NCBI GenBank assembly: GCA_024762475.1
Contig: JANTHJ010000018.1
Location: forward strand, 1-39,346
Length of the DNA: 39,346 bases
From: Chromatiales bacterium
GTDB taxonomy: Bacteria > Pseudomonadota > Gammaproteobacteria > Chromatiales > Chromatiaceae
Direction: 5' to 3'
Shown here: positions 1 through 39,346 of the stretch, one piece after another
Layout: the number at the start of each line of letters is the position of its first letter
Numbering within the stretch: the first letter of the stretch is position 1
The notes under the pieces: generated by a model
Databases searched by the model: none
What the model was told of the DNA's origin: nothing
The model's input: the letters and a program-made list of their open reading frames with translations, nothing else
Program-made: the position numbers and the translations under genes

Positions 1-864
<864 letters not shown>

Positions 865-1049
865 CCCAGCCCGGAAATTGCACCAGCCGAACGGTGACTT
901 CGATGCAACAAATTGAAAGTGAGGGATTAATTGCCGATTCAGCGTCAATTTCGCCAGTGACAGTTTGTACCCGTCACCGTTCTATCGCGATTCGGGCGGT
1001 TTCTCGCTCGCCAGCTCCCGGGATGCTGGTGCAATATCCGGGCTAGCCG

Positions 1050-2738
1050 ATGGATGCGCCAAGCTCGCTGGACGCCCCACCCGCACTGCTGCTGTCGATC
1101 GGCCCGCAAGAGCCATTGTGGCTGGTGCTGGCCTTTCTCCTGGGTCTGCTGGTCAAGCGCTTCGGGCTGCCCGCGCTCACCGGATATATTCTCGCAGGGT
1201 TCATACTCCACGCCGCGGGCGCAAAAGGGGGCGCTTTCCTCGACCAGGTAGCCGACCTGGGCATAACCCTGCTGCTGTTCACCATCGGTTTGAAGCTCCG
1301 GCTGTCGCTGCTCGCCTCGCCCGCCGCCTGGGGGGTGGCCAGTGCTCATATGCTGCTGATGAGCGCGATCAACGCGCTGTTTCTTGGCGCACTGCATGCG
1401 CTGGGGCTGATTCCCGGCGAGCTCTCCACCGGCACCCTGATGCTCGCCGGTTTCGCGCTGTCGTTTTCGAGCACCGTGTTCGCGGTCAAGATCCTCAATG
1501 AGCTGGGCGCCGAGGGCTCGCGACACGGCAACCTGGCAATCGGCGTGCTCATCATGCAGGACATTGCAGCCGTGGCCTTTCTCGCGGCCTCGTCCGGAAA
1601 AATCCCCTCGATCTGGGCAGTCGGGCTGCTGGCCCTGCCGATCCTGCGCCAACCCATCGGCTGGCTGCTCGCGCGCACCGACCATGGCGAGCTGATGATT
1701 CTGTTCGGCGTCGTGCTCGCACTGGCCGGTGCCGACCTGTTCGAATTGGTCGGCATCAAGGGCGACCTGGGGGCGCTGGCGGCCGGGATGCTGGTGGCCA
1801 GCCATCCGAAGGCTGACGAGCTGGCAAAGAGCCTGCTCGGCTTCAAGGACCTGTTCCTGGTCGGTTTCTTCCTCTCGGTCGGGATGACCGCCCTGCCGAG
1901 CTGGGAGAGCCTGATGCTCGCCAGCCTGCTGATGCTGCTCCTGCCCCTCAAAACCATGCTCTACTTCTTTCTGTTCCTGCTCGCACGCATTCGCGCGGGC
2001 AACGCCTGGCGTGCGGCCTCCAACCTGGCCAACTACAGCGAGTTCAGCCTCATCGTCGGCAGTGTTGCCGTTGCCTCCGGGTGGCTCGACCCCCAGTGGA
2101 TTGCCGTATTCGCCATTGCGCTTTCCCTCTCCTACATCCTCGGCGCCCCGATCATTGCCGTCCGTGATCAGCTGTACCGGCAGTGGCGCCCTCTGCTGAA
2201 GCGGATGGAACATCCGATCCGCGTGGCAGGCGAGGAGGATCTGAGCCTCGGACCGACCCATATTGCCGTGTTCGGCATGGGCCGGATCGGCACCAGCGCC
2301 TACGACCGCCTCGACCAGGCCTTGCCGGGTGCGGTGGTGGGGGTGGATTTCGACGACGAGAGAATCGAAGCTCAACAGGCTCGGGGGCGCCATGTGGTCC
2401 GAGGCGATCCCACCAACCCCGATTTCTGGACCCGCCTGCGAGATGGCGTCTCGAATATCGAATGGATATTGCTCGCCCTGCCCAGCCACCAGGCCAATCT
2501 GATGACACTTGCTCGCCTGCACGAGACCGGCTACCAGGGCCGGATCGCCGCCACAAGCCGCCATCCCGATGAGGCAGAGGCCCTGCGCGAGCGCGGTGTC
2601 CATTTGGTCTACGACCTCTATCAGGAGGCGGGCCAGGGCTTTGCCGACGCGGTCGAAGACGTCATATTCAAGGGAGAACCCCGGGCGCACGATCGACCCG
2701 GCATGCGCTCCCCCACACAACCGGAGGAACATCCATGA
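1050..2738 (+). CDS. Kef-type monovalent cation:proton antiporter (CPA2) with TrkA-N domain
   Basis: A 562-residue inner-membrane antiporter of the CPA2/Kef family, expected to exchange K+ or Na+ for H+. About twelve hydrophobic helices fill residues 18-375, with the intramembrane QD pair (IMQDIAAV, about 168-175) typical of KefB/KefC-like proteins and an SVGM motif near 276. A cytosolic Rossmann-type TrkA-N domain follows, with GMGRIG at 409-414 and an acidic residue after the second strand (VGVDFDDERI), which suggests NAD(H) or nucleotide gating. It resembles the YbaL/RosB branch more than glutathione-gated KefB/C, but I cannot settle the ion or ligand. The start is ATG 1050; no strong Shine-Dalgarno sequence precedes it. 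Its stop overlaps the mogA start as ATGA (2735-2738), so the two are probably co-translated. Confidence 0.88.
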   Translation: MDAPSSLDAPPALLLSIGPQEPLWLVLAFLLGLLVKRFGLPALTGYILAGFILHAAGAKGGAFLDQVADLGITLLLFTIGLKLRLSLLASPAAWGVASAHMLLMSAINALFLGALHALGLIPGELSTGTLMLAGFALSFSSTVFAVKILNELGAEGSRHGNLAIGVLIMQDIAAVAFLAASSGKIPSIWAVGLLALPILRQPIGWLLARTDHGELMILFGVVLALAGADLFELVGIKGDLGALAAGMLVASHPKADELAKSLLGFKDLFLVGFFLSVGMTALPSWESLMLASLLMLLLPLKTMLYFFLFLLARIRAGNAWRAASNLANYSEFSLIVGSVAVASGWLDPQWIAVFAIALSLSYILGAPIIAVRDQLYRQWRPLLKRMEHPIRVAGEEDLSLGPTHIAVFGMGRIGTSAYDRLDQALPGAVVGVDFDDERIEAQQARGRHVVRGDPTNPDFWTRLRDGVSNIEWILLALPSHQANLMTLARLHETGYQGRIAATSRHPDEAEALRERGVHLVYDLYQEAGQGFADAVEDVIFKGEPRAHDRPGMRSPTQPEEHP

Positions 2739-3268
2739 ACCTCGCCAAGATCGGCATTCTCACCGTCTCCGACCGCGCCAGCCGCGGTGAATACGAAGAC
2801 CTGGGCGGCCCGGCCATCCGCGACTGGCTGGACAAGGCCCTCGCCTCGCCCTGGGAGGATGTGGCACGCCTGGTCCCGGACGAGCAGGACCAGGTCGAGG
2901 CCGTATTGGGCGAGCTATGCGACGAGGAACATTGCTGTCTGGTGGTCACCACCGGGGGCACCGGACCCGCCCCGCGCGATATCACCCCAGAGGCCACCGA
3001 GGCGGTATGTGAGAAGATGATGCCCGGCTTCGGCGAGCTGATGCGCTCGGTCTCGCTGCAGTATGTGCCCACCGCGATCCTGTCGCGCCAGACCGCCGGT
3101 ATCCGGGGCCAATCCCTGATCGTCAACCTGCCCGGCAAGCCCAGCGCCATCGCCGATTGCCTCGAAGCGGTCTTCCCCGCCATCCCCTACTGCATCGACC
3201 TGATCGGCGGGCCGCGTCTGGAGACCCAAGAAGCGTTCATCAAGGCCTTTCGGCCCAAGGGGGCCTGA
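2735..3268 (+). CDS. mogA: Molybdopterin adenylyltransferase
   Basis: MogA adenylates molybdopterin before molybdate insertion, late in molybdenum cofactor synthesis in the cytosol. The 177-residue protein matches single-domain MogA in length. It starts with a Rossmann-like strand, ILTVSDRASRGEYEDLGGP (8-26), carries the molybdopterin-binding TTGGTGPAPRD (72-82), and ends with MRSVSLQYVPTAILSRQ and LIVNLPGKPSA, both diagnostic of MogA rather than MoaB or the MoeA domain. ATG 2735 overlaps the antiporter stop by four bases and has GGAGG at 2723-2727. The coupling to an antiporter gene is unusual but may be only positional. The downstream DUF2789 gene is convergent with a 10-base gap. Confidence 0.93.
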   Translation: MNLAKIGILTVSDRASRGEYEDLGGPAIRDWLDKALASPWEDVARLVPDEQDQVEAVLGELCDEEHCCLVVTTGGTGPAPRDITPEATEAVCEKMMPGFGELMRSVSLQYVPTAILSRQTAGIRGQSLIVNLPGKPSAIADCLEAVFPAIPYCIDLIGGPRLETQEAFIKAFRPKGA

Positions 3269-3278
3269 GGCCGGCTGG

Positions 3279-3515
3279 TTACTTGTGCAACAGGGCGTTG
3301 AGTTCGTCGATCACCTCGGCCCAGTCGGCATCCTTGCGCAACCCCTCACGCAGAAACTCGGCCTGCGCGGGGTTCCAGAAGGGCGCCTCCTCGATCGGTT
3401 GATCGGGGCCAAGGGAATGGCTGGCGATGAATTGGTCGATCGATTCGGGATCGTCGGGCAGGCCGAGCTGTTCGAACAGGCCGGCCAGATCGTAGACCGG
3501 TTCTTCCAGGGTCAT
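3279..3515 (-). CDS. DUF2789 family small protein
   Basis: A 78-residue acidic protein with no known function that matches the DUF2789 family of gammaproteobacteria (PF10982, from memory). Characteristic features are the N-terminal LFEQLGLP segment, the central APFWNPAQAEFLREGL stretch and the C-terminal DADWAEVIDELNALLH. It lacks a signal peptide and membrane segments, so a cytosolic helical protein is expected. I chose ATG 3515 because GGAGG sits about seven bases upstream and because family homology begins there; the open frame runs further upstream to 3626 but passes through the terminator hairpin at 3553-3584 and is not believable. The terminator isolates this gene from the minus-strand genes to its right, so it must have its own promoter within about 40 bases. 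Confidence 0.85.
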   Translation of the reverse strand: MTLEEPVYDLAGLFEQLGLPDDPESIDQFIASHSLGPDQPIEEAPFWNPAQAEFLREGLRKDADWAEVIDELNALLHK

Positions 3516-3552
3516 CGGGCATCCTCCGGGCAGGGTTCTGCAAAGACTACAT

Positions 3553-3584
3553 AAAAAAGGGCCCACGATGGGTATCGTGGGCCC
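3553..3584 (-). terminator. Rho-independent terminator, minus strand
   Basis: A perfect 11-bp stem, GGGCCCACGAT with ATCGTGGGCCC, encloses a four-base loop at 3570-3573. Read on the minus strand it is followed directly by six T residues (3558-3553). On the plus strand there is no T tract, so it works in the minus direction only. It ends transcripts arriving from the sulfotransferase and membrane-protein genes and lies 38 bases upstream of the DUF2789 start. Confidence 0.88.
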
Positions 3585-4016
3585 GAAGGGCGCTAATTCA
3601 AGCGCCGGAGGAGGATCGGAGAGCAAACATGAAGTTCACTGTCGCTACCCTTAACGGCTGCCTCGACAGATCCTTTAGAACTTTTTTCGATATTTTTCCG
3701 GGGAGCGCCAAGCCCAGTCCTACCAGGTTTGCCGACCTCACCCGGGAGCCCTGGGCTCTCAACGACCACAGGAGGTCCTACAGGGAGGTCGACCGGACGC
3801 ACCGAAACACGGGGCATGGGCTCTTCTGCCGCGAGAGTACGTCGGGCAGACGAAACCTCGTACAAACCGCAAGAGACCCAGTGGCTCAAGACGATCGCGC
3901 CAGAGCAGGCCATCGTACTTTCGGATAGCCTGCCTTGCATCGAATCGTTCGAATACACCCTGAATTCAAACAACACCGTGGCCCTACACCTCCACGAGCA
4001 TCCCATGGGGGATACC
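3585..4016. other. Unresolved stretch; two overlapping candidate reading frames
   Basis: No recognisable gene. On the minus strand an open frame from ATG 4006 to the stop at 3593 would encode 137 residues, rich in Cys, Ser, Arg and Pro, with a short Gly-x-y-like run (GLPGEVGKPGRTG); its stop lies nine bases before the terminator, which favours a minus-strand transcript ending here. On the plus strand an open frame from 3729 or 3816 gives a more protein-like stretch around 3867-4040 (TQWLKTIAPEQAIVLSDSL), but it runs on to 4178 antisense to the membrane-protein gene. The two frames share their third codon positions, so GC-rich wobble does not tell them apart. A perfect palindrome CTCAGGCCTGAG at 4016-4027 overlaps the stop of the next gene. 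It may be a decayed gene or an untranslated tail. Confidence 0.3.
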
Positions 4017-4601
4017 TCAGGCCTGAGCCCGCTGAATGTCACTGGCCACTCGCAAAACAGACAAACCCACCAGCAGAAAATGTATCGCCAAGTAGAACAG
4101 AAGCAATCTGTCAAAAAAGCCGTAGTCCATCTCTATTCGTACGCTCAGGTCCAGAATGGTTGTCACAAAGACTGCTGAAAGCATCCCGCCGTTTCCTAAG
4201 ACATACAACCTATACATTCGATTGCCAAACCTGCCATATAGCGATTTCCACATCCTCCTGCCAGTATAGAAAAATGTGGCGAACGGCAGCAGAAATGCCA
4301 GATCGAGCCACCGCCCTCCTATATGAAAGTATAAGAAGAGCAAATATCCAAACGGAACGATATGCGCAATGATATGTGCACGACCAAATATACTTATCTC
4401 CCTGAATCCACCGTTATAAATCATGCTCAGACGCACCAGGCCATGGAATAGCAAGACGCTGTTGGTCGCCAAGGCCGATATGAGCAACGGGGTGACGATC
4501 GACGTCGGCACATCGGCCATATATGCAACGACTGTTGCCATCCATAATAGCGTTGCCACAACCGCCATTGATCTCATGAAAAAATTCATAGTGAAATTCA
4601 T
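4017..4601 (-). CDS. Unknown multi-pass membrane protein, low GC
   Basis: I do not recognise the family. From ATG 4601 the product has 194 residues and about six hydrophobic helices, with a basic loop between helices 4 and 5 (TGRRMWKSLYGRFGNRMYRL). The codons are AT-rich compared with the flanking genes (TTT, ATA, TAT, TTA are common), which suggests transfer from another source. The start is uncertain: the frame can open at TTG 4628, but bases 4612-4713 are a copy of an inverted-repeat element, so that TTG and the next residues derive from the repeat; in-frame ATGs follow at 4601, 4589 and 4577, none with a good ribosome-binding site. The gene may have lost its original 5' end when the element landed. 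It lies downstream of the sulfotransferase on the same strand, about 70-100 bases away, and before a terminator. Confidence 0.6.
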   Translation of the reverse strand: MNFTMNFFMRSMAVVATLLWMATVVAYMADVPTSIVTPLLISALATNSVLLFHGLVRLSMIYNGGFREISIFGRAHIIAHIVPFGYLLFLYFHIGGRWLDLAFLLPFATFFYTGRRMWKSLYGRFGNRMYRLYVLGNGGMLSAVFVTTILDLSVRIEMDYGFFDRLLLFYLAIHFLLVGLSVLRVASDIQRAQA

Positions 4602-4611
4602 ATATGACTGT

Positions 4612-4713
4612 GTTGCGGATCTTCGCAATAGCCTTCCGTTATGTGCGATCCGTGCCTTGAACCTGGCGAGTATTTACATGATCCACTCGCGTCAGAGTCA
4701 ATCAGAAGTTCCC
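4612..4713 (-). repeat. Diverged, partial copy of the inverted-repeat element also found at 6945-7106
   Basis: Read on the minus strand from 4713, the sequence begins GGGAACTTCTGATTGA and continues with a block that matches 6945-7047 with one single-base gap. In the best 44-base block (GGATCGCAC and CTATTGCGAAGAT included) I count 37 identities by hand. The right half of the element, including its second terminal repeat, is not recognisable on the other side. The copy straddles the 3' end of the sulfotransferase gene and the 5' end of the membrane-protein gene. Confidence 0.75.
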
Positions 4714-5945
4714 AAATAGGCTTGAAATGACTCATTGTAGTCGGAGAAACGCTCCAGAATGGCCTGCTGAGACAGCCCAAAATCCTCCGGGGAATATCGA
4801 TGTACCCCGTGTTTGTTCTTTGGATTCTCCGACAGATAGGCTTGCATGCTCGATCTCGCCTCTTGTGTCAACTCAAGACCGAAGTGGTCATACATGTCCT
4901 GTATTGCCCCTATTGGATCACTTACCAGATCCCGGTAACCAAGATCGAAAAATGAATGCGAAGGCAAAGAAGTCCGATCGGTCAGATACCGCCCCATATC
5001 GGTAGACAACCGGCCCAACACCTGTCGTCCAAGTTCCCGAATATCGATGGAATGATAATATACACCCCTGTATACGAGGTTCAGACTTGCCCATGATGAA
5101 ACCGAATTGACCGGGTTTCTATGTATGTGGACGAAGCATGCATCTGGGTAGACCTCAAGAATGGAACGAACTGCTGCCAGGTGGTCGGGGGATTTCAGCA
5201 GCCATCGCCTACCTGGATATTTCCATTGAAGCGCTTGCAACACACGCCTATGGTAACGGTATGTCGGTCCATGATCTGCCTGATCGAGCCAACGTGAATA
5301 TTCGGGCACATCGAATCCCCCGACCAATGCCTGGGTCGCGAAGCCCTGCATGAGAATCGGCGTACATTCCTCGGGCCCTTTCGGAGTAAAGGCGTGCACC
5401 TTGTCTATTTCAGGCATCAGGTATTTTAGGAATCGCTGCATCCATCTTGCTTGTCTTATCCTTGGGTCGGTCGCTTCCGTATACCGACCCTTGGGCGGTA
5501 CTTGCGAAATGAAGGCCTCCCAGTTCCTCAGAAATCGGTGATCCGGATCCTGTGCGAGCAGATTGAATAGCAAGGTGGTTCCACTTCGGGGCAAACCAAG
5601 CACGATTATGGGTCGGGCAATGTCTTGAGAGAGTATTTCAGGATGCTGGCGCACCAGATTCACGTTCCTCAGGCGATGCATCAGCATCTGAATCACCATC
5701 TGTCGGACATAGAATCGTCCGAAGGGATGATGGGTACGTACTTGCCGAAAAGCGGCAAGGAGCGCCTTCAGTCCCGCCTCGAATCCATTGCCGCCAAAAT
5801 CTTTCAGGCCAGTCTTTCCCATGGCCGCATGGGTAATCTCGTCGAACGAGAACGACCTTTTGTCCATTTTTTCCCGCGAGAGAAGGTTCCAGGCCCGTAT
5901 CAGCAACGGCTGGGGCGGCCTGATCAGGTTGTTTTGCTTTGACAC
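4698..5945 (-). CDS. PAPS-dependent sulfotransferase family protein
   Basis: A 415-residue member of the Sulfotransfer_3-type family, expected to move sulfate from PAPS to a hydroxyl or amine of a glycan, lipid or small molecule; the substrate is unknown. The 5'-phosphosulfate loop is VLGLPRSGTTLL (115-126). A LLKSPDHL motif (249-256) and the 3'-phosphate site FVHIHRNPVNSVSS (271-284) follow in the usual order. There is no signal peptide or membrane helix. The start is GTG 5945, preceded by GGAGGAG with about nine bases between. The final residues LGTSD and the TGA stop fall inside the end of the inverted-repeat element copy at 4612-4713, so the natural C-terminus may have been replaced. GC content is visibly lower than in neighbouring housekeeping genes. 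The membrane-protein gene downstream may be a partner. Confidence 0.88.
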   Translation of the reverse strand: MSKQNNLIRPPQPLLIRAWNLLSREKMDKRSFSFDEITHAAMGKTGLKDFGGNGFEAGLKALLAAFRQVRTHHPFGRFYVRQMVIQMLMHRLRNVNLVRQHPEILSQDIARPIIVLGLPRSGTTLLFNLLAQDPDHRFLRNWEAFISQVPPKGRYTEATDPRIRQARWMQRFLKYLMPEIDKVHAFTPKGPEECTPILMQGFATQALVGGFDVPEYSRWLDQADHGPTYRYHRRVLQALQWKYPGRRWLLKSPDHLAAVRSILEVYPDACFVHIHRNPVNSVSSWASLNLVYRGVYYHSIDIRELGRQVLGRLSTDMGRYLTDRTSLPSHSFFDLGYRDLVSDPIGAIQDMYDHFGLELTQEARSSMQAYLSENPKNKHGVHRYSPEDFGLSQQAILERFSDYNESFQAYLGTSD

Positions 5946-6539
5946 TGCCTATCGCTCCTCCGACTTCTCGTCCAAATGGATCGACGGGTCGCTCTGGGGT
6001 CTCTTCAACCGGCTCGCCGCGAATGTTTCCCCGAGGCAAGCATTGGTCATGCCGAGATGGACGCTCTCAGGCAGATTTCCGCTCCAGCCAACAGCCCGGA
6101 CTGTCAACCAGAAAAAAAACGGGTGAGGCCCCCCCGGGTCGGTACGTGCGACACCCGGCGCGGGCCCGATAGCATAGTGCCACGTGTCCAAACACGAAGC
6201 GCCCCTTACCTTTCCTAAGGTTATCAGTTGCTTCCAGCGACCGACTGAATTGTTCCGGGCGATGCGGTGATGGATCCAGAGAGTCGCAGGCAAATCAATT
6301 TAGACGACTTGTAGCAACTCATGATGCGAAACACCTCCCGAATTCGAAACAGGGGATTGCCGGCACGGGGCAAATAAGGGGCGGGAAACCGCCAAATCAG
6401 CAAGGGTAGCGCCACAGTTGACCAGCGGGGACCCGCATCAAACCCCCGGGGATCTCTCGAGGAAGGCCTGAAAATTTCAGTCTTTCATCTCCGGCCACTA
6501 CCTGCTCCGAAGAGCTAGGGAGGCACATTCTGAAGAGGA
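5946..6539. other. 594-base gene-free gap between sulfotransferase and thioredoxin genes
   Basis: No open frame here looks like a protein by composition or motif. A minus-strand frame of 114 codons (6293 to 5949) stops just before the sulfotransferase start, but it crosses the U-rich hairpin at 6112-6157 and has no familiar segment. A TTGACA-like hexamer lies on the minus strand near 6104-6109 without a matching -10. The gap probably carries the sulfotransferase promoter and the 3' end of the thioredoxin transcript; it may also hold decayed sequence. Confidence 0.4.
6112..6157 (-). terminator. Possible terminator with eight U residues, minus strand
   Basis: On the minus strand a GC-rich block is followed by eight Ts (6119-6112). 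CGGGTG at 6157-6152 can pair with CACCCG at 6125-6120 directly before the T run. The loop is long (26 bases) but can fold further, with GTCG and CGAC as an inner stem. It would end thioredoxin transcription before the sulfotransferase. Weaker than the terminator at 3553-3584 because of the long loop. Confidence 0.42.
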
Positions 6540-6887
6540 CTAGGCGGTCTGCAGCCGGTCGTCTAGCCACTCTTGAATCCAATGGGTCGGACGCGAGCCA
6601 CTGAATCTTCCCAACTCTTCCCCGTTGCGGAACAGGATCACGGTCGGAAACCCTCGCAGGCGGTAGTGCCCCGCCAGCTTCATGTTCTCCCCCTCGTCGA
6701 CCTCCACCTTGGCCAGTCGCACCTCACCTTCCCGTTCTGTGACCACCCGCTGCAGGTGCGGGGCGATGGCATGGCAGGGGGCACACCAATCGGCCCAGAA
6801 ATCCACCAGGATCGGCCGCTCGCGGCTGGCCCCGATCACCTGGGCCTCGAAATCGGGGAGGTCGACACTGAATATGTACCCTTGCAT
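6540..6887 (-). CDS. Small thioredoxin-domain protein (WCAPC active site)
   Basis: A 115-residue cytosolic thioredoxin-fold protein. The order is typical: N-terminal strand, ILVDFWADWCAPCHAIAPHL (residues 26-45) with the CAPC redox centre, KVEVDEG, and the cis-proline segment RGFPTVILF (78-86). The active site has Ala in place of the Gly of classical WCGPC, as in YbbN/CnoX-like and other non-canonical thioredoxins; the TPR half of CnoX is absent. It should reduce or exchange disulfides, but the partner is unknown. ATG 6887 is the start; TAG at 6540-6542 ends it. It is isolated: the repeat element lies upstream and a 594-base gap downstream. Composition is closer to the housekeeping genes than to the sulfotransferase patch. 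Confidence 0.88.
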   Translation of the reverse strand: MQGYIFSVDLPDFEAQVIGASRERPILVDFWADWCAPCHAIAPHLQRVVTEREGEVRLAKVEVDEGENMKLAGHYRLRGFPTVILFRNGEELGRFSGSRPTHWIQEWLDDRLQTA

Positions 6888-6917
6888 ACCGCTATCCTGA
6901 GGAATATCTGATCAATT

Positions 6918-6941
6918 CCTCCCCCTGCTTGCGGAGGGAGG
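6918..6941. repeat. Hairpin repeat, left of the inverted-repeat element
   Basis: CCTCCC at 6918-6923 pairs with GGGAGG at 6936-6941, with TGCTTGC in the loop. A related hairpin with the complementary loop motif lies at 7136-7155. The two bracket the element at 6945-7106. Confidence 0.6.
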
Positions 6942-6944
6942 TTA

Positions 6945-7106
6945 GGGAAGCTCTGATTAATCCTGGCGCGAGCAGATTGCGGCGAAAAATCGTCCAGTTC
7001 AAGGCGCGGATCGCACGTAATAGCTGGCTATTGCGAAGATTCGCAACGCGGAAATGGGCGATTTAGCGCCGCAAGATGCCGTGTTACGAATTGATCAGAG
7101 CTTCCC
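6945..7106. mobile_element. MITE-like inverted-repeat element, 162 bp, flanked by TA
   Basis: The left end GGGAAGCTCTGATTAAT and the right end ATTGATCAGAGCTTCCC are inverted repeats with one mismatch over 17 bases. A TA dinucleotide stands on each side (6943-6944 and 7107-7108), which fits a two-base target duplication as made by IS630/Tc1-mariner transposases. There is no open frame for a transposase, so movement would need one in trans. A diverged partial copy lies at 4612-4713 in the opposite orientation. The internal sequence contains GGATCGCACGTAATAGC and CTATTGCGAAGATTCGCAAC, the best conserved parts. Confidence 0.8.
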
Positions 7107-7135
7107 TAGGAGGGGGGTAAGCCGTCGCCCCGCTC

Positions 7136-7155
7136 TTCCCCCACAAGCGGGGGAA
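7136..7155. repeat. Hairpin repeat, right of the inverted-repeat element
   Basis: TTCCCCC at 7136-7142 and GGGGGAA at 7149-7155 form a perfect 7-bp stem around ACAAGC. Read in reverse, the loop GCTTGT resembles GCTTGC in the hairpin at 6918-6941, so both belong to one class of short palindromic intergenic repeat. The rest of the 6888-7275 gap holds only these repeats and the hemC leader. Confidence 0.6.
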
Positions 7156-7275
7156 AGTGAAAAATCGAATGCTTCAGGCCCTGCCGGGCGCGAAGTATAG
7201 AGCAGCTTTGTATCGCCCGGCTGCAGGCTTTACCATTGCCGCACCCGCGAATCCCGCAGCCCCGGCAGCCGCATC

Positions 7276-8205
7276 ATGACCGACACCATTCGTATCGCCA
7301 CCCGCAAATCCCCCCTCGCCATGTGGCAGGCCGAACATGTCGCCGATGCCCTGCGTGCCGCTCACTCCGGACTGCAGGTCGAAATCCTGGGCATGAGCAC
7401 CCAGGGCGACAAGATCCTCGACACCCCGCTGGCCAAGATCGGCGGCAAGGGCCTGTTCGTCAAGGAGCTGGAGGCGCGCATGCTCGAGGGTGAGGCGGAC
7501 ATTGCCGTGCATTCCATGAAGGATGTACCGGTTGCGCTGCCCGCGGGGCTGCATCTGGCGGTGACCATGGCGCGCGAGGATCCGCGCGACGCCTTCGTGA
7601 GCAATCGCTTCGTCAATCTGAACGATCTCCCCGAAGGGGCGGTGGTCGGCACCTCCAGCCTGCGCCGCCAGTGCCAGCTGGCGGACCGGCGCCCCGACCT
7701 GCAGATCCGCTCCCTTAGGGGCAACGTGAACACCCGTCTGCGCAAGCTGGACGAGGGCGAGTACGATGCGGTGATCCTGGCCGCTGCCGGCCTGATCCGG
7801 CTCGGCTTCGGTGAGCGCATCCGCATCGCCCTCGATCCTGGCATAAGCCTGCCGGCCATCGGCCAGGGCGCGGTGGGCATCGAATGCCGCAGCGACGATG
7901 AGCGCGTGAATGAACTGCTGGCACCGCTGCATCACCCCGACACCGCCGACCGGGTACATGCCGAGCGCGCCATGAACGCCCGCCTCGAGGGCGGCTGCCA
8001 GGTACCGATCGGTGGCCACGCGGTGCTGGAGGGCGACCAACTCTGGCTGCGCGGCCTGGTGGGCACGGTGGATGGCAGCGAGATCGTGCGCGGCGAGATC
8101 CGCGGACCCCGCGACCAGGCCGCGGCGTTGGGCAATGCCCTGGCAGAAGAGCTGCTCGCCCACGGGGCGGCCGATATTCTCAAGGAACTCTACGCCGACG
8201 CATGA
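7276..8205 (+). CDS. hemC: Hydroxymethylbilane synthase (porphobilinogen deaminase)
   Basis: HemC joins four porphobilinogen units head to tail into hydroxymethylbilane in the cytosol. The 309-residue length fits the family. Visible motifs are [18 protein letters not shown] near the N-terminus, [12 protein letters not shown] (55-66), AVHSMKDVP (78-86) with the catalytic Asp, [11 protein letters not shown] (125-135), and [11 protein letters not shown] (149-158). Cys241 in [12 protein letters not shown] is the expected anchor of the dipyrromethane cofactor. ATG 7276 gives the normal N-terminus. It heads the hemC-D-X-Y cluster; its stop overlaps hemD as ATGA. Nothing is missing from the catalytic set I can check. 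Confidence 0.97.
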
Positions 8206-8978
8206 AACCGCCGGCAGCACCTCCCTGCAACCTGCACGGCCTGAACGTGCTCGTCACCCGGCCTGCCGAACAGGCCGCCGACTTCTCGGAGATGATCTCC
8301 GCCGCGCATGGCCGACCGGTGGGCTTTCCCGCCCTAGAGATCCTCGGGCCCGAAGACAAGCAGCAGGTGCGCGAGCAGCTGAAGGACCTGAGCAGAATGA
8401 ACCTGCTGATCTTTGTCAGCGCCAATGCAGTACGCTATGCCTTCCCCCTGCTGCCCGACCAGATCCCACTGGATCTGCGCGTCGCGGCCGTGGGCAAGGC
8501 GACCGCGCGCGCCCTGCAGGAGGTCGGCCTCGATCCCACCCTGGTACCCGAATCGTCATACGACAGCGAGGGACTGCTCGCCCTGCCCGCCCTGCAGGAC
8601 GTGAAGGGTTGGCGCGTCCTGATCGTGCGCGGCGATGGCGGTCGCGAGCACCTGCGCGAGACCCTGGAGGCCCGCGGCGCCTCGGTCGAGTACGTGGGGG
8701 TGTACCGGCGACGCCTGCCCCGGCGTAACCCGGCCAACCTGATCGCCAACTGGGATCGCCTGGTGGACGTGGTCACGGTGACCAGTGTGCAGGTGCTCGA
8801 CAACCTGTTCACCCTGCTCGGGGAAGCCGGCGCCAACCAGCTCCGGCAGACACCCCTGGTAGTTGCCAGCCAGCGGATTGCGACCCGGGCGGCCGGAAGG
8901 GGCTGCCAGCAGGTCCTGGTGTCTCCCTCTGCCCTGGATCGTGACATGCTGGCGACACTCTGCGACCTGGCCGAATGA
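8202..8978 (+). CDS. hemD: Uroporphyrinogen-III synthase
   Basis: HemD closes and inverts ring D of hydroxymethylbilane to give uroporphyrinogen III, the branch point to heme, siroheme and cobalamin. The 258-residue product has the family's low sequence conservation but clear hallmarks: [12 protein letters not shown] near the N-terminus, [44 protein letters not shown], and [12 protein letters not shown] toward the C-terminus. The two-lobed pattern matches the fold. Translation is coupled to hemC by the four-base overlap at 8202-8205. The next gene, hemX, starts 62 bases after its stop. Confidence 0.94.
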
Positions 8979-9040
8979 CAAGACGACCAGGGGCAGGTTT
9001 GCTAGTCTTGAGCGCATAACAATTACCATTGAGCCACCGA

Positions 9041-10291
9041 ATGACTGAGGACAAAGAAAAGGCCGGCGTGGTCATCGATGTCGAGCCCGAGCCGGAAATG
9101 CCACCCACGGAAGAACCGGCAAACCCAGACGAACCCCCGCCCCCCCCTGCCAAGGGTCAGCGCGCCCCGTTGATCGTGGCCGGACTGTCGCTGTTGCTGG
9201 TCGTGGTCGCCCTGGCAATGGCCTATCGATATACCCGCGAGGCGGCGAACGATCTGGCCCGCATCCAGCAGACCCTGCAGCAGAGCCTGGAGCAGCAGCA
9301 GGCACTGCAGAATCGTCTCGCCGAGGCCAACCAGGCGCTTGCCGGGCAGACCGAGCGGCTGAATCGCCAGGAGCAAAAGATCACCGATCAGGAAAAGCTG
9401 ATCGCACAGGCGAAACAGCAGTTCGCCGAACAGGGACAGGCCCTCGACTCGGAACGCGAGAAGATGGAGCAGCGTGAGGCCGAGTTGCGCGCCGCCGTGT
9501 CGGATGTGCACAAGCGGGTCGGCGCCTCCGGCACCCAATGGATGGTGGCCGAGGCGGAATACCTGCTACGCCTGGCCAACGAGCGGCTCAATCTGGCGCG
9601 CGACGTGCAGACCGCGCGTGCCGCCATGCTGCTCGCCGATCAGCGCCTGCGCGACACCGGCGACCCCGGCTGGAATGGCGTGCGCGAGCAGATCGCCCGC
9701 GACATCGCCGCCCTCGACGCCGCCGACCTTCCCGACCTGCCGGGTATCTCTGCGCGCCTCTCGGCCCTGGCAGAGCAGGTGCCGCAGCTCAAGCTGGCCG
9801 GCGCCACCCTCGGTGGCACACCCCGTCGCGCCCCTGAGCCGGCGGCCGGCACCCCGCGCGAGGCCCGCAGCTGGGACACGCTACTGGACGACCTGTGGCA
9901 AGGATTCAAACAGACGGTGCGGATCCGGCGCAACGACAAGCCCGTGCAGGCCATGCTGCCGCCCGAACAGCAGTACTTCCTGTACGAGAACCTGCGCCTG
10001 CATCTGGAGGGCGCACGCCTGGCCGCGCTGCGGGGCGACGAGCGCCTCTATCACGACAGCCTGACCGAGGTACGGCGGGCCCTGGATCAATATTTCGATC
10101 CCCGCGACGCGCTCACCCGCAAGCTTCACGAGGCGGTGACCGACCTGGAACGCCAGCGTGTCCACCCCCCGCTGCCCGATATCAGCGGCTCGCTGAGCGC
10201 ACTCCAGGCACGGGAAAAACTGATGGCCGACCTCGGCCGGCCGATCACTCCCGAGTCGCCGGCAGCCGAGAAGAAGGAGTCGGGCCAGTGA
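9041..10291 (+). CDS. hemX: HemX, membrane-anchored uroporphyrinogen-III C-methyltransferase-like protein
   Basis: A 416-residue member of the proteobacterial HemX family (PF04375), which lies after hemD and is often labelled uroporphyrinogen methyltransferase although it lacks the SAM-binding domain of CysG/CobA. The order is: acidic, proline-rich N-terminus (15-36), one transmembrane helix (about 43-62), a long Gln/Glu-rich coiled coil (about 67-160), then a mostly helical C-terminal domain. A scaffold role for heme-synthesis enzymes is a common inference. I chose ATG 9041 over the in-frame TTG 9029, though neither has a strong ribosome-binding site. The stop overlaps the hemY GTG start at 10288-10291. 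Confidence 0.9.
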   Translation: MTEDKEKAGVVIDVEPEPEMPPTEEPANPDEPPPPPAKGQRAPLIVAGLSLLLVVVALAMAYRYTREAANDLARIQQTLQQSLEQQQALQNRLAEANQALAGQTERLNRQEQKITDQEKLIAQAKQQFAEQGQALDSEREKMEQREAELRAAVSDVHKRVGASGTQWMVAEAEYLLRLANERLNLARDVQTARAAMLLADQRLRDTGDPGWNGVREQIARDIAALDAADLPDLPGISARLSALAEQVPQLKLAGATLGGTPRRAPEPAAGTPREARSWDTLLDDLWQGFKQTVRIRRNDKPVQAMLPPEQQYFLYENLRLHLEGARLAALRGDERLYHDSLTEVRRALDQYFDPRDALTRKLHEAVTDLERQRVHPPLPDISGSLSALQAREKLMADLGRPITPESPAAEKKESGQ

Positions 10292-11592
10292 GTCGCCTGA
10301 TCAAGATCTGGCTGGTGATTCTCGCCGGTGCGCTGATCGGCGTACTGGTGGCCCGTGATGCCGGTTATGTGATGCTCTCCTTCGGTCACTACACGGTGGA
10401 GATGAGCCTGGCCTTGCTGGCACTGCTGCTGGGTGTGCTGTTCGCCGGCCTGTATTTCCTGATTCGCGCCATCGTGCGCAGCCGCCAGCTGCCCCGCGAC
10501 ATCCGCTCCTGGCGGCAGCGGCGTGGGGCCCACAAGGCGCAGGAGGCCATGACCCGCGGCCTGCTGGAGATGTCCGAGGGCAACTGGCGTTCCGCCGAGC
10601 GCCGCCTGGTGCGCTATGCCGAGCAATCCGAGACCCCCCTGCTCAATTATCTGGTTGCGGCCCGTGCCGCCCAGCTGCAGGGCGCACACGACCGACGCGA
10701 CGCCTATATCCGGCTCGCCCACGAGCACATGCCCTCCGCCGATGTTGCGGTCAGCCTGACCCAGGCCGAGCTGCAGCTGGCCGACCATCAGCTCGAACAG
10801 GCCCTCGCGACCCTGCGCCACCTGCGCCAGGTGGCGCCCAAGCACACCTACGTGCTGCGTCTGCTGCGTCGGCTGTACGAACAGCTCGGCGATTGGGAAC
10901 ACCTGCGTGAGCTCATCCCGGAACTGCGCCGGGCCAAGGTGGTGCCCGCCGACGAACTGCTCCAGCTCGAGGTGAAGACCCACCGCAAGCTGCTGGAACA
11001 GGCCTTTTTGAGCAAGGATGCACGCGATCTCGACCGCGCCTGGGCCGGCGTCCCCAAGCCCGTGCGGGCCGACCCCGAGCTGGCGGGCGACTATGCCGGC
11101 TACCTGCAGGAGCGCGGTCGCGACGAAGAGGCCGAAAAGCTGCTGCGCGAGGCCCTGAAGCTGGGCTGGCACCCGCACCTGGTGGAGCTGTACGGCCTGC
11201 TGGACTGCGCGCAGCCCGGCAGGCAGCTTGCGCGCCTGGAGAAGTCCCTCAGGGAGCATCCCGACGAACCCATCCTGCTGCTCACCCTGGGACGCCTGAG
11301 CATGCGCGCACAGCTTTGGGGCAAGGCGCGCGCCTACCTGGAGGCGAGCATCGCCCGGGGCGGGCCGGTGGACGCCTACCGCGAGCTGGCACGCCTGCTC
11401 GAGCACATGGGCGAGGACGCCGAGGCCCTGCAGGTCTATCGCAAGGCCCTCACCAGCGAGGAGGATCGCCACGCGATTCCGCTCCCAGCGCACATCGGCC
11501 AACCCCAGGCCAACCGGCCCGTCCTCGAGGAGCCAGCGGAACCCCCACTGCCCAGCGACGTCGCCGAGCCGGCCGGCGGCGGCAACGCCTGA
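10288..11592 (+). CDS. hemY: HemY, inner-membrane protein with TPR repeats
   Basis: This is proteobacterial HemY (not the Bacillus protoporphyrinogen oxidase of the same name), a membrane protein of the hem cluster thought to help assemble late heme synthesis. The 434 residues begin with two transmembrane helices (about 5-22 and 40-60), then a cytosolic tetratricopeptide-rich region (about 90-400) with repeated helix pairs such as [20 protein letters not shown] and [20 protein letters not shown]. The start is GTG 10288, overlapping the hemX stop and preceded by AAGGAG at 10274-10279. The open frame extends far upstream to 9895 within hemX, but that portion is only a shadow frame. The tail after residue 395 is Pro-, Ala- and Glu-rich and probably disordered. 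Confidence 0.92.
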
Positions 11593-11609
11593 CCGGGGGA
11601 AACACCGGC

Positions 11610-13073
11610 ATGCAGTACCGCGACCTTCGTGACTTCATCTCCCAGCTGGAGAAGCGTGGCCAGTTGAAGCGCATACAGACCGAGGTCGACCCCGCCCTGG
11701 AGATGACCGAGATCTGCGATCGGGTGCTGCGCGCCGGCGGCCCGGCGATCCTGTTCGAGAACCCCAAGGGGCACGACATTCCCGTGTTGGCCAACCTGTT
11801 CGGCACCCCCGAGCGGGTGGCACTGGGCATGGGCGAGGAGTCGGTCGAGGCCCTGCGCGAGGTGGGCCGGCTGTTGGCGATGCTCAAGGAACCCGACCCG
11901 CCCAAGGGCATGAAGGACGCCTGGGAGAAACTGCCGATCTTCCGCAAGGTGCTCGACATGGCGCCCAAGCAGATCAAGGGGGCTCCCTGTCAGCAGCAGG
12001 CGCTGGAGGGCGACGCGGTCGACCTGTCCCGCCTGCCGGTGCAGACCTGCTGGCCGGAGGACGCGGGGCCGCTGATCACCTGGGGCCTGGTGATCACCCG
12101 CGGGCCGCACAAGCCGCGCCAGAACCTGGGCATCTACCGCATGCAGGTGATCGGCCGCAATCGGGTGATCATGCGCTGGCTGGCGCATCGCGGCGGCGCG
12201 CTGGATTTTCGCGAATGGCAGCAGGCCCATCCGGGCGAGCCCTTTCCGGTAAGTGTCGCGTTGGGCGCCGACCCGGCCACCATTTTGGGGGCGGTCACCC
12301 CGGTCCCGGACAGTCTCTCGGAGTATGCCTTTGCGGGCCTGCTGCGCGGCAGCCGTACCGAGGTGGCCAGGAGCATCGGCAACGACCTGCAGGTGCCGGC
12401 CTCGTCCGAGTTCATCCTGGAAGGGGTCATCCACCCGGACGACACCGCCCCGGAGGGCCCCTTCGGCGACCATACCGGCTACTACAACGAGGTGGAGGCG
12501 TTCCCGGTCTTCACCATCGAGCGCATCACCCACCGGCACAATCCCGTCTACCACAGCACCTACACCGGGCGCCCGCCGGACGAGCCGGCCATCCTCGGAG
12601 TCGCGCTCAACGAGGTGTTCGTGCCGCTGCTGCAGAAGCAGTTTCCCGAGATCAGCGACTTCTATCTGCCGCCCGAGGGCTGTTCCTACCGGATGGCCGT
12701 GGTGAGCATGAAGAAGCAATACCCAGGGCATGCCAAGCGAGTGATGTTCGGCGTCTGGTCCTTTCTGCGCCAGTTCATGTACACCAAGTTCGTGATCGTG
12801 ACCGACGACGATGTGAACGTGCGCGACTGGAACGACGTGATCTGGGCCATGACCACGCGCATGGACCCGGCGCGCGACACCCTGATCGTCGAGAACACCC
12901 CCATCGACTACCTGGACTTCGCCTCGCCGGTCTCGGGCCTGGGCGGCAAGATCGGCTTCGACGCCACCAACAAATGGCCGGGTGAGACCGACCGCGAATG
13001 GGGCCGACCGATCCGCATGAGCGACGAGGTCAAGGCGCGGGTCGACGCCCTGTGGAGCGAACTCGGACTCTGA
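11610..13073 (+). CDS. ubiD: 4-hydroxy-3-polyprenylbenzoate decarboxylase
   Basis: UbiD removes the ring carboxylate in ubiquinone synthesis, using the prenylated flavin made by UbiX; no ubiX is in this window. The product has 487 residues, close to E. coli UbiD (497). Landmarks are the N-terminal [20 protein letters not shown], the cofactor and metal region [31 protein letters not shown], the [12 protein letters not shown] segment, and the C-terminal [13 protein letters not shown] 11610 lies 17 bases after the hemY stop with a GGGGGA sequence before it. It sits between heme genes and an unassigned methyltransferase. The other ubi genes (ubiE, ubiJ, ubiB) are 14-16 kb away. Confidence 0.95.
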
Positions 13074-13092
13074 CCTGGGCCATAATGGGGCC

Positions 13093-13770
13093 ATGCAACG
13101 TATTCCCGAACCCGAGGAGCTGATGGACGCGCCAGAGCAGGCCGCTGCCTATGCCGGTGCGGACTTCAGCGAGCCCAACCAGCTGTTCGTCGAGCTGATC
13201 GAGGCGCAGGCCGGCGCACCGCTGCGTGGGGAGGCGCTGGACCTGGGCTGCGGCCCGGGAGATATCGCCCTGGACCTGCTGCGGCGTCACCCCGAGCTGA
13301 GGATCACGGCATTGGATGGTGCCGCAGCGATGCTGGCACATGCCCGGCAGCGCCTGGTACAGGCACCCGAACTGGGGCCGCGCCTGGCGCTGCGCTGCGC
13401 CACACTGCCCGATGCAGACCTGCCGGCCGCGGCCTTCGATTTCGTACTGAGCAACAGCCTGCTGCACCACCTGCGCGAGCCGGCCGTTCTTTGGCACACC
13501 CTCGCCCGCTGCGCCCGACCCGGGGCCCAGGTCCTGTTGATGGACCTGGCGCGCCCGGCCTCGCCCGCCGAGGCCGAGGCACTGGTGCAGACCCATGCGG
13601 CCGATGCCCCGCCGATTTTGCAACGCGACTTCTACAACTCGCTGCTGGCCGCCTACACCGTCGCAGAGGTCGAGGCGCAGCTGGCGGCGAACGGCCTTGC
13701 AGAGCTGTCGGTGGAGAGGGTGAGCGACCGGCACCTGGCGATCCGCGGCCGATGGGGGGAGGCGGCATGA
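13093..13770 (+). CDS. Class I SAM-dependent methyltransferase, substrate unknown
   Basis: A 225-residue soluble protein with a Rossmann-type methyltransferase fold. Motif I is [14 protein letters not shown] (50-63), motif II is [11 protein letters not shown] with the acidic residue that binds the SAM ribose, and a post-II segment reads [13 protein letters not shown]. This is the UbiE/UbiG-like Methyltransf_11/25 class, but the sequence does not match UbiE (present separately) or UbiG closely enough to name it. It lies 19 bases after ubiD and overlaps dapF as ATGA (13767-13770). Proximity to ubiD makes a ubiquinone-related role possible but unproven. The start ATG 13093 has only a weak upstream signal. 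Confidence 0.85.
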
Positions 13771-14597
13771 GGCTGCATTTCACCAAGATGCAGGGCCTGG
13801 GCAACGACTTCGTGGTGATCGACGCCACTCGATCGCCGGTCGCGCTGACTCCGGACCAGCTGCGCCACCTGGCCGACCGGCGTTTCGGCGTCGGCTGCGA
13901 CCAGATCCTGCTGGTGGAGTCGCCCCGCGATGCGCAAACCGATTTCTACTACCGCATCTTCAACGCCGATGCCTCCGAGGTGGAACAATGCGGCAACGGC
14001 GCGCGCTGCTTCGCCCGTTACGTGCGCGACCATGGCCTGACCGACAAGGACCAGATCCCGGTCGGCACCGCCGGCGGCCCCATCACCCTCTACCTGGAAC
14101 CGGACGGTCAGGTGCGGGTCAACATGGGGCCCCCGGTGTTCGAGCCGCAGGCCCTGCCCTTCGACGCGCCCGCGCGGGCGTCCGCCTATCGCCTCGAGAC
14201 CCCGCAGGGCGAGGTCGAGATCGGCGCGGTGTCCATGGGCAATCCGCATGCGGTGTTGCGGGTGGAGGATGTGGCCAACGCGCCTGTGGAAACCCTCGGC
14301 CCCGCAATCGAACACCATCCGCGCTTCCCGCAGCGGGTCAATGTCGGCTTCATGGCGGTCCGCGATCGCAGTGAGATCGACCTGCGGGTCCATGAGCGGG
14401 GCGCCGGCGAGACCCTGGCCTGTGGCACCGGCGCCTGCGCGGCGGTGGTGATCGGGCGGCTCTGGGGCCTGCTGGAAGAGCGTGTGCAGGTCCACCTGCG
14501 CGGCGGGGATCTTGTGATAAGCTGGCACGGAGAGGGCGAGCCGGTGTGGATGACCGGTCCCGCCGAAGCGGTTTTCGAGGGCGATATCGAGCTATGA
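13767..14597 (+). CDS. dapF: Diaminopimelate epimerase
   Basis: DapF turns LL-diaminopimelate into the meso form for peptidoglycan and lysine synthesis; it is a PLP-independent two-base racemase. The 276 residues match the family length. The N-terminus is [15 protein letters not shown]. The two catalytic cysteines are Cys75 in EQCGNGARC and Cys219 in LACGTGACA, one per lobe, with conserved surrounding residues. The start ATG 13767 overlaps the methyltransferase stop, and the dapF stop overlaps the DUF484 start in the same ATGA manner. This places it in one translationally coupled run through to xerC, an arrangement conserved in gammaproteobacteria. Confidence 0.97.
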
Positions 14598-15274
14598 GCC
14601 TGAAACAGGACAAGGAAGCGGCGGACGATCTGGAGCGGACGGTAGCCGAATACCTGGTCTCGCACCCGGATTTTCTGGTACGTCACCCCGATGTGCTGGC
14701 CGAGATCGACATTCCCCATCCCACGGGCGATGCGGTCTCCCTGATCGAGCGCCAGGTGCGCACGCTGCGTGAACAGAACCACCGGTTACGGGGGCAACTC
14801 GATTCCCTGGTGTCCATCGCGCGCGAGAACGACGCGACGGCCAAGCGCTTGCATCGCCTGACCCTGACGCTGATCGAGGCGCGCAGCTTCGAAGAGGTGC
14901 TCAACACCCTGCAGGACGAGCTGCGCAACCTGTTCCAGGCGGATGCGGTCGAGATGAAACTGTTTTCCGCCGAAGAGCTGGCCTCGCATGCCGCCGAGCA
15001 CGGCCCGGCCATGTTCTCCGACTTCATCCAACGCGAACGTCCCAGCCTGGGCGAGCTGCCCGCGCGCCAGCTGGACTATCTGTTCGGCCCGCAGGCCGCC
15101 GAGACCGGCTCGGTGGCCCTGATACCCCTGCATGCCCCGCCGCTGGTGGGGGTGCTGGCGATCGGCAGTCACGACCCCGAACGCTTCCATGCAGCCAAGA
15201 GCGTGGATTTCCTCAAGCGCCTGGCCGATGTGGTCAGCGCCAGTCTGAGCGCCGTATCCAGCCCGGGGACCTGA
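14594..15274 (+). CDS. DUF484 family protein (GAF-like)
   Basis: A 226-residue cytosolic protein of the DUF484 family, almost always found between dapF and xerC. The order is a helical N-terminus ([20 protein letters not shown], about 17-36), a coiled segment rich in Arg and Gln (about 50-90) and a GAF-like domain (about 95-220) ending in [18 protein letters not shown]. No ligand is known for the family and I can see no obvious cofactor-binding cysteine pair. It is coupled to dapF by a four-base overlap and is followed three bases later by xerC. Its constant company with XerC suggests a role around chromosome dimer resolution or division, by inference only. Confidence 0.9.
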
Positions 15275-15277
15275 GCC

Positions 15278-16183
15278 TTGGGCCAGGACAGGGATCACGC
15301 CTGGCTGCAGGACTACCTGGACTACCTGCGTTTCGAGCGCCGGGTTTCACCGCGCACCCTCGCCGCCTATCGGCGTGATCTCGAGGGCTACCTGGCCTGG
15401 TGCAAGCGGCATCGGCTCTCACCCTGGCAGGACGCCGACCAGCAACAGCTCCGTCGCTTCATCGCCGAGCGTCACCGCCAGGGCCTCGCCTCGCGCAGCC
15501 TGCAACGCCAACTCTCCGCGCTGCGCGGGCTGTTCCGGTTTCTGCTGCGCGAATCGCGTCTGGCGGCGAATCCTGCCGAAGGCCTGCGCGCGCCGAAGGG
15601 AGAGCAGCGCCTGCCGGCCACCCTGGATGTGGACCAGGTGGCCCGCCTGCTCGAGATCCCGGGCGATACGCCCCTGGACCGGCGCGACCGCGCCATCCTG
15701 GAGCTGTTCTACTCCAGCGGCCTGCGCCTGTCCGAACTGGCCTCGCTGGACCTGGCCCAACTGCCGCGCGAGGGCCTGCTGGAGGTGACCGGCAAGGGGG
15801 CCAAGACCCGCCGGGTGCCGGTCGGCCGCATGGCCCAGCAGGCCCTGGAGCAGTGGCTGACGGTACGGGCCGAGCTCGCCAACCCCGACGAGCCGGCGCT
15901 GTTCGTCAGCCGACGCGGCACGCGCCTGAGCCCCCGTGCCATCGAACAACGCATTGCCCAGCGGGCGCTCGAACAGGGCATGCCGCGCCACGTGCATCCG
16001 CATATGCTGCGGCACTCCTTCGCCAGCCACCTGCTCGAATCCTCAGGTGAACTGCGTGCGATTCAGGAATTGCTCGGCCATGCCGATATCGCCACCACAC
16101 AGGTCTATACGCACCTGGATTTCCAGCATCTGGCCCAGGTCTATGACCAGGCCCATCCGCGCGCCCGCAAGCGGGGCAACTGA
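15278..16183 (+). CDS. xerC: Tyrosine recombinase XerC
   Basis: XerC acts with XerD at the dif site to resolve chromosome dimers before division. The 301-residue length fits. The N-terminal SAM-like core-binding domain spans about 5-95 (YLDYLRFERRVSPRTLAAYR). The catalytic residues are all present: Arg150 in SSGLRLSEL, Lys173 in TGKGAKTR, His242 and Arg245 in HPHMLRHSFASHLL, His268 in LLGHADI and the nucleophile Tyr277 in TTQVYTHLD. The dapF-DUF484 context distinguishes it from XerD and from phage integrases. The chosen start is TTG 15278, three bases after the DUF484 stop, with only a weak GGGGA before it. No second recombinase or att-like repeat is nearby. Confidence 0.93.
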   Translation: MGQDRDHAWLQDYLDYLRFERRVSPRTLAAYRRDLEGYLAWCKRHRLSPWQDADQQQLRRFIAERHRQGLASRSLQRQLSALRGLFRFLLRESRLAANPAEGLRAPKGEQRLPATLDVDQVARLLEIPGDTPLDRRDRAILELFYSSGLRLSELASLDLAQLPREGLLEVTGKGAKTRRVPVGRMAQQALEQWLTVRAELANPDEPALFVSRRGTRLSPRAIEQRIAQRALEQGMPRHVHPHMLRHSFASHLLESSGELRAIQELLGHADIATTQVYTHLDFQHLAQVYDQAHPRARKRGN

Positions 16184-16193
16184 GGACAGCGGC

Positions 16194-17063
16194 ATGACTC
16201 CCGGAAATGGGAAGCAACGGTTCAAGCGCATCCAACTGGCACCGGGGTTCCTTGCCCTCTGGCTGGTCCTCTCCTGCGCCAGCGCATCCGCGAGCATCCT
16301 TTCCCTGGCGATCTTTCCCTACTTTTCACCCGAACAGCTGGTCACCCTGCACAAGCCGCTCAAGGACTACCTGGCCCGCGAGACGGGGCTGAAGCTACGC
16401 CTGGTCTCGGCGGCCGATTTCAAGGCCTTCAAAGGGCGTACTGCGGCTGGCCGCTACGATCTCCTGATCACCGCCCCCCACCTCGGCAGACTGGCCGAGA
16501 AGCAGGCAGGCTACCGCTGGCTGGCGGTGACCAGCAATTATTCGGAGGCGGTGTTCGTCGCGCGCCGCGACAGCGGCCCTCAGGACCTTGCAGACCTGAA
16601 AGGCCGCCGCCTGGCCCTGCCGCCTCGGCTCGCCATCATCCACCAGATGGCCCTGGAAACCCTGGAAAAAGGGGGGCTGCAAGCGGGGCGCGATGTCACG
16701 ATCGTCCCGCGCAGGTCACATGATCACGCCTTGTACGCTGTGCTTCTCGGCGAAACGGACGCAGCGGCCATCGGCCGTCCCACTTGGCTGCGCTACCGGG
16801 CGCCGGAGAAACGCTCGCTGATGGTGATCGGGCGGTCCGAGCACATTCCCGGCTTTGCCATCATGGCTCACCCTCGCCTGGCCAGCGCGACGGTAGAGCG
16901 CCTGCGCCGGGCCCTCTACGCCTTCCCGTCGACGCCCGAGGGCAAGGCCTATTTCGACGCCACCGGCCTGGAGGGCGTGCGGCCGATCACCGAGCAGGAC
17001 CTGAACCTGCTGGATCACTACCTGGCGCGTATCCGCGCAGCACGAGAGGCTAGAGGAAAGTGA
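16194..17063 (+). CDS. PhnD-like periplasmic substrate-binding protein, orphan
   Basis: A 289-residue exported protein of the phosphate/phosphonate-binding (PhnD-like, Pfam Phosphonate-bd) family. A basic start (KQRFKR) is followed by a hydrophobic signal segment (about 17-33). The mature part shows SLAIFPYFSPEQLV, YDLLITAPHLGRLAE, SEAVFVARRDS and LKGRRLALPPRLAI, the pattern of this family's two lobes. No ABC permease or ATPase gene lies near it. The gene instead overlaps a transmembrane GGDEF-EAL gene by four bases (GTGA, 17060-17063), so it more likely works as a receptor subunit than in uptake. ATG 16194 has GAGGA seven bases upstream. The ligand is unknown and need not be a phosphonate. 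Confidence 0.88.
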   Translation: MTPGNGKQRFKRIQLAPGFLALWLVLSCASASASILSLAIFPYFSPEQLVTLHKPLKDYLARETGLKLRLVSAADFKAFKGRTAAGRYDLLITAPHLGRLAEKQAGYRWLAVTSNYSEAVFVARRDSGPQDLADLKGRRLALPPRLAIIHQMALETLEKGGLQAGRDVTIVPRRSHDHALYAVLLGETDAAAIGRPTWLRYRAPEKRSLMVIGRSEHIPGFAIMAHPRLASATVERLRRALYAFPSTPEGKAYFDATGLEGVRPITEQDLNLLDHYLARIRAAREARGK

Positions 17064-19891
17064 GGCCGGCACTCTCCCGATCCCTGACGCTGCGCATTCT
17101 GCTGCCGGTAATCGGCGTGCAGTTGCTGGTCTTCAGCGCGGGTGGCTGGGTGCTGGACCGGGCCATGCAGCGCTATGCCTTTGCCGAGTTTCAGCGTCAG
17201 CTGCTCCCCGTCGAGGCACTACTCAACACCGCGTTGGCACCGCCCCTGTTCAGCGAGGACATCGGCTCGCTCAAACGCCGTGCCCGAGAGGTCTTGGCAG
17301 AGAATGCTCTCCTGGAATGGATCCTCATCGACGATCCACAAGACCGCCTGCTGGTCCACGCCGGCCCCGCGCCCGATCACGAACCGGCCGCCTCGCCAGA
17401 TCTCCCCGGGGCCCTCGCCTCCGGGCGGTATGTCGACGCCCTACCCGTCCGCATCGCCGGCGAGACCGTTGGGCACGTCCACGTGGGCCTGCGCCTCGAC
17501 GCCCTGCAGGACTACCTCTCCGGTCAGCGGCGGGCGCTGGTCGCGGTCGGGCTGGCAGCCCTGCTGGTATCGACATTCCTGACAGGACTACTCGTGTGGT
17601 GGCGTACACGCCAGTTGCGGGAGCTGGGCAGCGCCGTCGAATCGGTAACCCGGGGCGAGCAACCGGCGACCCTCCCGGTGCGCCAGGAAGATGACATGGG
17701 CCAGCTGGTACGGGCCTTCAACACCATGTCCCAGACCGTGGCCGAGCGTACCTCTGCGTACGAAAAGGAACACAACCGTCTGCGTGCGATCGCCGACTAC
17801 ACCTTTGCCTGGGAGATCTGGATCGACACCCAGGGACGCCTGGTGTGGACCAACCCATCATCCCTGCGGGTCACCGCTTACACCGCGGAGGAGCTGATGG
17901 ACATGCCCGATTTCCCCGCGCCTCTCCTGAGCGAAGTCGGGGGTGTCGAAGAGGGCGTCTGGCAGAAGATCCTCAGAGAGGATGAGGGCGCTGGTATCGA
18001 GTGTCCCCTGCGACGCGGCGACGGCGAGCAGGTGTGGGTTTCTGTCTACTGGCAGCCGCTGCGCGACAGCGGCGGACGGATATTGGGCAAACGGGCATCC
18101 TTCGTCGATGTGACGGCCCGTCACCAGGCCCAGGAGCGGCTGCAGCAGTCACTGGCGGAACTGCGTGCCAGCGAGACCCGGCAGCAGGAGCTGCTGGTGC
18201 AGGCGCAGAACACCCAGGCACGCTTCCGCGCCCTGCTGTCCGCGATGAACCTGGGCATCCTGTTCGAGACCCCCGACCGACGGGTCGAGTACGTCAATCC
18301 CGCCTTCCTGGAGATGTGGGCGCTGGACCCGGAAACCCCGCTGATCGGCCGGCCCGTGGTCGAAGTGCTCGAACATTCCCGGCATGCCTTTGCGCGTCCG
18401 GCGCACAGTTCGCGCGAGGTGCTGCGCATCGAGAATACCCACGAGACCAGCGAGCAGTTCGAGATTCAGCTCGCGGACGGGCGCATCCTGACCCAGATCT
18501 CCTATCCGGTGCATGACGAAGAGCTGCGCAACATCGGACGCCTATGGCTCTACGAGGACGTGACCAACGAGCGCCAGACCGCCGAGCAGCTCATCTACCT
18601 GGCCGAACGCGACTCGCTCACCGGGCTGTACAACCGACATCGCTTCGAGATGGAAATGGAGCGCATGATCGGTATGGCCGAACGTTTCGATCACCGTTTC
18701 GCCCTGCTCTATTTCGACCTGGACGAGTTCAAATACATTAACGACACCTACGGACACCGCGAGGGCGACACCGTGCTGACCCGTATTGCGGGAGAGCTCA
18801 CCCAGGTGGTTCGCAAGAACGACGTGCTGGCACGCCTGGGGGGAGATGAGTTTGCCATCATCACCCTGATCGACAAGGACATCGACGAGGTGCGGCGACT
18901 CGCCCATCGTATCGTGAGCGCCGTAGCCAGCATTCCACTGCGCTTCCGCAACCAGAACATCCGCATGACAACCAGCGTGGGTATCGCCATCTATCCCGAC
19001 ATGGCCCGCGATACCGAGGCGCTGGTGGCCCAGGCGGACGCCGCCATGTATCAGGCCAAGGCCCAGGGCAAGAACACCTGGTCCATCTACGACAAGGAGC
19101 GCGATGCCACCGCCACCATGATGGCGCATATGACCTGGACCCAGCGCATCGAGCACGGGCTGGAGAACGATCTGTTCGAGCTGCACTTCCAGGGGGTCTA
19201 CCGGGTCAGGGACCGGAGCCTGTCGCATCTCGAGGCACTGGTGCGGCTGCGCGACGCGGACGAGCCGGGCAAACTGTACATGCCGGGCCAGTTCATCCCC
19301 ATCGCAGAGAAAAGCGGCAAGATCCTGGCGATCGACCAGTGGGTGGTGCAAAGGGTCATCACGCTGCTGGGCGAGCGCCCCGACATGCCGCCCGTGGCGG
19401 TCAACATATCCGGCCGGTCCTTCGACGACCCTTCGCTGCCCCAGCGTATCCGGCGCTGGCTGGGCGATCGAGGGGTGGCCCCGCAGCGATTGCAGGTGGA
19501 ACTGACCGAGACCGCCGCCGTATCCGACATCCAGGATGCGCAACGCTTCATCGAGGCATTGCACCAGACCGGCTGTACCGTGTGCCTGGACGACTTCGGC
19601 GCGGGCTTCTCTTCTTTTGCCTACCTAAAACACATTGCGGCCGACGTGCTCAAGATCGACGGCCAGTTCATCCACGACCTGCCCAACAACCCGGAGAACC
19701 AGATCTTCCTGCGGGCCATGCTCGACGTGGCCACCGGCCTGCGCAAGACCACGGTCGCCGAGTTCGTCGACAGCGAGGCGGTGTTCGACATGCTGGGGGA
19801 CTTCGGCATCGACCTGGCCCAGGGTTATTACCTGGACAAGCCCCGCGCCGACCATCCGGCACTGGATGCCGCGGACGCGGCCGCTTCCTGA
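17060..19891 (+). CDS. Transmembrane HAMP-PAS-PAS-GGDEF-EAL protein (c-di-GMP turnover)
   Basis: A 943-residue inner-membrane sensor for cyclic di-GMP. The order is helix 1 (12-33), a periplasmic domain of about 125 residues, helix 2 (158-180), HAMP (181-234), PAS (about 240-355), PAS (about 384-505), GGDEF (about 510-680) and EAL (about 695-935). The GGDEF motif is intact (594-598) and an RKND inhibitory site (585-588) sits five residues before it. In the EAL domain the metal and base residues are present: E725 of EAL, N782, E817, D844-D845 and K865; the usual EGVE loop reads EFVD (901-904) and the family's YQPI start reads FQGV. Both synthesis and hydrolysis are therefore possible. The start is GTG 17060 with AGAGGA before it. 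The partner is the PhnD-like protein just upstream. Confidence 0.93.
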
Positions 19892-19958
19892 TTCGCCATA
19901 CCGCTGGACACGATGCGGTAGAATCGCCCTTCCCCAGATAACATCCAGGAAGCATCCG

Positions 19959-20504
19959 GTGCAGGACATACGCGGAACCACCATTCTCTCGGTACGCCGC
20001 CACGGCAAGGTGGTGATCGGCGGCGACGGCCAGGTCTCCATGGGCAACACGGTCATGAAGGGCAATGCGCGTAAGGTGCGGCGCCTGTACAAGGACCGGG
20101 TGCTGGCGGGCTTCGCCGGCGCCACCGCCGACGCCTTCACCCTGTTCGAGCGCTTCGAGGCCAAGCTGGAGAAGCATTCCGGGCACCTGACCCGCTCCGC
20201 GGTGGAGCTGGCCAAGGACTGGCGCACCGACCGCATGCTGCGGCGCCTGGAGGCCCTGCTGCTGGTGGCCGATGCCGAGGCCTCGCTGATCCTCACCGGC
20301 ACCGGGGACGTGGTCGAGCCCGAGGACAGCCTGATGGCCATTGGCTCAGGCGGCAGCTATGCCCAGGCGGCCGCGCGTGCCCTGTTGGACAACACCGAGC
20401 TGGCCGCGCGTGAGATCGTGGAGAAGGGGCTCAACATCGCCGCCGATATCTGCGTCTATACCAATCACAACCTGGTCATCGAGGAACTCGACAGCCATGT
20501 CTGA
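19959..20504 (+). CDS. hslV: ATP-dependent protease proteolytic subunit HslV
   Basis: HslV (ClpQ) forms the double-ring Thr protease that works with the HslU unfoldase. The sequence after a short leader reads [20 protein letters not shown], so the N-terminal nucleophile should be Thr7, exposed after removal of MQDIRG; E. coli keeps only Met before it. [28 protein letters not shown] and [15 protein letters not shown] are family blocks. GTG 19959 is chosen because AGGAAG lies six bases upstream and because the in-frame extension upstream falls inside the previous gene. The 181-residue product overlaps hslU by eight bases. Confidence 0.95.
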
Positions 20505-21834
20505 CATCAACCCCGAAGAGATCGTCCACGAGCTGGACAAGCACATCGTCGGCCAGCAGGAGGCCAAGCGCGCCGTCGCCATCGCCCTACGCAACCGCTG
20601 GCGCCGTAGCCGGGTCGATCCCGAACTGCGCAACGAGATCACCCCCAAGAACATCCTCATGATCGGTCCCACCGGGGTGGGCAAGACCGAGATCGCCCGC
20701 CGCCTCGCCAAGCTGGCCAATGCCCCCTTCATCAAGGTGGAGGCCACCAAATTCACCGAGGTGGGCTATGTGGGGCGCGAGGTGGACTCGATCATCCGCG
20801 ACCTGGCCGATTCGGCGGTCAAAATGGTGCGCGAGCTGGAAATGGAAAAGGTACAGGATGCGGCCCGGGCGGCGGCCGAGGAAAGGATACTCGATGCCCT
20901 GCTGCCCCCGCCGCGCACCACCAGCTGGGAGGAGGAGGCGACGCCCGCTGCCAGCACCTCCGGCACGCGCGAGAAGTTCCGCGACAAGCTGCATGCCGGC
21001 GAGCTGGAGGAGCGCGAGATCGAGATCGAGACCAGCGGCCCCCAGCTGGGCGTCGAGATCATGGCCCCGCCCGGCATGGAGGAGATGACCAGCCAGCTGC
21101 AGGGCCTGTTCCAGAACCTGGGCAGCGGCCGCAGCAAGCGACGCAAGCTGCGCATCCGCGATGCGATGAAGGTGATCACCGACGAGGAGGCGGCCAAGCG
21201 GGTCAACGAAGAGGACCTGAAACTGCGCGCCATCGAGCTGGTGGAACAGCAGGGCATCGTGTTCCTGGACGAGCTCGACAAGGTCACCAGCCGCGCCGAG
21301 GCCCATGGTGCCGATGTCTCCCGCGAGGGGGTGCAACGCGACCTGCTGCCCCTGGTGGAGGGCTGCACCGTCTCGACCAAGCACGGCATGGTGAAAACCG
21401 ACCATATCCTGTTCATCGCCTCGGGCGCCTTCCACCTGAGCAAGCCCTCGGACCTGATCCCCGAGCTGCAGGGGCGGCTGCCGATCCGGGTCGAGCTGAA
21501 TGCGCTGAGCAGCGACGACTTCGTGCGTATTCTCACCGAGCCGGACGCCTCGCTGACCGAACAGTACCAGGCCCTGATGGCCACCGAGGGCGTCGACCTG
21601 GAGTTCACCGACGACGGGATCCGGCGCATCGCCGAGATCGCCTGGCAGGTCAACGAGCGCACCGAGAACATCGGCGCGCGGCGCCTGCACACCGTGATGG
21701 AACGGCTGCTCGAGGAGGTCTCCTTCATGGCCCCGCGCTACCAGGGCAAGACCGTCACCATCGATGCCGAGTACGTGGACCGCAACCTCGAGGCGCTGTC
21801 CGAGAACGAGGACCTGAGTCGCTATATTCTCTAG
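20497..21834 (+). CDS. hslU: ATP-dependent protease ATPase subunit HslU
   Basis: HslU (ClpY) is the AAA+ hexamer that unfolds substrates and feeds them into HslV. The 445 residues match the family. Visible are the N-terminal [20 protein letters not shown], the Walker A GPTGVGKT (57-64), the pore loop region [16 protein letters not shown], the variable I-domain (about 110-240, with a Glu-rich part), Walker [12 protein letters not shown], the sensor RPE-like [15 protein letters not shown], and the C-terminal LSRYIL that docks on HslV. ATG 20497 overlaps the hslV end by eight bases. Downstream the conserved partner DUF971-ubiE is displaced about 4.8 kb by the hydrogenase operon. Confidence 0.97.
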
Positions 21835-21859
21835 GCTGAACCTGCTCCGCCTGCCAATA

Positions 21860-21938
21860 GCCTTCAGGCCCGGCAGCCTAAAGCCCCTCCCACAAGGACT
21901 TGGAGGCTGTCCCAGAATCGTGGGAGGGCCTTCAGGCC
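21860..21938. repeat. REP-like palindromic repeats between hslU and the hydrogenase operon
   Basis: The motif CCTTCAGGCCCG occurs twice (about 21861 and 21929), each forming a small stem around TTCA. CCCTCCCAC at 21885-21893 pairs with GTGGGAGGG at 21920-21928. Short palindromes of this kind are typical of REP-like intergenic repeats. They sit between the convergent ends of hslU and the maturation protease gene and may also help termination, though no T tract follows. Confidence 0.6.
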
Positions 21939-22005
21939 CGACGGTTGTTTCCATCGCGGCCGAAGCCACTTCTGCAGCCACAGATTTCCCCCTGTCGCAA
22001 AAACT

Positions 22006-22458
22006 TCAGCCCGAGAAGCCATCCGGCCGGCACGTCGGAATGATCTCCGATCGACGCAGGGCCTCGGCGAGCAGTCCCGGCAGGGCCTGCGGCCAATCGT
22101 CTCCCAGGCCGATCAGGGTCAGGCGGGGGGGTAGCAGGCCCAGCGCCTCGCCCAGGCGCAGCGCCTCGGCCACCGAGAACCCGTGGGCCGAGCAGCCCGC
22201 ATCTCGACTTACCGCCAGCTGATCGAGCGTCAGCAGGCGCGTCCCGGCGCCGGGGTCCGCCAAGGCATCCAGCAGCACCGCGCCCGCCCTTCCGCGCAGC
22301 GCGGGCAGCAGGTCGAGGGCCGGGTGTTCGATGCACAGCAGTTCGGCAGACAAGGCGCCGTCAGGAGATAGCGTCGGTTGCAGTTGCTCGAGCGCCCGCC
22401 AGCCCAGGTCGTCCCCCGGCTGCCCGGAACCGATACCGGCGATCAGCAGTCGTTTCAC
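22006..22458 (-). CDS. NiFe hydrogenase maturation protease (HycI/HyaD family, M52)
   Basis: A 150-residue endopeptidase expected to trim the C-terminal tail of the hydrogenase large subunit once nickel is in place. The N-terminus LLIAGIGSGQPGDDLGWRAL contains the family's GxGNxxxxDDGxG-like motif, here GIGSGQPGDDLGW, with the Asp that binds nickel; ELLCIEHPALDLLPAL and VLLDALADPG hold the second acidic site. HGFSVAEALRL is the usual third block. The start is GTG 22458, overlapping the large-subunit stop (22455-22457), so the two are co-translated. This is the only maturation gene here; the hyp genes for the Fe(CN)2CO and nickel steps must be elsewhere. Confidence 0.88.
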   Translation of the reverse strand: MKRLLIAGIGSGQPGDDLGWRALEQLQPTLSPDGALSAELLCIEHPALDLLPALRGRAGAVLLDALADPGAGTRLLTLDQLAVSRDAGCSAHGFSVAEALRLGEALGLLPPRLTLIGLGDDWPQALPGLLAEALRRSEIIPTCRPDGFSG

Positions 22459-23753
22459 CGGCGTTCGGTACGCAGTCTCAGGAAATGGGTGGCGCAGGAG
22501 ATGCAGGGATCGTAGTTGCGGATCACCATCTCGGCGCGCAGGCGCAATGCCTCATCATCGTGCGCCAGCCCGAAGGATTCCAGGCTTTCGCGCAGATCGC
22601 GTTCGATGCGCGCCTGATTCTGGCTGGTTGGCGGCACGATGCGCGCCTCCTGCACCCGGCCGGCTTCGTCGAATCGGTAGCGATGCCAGAGCAGCCCCCG
22701 GGGCGCCTCGGTGGCGCCGTAGCCGACCCCGGCTCGCGGCGTCAGCGACACTGCCGTCACCTTCGGTGGATGGTAGTCGCGCAGCAGGCGAACCGCCTCG
22801 TGCAGGGCCAGCAGGATCTCTACCGCGCGCGCCACGATGCTATGGAACATGTTGCGGCTGGGGAAGGCGATGCCGGTTCGGGCGAGGGCTTCGGCCACCG
22901 GGGACGGCAAGCGGTCTTGATTGAGATTCAAGCGGGCCAGGGGGCCCACCAGGTAGTCCCGTCCCTGTAGCCGGGAGAACAGCGCGGTGGAATGGGGGCG
23001 CTGGTATTCCTCGAAGTGCATTTCGTACTCGCTCACTGCGATGTCCAGGCCCTCGCTGGAGACGATACGGCCGCTGTAGAGGGGATATTCTTCCGGATGC
23101 CGCAGCGCCACCGAGACGAAGTCCTGCGCCTGTTGCGGCAACGGCAGGGCCGCGGTCCAGGCCAACAGGGCCTCGGCCTCGGCCAGGGCCGCCTCCAGCC
23201 GCGGCAACAGCGCGCTCACCGCCTGCGGATCGGGGGCCCTGTGAAAGCCCCCTGGCGCGACCCCGATGGGGTGGACCGAACGGGCGCCGAACAGCCGCAT
23301 CAGTTCGTTTCCGAGGCCCTGCAGTTGCAGGCCGCGGCGCAGCGCATCGGGATACTCAGCGGCCATCGCCAGCGCGCTCTCGTATCCCAGGAAGTCGGGC
23401 GCCGCCAGCAGATGGATGTGCAGTGCATGGCTCTGGATCCATTCGCCGCAGTAGAAGGCCCGGCGCATCGCCCTCACCCACCCGTCCTGCTCGGCACCGA
23501 AGGCATCCTCGATGGCCTGACTGGCGCTCATCTGGTAGGCCGCCGGGCAGATGCCACAGATCCGCGCCACTGCATCGATCAGCTGCTGCGGATCCCGGCC
23601 CTCGAGCAACTTCTCGAAATAGCGCGGCGGCTCGAAGATCGACAGCGCCAGGTGCTCGATGCGATCGTTTTGGATGCGCAGCGCCAGCGCACCCTCCCCC
23701 TCCACCCGCGCCAGCGCGGGCACGCTGATCTCGACCCGACGGCCCTCAGGCAT
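22455..23753 (-). CDS. hydA: Group 3b NiFe hydrogenase, large (alpha) subunit
   Basis: The catalytic subunit holds the NiFe(CN)2CO site. The two cysteine pairs are present: RICGICP (64-70) with Cys66 and Cys69, and DPCISCATH (415-423) with Cys417 and Cys420. The nine residues after His423 form the peptide removed by the maturation protease encoded next door. The length of 432 and the companions beta, gamma and delta place it in group 3b (soluble NADP-linked, also called sulfhydrogenase) rather than group 3d or a membrane uptake enzyme. The start is ATG 23753; the frame runs further upstream but homology begins at MPEGRRVEIS. It overlaps the small-subunit stop by eight bases. Confidence 0.93.
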   Translation of the reverse strand: MPEGRRVEISVPALARVEGEGALALRIQNDRIEHLALSIFEPPRYFEKLLEGRDPQQLIDAVARICGICPAAYQMSASQAIEDAFGAEQDGWVRAMRRAFYCGEWIQSHALHIHLLAAPDFLGYESALAMAAEYPDALRRGLQLQGLGNELMRLFGARSVHPIGVAPGGFHRAPDPQAVSALLPRLEAALAEAEALLAWTAALPLPQQAQDFVSVALRHPEEYPLYSGRIVSSEGLDIAVSEYEMHFEEYQRPHSTALFSRLQGRDYLVGPLARLNLNQDRLPSPVAEALARTGIAFPSRNMFHSIVARAVEILLALHEAVRLLRDYHPPKVTAVSLTPRAGVGYGATEAPRGLLWHRYRFDEAGRVQEARIVPPTSQNQARIERDLRESLESFGLAHDDEALRLRAEMVIRNYDPCISCATHFLRLRTERR

Positions 23754-24543
23754 CGTCCTTCTCCCGCTGTGCGCGCCAGGCCGTGCCCACCGTGCGGAAG
23801 GGCTCGGCGTGGCTGTGGATGAACAGGAAGTGCCGGGCGATGGCCTCGGGCAACAGGCCCAGACCCTCGAAGCGCCGGGCCAGTGCGTCGCCATTGGGAT
23901 TTTCCGCCGGCCCATAACAGCCATAGCAGTCGCGTCCGAAGGCCGGACAGAGCGCACCGCAGCCGGTATGGGTGACCGGTCCCATGCAGGGCACCCCGCG
24001 CGTCACCAGGGTACAGACCCGCCCTTGGCGCTTGCATTCCAGGCACACCTTGTCCGCATCCTCGATCGGCGGCACCCCGTGCAGCAGCGAGGCGATGGCG
24101 CCGAGGATCTGGCGACCATTGATGGGGCAGCCCCACAGCTCCAGATCGACCGCCACATGTTCGCGCACCGGCGTGGCCTGGTCCAGGCTGTCGATGAATT
24201 CGGGCCGGGCATAGATGGCCTCCCGCCAGGCCCGCTCGCTCCGATCGAGATTGCGCAACGCCTGCAACCCTCCCGAGGTGGCGCAGGCGCCGATGGTCAC
24301 CAGGTAGCGACTGTGCTCGCGCACCCGCGCGATCCGCTCGGCCTCCTCGGCGGTGGAGATGCTCCCCTCCACGAAGGCGATGTCCACCGGCGCCTCGGGA
24401 TCACTGGGGCCGGCCTCCAGGAAATGCACGATCTCCACCGCCTCTTGCAGGGCAAGCAGGGATTCGCCGAGGTTCAACAGCGCCAGCTGGCAGCCATCGC
24501 AGGAGCTGAACTTGTGCACCGCCATCTTCGGTTTCCCAGACAT
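23746..24543 (-). CDS. hydD: Group 3b NiFe hydrogenase, small (delta) subunit
   Basis: This 265-residue subunit carries iron-sulfur clusters that pass electrons from the NiFe site to the flavin subunit. The proximal-cluster motif starts FSSCDGCQLALL (12-23), followed by EGSISTAEE, TIGACATSGGLQ, and WGCPINGRQ. Further cysteines in CLECKRQGRVC and CGALCPAFGRDCYGCYGP can hold two more clusters. There is no twin-arginine signal, so the enzyme is cytoplasmic, in line with group 3. ATG 24543 lies three bases after the gamma stop; the in-frame ATG seven codons later is an alternative start. Identity with other group 3b small subunits is clear from motif order. Confidence 0.92.
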   Translation of the reverse strand: MSGKPKMAVHKFSSCDGCQLALLNLGESLLALQEAVEIVHFLEAGPSDPEAPVDIAFVEGSISTAEEAERIARVREHSRYLVTIGACATSGGLQALRNLDRSERAWREAIYARPEFIDSLDQATPVREHVAVDLELWGCPINGRQILGAIASLLHGVPPIEDADKVCLECKRQGRVCTLVTRGVPCMGPVTHTGCGALCPAFGRDCYGCYGPAENPNGDALARRFEGLGLLPEAIARHFLFIHSHAEPFRTVGTAWRAQREKDDA

Positions 24544-24546
24544 GGC

Positions 24547-25380
24547 TCAGAACCCCCGGATGCCCAACAAGGACGCCACCGCGGGCCAGGCGAACACCGG
24601 CCCGTCCCGGCACACGAAGTGCGGCCCCAGTTGGCAGTGACCGCATTGGCCGATCCCGCAGTGCATGTTGCGCTCCATGCTCAGATAGATGTCCGGGCCG
24701 GCCATCCCGCGCTCCAGCAGCATCCTGCCGGCGGCGACCATCATCGGCTCGGGGCCGCACATCATCGCCAGGGATCCCGCCAGCGCGTCTTCGATCTGCT
24801 CGAACAGCTCGGTGATCAGCCCACGATGCCAGGGCCAGTCGGGGGTCGCCACGTCGGCCGCCAGCAACACCTGGGTATCCGGCTCGCGGGCCCAGGCCTC
24901 GTACTGCCCCCGCCACAACAGGTCGTTGCTGTGCTTGACCCCCTGCAGAATCGTCAGCCGGCCGAAGCGTTCCCGCCGACGCAGCACATGCCGAATCACC
25001 GACACCGCCGGCGCACAACCCAGGCCGCCGGTGACCACCACCAGGTTGCGTCCCTCGGCCTCCGCCAGTGGCCAGCCCCGCCCAAAGGGGCCGCGGACTC
25101 CGAGGCGGTCACCGGGTCGCAGCCGTACCAGGGCGCGTGTAACCCGGCCAACTGCGCGCACGGTATGGTCGAACAAGCGCACATCCTCGATATCCGAGAC
25201 GATGGAGATCGGTACCTCGCCAATACCGTGCAGCGCGAGCATGTTGAACTGCCCCGGCGCGAAACGATAGGCGTCGTGACGGGCGGGATCGGTCAGTCGC
25301 AGCCGCAGTGTATGGGTGTCGCCGGTCTCCGCAACACATTCGACCACCTCCGCCTCCCTGGGCAGCCAGGCCTCAGTCAT
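24547..25380 (-). CDS. hydG: Group 3b hydrogenase, FAD/NAD(P)-binding (gamma) subunit
   Basis: A 277-residue ferredoxin-NADP reductase-type protein that links the hydrogenase to NAD(P)H. The FAD domain fills about 1-105 ([19 protein letters not shown]), the nucleotide domain about 110-230 ([28 protein letters not shown]), and the C-terminus carries a [2Fe-2S] site with Cys241, 246, 249 and 257. This layout equals that of HydG in archaeal sulfhydrogenase and of the related PyrK and AsrB proteins. The start is ATG 25380, with GGGAGAGG upstream, overlapping the beta stop by eight bases. Whether NADP or NAD is used cannot be read from the sequence. Confidence 0.92.
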
Positions 25381-26476
25381 GGACCTCTCCCAGAATGGCG
25401 TCCACCTCTGCGGTGAGATCGATCCCGACCGGACACCAGCTGATGCAGCGCCCACAGCCCACACAGCCGATTCGCCCGTACTGGACCTGCCACCCCGCCA
25501 GCTTGTGGGTCAGCCACTGGCGGTAGCGCTGGGCCGTCTGCGCACGCAGCGGGCGACCGTGCAGCAGGCTGTGGGCTGCACTGAAGCAGGAATCCCAGAC
25601 CCGCGCATGGCCCGACCGGGACGGGTCGAGCGCCGGCGTCTCTGCGTGGCGGTGGCAGAAGCAGCTGGGACATACCGCGGTGCAGTTGCCGCAGGAGAGA
25701 CAGCGCTCGGCCACCTCCTCCCAATGGGGATCAGTGGCGGCCTGCATCAATTCGGCCAGTCTCGCGGGCGCGGGAAGGCGCCGCTGCTGTACCTCGGCGG
25801 CCCTGGCCTGCTGCGCCTCTGCGGCGGCCCGCTGCCCGGGTGCGACCGGTAGGGTCTGCAACGCCTCGAACACCGCCTGGCCCGCATCGCTGCCCACCTC
25901 CACGATGAAACCCTCGTCCAGCTCGTGCAGCGCCAGATCGAACCCAGCACCACAGCTCGGGCCGTCTCCGGTGCTGGCGCAGAAACAGGTCTCGGCCGGG
26001 TGGGTGCAATGTACTGCCACCAGAAACAGGCCTTCGCGCCGCGCTGCATACCAGGGGTCGCCGGGCTCCTCGAGAAAGTGCGCATCCTGCAACGCCAGCG
26101 CCGCCAGATCACAGGCGCGCACGCCGATCACCGCCAGCGAACTCGGTTTAGCCGGTACCGGATGGAACTGAAGGCTGCCATCGGGGTCCCGCACGGAATG
26201 CCACATGGGCTGTTCGGGCTCGAACACCAGCGGCTTGAGGGCCTGTGGCCCGTTCGCCCAGGCAAAGGCGCGTTCGCTGTCGCCGAACTCGAGCCGGTAG
26301 CTGCCGGGCCGCTGTCGGTCAAGGTAGCCGAAGGGCAGCTGCTCTGCCCGCTCCAAAGAGGCGAACACGATGGCCTCATCTCGCACCTGGGGACCGAGGC
26401 AGTCGGCGTGCTCGCGGCGCAACCGGTCGATCAGTCGTTGCAGGTCTGCACGTGGCAGGAATCCGGATTGGTTCAA
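25373..26476 (-). CDS. hydB: Group 3b hydrogenase, 4Fe-4S (beta) subunit, AsrA/HydB-like
   Basis: A 367-residue electron-transfer subunit related to AsrA of anaerobic sulfite reductase. A unique N-terminal domain (about 1-250) includes [17 protein letters not shown] and [16 protein letters not shown], with conserved cysteines. Two [4Fe-4S] motifs follow: Cys259, 262, 265, 269 ([11 protein letters not shown]) and Cys338, 341, 344, 348 ([12 protein letters not shown]). I chose TTG 26476 because GGAGGAG lies five bases before it and no ATG or GTG is nearby; the frame runs upstream to 26749 without sense. It is the first gene of a beta-gamma-delta-alpha-protease operon, the order known for archaeal hydBGDA. 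Confidence 0.9.
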
Positions 26477-26488
26477 GCGGTCTCCTCC

Positions 26489-26502
26489 GGGGCTATCGCC
26501 CC
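26489..26502 (-). promoter_or_regulatory. Small hairpin next to the hydrogenase ribosome-binding site
   Basis: On the minus strand GGGGC (26502-26498) pairs with GCCCC (26493-26489) around a four-base loop, directly before GGAGGAG of the hydB start. It could affect access of ribosomes to the TTG start. Its role is inference from position only. Confidence 0.35.
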
Positions 26503-26549
26503 AACGTATAGCACAGCACTTGTATCGGTGGGAGCGAACTGGCCGCGCC

Positions 26550-26563
26550 TTGACCTGCGACAA
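26550..26563. promoter_or_regulatory. FNR/CRP-like palindrome upstream of the hydrogenase operon
   Basis: TTGACCTGCGACAA has two half-sites, TTGAC and TTGTC in reverse, spaced as in FNR-type boxes, and differs from TTGAY-N4-RTCAA at one defining position. It lies 74 bases upstream of hydB and about 100 bases from the divergent DUF971 gene. A weak GATACA hexamer lies at the spacing expected for a class II activated promoter reading toward hydB. Anaerobic control would suit a group 3b hydrogenase, but the match may be chance. Confidence 0.25.
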
Positions 26564-26660
26564 GGGCGGCCACACCACTACCTCCCCGGTCAGGGGGTGA
26601 AATGGGCCACGCGACTGGGGGACAATAGGCCATCGATATCGCGACATTGGAAAACAAGAC

Positions 26661-27032
26661 ATGCTCAATACCCCGAACCCGACCGAACTCAATCTGCACC
26701 GTCTGTCACGGGTGCTGGAGATCAGTTTCGACGATGGCAGCAACTTCAAACTGCCCGCGGAATACCTGCGGGTCTACTCCCCCTCGGCCGAGGTCGCCGG
26801 ACATGGCCCGGGGCAACGCAAGGTGCCGCTGGGCAAGGAGAACGTGGGCATCGACCGGCTCGAGCCGGTCGGCAACTATGCCATCCAGATCGTGTTCGAC
26901 GACGGCCACGACACCGGCATCTATTCCTGGGAAACCCTGTACAATCTGGGGAAACATTACGACGACCTCTGGGCGTCCTATCTCGAGGAGCTGAAGGAGA
27001 AAGGCTATACCCGTAAGGAGCCGGCCTCCTGA
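26661..27032 (+). CDS. DUF971 family protein (gamma-butyrobetaine hydroxylase N-terminal-like)
   Basis: A 123-residue soluble protein of the DUF971 family, which matches the small N-terminal domain of gamma-butyrobetaine hydroxylase. Diagnostic stretches are LEISFDDGSNFKLPAEYLRV, SPSAEVAGHG, and DDGHDTGIYSWETLYNLG near the C-terminus. Stand-alone bacterial members are often linked to iron-sulfur cluster work, but this remains a family-level guess. It precedes ubiE by 12 bases, the conserved order in many gammaproteobacteria, where hslU usually lies just upstream. Here the divergent hydrogenase operon stands between. ATG 26661 has only a weak ribosome-binding site. Confidence 0.88.
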   Translation: MLNTPNPTELNLHRLSRVLEISFDDGSNFKLPAEYLRVYSPSAEVAGHGPGQRKVPLGKENVGIDRLEPVGNYAIQIVFDDGHDTGIYSWETLYNLGKHYDDLWASYLEELKEKGYTRKEPAS

Positions 27033-27044
27033 GGATAAACCGCC

Positions 27045-27794
27045 ATGAACGAGCAAGAGCAGACCCATTTCGGCTTCAAGAAGGTTCCGAAGCAGGAAAA
27101 GGCCTCGCTGGTGCGCGGCGTCTTCGACTCGGTCGCCGACAAGTACGACGTGATGAACGACCTGATGTCGTTCGGCGTGCATCGTCTGTGGAAGCGGTTC
27201 GCGATCGAGCTGGCGGGCGTTCGCCCCGGTCACACGGTGCTGGATCTCGCCTCGGGCACCGGCGACCTGGCCGACCGTTTCGCCGGGCTGGTCGGCCCCC
27301 AGGGCCTGGTGGTGATGTCCGACATCAACGCCAGCATGTTGCAGCGCGGTCGCGACCGGATGCTCGATCACGGGCACGCCGGGAACATGGCCTTCGTGCA
27401 GATCAACGCCGAGCAACTGCCCATCCGCGACAGCGGCGTGGACCTGATCACCATTGCCTTCGGTCTGCGCAACGTCACCGACAAGGAGGCGGCCCTGCGC
27501 GAGATGTACCGGGTGCTGCGGCCTGGCGGCCGGGCGCTGGTGCTCGAGTTCTCCAAGCCGCTGAACAAGCCGCTGGAAAAGCTCTATGATTTCTATTCCT
27601 TCGGCCTGTTGCCGCGCATGGGCGAGCTGGTGGCCAACGATGCCGAGAGCTATCGCTACCTGGCGGAGTCGATCCGCATGCATCCGGATCAGGAGACCCT
27701 GAAGGGGATGATGGAGGCCGCCGGTTTCGAACGCTGTGATGTGCACAACCTGACCGGCGGTATCGTGGCGGTGCATCGTGGGTTCAAGTTGTGA
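27045..27794 (+). CDS. ubiE: Demethylmenaquinone/2-polyprenyl-6-methoxybenzoquinol C-methyltransferase
   Basis: UbiE adds the C-methyl group in ubiquinone and menaquinone synthesis. The 249-residue length equals that of E. coli UbiE within two residues. Motifs are [17 protein letters not shown] near the start, [19 protein letters not shown], the SAM site [15 protein letters not shown] (67-81), [20 protein letters not shown] and [28 protein letters not shown] precedes ATG 27045. A 600-base gap with a structured repeat separates it from ubiJ, so the usual ubiE-ubiJ-ubiB run may be interrupted at the transcript level. Confidence 0.97.
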
Positions 27795-27904
27795 TTCCTC
27801 CCTGCCCTCCCCGTTCTGGACCTCACCATCGAGCTGGCGCTCGGGTCGCAAGTGCGTCTGTTCCAGCTTCGAGGTTGACCGAGAGTGGCGAGGTAAGAGG
27901 CCTT

Positions 27905-28310
27905 GTTACTTTTGTCGTGCCAAAAGTAACCAAAAGCGCTTCGCTCCAGCAAGCCGGCCCCGGCGATGCCGGGGCTTCCCTGCGCTACTCGCCTCCCGCC
28001 GCGCTCACGAGTCGCTCCCTGACGGTCGCTCCGACGTTCGCTTTACCGGCGGGAGCCTGCGTTGCTCGGCGGCTCGCAGTCGCACCGGGAGCACTGATCC
28101 GGCTACGGAGTGCCCCGTCCCCTTGGCGCAGCCGAGCACCACAAGAGCGGAAGCGATCAGCGCGAGGACTGTCTGAGTGAGCGAAGCGAACGAGTTCCGC
28201 AGCGCCGCTTCCGCTCGAGGAGCGCAGGGCACCCGAAGCGTAGCGGAGGGCAAGCCTTGGGGTGCCTTTTCTTTTGCCTACTTTTCTTTGGGCAAGCAAA
28301 GAAAAGTAGG
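27905..28310. repeat. 406-bp hairpin-ended inverted-repeat element between ubiE and ubiJ
   Basis: Both ends are perfect hairpins: GTTACTTTTG/CAAAAGTAAC with a six-base loop (27905-27930), and CCTACTTTTCTTTG/CAAAGAAAAGTAGG with loop GGCAAG (28277-28310). Inside them CAAAAG on the left mirrors CTTTTG on the right. GGCTTCCCTGCGCTAC (27973-27988) is repeated inverted as GTAGCGGAGGGCAAGCC (28240-28256). A GCCCCGGC/GCCGGGGC hairpin lies at 27957-27975. Open frames cross it on both strands but have Arg/Ser/Ala-rich composition and no motif. From memory, similar hairpin-ended intergenic repeats occur in many proteobacterial genomes; I cannot name this one. The rest of the 27795-28395 gap shows no gene. 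Confidence 0.75.
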
Positions 28311-28395
28311 GCGCGCGCGGGCCGCCGCCCGCTTTCAGGAACAAACTGCCGCAAAGCGGCTCAACCATCATTGATCTTGGGGCGAACAACAGGCC

Positions 28396-29022
28396 ATGAC
28401 CATCCGCGATCTCGCCCTCGAATCCATCGAAACCCTGCTCAACGAGCTGATCGCCATGGACCCGCAGGCCGGCGAACGGCTCGCTGCCTGGCACGGCAAG
28501 GTCATTGCCATTGCCCTGCGCGGCACCGGCCTGACCTTGTACTTCATCCCCGATCAACAAGGGCGACTGCAGCTGCTGGGCCGCTACGAAGGTGAGCCGG
28601 ATGCGCTGATCGAGGGCAGCCCCATCGACCTGATGCGCGCCTCGGACAAACAGCAGGGCACGGCGCAGCTGTTCGCCGGGCATGTGCGCATCCAGGGTGA
28701 TACCGAGCTGGCGCACCGCTTCAGCGAGGTGCTCGGTGGGCTGGACATCGATTGGGAGGAGCAGCTCTCGCACTATGTCGGCGACGTGGCCGCGCATGAG
28801 CTCGCCCGTCTGGCCCGTGGGGTCCGCGAGGAGGGCACCCGGGTCGGCGACACCCTGCGGCACAACCTGTCGGAATACCTCACCGAGGAGGCGCGGCTGA
28901 TACCCCACCCCTTCGAGATCGAGGCATGGATTCGCGGGGTGGAGAAGACACGGGATGATGTCGAACGTCTCGCTGCACGCGTCGCGCTGCTGGAGCAACA
29001 GGGACAGGATCCGGCCGAATGA
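28396..29022 (+). CDS. ubiJ: UbiJ, SCP2-domain ubiquinone synthesis accessory factor
   Basis: UbiJ binds isoprenoid intermediates through its SCP2 domain and supports the soluble Ubi complex. The 208-residue protein has the SCP2 fold region at about 10-110 ([48 protein letters not shown]) and a C-terminal helical part with a terminal coiled coil ([16 protein letters not shown]). The position between ubiE and ubiB is as in E. coli. The stop overlaps ubiB by ATGA at 29019-29022. The start ATG 28396 lies 86 bases after the hairpin of the repeat element, with no clear Shine-Dalgarno sequence. Confidence 0.93.
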
Positions 29023-30674
29023 TCCCTATTCGCGAGGGCCTGCGCATGGCGTACATCGCCTGGGTGCTGATGCGCCACGGCCTGGACGAGATCATCCTCG
29101 CCGCGCACTTGTTTCGGCCGATCCGCTTTCTGCGTTACCTCTCGCCGTTCTGGCTGGCGAGCTTCGGCCGGCGCGCCCCGCGCGCCGAGCGTATCCGCCG
29201 CGCCCTGGAAGACCTGGGACCGATCTATGTGAAGTTTGGCCAGATTCTCTCCACCCGGCGGGACCTGCTTCCCGACGACGTCGCCGAAGAACTGAGCAAA
29301 CTGCAGGATCAGGTGCCCCCTTTTCCCGGCGAACAGGCCCAGGCACTGATCGAAAAGGCTTTGGGCGCGCCAGTGGGCCAGCTGTTCGCCGAGTTCGACG
29401 TGCGGCCGCTTGCCTCCGCGTCCATCGCGCAGGTGCATGCCGCACGGCTGAACGATGGCAGCGAGGTGGTGGTAAAGGTGGTACGACCCGGTATCGCCAA
29501 GACCATCGATCACGATGTACAGCTGCTCTATACCATCGCCCGCATGGCCCAGCGTTACTCCCGCGAGGCACGGCGCCTGCGCCCGGTCGAGGTGGTCCAG
29601 GAGTACGACCGGACCATCCACGACGAGCTGGACCTGATGCGGGAGGCCGCCAACTGCACCCAGCTGCGGCGCAGTTTCGAGAACAGCCCGATGTTGATCG
29701 TGCCGCAGATCTATTGGGACTACACGCGCAGCAACGTCATGGTGCAGGAGCGCGTCTATGGCATCCCTGTCGACCAGGTGGACGAGCTGAAGCGCACCGG
29801 CATCGATCTGAAGCGCCTTGGGGAATGGGGTGTGGAGATCTTCTTCACCCAGGTATTCCGCGACAACTTCTTCCACGCGGACATGCATCCGGGCAATATC
29901 TTCGTGACTCGGGATGGCCGCTATGTGAGTGTCGATTTCGGGATCATGGGCACGCTCACCACCGAGGACCAGCGCTACCTCGCCGAGAACCTGCTCGCCT
30001 TCTTTCACCGCGACTATCGGCGGGTGGCCGAGCTGCACGTCGAGTCCGGCTGGGTGCCCAAGCATACCCGGGTGGAGGAATTCGAGGCGGCCATCCGCAC
30101 CGTCAGCGAGCCCATATGGGAAAAGCCGATCAGCGAGATCTCCTTCGGCCAGTTCCTGTTGCGCCTGTTCCAGACCGCGCGCCGCTTCGACATGGAGGTC
30201 CAGCCGCAGCTGGTGCTGCTGCAAAAGACCCTGCTGAATATCGAGGGCCTGGGCCGCATGCTCTATCCCGAGCTCGACCTCTGGAGCACGGCCAAGCCCT
30301 TTATGGAGCGCTGGATGGCCAACCAGGTGGGGCCGCGCGCCTTCGCCCGCCGGGTGAAGGAGTCCCTGCCCCAGCTCTCCGAGGAGCTGCCGGAGGTGCC
30401 GCACCTGGCCTACAAGGTACTGAAGAAGGCCAGCGAGGGCGAGCTGGAGATCCGCTGGAAATCCGCCGAACTGGGACGCCTGCGCGCCGAGCTGCGCCGC
30501 AGCCAACGCGATACCCACGAGGCCCTGGTGGGCGGCAGCCTGCTACTCGGCGGTCTGCTGCTCAATCTGGGAGGATCACCGCTGCTGCCCGGTCTCGCCA
30601 ACGCCACCCTCGCCCTGGCCGGCAGCACCGCCGGCCTGGTCCTGCTGTTGAAGGTCCTGCTTCGGCGCCGTTGA
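29019..30674 (+). CDS. ubiB: UbiB, atypical ADCK-type kinase/ATPase for ubiquinone synthesis
   Basis: UbiB is a membrane-bound protein-kinase-like ATPase needed for ubiquinone assembly. The 551-residue length fits E. coli UbiB (546). The KxGQ segment reads [15 protein letters not shown] (67-81), the Ala-rich nucleotide loop [11 protein letters not shown], then [10 protein letters not shown] with the ATP-binding Lys, [12 protein letters not shown], the catalytic [12 protein letters not shown] and the metal-binding VSVDFGIMG. Two hydrophobic helices close the protein (about 503-520 and 528-547). ATG 29019 overlaps ubiJ. The next gene is convergent with an 18-base gap. Confidence 0.96.
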
Positions 30675-30692
30675 CCACAGCGCACGATATTG

Positions 30693-32000
30693 TCACGGCT
30701 GCGGAATCCGCTCGACCTTCTCGACCTGCACGGCGCTGATCTCTTTGACCGGGACGTAGGCCACCACCTTGCCCTTGGTTTCGCGCTGCTCGACCAGGGC
30801 CTCGCCGCCCCTCACGGCCACGAGAATCCCCTCGCGCACCGGCTCACCCTGCTGGGTGATCCGGACCCGCCTCCCAAGCAGGCCCCCGAGCGCGTCGATC
30901 GACGCCGGAACGAACTGACGCCGGATCAGATAACGTCGCGGTGCATCCTTGTCCGAACTCCTGGGCGCGCCGTTGTTGATCGCCGGGAGCTCGGATTCTA
31001 TCTGTCGGGGATTGATGCGGACATCCAGGGGGGTGACCTGACGGTCATTCACCGTGAGGCTCATACCCAGGGCCGAGACCATCTTGTCGGGTGGCACGCT
31101 CAGCAGCTGCAGCATTGCCTGGGGCTCGGGCGGCTGCAAGCGGAGTACCAGCCTGCCCCACTGCCGGTTGTAATCGTCCAATGCCTTCTGCAATGCCGGC
31201 CCAAGCTCGATGCCTTCGGCCGCCAGGCGCTGATGAGAGCGTTCTATCATGGCTGTTACATAGGCATCCGGGTCTTGTTGCTGCTTGGCTGCGCAGTGCG
31301 CAAGGAAGCGCTTGCCGAATTCCGGTTGGATTTCTACCGCCATCTCTGCCGCGGCCAGCTTCGCCTTGCTGGCACGTCCAAGCTCGAGATCCTCGGGCAC
31401 GATCCCGGAGAGTTCGAGTGCCAGGTGGATGGTCTCGACACCGTGGATATCGATGGTGCTCTCCAGTGCCAACTTTTCGGCCCCGCGATCGAAGCGGTAG
31501 GCACCCTCCAAGTCGGCCTCGAGCCGTTGCATGCCCAGTTCCTTCAGCATCGCCGGGCCAAACGAGACCTCGTCGCAACCACCTGCGAGGGGAGCCGTGG
31601 CGCCGGGCGGTTGCAGTGCGCCGAGCACCCGACCATCCAATGGCGCCGAAATGCCTACGGCCTGCAGACGCATCTGATCGGGCCGGCGTACGTTCGAGTC
31701 GCCAAACAGGGGGCGAGGGTCCAGAAAGAACCAAAGATCATCTGTAGCCAAACGGATTCTTTGGACATCGACCGGCGCAGCCAATCCGTCGGGTCGAATG
31801 CGCACTCCGAGGATATTCGCTGCGCCAGAGAACTCGGTCGCTATGTCCTGATAGTCGATGCTTGCGCGACCGGCGAGATCGGCGATGAAACCGTCCACGG
31901 CCATCTTGACGCGCAGGTACATCAGCCCCTTCAGCGCAAACGGAATGGCTGCCAGCAGGAGGACGAGCAGTATCAGCTTTCTTCGGGTCTTGCGTCGCAC
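30693..32000 (-). CDS. Unknown membrane-anchored protein, 435 residues
   Basis: I do not recognise the family. A basic start (RRKTRRK) leads into one hydrophobic helix (about 8-27), so the rest is probably periplasmic and anchored. The central part has alternating strand-like segments (IDYQDIATEFSG, VRIRPDGLAAPVDVQRIRLA, AVGISAPLDG) that recall the beta-taco or AsmA/YdgA-type envelope proteins, but I cannot prove that. The C-terminal 75 residues (LGGLLGRRVRITQQGEPVRE, RGGEALVEQRETKGKVVAYV) look like a small beta-barrel. The start is GTG 32000 with GGGAG upstream. It is last in the minus-strand run that begins at gpmI, 43 bases after the DJ-1 family gene. Confidence 0.75.
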   Translation of the reverse strand: MRRKTRRKLILLVLLLAAIPFALKGLMYLRVKMAVDGFIADLAGRASIDYQDIATEFSGAANILGVRIRPDGLAAPVDVQRIRLATDDLWFFLDPRPLFGDSNVRRPDQMRLQAVGISAPLDGRVLGALQPPGATAPLAGGCDEVSFGPAMLKELGMQRLEADLEGAYRFDRGAEKLALESTIDIHGVETIHLALELSGIVPEDLELGRASKAKLAAAEMAVEIQPEFGKRFLAHCAAKQQQDPDAYVTAMIERSHQRLAAEGIELGPALQKALDDYNRQWGRLVLRLQPPEPQAMLQLLSVPPDKMVSALGMSLTVNDRQVTPLDVRINPRQIESELPAINNGAPRSSDKDAPRRYLIRRQFVPASIDALGGLLGRRVRITQQGEPVREGILVAVRGGEALVEQRETKGKVVAYVPVKEISAVQVEKVERIPQP

Positions 32001-32043
32001 GGGAATCTCCCTTTCATTCAGTTGCTGGCCCGCTTCCCCGCTA

Positions 32044-32595
32044 TCAGGGACGCACCAGGGCCTTTTCCACCTCGTCGCGCTTGTCTTTGCCTTCGAGCGA
32101 TTCGATCAGCTCCAACGCAAAGTCCATGGCGGTGCCCGGTCCGCGCGAGGTGATCACGTTGCCATCATGCACCACCGGCCGATCCAGGACCTGGATGCTC
32201 GGCTGCTCGGCAGCCTCCAACACCCCAGGATAAGAGGTCGCTTTGCGGCCATCGAGCAGGCCGGCGTTTGCCAGCACCTTGGGGGCGGCACAGATGGCGG
32301 CCGTATAAACCCCCTCCTCGGCCATCCGCCGCAGCAGTTGCTGGATGCGCGGGTCATCGTTCAGGTGGTCTGCGCCCGGCAGGCCGCCCGGCAACACGAT
32401 CATGTCGAATCGCTGCTCAATGACCTCGTCGAGCGTTGTGTCGGGCATCAGGACGGTACCACGACTGCAGCGCACCAGTCCTTCCTCGAGGCCCGCAGCG
32501 ACCACCTCGATGCCTGCGCGGCGCAACAGGTCGAGGACCGTTACCGCTTCGAGCTCTTCGCAACCTGGGGCAAGGGGTACGAGGACGCGTGCCAT
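32044..32595 (-). CDS. DJ-1/PfpI superfamily protein, YajL-like
   Basis: A 183-residue member of the DJ-1 group, closest in pattern to E. coli YajL, implicated in oxidative-stress protection and possible deglycase activity. The N-terminus VLVPLAPGCEELEAVTVLDLL carries the conserved Glu near residue 14. The nucleophile is Cys102 in AAICAAPKVLANAGLL, and FDMIVLPGGLPGADHL precedes it. Its start at ATG 32595 lies 55 bases inside the end of the yibQ gene in another frame; homology begins right at this Met, so the overlap seems real. No signal peptide is present, so it is cytosolic, unlike its exported neighbours. Confidence 0.92.
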   Translation of the reverse strand: MARVLVPLAPGCEELEAVTVLDLLRRAGIEVVAAGLEEGLVRCSRGTVLMPDTTLDEVIEQRFDMIVLPGGLPGADHLNDDPRIQQLLRRMAEEGVYTAAICAAPKVLANAGLLDGRKATSYPGVLEAAEQPSIQVLDRPVVHDGNVITSRGPGTAMDFALELIESLEGKDKRDEVEKALVRP

Positions 32596-33329
32596 GTCTC
32601 TGGACTCCTCTGATAGGCGATAACATGTGATACCGGCCGCAGGCTGATGCCCAGTTCGTGCAAACGCGGCAGGGCCCGCCGCAGCACCTGCAGTGTTTCC
32701 GGATAGGGATGGGCAATGGCAATCGCCGAACCCTTCAGGCGCGCAAGCCGCACGGCCTCGCCGAGGCGGCGAGCGATCGCGACCGGATCGCGTTCATTGT
32801 CGAGAAAGACATCCCGCCTGGCGGTGGGCACCCCGTCGGCACGTGCCGCCTGCAACGCGACAGAGCCGGCATTGGTGCGGCTGTCCACGAAGTAGAGGCC
32901 ACCGCGCTGGCGCAGCAGATCCATGAACCAGCGCATGCTCCGCGCCTCACTGGTGAGCAGGCTGCCCATGTGATTGTTGACGCCAGACGCATACGGGACC
33001 GACGCCAGGTTGGCCGACAATACGGCCCGCAGGTCGGCGCGGGTATGGTCCAGGGTCAGCCCGCCAGGTCCCAGCACGTTGTGGTGCAAGGACGCCATAG
33101 GTTGGTGGAGCATGACCTCGTGCCCCTGCCGATGGGCCTCTTCTGCCACCCTTCGACTATGGGCCAGGCGTGGCAGGATCGATATCGTGACCGGGCCAGG
33201 CAGGTCTATGGTCTCGCGGGCCCGCTCATAGTTGTTTCCTACATCGTCGATGATGATCGACAACAAGGCCTCCGCGCGCGCGGCAGGCAGGCTCAGCAGA
33301 AACAGCAGCGCTGGCAAGACGCGCCACAT
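32541..33329 (-). CDS. yibQ: Divergent polysaccharide deacetylase family protein (YibQ-like)
   Basis: A 262-residue exported protein of the divergent polysaccharide deacetylase family (YibQ, PF04748 from memory). A signal peptide covers about 1-19 (LPALLFLLSLPAARA). The catalytic fold shows SIIIDDVGNNYERA, VTISILPRLAHSR, HEVMLHQPM, VNNHMGSLLT and LYFVDSRTNAGSVA, giving an Asp/His set like metal-dependent deacetylases. A role in peptidoglycan or glycan trimming next to EnvC and CtpA is inferred. I start it at ATG 33329, which overlaps the ctpA stop (TGATG); a TTG one codon earlier is possible. The last 55 bases overlap the DJ-1 family gene. Confidence 0.9.
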   Translation of the reverse strand: MWRVLPALLFLLSLPAARAEALLSIIIDDVGNNYERARETIDLPGPVTISILPRLAHSRRVAEEAHRQGHEVMLHQPMASLHHNVLGPGGLTLDHTRADLRAVLSANLASVPYASGVNNHMGSLLTSEARSMRWFMDLLRQRGGLYFVDSRTNAGSVALQAARADGVPTARRDVFLDNERDPVAIARRLGEAVRLARLKGSAIAIAHPYPETLQVLRRALPRLHELGISLRPVSHVIAYQRSPETWHASSYPLPQVAKSSKR

Positions 33330-34648
33330 CAAGTGGCATCCCTGCCGCGTAGGATGGCCATGCCTTCGAGCAGATGCAGGGCCTCGCTGAGCGGATAGTC
33401 CTGCTCCACCAGAGACTTCGCCTCTTGTGCCTGGCCGGGAGCATTATCCTTGGAGCCGGTTTCCCCATTGGGATTGTCCAGGTGGTGGGCAAGCTGAGAT
33501 TCTCGCAGAGCCAGGCCATCATCGTCCGCGCGCTTGAAGGCGACCTCTTCGAGCTCGATGTCCGGACGGATCCCTTCGGCCTGGATGGAACGCCCATTCG
33601 GCGTGAAATAGCGTGCCGTGGTGAGCTTGATCGCGGCGCGATCGTTGACGGGGATGATGGTTTGCACCGAACCCTTGCCAAAGGTCTGTTGGCCAACCAC
33701 CACCGCACGGCGATGATCCTGCAATGCCCCGGCCACGATCTCCGATGCCGAGGCCGAGCCCCCATTGACCAGCACCACGATCGGCGCACCCTCGAGGATG
33801 TCATCGGATGCCGCCTGGAAGCGCAGCTTCGAATCCTCGATCCGCCCCTCGGTATAGACGATGATGCCTTCGCGCAGGAAGGCATCCGCCACTGCCACTG
33901 CAGATTGCAACACTCCCCCCGGGTTGTTGCGCAGGTCGAGGACCAATCCATCCAGGCGCCCATCGCTGTTACGTCGCAGGCGCCCTACGGCCTTGCGCAG
34001 ATCATCCCCCGTGTTGGCCTGAAATTGCGATATCCGCAGGTAGGCGAAGCCCGGCTTCAACAGCCGCGACTTGACACTGACCGTCTTGATAACCGCGCGC
34101 TCCAGAGTGACCGTGAACGGCGCCTCGCGCCCCTTGCGCACGATCTGCAGGGTGACCTTGGTGCCCGGCTTGCCGCGCATCAGCTTGACGGCCTCGTCCA
34201 GGCTCATGCCCTTTACCGCCTGGTCGTTGATGCGAATGACCAAATCGCCCGCCTTTATGCCGGCCCGCTCGGCAGGCGTATCGTCGATGGGCGCTATGAC
34301 CTTGACGAAGCCGTCCTCCATGCCCACTTCGATACCCAGGCCGCCGAACTCCCCGCTGGTACCCACCCGCAGTTCGTTGAATTCATCTTCGTCGAGATAG
34401 GCCGAGTGCGGATCGAGACCGCTGAGCATGCCACGAACGGCGTCCTCAAGCAGTTTACGGTCCTCCACCGGTTCGACGTAGTCCTGCTTGATGCGGCCGT
34501 ACACCTCAGCGAAGATCCGCAGCTCATCCAGGGGCAGGCTCTGTTTCTCGCCCGCACCATCGCCGGTAGTCTTGGCTCCCACCGGAGGCAGCATCGCCCC
34601 AAGGGCAATCAGGAGAAGGCCTGTCAGCGCATAGCGGCTTTTATTCAT
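33329..34648 (-). CDS. ctpA: S41 family carboxyl-terminal processing peptidase
   Basis: A periplasmic Ser/Lys protease of the CtpA type that trims or degrades envelope proteins. The 439 residues comprise a signal segment (about 5-25), a cap region, a PDZ domain (about 100-185, FGGLGIEVGMEDGFVKVIAP, GDLVIRINDQAV) and the protease core. The catalytic Ser lies in VNGGSASASEIVAGAL (about 294-309) and the Lys in TFGKGSVQTI (Lys325). The C-terminal 60 residues are polar and less conserved. The start ATG 34648 has GAGGAGA upstream; an in-frame extension to 34714 is rejected. It stands between envC and yibQ, the order common in non-enteric gammaproteobacteria. Confidence 0.94.
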   Translation of the reverse strand: MNKSRYALTGLLLIALGAMLPPVGAKTTGDGAGEKQSLPLDELRIFAEVYGRIKQDYVEPVEDRKLLEDAVRGMLSGLDPHSAYLDEDEFNELRVGTSGEFGGLGIEVGMEDGFVKVIAPIDDTPAERAGIKAGDLVIRINDQAVKGMSLDEAVKLMRGKPGTKVTLQIVRKGREAPFTVTLERAVIKTVSVKSRLLKPGFAYLRISQFQANTGDDLRKAVGRLRRNSDGRLDGLVLDLRNNPGGVLQSAVAVADAFLREGIIVYTEGRIEDSKLRFQAASDDILEGAPIVVLVNGGSASASEIVAGALQDHRRAVVVGQQTFGKGSVQTIIPVNDRAAIKLTTARYFTPNGRSIQAEGIRPDIELEEVAFKRADDDGLALRESQLAHHLDNPNGETGSKDNAPGQAQEAKSLVEQDYPLSEALHLLEGMAILRGRDAT

Positions 34649-34677
34649 TGTCTCCTCGATCGGATCGGTGCGGCTCT

Positions 34678-35910
34678 TCACCCCACCCTGCGTCCTCGCG
34701 CCTTGCGACACCATCGCACCGGATTGACTGGCCTGCCCTTGTGACGAATGGCAAAATAGACCCCCGTTTCCCTGCGCCCTCCGGTGTTACCGGCAGTTGC
34801 GATGGTTTCACCCTTGTCCACCCAGTCGCCTGCTTCCTTGAACAGGCTTTGGTTGTGACCATACAGGGTCATGTATCCATCACCGTGGTCGACGATGAGC
34901 AGGAGACCGAATCCGCGCAGCCAGTCGGCAAATGCCACGCGGCCGGCATGCACCGCGCGGACCTCACGCCCTTCCGGTGCAGCGATCATAACACCATCCC
35001 AGCGTAACTGACCGATCTTGGGATCACCAAATGCCTTGCGGATCACACCTTTAACGGGCCAGGGGAGGCGTCCACGCACCTTCGAAAAGGAAATCTGCCG
35101 GCTTGTCTCCACGGGAATGTCGGCGAGTGCCTGTTGCAGGCCCTGCAGGAGCGCCTGCAGCTGCTTTTCGTCCTTGTGCAGACGCGACAGGTGCGCACCC
35201 TGCCCCTCGATTTCATGCGCCAGTTGGGCCACCACCTTGCGCCGCGCGAATTGCTCTTTCTCCAACGCCAGCTTGCGCTCGCGCTGCTCGCGCTCCAGGT
35301 GCGCCAGGCGCTGTTGTTCAAGCTCCATCGTCTTGCGCGTCTCTGACAGTCGTTGCAGCTGCTGCCGAATGTCGGCCATGCGACGTGCCCGCTCGCGATT
35401 GAGGTAGTCATAATAAGTCAACAGCCGGCTCACCCCTGCCGGATCTTCCTGGTTGAGCAGGATACGCAGCTGCTCCTGGCGGCCCATCGTATAAGCAGCC
35501 CGGATCTGTCGTGCCAGCAAGGCGCGCTGACGCTGGAGCGCCTCGCCCTGCTGGCGCTCGTTGTCGCGCAGTGCTTGGACCCGCTGTCCTTGGCGTTTCA
35601 GCTGTCCCTGCAACACCCGCAATCGGCGGGCGAGGCGTCCGATCGCCTGTTCGCTGTGTTCCAGTTGCCGGTTCAGTTCGGTACGCTGACCACGTGCCGC
35701 ATCGAGACGTGCCCGAATGCCCGCCATACGCTGTTGTAGCTTTTGCAGCTGCTGCTCGCGCCGGCTCAGGTCGTCGCCCCAGGCCGGAGGGGTCGGCAGC
35801 AAACAGACAACCAGCAACGGCCACAGCACAAGGAGCGAAAGGAACCTTGACGCCCGCCTCCTATCGGCAACTGGAATACGGGCCACCGCGGTGTCAGTTC
35901 TGTGGGTCAC
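34678..35910 (-). CDS. envC: EnvC-like murein hydrolase activator (coiled coil plus degenerate LytM)
   Basis: EnvC recruits and activates amidases at the septum. After a signal-like hydrophobic stretch (about 23-45) there is a long charged coiled coil (about 50-270) and a LytM/M23 domain (about 290-405). The domain is degenerate: the usual HxxxD metal site reads RWDGVMI, and the final HLHFEIR is VYFAIRH, while [11 protein letters not shown] is kept. Loss of metal ligands fits an activator, not an active peptidase. The start is uncertain: GTG 35910, which overlaps gpmI by 17 bases and follows GGGGGA, is chosen; GTG 35886 is an alternative; an AGGAGG lies further in but no start codon follows at proper spacing. 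It gives 410 residues. Confidence 0.88.
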
Positions 35911-37438
35911 GATCCCCCAGCAGCGAGCGGCCGGCCATCTCGATCGGTGGCTCGAGCCCCATGATATCGAGCAGGGTGGGGGCAACATCGCACAGGGCAC
36001 CATTGTCTTTGAGGGAGTCGGCCTGGTTTCCCACGTAGATGAGCGGTACCGGATTGGTGGTGTGCGCGGTATATGCCTGCCCGATCTCCGGATCGCGCAT
36101 CTGCTCGGCGTTGCCATGATCGGCGGTGATCAGCAGTTCTCCCCCGACCTTCAGGGCAGCTTGCACGACCCTTCCCAGGCACTCATCCAGCACCTCGATG
36201 GCCTTCACCGCTGCATCGAAGTTGCCGGTGTGGCCCACCATATCGCCATTGGCGTAGTTGCAGATGATGGCATCGAACGTCTGGCCGGCAATGGCCTCCA
36301 CCAGATGGTCTGTCACTTCCGGAGCGCTCATCTCCGGCTGCAGATCGTAGGTCGCCACCTGCGGCGAAGGGACCAGAATGCGCTCTTCCCCCTCGAACGG
36401 CTCTTCCCGCCCGCCATTAAAGAAGAAGGTGACGTGGGCATACTTTTCGGTCTCTGCGATACGCAACTGGCGCAGGCCCAGCTTGGCGATGTACTCGCCA
36501 AAGGTGTTGTCCAGACGCTCCGGCGGGTAGGCTACCGGGATATCGAAGTCCTTGCTGTACTCGGTCAGAGATACAAAACGGCCAAGCTTGGGCACCGCCT
36601 TGCGCTCAAATCCGTCGAAGTCCGGTTCGATGAAGGCCCGCGTAATCTGGCGTGCCCGATCCGAGCGATAGTTCATGTTGATGATCACATCGCCGTCTTC
36701 CACGCGGTCCACCGGGCCGATGCGGGTAGGCGCCACAAACTCGTCGGTCTCGCCCCGCTCGTAGGCCGCATGCAGTGCCGTGAGGGCGTCGTCGAAGACA
36801 TAATCGCCTTCTCCCAACGCGATCAGGTCGTATGCCTTCTTGATGCGCTCCCAGCGATGATCGCGGTCCATCGCGAAGTATCGGCCCACCATGGTGGCGA
36901 GGCGGCCAGCGCCCAATTCATCGAACACCGCCTGCAGCTTCTGCAGCGACGGCTCGGCCGACTTGGGGGGCATGTCACGCCCGTCGAGAAACGCATGCAC
37001 CCGGGGATTGGCGCCCCGCTGCACCGCCAACCGTACCATGGCGTGAATATGGTCTTCGTGGCTGTGTACGCCGCCCGGTGACAGCAACCCCAGAATATGT
37101 ACTGTCTTGCCCGCCTTGACCGCGGTATCCACCGCCTCGGTGAGCGTCAGGTTGGTAAAAAACGAACCGGTGCGGATGGAACGGCTGATGCGCGTGAACT
37201 CCTGGTACACCACACGGCCCGCACCCAGGTTGAGATGCCCCACCTCCGAATTGCCCATCTGCCCACTGGGCAGCCCCACCGCCGGCCCCGAGGTCCGGAT
37301 GGCGGTATGGGGATAACGCGCCCACAGGTCGTCCCAATGTGGCTTGCGCGCGGCCGCAATGGCGTTGAATTCCTTCTTGTCGCTCAAGCCCCAGCCGTCC
37401 AGAATGATTAGAATGGCGGGTCTGACCTTGCTGCTCAT
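35894..37438 (-). CDS. gpmI: 2,3-bisphosphoglycerate-independent phosphoglycerate mutase
   Basis: GpmI swaps 3- and 2-phosphoglycerate in glycolysis and gluconeogenesis with two Mn2+ ions. The 514 residues match the family. The N-terminal metal site is [12 protein letters not shown], the phospho-carrying Ser63 lies in [16 protein letters not shown], then [44 protein letters not shown] and [16 protein letters not shown]. The second metal site is in [13 protein letters not shown] and [12 protein letters not shown]. It starts at ATG 37438 and leads the minus-strand run gpmI-envC-ctpA-yibQ. The 316-base gap upstream is shared with a divergent regulator gene. Confidence 0.97.
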
Positions 37439-37754
37439 CGTGTCAATGGTCCAACAGGGGGCGCTTCCCTGGGGAAACGACCGGGTTGTGAGATATCAGG
37501 TACTAAAGATGTCGGGGTCGGTGCCGGCGCTGCTGGCCATAGCGCGCCAGGCGCGCGAATTAAACCACACTGGGTCAAACCGGGCCAATCCAGGGGCCGA
37601 GCAGTCAAAATAAATCGAGTTTTCACCCGAATCAAAGAAAAATGTCGCACCAAGGCCCCATTTTCTGCTTAAATCCGGGCTCCATTACCATATAAGAAAA
37701 CAGGAATGTGCCGATTGGTGCCTTGATCGGGCTGCAACTTGGAGGAGCGACGGG
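37439..37754. other. Divergent intergenic region between gpmI and the ArsR-type regulator
   Basis: No gene is seen in these 316 bases. It is more AT-rich than the flanks and should hold both promoters. A TATAAG hexamer at 37691-37696 could be the -10 element for the regulator, with only a poor -35 match (CTTAAA at 37668). For gpmI no clear hexamer pair was found. No inverted repeat strong enough to name as an operator was seen. Confidence 0.4.
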
Positions 37755-38117
37755 GTGATGAGTTTTACTGTAGAGGATTCGGAGCCTGGCATGAACAATC
37801 AGGAAGACAACGATCTCGAGCTGCTGTCTGGGGACGAGGATATTGACCGGGCCTCGCGCGCCCTGAAGGCCATGTCGCACCCCCTGCGGCTGAAGATTCT
37901 ATGCACCTTGGGCGACCAGGAAGTGAGCGTACAAGACATCGTCGAACGCGTTGGCACGTCTCAAAGCAATATCTCCCAGCACCTTGCGATCCTGCGCGAC
38001 AAGGGTATCCTCACCTCCCGAAAGGACGCCAACCGTGTGTTCTATCGGGTCGGTGACAACCGCACCCTGCAACTGATCGGCATGATGCGCGAGGTTTTCT
38101 GCTCGGCAGGTCACTGA
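37755..38117 (+). CDS. ArsR-family winged-helix transcriptional regulator
   Basis: A 120-residue DNA-binding protein. The acidic N-terminus (about 1-30) is followed by the ArsR fold: ALKAMSHPLRLKILCTLGD, the recognition helix region VGTSQSNISQHLAILRDKGI and the wing TSRKDANRVFYRVGD. Only two cysteines are seen (in ILCTLG and VFCSAG), and there is no CxC metal motif in the ArsR position, so a metal sensor is not evident; a redox or other signal is possible. Start is GTG 37755 or ATG 37758, both after GGAGGA. It is upstream of a rhodanese gene, so sulfur-related control is an attractive inference. Confidence 0.85.
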   Translation: MMSFTVEDSEPGMNNQEDNDLELLSGDEDIDRASRALKAMSHPLRLKILCTLGDQEVSVQDIVERVGTSQSNISQHLAILRDKGILTSRKDANRVFYRVGDNRTLQLIGMMREVFCSAGH

Positions 38118-38268
38118 CAGGCCCTGCACAGGCATCGCCGTAGGGCGCGCCCGGCTTGCGAACGATCCGGCCGCCTGAACAAAGAAAGAAAGAGAGTACT
38201 ACACGGGTGCCCCGAGCCAGGGGAGTGCCCGGACCTTCCGTCTATTCTGTCGAGAGACCGCCCGTACC

Positions 38269-38691
38269 ATGGAACAATACCTGGAATTCGCGGCCAACCA
38301 CTATCTTCTGGTTGGCGCCTTTTTTGCGATCCTGGCTGCGCTGATCTGGAACCTGGTGAGCGATGGGGCCAGCCGCTTCACTATCGATCCCGCCGATGCC
38401 ACGCTCAAGATCAACCACGACGACGCCATGGTGGTCGACGTGCGGTCGATGAAGGAATTTTCGGACGGACATATTCTGCATGCCGAGAACATCCCGTTGA
38501 GCGGCTTAAAGGACCAACTTTCCAGACTGGAAAAATACAAGCAGCGGCCGGTGGTGCTCGTGTGCCGCAGCGGCTCGCGCTCGGGTGCGGCGGCGAGCAT
38601 GCTGCGCAAGGCCGGCTACGAGCAGGCCTATAACCTGCGCGGCGGGATGCTCGCGTGGGAGAATGCCGGCCTTCCGGTGACCCGTAAGTAA
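38269..38691 (+). CDS. Membrane-anchored rhodanese-like sulfurtransferase (YibN-like)
   Basis: A 140-residue protein with one N-terminal membrane helix (about 11-30) and a single rhodanese domain on the other side. The active-site loop is LVCRSGSRSGAAA with Cys99 as the persulfide carrier; VVDVRSMKEFSDGHILHA and YNLRGGMLAWENAGLPV are the other domain marks. The position before secB and gpsA equals that of E. coli yibN. E. coli has grxC between yibN and secB; here none exists, and secB follows after 17 bases. It may relay sulfur in a thiol-related path, but the acceptor is unknown. Confidence 0.92.
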   Translation: MEQYLEFAANHYLLVGAFFAILAALIWNLVSDGASRFTIDPADATLKINHDDAMVVDVRSMKEFSDGHILHAENIPLSGLKDQLSRLEKYKQRPVVLVCRSGSRSGAAASMLRKAGYEQAYNLRGGMLAWENAGLPVTRK

Positions 38692-38708
38692 CAGACAAGG
38701 AAATAGCC

Positions 38709-39188
38709 ATGACCGAAGAACAGCAAGCGGGCAACGAGCCGCAATTCCTGATCCAGCGCATCTACACCAAGGATCTCTCCTTCGAATCGCCCAATGCGCC
38801 CCAGGTATTCGTCGAGAACTGGACACCCGAGGTCAATGTCGGACTCAAGACCAATATCACGCCGGTCGGCGAGGACACCTACGAGGTGGTATTGACCGTG
38901 ACCGTCGAGGCCCGTCACGAGGAACACACCGTCTACATGGTCGAAGTCCACCAGGGCGGCATCTTCCTGGCGCGCAACATCCCGGAAGAGCAACTCCAGC
39001 CCCTGCTCGGCATCGGTGGCCCGAATGCCCTCTTGCCCTATGTCCGCGAGGTCATCTCCGACCTCACCACCCGCGGGACCTTCCCGCCCTTCATTCTGCA
39101 ACCGGTGAACTTCGAGGCCATGTACGCGCAGCAGATGGCCCAGCAACAGGACACAGCAGAGGGCCAGCCGGAGCAACAACCCCATTGA
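38709..39188 (+). CDS. secB: Protein-export chaperone SecB
   Basis: SecB holds precursor proteins unfolded and delivers them to SecA. The 159-residue length fits a tetrameric SecB. Characteristic are FLIQRIYTKDLSFESPNAP at the N-terminus, YEVVLTVTVEARHEEHTVYM, QGGIFLARNI and the FPPFILQPVNFEAMYAQQM segment. The C-terminus is Gln- and Glu-rich and lacks the zinc-contact tail seen in some SecA, as expected. AAGGAAATAG precedes ATG 38709. gpsA follows nine bases later, the usual partner. Confidence 0.97.
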   Translation: MTEEQQAGNEPQFLIQRIYTKDLSFESPNAPQVFVENWTPEVNVGLKTNITPVGEDTYEVVLTVTVEARHEEHTVYMVEVHQGGIFLARNIPEEQLQPLLGIGGPNALLPYVREVISDLTTRGTFPPFILQPVNFEAMYAQQMAQQQDTAEGQPEQQPH

Positions 39189-39197
39189 GGGGGGTCC

Positions 39198-39346
39198 ATG
39201 CCGGCTAATCCCATCGCGGTGCTGGGAGCAGGCTCCTGGGGCACGGCCCTGGCGATCACGCTGGGTCGCCATCAACCGGTCTTGCTCTGGTCTCACAGCG
39301 CGCAGGAAGTGGCGGCCCTGCAAAACGACCGGGAAAACCGCCACTA
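39198..39346 (+). CDS. gpsA: Glycerol-3-phosphate dehydrogenase [NAD(P)+], 3' end cut off by window
   Basis: GpsA makes sn-glycerol 3-phosphate for phospholipid synthesis. Only the first 49 codons lie in the window. They begin the nucleotide-binding domain with [18 protein letters not shown], the family's GxGxxG motif, and then [20 protein letters not shown], which leads to the usual RENxxY segment. ATG 39198 has GAGGGGGG upstream and follows secB closely. The downstream part, including the catalytic Lys, is outside. Confidence 0.95.

Follow-up and report, generated by a model that had tools for sequence, protein, structure and literature searches.

A foldback MITE remnant supplies the stop codon and the final four residues of a sulfotransferase from a Chromatiales genome

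Where a mobile repeat lies across the junction of two genes, the question is which of their ends it made and whether either gene was harmed. Such a junction, between a sulfotransferase gene and a gene frame for a predicted membrane protein, occurs in the 39,346-bp stretch of a Chromatiales genome analysed here (the window; Table 1), and the first-pass annotation held that an insertion had cut or reshaped both genes, so that their ends may not be ancestral. On the minus strand, 4712-4612 could be aligned with 6946-7047 with one single-base gap, so the earlier alignment to the element at 6945-7047 holds in this slightly trimmed form; the best ungapped stretch of 44 bases it had singled out is also real, with 38 identities instead of the 37 counted.

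Table 1. Coordinates of the features at the gene junction and of the repeats in the window.
Feature	Position	Strand	Details
Low-GC segment (52.9%) enclosing the two genes and the partial MITE	3690..6545 (ends approximate)		absent at this place in three congeners
Membrane-protein frame	4017..4628	-	203 codons from TTG 4628; one homologue, residues 18-198, 33-35% identity
Old, incomplete copy of the 160-bp MITE	4612..4712	-	keeps the left arm and the centre, with ~60 bp gone on the right; own-genome match of 80% over 106 bp
GGAAGG-CTA-TTG, Shine-Dalgarno-like	4626..4637	-	3 nt before TTG; in the diverged part of the copy
GGA ACT TCT GAT TGA	4698..4712	-	end of the sulfotransferase frame (four codons and the stop), from the terminal repeat
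TTTG adjoining the terminal repeat	4713..4716	-	presumed target site; partner duplicate gone with the right end
Sulfotransferase, 415 aa	4698..5945	-	PF13469, E = 8.9e-43; homologues 29-38% identical
Second MITE-like repeat	6901..7184 (right end approximate)	+	related terminal repeat; split by the 160-bp MITE
Intact 160-bp MITE	6946..7105	+	flanks TTAG (6942-6945) and CTAG (7106-7109)

Chance similarity as the source of this match is refuted and its probability virtually nil: no more than 25 identities were reached in 100 shuffles of the partner, the minus strand of 4560-4760 matched another copy in the draft genome (3.01 Mb in 190 contigs) with E = 2.7e-20, along with many further copies, and nothing counted for chance.

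A genome-wide search for further copies, which the first-pass annotation had called for, yielded them in number. With the intact copy as query, at least 40 places in the genome were matched (the best 40 of 107 candidates were scored), and a longer form of ~200 bp, enlarged by an insert close to its centre, matched ~20 places, a few of them shared with the 160-bp list; these are counts of places and not exact copy counts, as the repeat often runs into contig ends. Both forms possessed 18-bp repeats at their termini, as expected of a MITE, and these ends (GGAAGCTCTGATYAATTC) were found, at most two mismatches being allowed, at 49 sites in each orientation, compared to none in either for the reversed control. 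The duplication test was applied to 38 copies (L003 left out), five of which were skipped for an unresolved end. Among the remaining 33, the flanking 4-mers were identical in 17 (shuffled mean 3.0) and agreed at three or four of the four bases in 28 (shuffled mean 12.5). The family thus has the target-site duplications of a MITE, 4 bp long, and the bases that prevail at the four positions (T/C, T, A, A/G) spell YTAR, the IS5-type target. The consensus was predicted to fold into a full-length hairpin of -99 kcal/mol, which, with at least 40 places, gives the copy number and hairpin of a MITE. The MITE-like nature proposed earlier was thereby borne out by terminal repeats, duplications and folding alike.

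The intact copy is missing from the corresponding place in the congener G004 and interrupts a second repeat. Once joined, its flanks aligned over the joint to uninterrupted copies of that outer repeat (L161, L018, L164, L151 and L156); the recreated outer repeat is an empty site, which shows that the 160-bp element moves as a unit. Related copies were found in 13 of the 55 genomes searched (the query genome counted), including five of seven congeners, so that the repeat extends to further genera of the same family and class. Two elements of ~60 bp (L162, 1505-1564; L163, 1460-1519) consist of hardly more than two terminal repeats.

The copy at the junction is the remnant of such a foldback MITE with IS5-type target duplications. 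Its identity to the consensus was 73.9% (over a stretch that takes in a few flanking columns), the lowest among 17 copies compared, and well under the 88-96% of the 16 full copies; it may thus be of another age or origin than they are. Its likeness to certain other copies extends to 4608. A search for the lost right ~60 bp in the sequence downstream of 4612 gave E = 0.44 at best. As the right end has gone together with its duplicate, TTTG is the presumed target of this copy; at another copy (L017) TTTG is perfectly duplicated. A search of Rfam over 3250-7300 gave one chance-level match only, under its gathering score, and a promoter scan of 3600-7200 found none (shuffles averaged 2.9).

The sulfotransferase is securely assigned to its family (147.5 bits against a gathering score of 27), and its alignment to a solved relative of 414 residues (2z6v) runs over positions 34-409. 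Its frame ends in TTG GGA ACT TCT GAT TGA, giving a protein end of QAY-L-GTSD. The earlier reading, in which LGTSD and TGA all came from the terminal repeat, stands for GTSD and the stop; the Leu codon TTG (4715-4713) sits in the flanking TTTG, outside the element. In the same frame the MITE consensus reads GGA AGC TCT GAT TAA, so any gene entering in that frame would stop at the same place. Since the stop and the last four residues come from the MITE, the sulfotransferase end is not ancestral, as first suggested, and accordingly none of 19 aligned homologues ended in LGTSD. Among these homologues likeness dropped off soon after a conserved RFxxY-like motif, and their tails past the conserved Tyr column measured 2-27 residues (median 10). 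With a tail of 12 residues, nothing conserved has been lost: judged by alignment, the enzyme has its conserved part in full, and the insertion altered the last few residues only. This end was thus reshaped as claimed, and a cut is not supported.

The closest sulfotransferase homologues found were 37-38% identical, with no close insertion-free one among them to show the ancestral last residues. The gene was absent from all seven congeners searched, a scan of genome contigs gave no relative, and a tblastn search of plasmids returned sulfotransferases at most 37% identical among the matches listed (ten of 53 records), all 53 lying under 60%.

Concerning the membrane-protein frame, the TTG at 4628 does lie within the partial copy, as first noticed, and no other start codon of the frame precedes it, which is no proof of its use; it is a candidate start only. 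The copy does not reach the alternative starts at ATG 4601, 4589 and 4577. The only relative found (locus L083 of genome G054) aligned over 181 residues, and as this alignment begins at residue 18, the conserved part of the protein lies outside the MITE and the claim that the membrane protein had been cut is not supported. A scan of contigs with the membrane-protein alignment recovered one locus (L147), probably from the same genome as G054, and Pfam, NCBIfam and PHROGs gave no family above chance. None of the neighbours of the homologue in L083 matched a sulfotransferase, so the locus offers no ancestral junction; an adjacent frame there is, we presume, glycosyltransferase-like.

Taken together, the junction is very probably explained by insertion of a foldback MITE with IS5-type duplications at the 3' end of the sulfotransferase gene, with a neutral tail as the outcome and a later deletion of the right end. 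The element would have entered the YTAR-like site TTTG within the last few sulfotransferase codons, and the gene would have been closed again at once by a new, harmless tail, because the terminal repeat carries stops in two frames. A later deletion, stopping a little short of the membrane-protein gene, would then have taken the right end, after which the partial copy would have drifted with no function of its own. That the insertion instead left both genes damaged, the sulfotransferase truncated and the membrane protein shortened at its N-terminus, is very unlikely: the right part of the MITE and some amount of neighbouring DNA are indeed gone, and ATG 4601, 4589 and 4577 lack a Shine-Dalgarno sequence, but the sulfotransferase tail is of typical length and the membrane-protein homologue starts at about the residue-18 methionine.

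The degraded copy might also have been put to use, now giving the membrane protein its ribosome-binding site, its TTG start and an element-derived N-terminal extension. GGAAGG before TTG 4628 had the best duplex energy of the five starts scored (-5.7 kcal/mol, compared to -2.7 for ATG 4568, the second best, +0.6 for ATG 4601 and +0.4 for both ATG 4589 and 4577), and three bases around it differ from those of the nearest MITE copies. The 3-nt spacing is short, however, and the homologue lacks an extension of this kind, having a possible start of its own in a GTG that follows a strong Shine-Dalgarno-like sequence one codon ahead of the aligned part; we regard this use of the TTG as improbable. 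We would likewise give a low probability to the wider proposal that the degraded MITE is the working junction of a horizontally acquired pair, its end stopping the upstream gene and its mutated centre providing the downstream ribosome-binding site and TTG.

The insertion at the sulfotransferase gene might have happened elsewhere. Both genes lie in a segment (~3690-6545) with a GC content of 52.9% compared to 65.3% in the remaining window, and for this reason the segment was most likely acquired. The site was compared in three of the seven congeners (G004, G006 and G003), in all of which the flanking genes, encoding a DUF2789 protein and, from its sequence, a putative thioredoxin-like protein, adjoin without it. 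The MITE may accordingly have been inside the segment on arrival, the event having taken place in the donor; the absence of the segment from these congeners, the spread of the repeat family to other genera and the partial copy's standing as the most diverged of those compared are all in keeping with this. Against it, the nearest relatives of the partial copy, among all copies collected, are in its own genome (80%), the best copies in congeners reaching 77-78%, and an origin in the donor is possible but rather unlikely.

Insertion at gene ends is not confined to this junction. In a survey of 39 copies, 18 gene sides were inspected and ten frames were searched in Pfam (eight with a family, L012 and L118 without), the gene calls and the expectation resting on a rough score for codon usage whose training set was the window. 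At six other copies the stop of a neighbouring gene with a Pfam family falls inside the element or touches the four bases beside it; the neighbours are a response regulator (L002), a LysR regulator (L004), Cas6 (L111), a Na/Pi cotransporter (L116, where the flanking duplication is not clean), OpcA (L131, where the other end of the copy is unresolved) and Ogt (L121). The copies at L002, L004, L111 and L131 lie at gene stop codons, that at L111, of the long form (1501-1704), directly on the stop codon of Cas6. Ogt kept its conserved core to ERERVG, beyond which it has LGDL and a stop codon that is read from the terminal repeat; this tail was unlike those of six congener relatives, to which the core ahead of it aligned. 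The relative in G004 has one TAA within its match, past which the frame was read, and its long tail is therefore unreliable.

The stop was touched in the flanking four bases by five copies, compared to a crude expectation of 0.8-1.6. As the gene calls are rough and cases may be missed or misplaced, this is a hint only that insertion at stop codons is commoner than expected. The YTAR target contains TAA or TAG, so that a copy inserting at a stop codon doubles that stop, and MITEs can in this way settle at gene ends.

The ends of the family resemble, we assume, those of IS5. YTAR is reported as the duplication motif of IS5 (PMC10359306), so the two share their target. IS5 and other insertion sequences with a YTAR target are autonomous (PMC10359306 and PMC2266754), whereas no PF01609 transposase was found in the draft genome for the present family; IS711 is said to duplicate TA only (PMC2266754). 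A closer parallel in outcome is offered by QMITE1 and QMITE2 of Coxiella burnetii, for which PMC5896051 describes ~50 copies per genome, states that affected functional genes all carry the insert at the 3' end, and reports that a stop or a few new residues were added with hardly any change in protein length or mass. These 3'-end insertions, giving a stop or short new tail, are like those of the MITE in the window, and Table 2 of the same source includes ogt, recN and ruvB, Ogt being affected in the present genome too. The direct repeats of QMITEs are 2-3 or 7-11 nt long (PMC5896051), compared to the 4-nt YTAR here. The element would be a new family, and the event is of a known kind. A literature search with the letters of the terminal repeat gave, among the matches listed, only papers with unrelated titles, which does not by itself establish that this exact family is unpublished.

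Insertion of this sort is ordinary and mostly harmless, as known from other bacteria, and the junction is a small, clear case in which a mobile repeat has remade the end of a protein harmlessly. For annotation, neither the last residues of the sulfotransferase nor the earliest start codon in the membrane-protein frame should be read as ancestral. Near the low-GC segment, a second insertion (857-2733, with a 595-codon frame on the minus strand) is missing at the matching place in G004.

Follow-up and report, generated by a model that had tools for sequence, protein, structure and literature searches.

A binding-protein gene overlapping a GGDEF-EAL gene

The window, a 39,346-nt stretch of Chromatiales DNA, carries two overlapping genes on its forward strand. 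The first (16194–17063, from ORF and profile searches) encodes a PhnD-like, type II periplasmic binding protein of family PF12974. It starts with ATG at 16194, stops at 17061–17063, and specifies 289 residues headed by an N-terminal signal sequence. Together with a strong PF12974 match (E=4.2e-49; 167.6 bits, above the curated Pfam cut-off of 27), these features bear out the signal-bearing PhnD-like protein of the original prediction. The protein scores below the NCBIfam cut-offs for both the ABC subfamily (TIGR01098; 58.5 versus 112) and PhnD (TIGR03431; 49.6 versus 261). Pfam did not find the polyamine-binding family (PotD/SBP_bac_8) in it, but PF12974 instead. Its second-best PDB match is ArrX. 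The sole cysteine, residue 28, lies inside the signal sequence, leaving the mature part cysteine-free. The gene is under purifying selection, with dN/dS about 0.2–0.3. An AlphaFold model built from four sequences reached a pLDDT of 54, at which the pocket is not interpretable.

The second gene (17060–19891, start GTG at 17060) encodes the partner, a membrane-bound GGDEF-EAL receptor of 943 residues. Its layout is transmembrane (TM) helix, PAS/Cache-like periplasmic domain, TM helix, HAMP, PAS, PAS, GGDEF, and EAL. The periplasmic domain (residues about 39–160; 17174–17539), located between the two TM helices, is predicted to adopt a single PAS/Cache-like fold (pLDDT about 90), for which Foldseek returned WalK, CitA, and the LapD-type periplasmic output domain 4u64 as matches. 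Profile searches placed HAMP at residues 183–226 (17606–17737), the PAS domains at residues about 253–356 (17816–18127) and about 388–508 (18221–18583), GGDEF at residues 516–672 (18605–19075), and EAL at residues 695–928 (19142–19843). The GGDEF motif is intact (18839–18853), and five residues before it stands a canonical I-site, RKND (18812–18823). Domain search and alignment thus agree with the earlier description of a periplasmic domain, HAMP, two PAS domains, and an intact GGDEF with its RxxD site. The EAL domain of that description is also present, but calling it near-complete was too weak: every catalytic residue aligns with the RbdA and MorA structures, namely, the E of EAL, the N of NISG, the E of ELTE, the DD of DDFG, the K of LKID, the E of AEFV, and the Q of AQG. 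The only departure lies in the usual AEGVE, whose second E is D here. By sequence, the GGDEF and EAL domains both appear catalytically competent. The best PDB match of the partner is RbdA (PA0861; E=7e-86), and its score against the LapD equivalog NF045673 is well below that model's cut-off (183 versus 1020 bits).

The two genes share a four-base stop/start overlap, GTGA (17060–17063), exactly as predicted, and translational coupling across it is likely. The same overlap occurs in two orthologues, and ATGA or TTGA is found in two paralogous pairs. Upstream of the pair lie what we take, from their translations, to be dapF, a DUF484 gene, and xerC, and downstream hslV and hslU; this gene order was confirmed across relatives. 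No ABC gene lies near the pair, and a profile search of its contig (C18) gave no PhnC-type ATPase match, in keeping with the original prediction, which noted neither an ABC permease nor an ATPase nearby. A scan of the locus for sigma-70 promoters returned nothing scoring above shuffled sequences. Elsewhere in the window, on the reverse strand, a NiFe-hydrogenase large-subunit gene with genes for NAD-binding and 4Fe-4S subunits (22455–26749) is likely a soluble NAD(P)-linked hydrogenase operon, and a sulfotransferase-family gene (4698–5945; PF13469, E=9e-43) sits close to hemC-hemD-hemX.

Conservation and loss of the pair within the genus

We compared the locus across eight genomes of the genus, some of them fragmented assemblies. 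Orthologues of the pair occur in four further genomes at 74, 68, 67, and 56% identity, two of the sources being Chromatiaceae bacterium CTD079 and Gammaproteobacteria bacterium Milos-ODIII6. In all four orthologous loci the partner follows the binding-protein gene, although in one (G004) the contig ends inside the partner. A contig scan with the orthologue alignment recovered three same-genus loci and no others. In a tree of five flanking proteins, the genomes bearing both genes (five of eight) are spread over each of the three main branches, which indicates that the pair is ancestral in the genus. Conservation in relatives, the point on which the original prediction had agreed to be judged, was thus found, and the pairing also recurs in other families.

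The remaining genomes have lost different parts of the system. In G007, xerC directly precedes hslV and both genes are gone, although its sister G006 keeps both. In G001, the sister of G002, the binding protein is gone and only a partner remnant is left: an internally deleted gene (L108, contig C382, about 2334–3720, reverse strand) in which two TM helices lead into a GGDEF domain that has lost its beginning and reads DGDEF, followed by an EAL domain that is intact. This remnant has lost the periplasmic domain, HAMP, PAS, and the integrity of GGDEF while keeping all EAL catalytic residues, and it suggests that, once sensing goes, the phosphodiesterase is what is worth retaining. The same genome holds elsewhere two tandem PhnD-like genes ahead of one GGDEF-EAL gene (L067, contig C388, 1816–5658). 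Finally, G005 has a full-length partner about 80 bp from xerC with no binding-protein gene between them, and no orthologue of the binding protein was found elsewhere in that genome. Within the genus, then, the binding protein never occurs without the partner, and in one case the partner has persisted after loss of the binding protein. The pairing is thus not obligate; since G005 keeps the full-length partner alone, the partner can presumably act in some way without the binding protein.

Conservation within the partner is lowest in the periplasmic domain, at 38–77% identity among full-length orthologues versus 82–85% for GGDEF-EAL. Twenty-seven positions of this domain do not vary among the five orthologues that are paired. 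G005 alters seven of these, and five of the seven lie within residues 63–71 (17246–17272), a membrane-distal turn after the long first helix, where LFSEDIGSL in the window becomes IHAKDIDTI. The equally placed G002, given the same treatment, has five altered positions, and these are scattered. The clustering has a hypergeometric P of about 0.04, a hand-worked and post hoc value from one genome. We offer residues 63–71 as a candidate docking site for the binding protein, as a lead only.

PF12974 proteins and their binding pockets

The source genome (G000, 3.01 Mb) encodes six PF12974 proteins, and the surroundings of all six were read. Four of the genes, on contigs C18 (the window's), C67, C78, and C41, are each directly followed by a gene for a membrane HAMP-GGDEF-EAL protein, with a GTGA, TTGA, or ATGA start/stop overlap in three of the four pairs. 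Another, on C11, precedes a PAS-PAS histidine kinase gene, with a REC-GGDEF-EAL gene nearby, and the sixth is a LuxR fusion, so that every one has a signalling link. None is adjoined by an ABC gene, and no PhnE permease or PhnC ATPase scores above its family cut-off anywhere in the genome (best PhnE, 22.9 versus 216.7 bits). The search for a PhnCE transporter that could use the binding protein thus left the receptor interpretation standing. The 32 GGDEF domains among about 2,900 genes (a number estimated from the genome's length) lead one to expect a GGDEF neighbour for about 1% of genes. The observed four of six (roughly P=1e-7) is therefore far beyond chance. In this respect the original prediction has to be corrected: the pair is no isolated case but one of many, with four such pairs in this genome and recurrence throughout the class.

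Two of these loci have features of their own. The LuxR fusion (L018, contig C70, 5132–6997) joins PF12974, a TM helix, a GAF-like region, and a LuxR-type helix-turn-helix in one chain, and resembles a one-component regulator that is anchored in the membrane and senses through its PhnD part. The pair on C67 (L016, 2823–7336, reverse strand) is followed, with overlapping ends, by genes for a PiT (PHO4) permease and a DUF47/PhoU-like protein, which may mean that the C67 pair responds to a phosphate-related signal. We rejected phosphate as the ligand of the window pair, however, because such surroundings appear at no other fetched locus and the C67 protein belongs to another clade.

To place the family more broadly, 140 genomes were drawn evenly from the class Gammaproteobacteria; 64 contain PF12974 proteins at E<=1e-15. 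Sixty loci were fetched and sorted by simple ORF and profile (HMM) rules, which left 3 unresolved. Among the 57 sortable loci, PF12974 genes neighbour GGDEF(-EAL) genes in 15 cases, histidine kinases in 27, ABC genes in 5, and nothing assigned in 10; one locus with an ABC operon on the opposite strand (L131) is a kinase in this tally and ABC-linked in the tree and motif counts below. This survey of co-occurrence had been proposed as a check on the original prediction, and it extends the pairing well beyond the genus. The 15 GGDEF-linked cases are adjacent or fused, with the GGDEF gene upstream in four. These four reversed loci (L146, L148, L158, and L169) come from four families, and their PhnD-like proteins have in common a deletion at the anion-motif region. 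Single-chain fusions of PF12974 to GGDEF (L083) and to GGDEF-EAL (L165) also occur.

A tree of 105 PF12974 domains requires 34 changes of neighbour type, versus 51 with shuffled labels, which indicates that the type of output (diguanylate cyclase [DGC] or histidine kinase) is partly inherited yet often exchanged. The transport clade of PtxB, which clusters with ABC-linked genes, stands apart. The sister of the window clade is L173, a GGDEF-EAL-linked protein from another family.

Phosphite and phosphonate binders grip the ligand oxygens with an S-T-S motif and a histidine (PMC5700983), and AioX has two serines and the histidine in common with them (PMC5908839). In the window protein, alignment places PPRLAIIH (residues 143–150; 16620–16643) where the anion-binding S-T-S motif would be; the motif is absent. 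The loss is common to all orthologues, which have PPRLAIIH or a near-identical sequence there. The ligand histidine of PtxB, H160, has its aligned counterpart in His176-Asp177 ("SHD"; 16719–16724), which is kept. Counting the site as kept when at least two Ser/Thr occupy the three motif columns, it persists in 7/8 ABC-linked, 16/36 kinase-linked, and 6/41 DGC-linked proteins, and in none of the five of the window clade. The difference between DGC- and kinase-linked proteins gives a Fisher P of 0.005, or 0.03 in the class sample alone (1/15 versus 11/26), values that are optimistic because the sequences are related. Since the window clade has lost S-T-S entirely, phosphonate, phosphite, and other oxyanions held in that way are improbable as its ligand, and most binding proteins in c-di-GMP-linked pairs probably sense something other than phosphonate. 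The absence of cysteine from the mature protein argues against arsenite binding of the AioX type. Two known roles were accordingly rejected for the window protein: that of a PhnD transport protein for phosphonate or phosphite, because PhnC and PhnE fall below cut-off, S-T-S is lost (the histidine being kept), and the NCBIfam scores are too low; and that of an AioX/ArrX/ArxX arsenic sensor, because the Cys106-type cysteine and the Ser161/Ser163 motif are missing. The different ligand class foreseen for this pair relative to NspS is supported twice, by the different binding-protein family and by the loss of that family's own anion site.

We give even chances to a wider proposal with two parts: that gammaproteobacterial PF12974 proteins are mainly interchangeable periplasmic receptors for histidine kinases and GGDEF-EAL proteins, and that the c-di-GMP-linked pockets, including the window's, have been remodelled for a class of ligand new to the fold.

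A probable two-part c-di-GMP receptor

The locus has the composition of a c-di-GMP receptor coupled to a binding protein: a secreted protein of binding-protein fold is encoded together with a GGDEF-EAL protein that has a periplasmic domain. We think it probable that the two genes specify a two-part receptor of the NspS-MbaA kind, built on another binding-protein family, in which ligand-dependent docking switches the balance between DGC and phosphodiesterase activities. The secreted PhnD-fold protein would capture a small ligand in the periplasm and, in one of its two states, dock on the partner's PAS/Cache-like domain, on the side away from the membrane. The resulting change would be relayed through the TM helices, HAMP, and the two PAS domains to set synthesis by GGDEF against hydrolysis by EAL, with hydrolysis most likely the default. 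Ligand binding, physical contact, and the direction of the switch are what we infer here, the last from the NspS-MbaA precedent and the G001 remnant. The analogy drawn in the original prediction is largely supported by the overlap, the intact enzymes, the missing transporter, the conservation, and the loss of S-T-S.

Direct ligand binding is common among single Cache domains. The partner might therefore sense alone, through its own Cache-like domain or its cytoplasmic PAS domains, with the PhnD-like protein modulating it by no more than scavenging or buffering the ligand. G005, where the partner occupies the corresponding locus and no orthologue of the binding protein was found, fits such an arrangement, and the two PAS domains might receive another input, separate from the first. 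However, four separate pairs in one genome and recurrence across the class are hard to reconcile with an incidental binding protein, as is the fact that it never outlives the partner; moreover, the G005 changes cluster at residues 63–71, as though a contact there had disappeared. We regard sensing by the partner alone as unlikely.

The other alternatives separate the binding protein from its neighbour. It could serve an ABC transporter encoded elsewhere, the adjacency being accidental, as its match to a family named for phosphonate transport might imply. Given subfamily and PhnD scores below cut-off, a genome devoid of PhnE and PhnC matches above cut-off, the missing S-T-S, and a pairing conserved in 4/4 orthologous loci, this seems very improbable. 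It could also serve another membrane receptor, a different GGDEF-EAL protein or a kinase, besides or instead of its neighbour; the genome does encode six PF12974 proteins and five separate adjoining membrane receptors, and output types have often been exchanged in evolution. The gene overlap and the co-loss with its own partner leave little room for this. The two-part receptor is thus the reading we carry forward.

It is useful to set this receptor beside known systems. NspS is a polyamine-binding protein of the PotD-like family; the window protein belongs to PF12974, and its partner, unlike MbaA, has two PAS domains between HAMP and GGDEF. LapD and YfiN/TpbB resemble the partner in having a small, membrane-flanked periplasmic domain, of which the LapD type is a fold match, and they are touched there by the periplasmic proteins LapG and YfiR, respectively. 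LapD, however, has degenerate enzyme domains and signals inside-out, whereas both active sites of the partner are intact. RbdA has a similar PAS-GGDEF-EAL cytoplasmic part, and no binding-protein partner is known for it. The NspS-MbaA pairs of Vibrio cholerae and Sinorhizobium meliloti combine a periplasmic binding protein with an inner-membrane GGDEF-EAL protein (PMC8967002, PMC9993111); liganded NspS associates with the receptor and tips it towards the cyclase, and the receptor on its own acts as a phosphodiesterase (PMC8967002). This precedent, cited in the original prediction, holds, but it is not the only one. For ScrB-ScrC of Vibrio parahaemolyticus, one operon encodes both the periplasmic protein that binds the ligand and a bifunctional GGDEF-EAL protein (PMC10269520), although it includes a signal-synthesis gene, scrA, that has no counterpart at this locus, and the likeness drawn here is one of layout. 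AioX, ArxX, and ArrX have the PhnD fold and serve signalling, not transport (PMC5908839), but their output is a histidine kinase, and the AioX pocket residues Ser161, Ser163, and Cys106 are all absent from the window protein. TtrS and ThsS also use a PhnD-like periplasmic sensing module (PMC5408782), in their case as part of the histidine kinase and for tetrathionate and thiosulfate. A search of a library of open-access papers found no described pairing of a PhnD/PF12974 protein with GGDEF or c-di-GMP. Within those papers, the combination of this fold with a GGDEF-EAL output, and its frequency, appear to be undescribed.

Few membrane c-di-GMP enzymes have a known signal. In this system the sensory part is soluble and separate, so that it lends itself to purification and to ligand screening, and the genus offers genomes that have naturally lost the binding protein alone, the sensory half, or both genes. 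More broadly, many genes annotated as "phosphonate ABC transporter substrate-binding protein" are likely to encode sensors.
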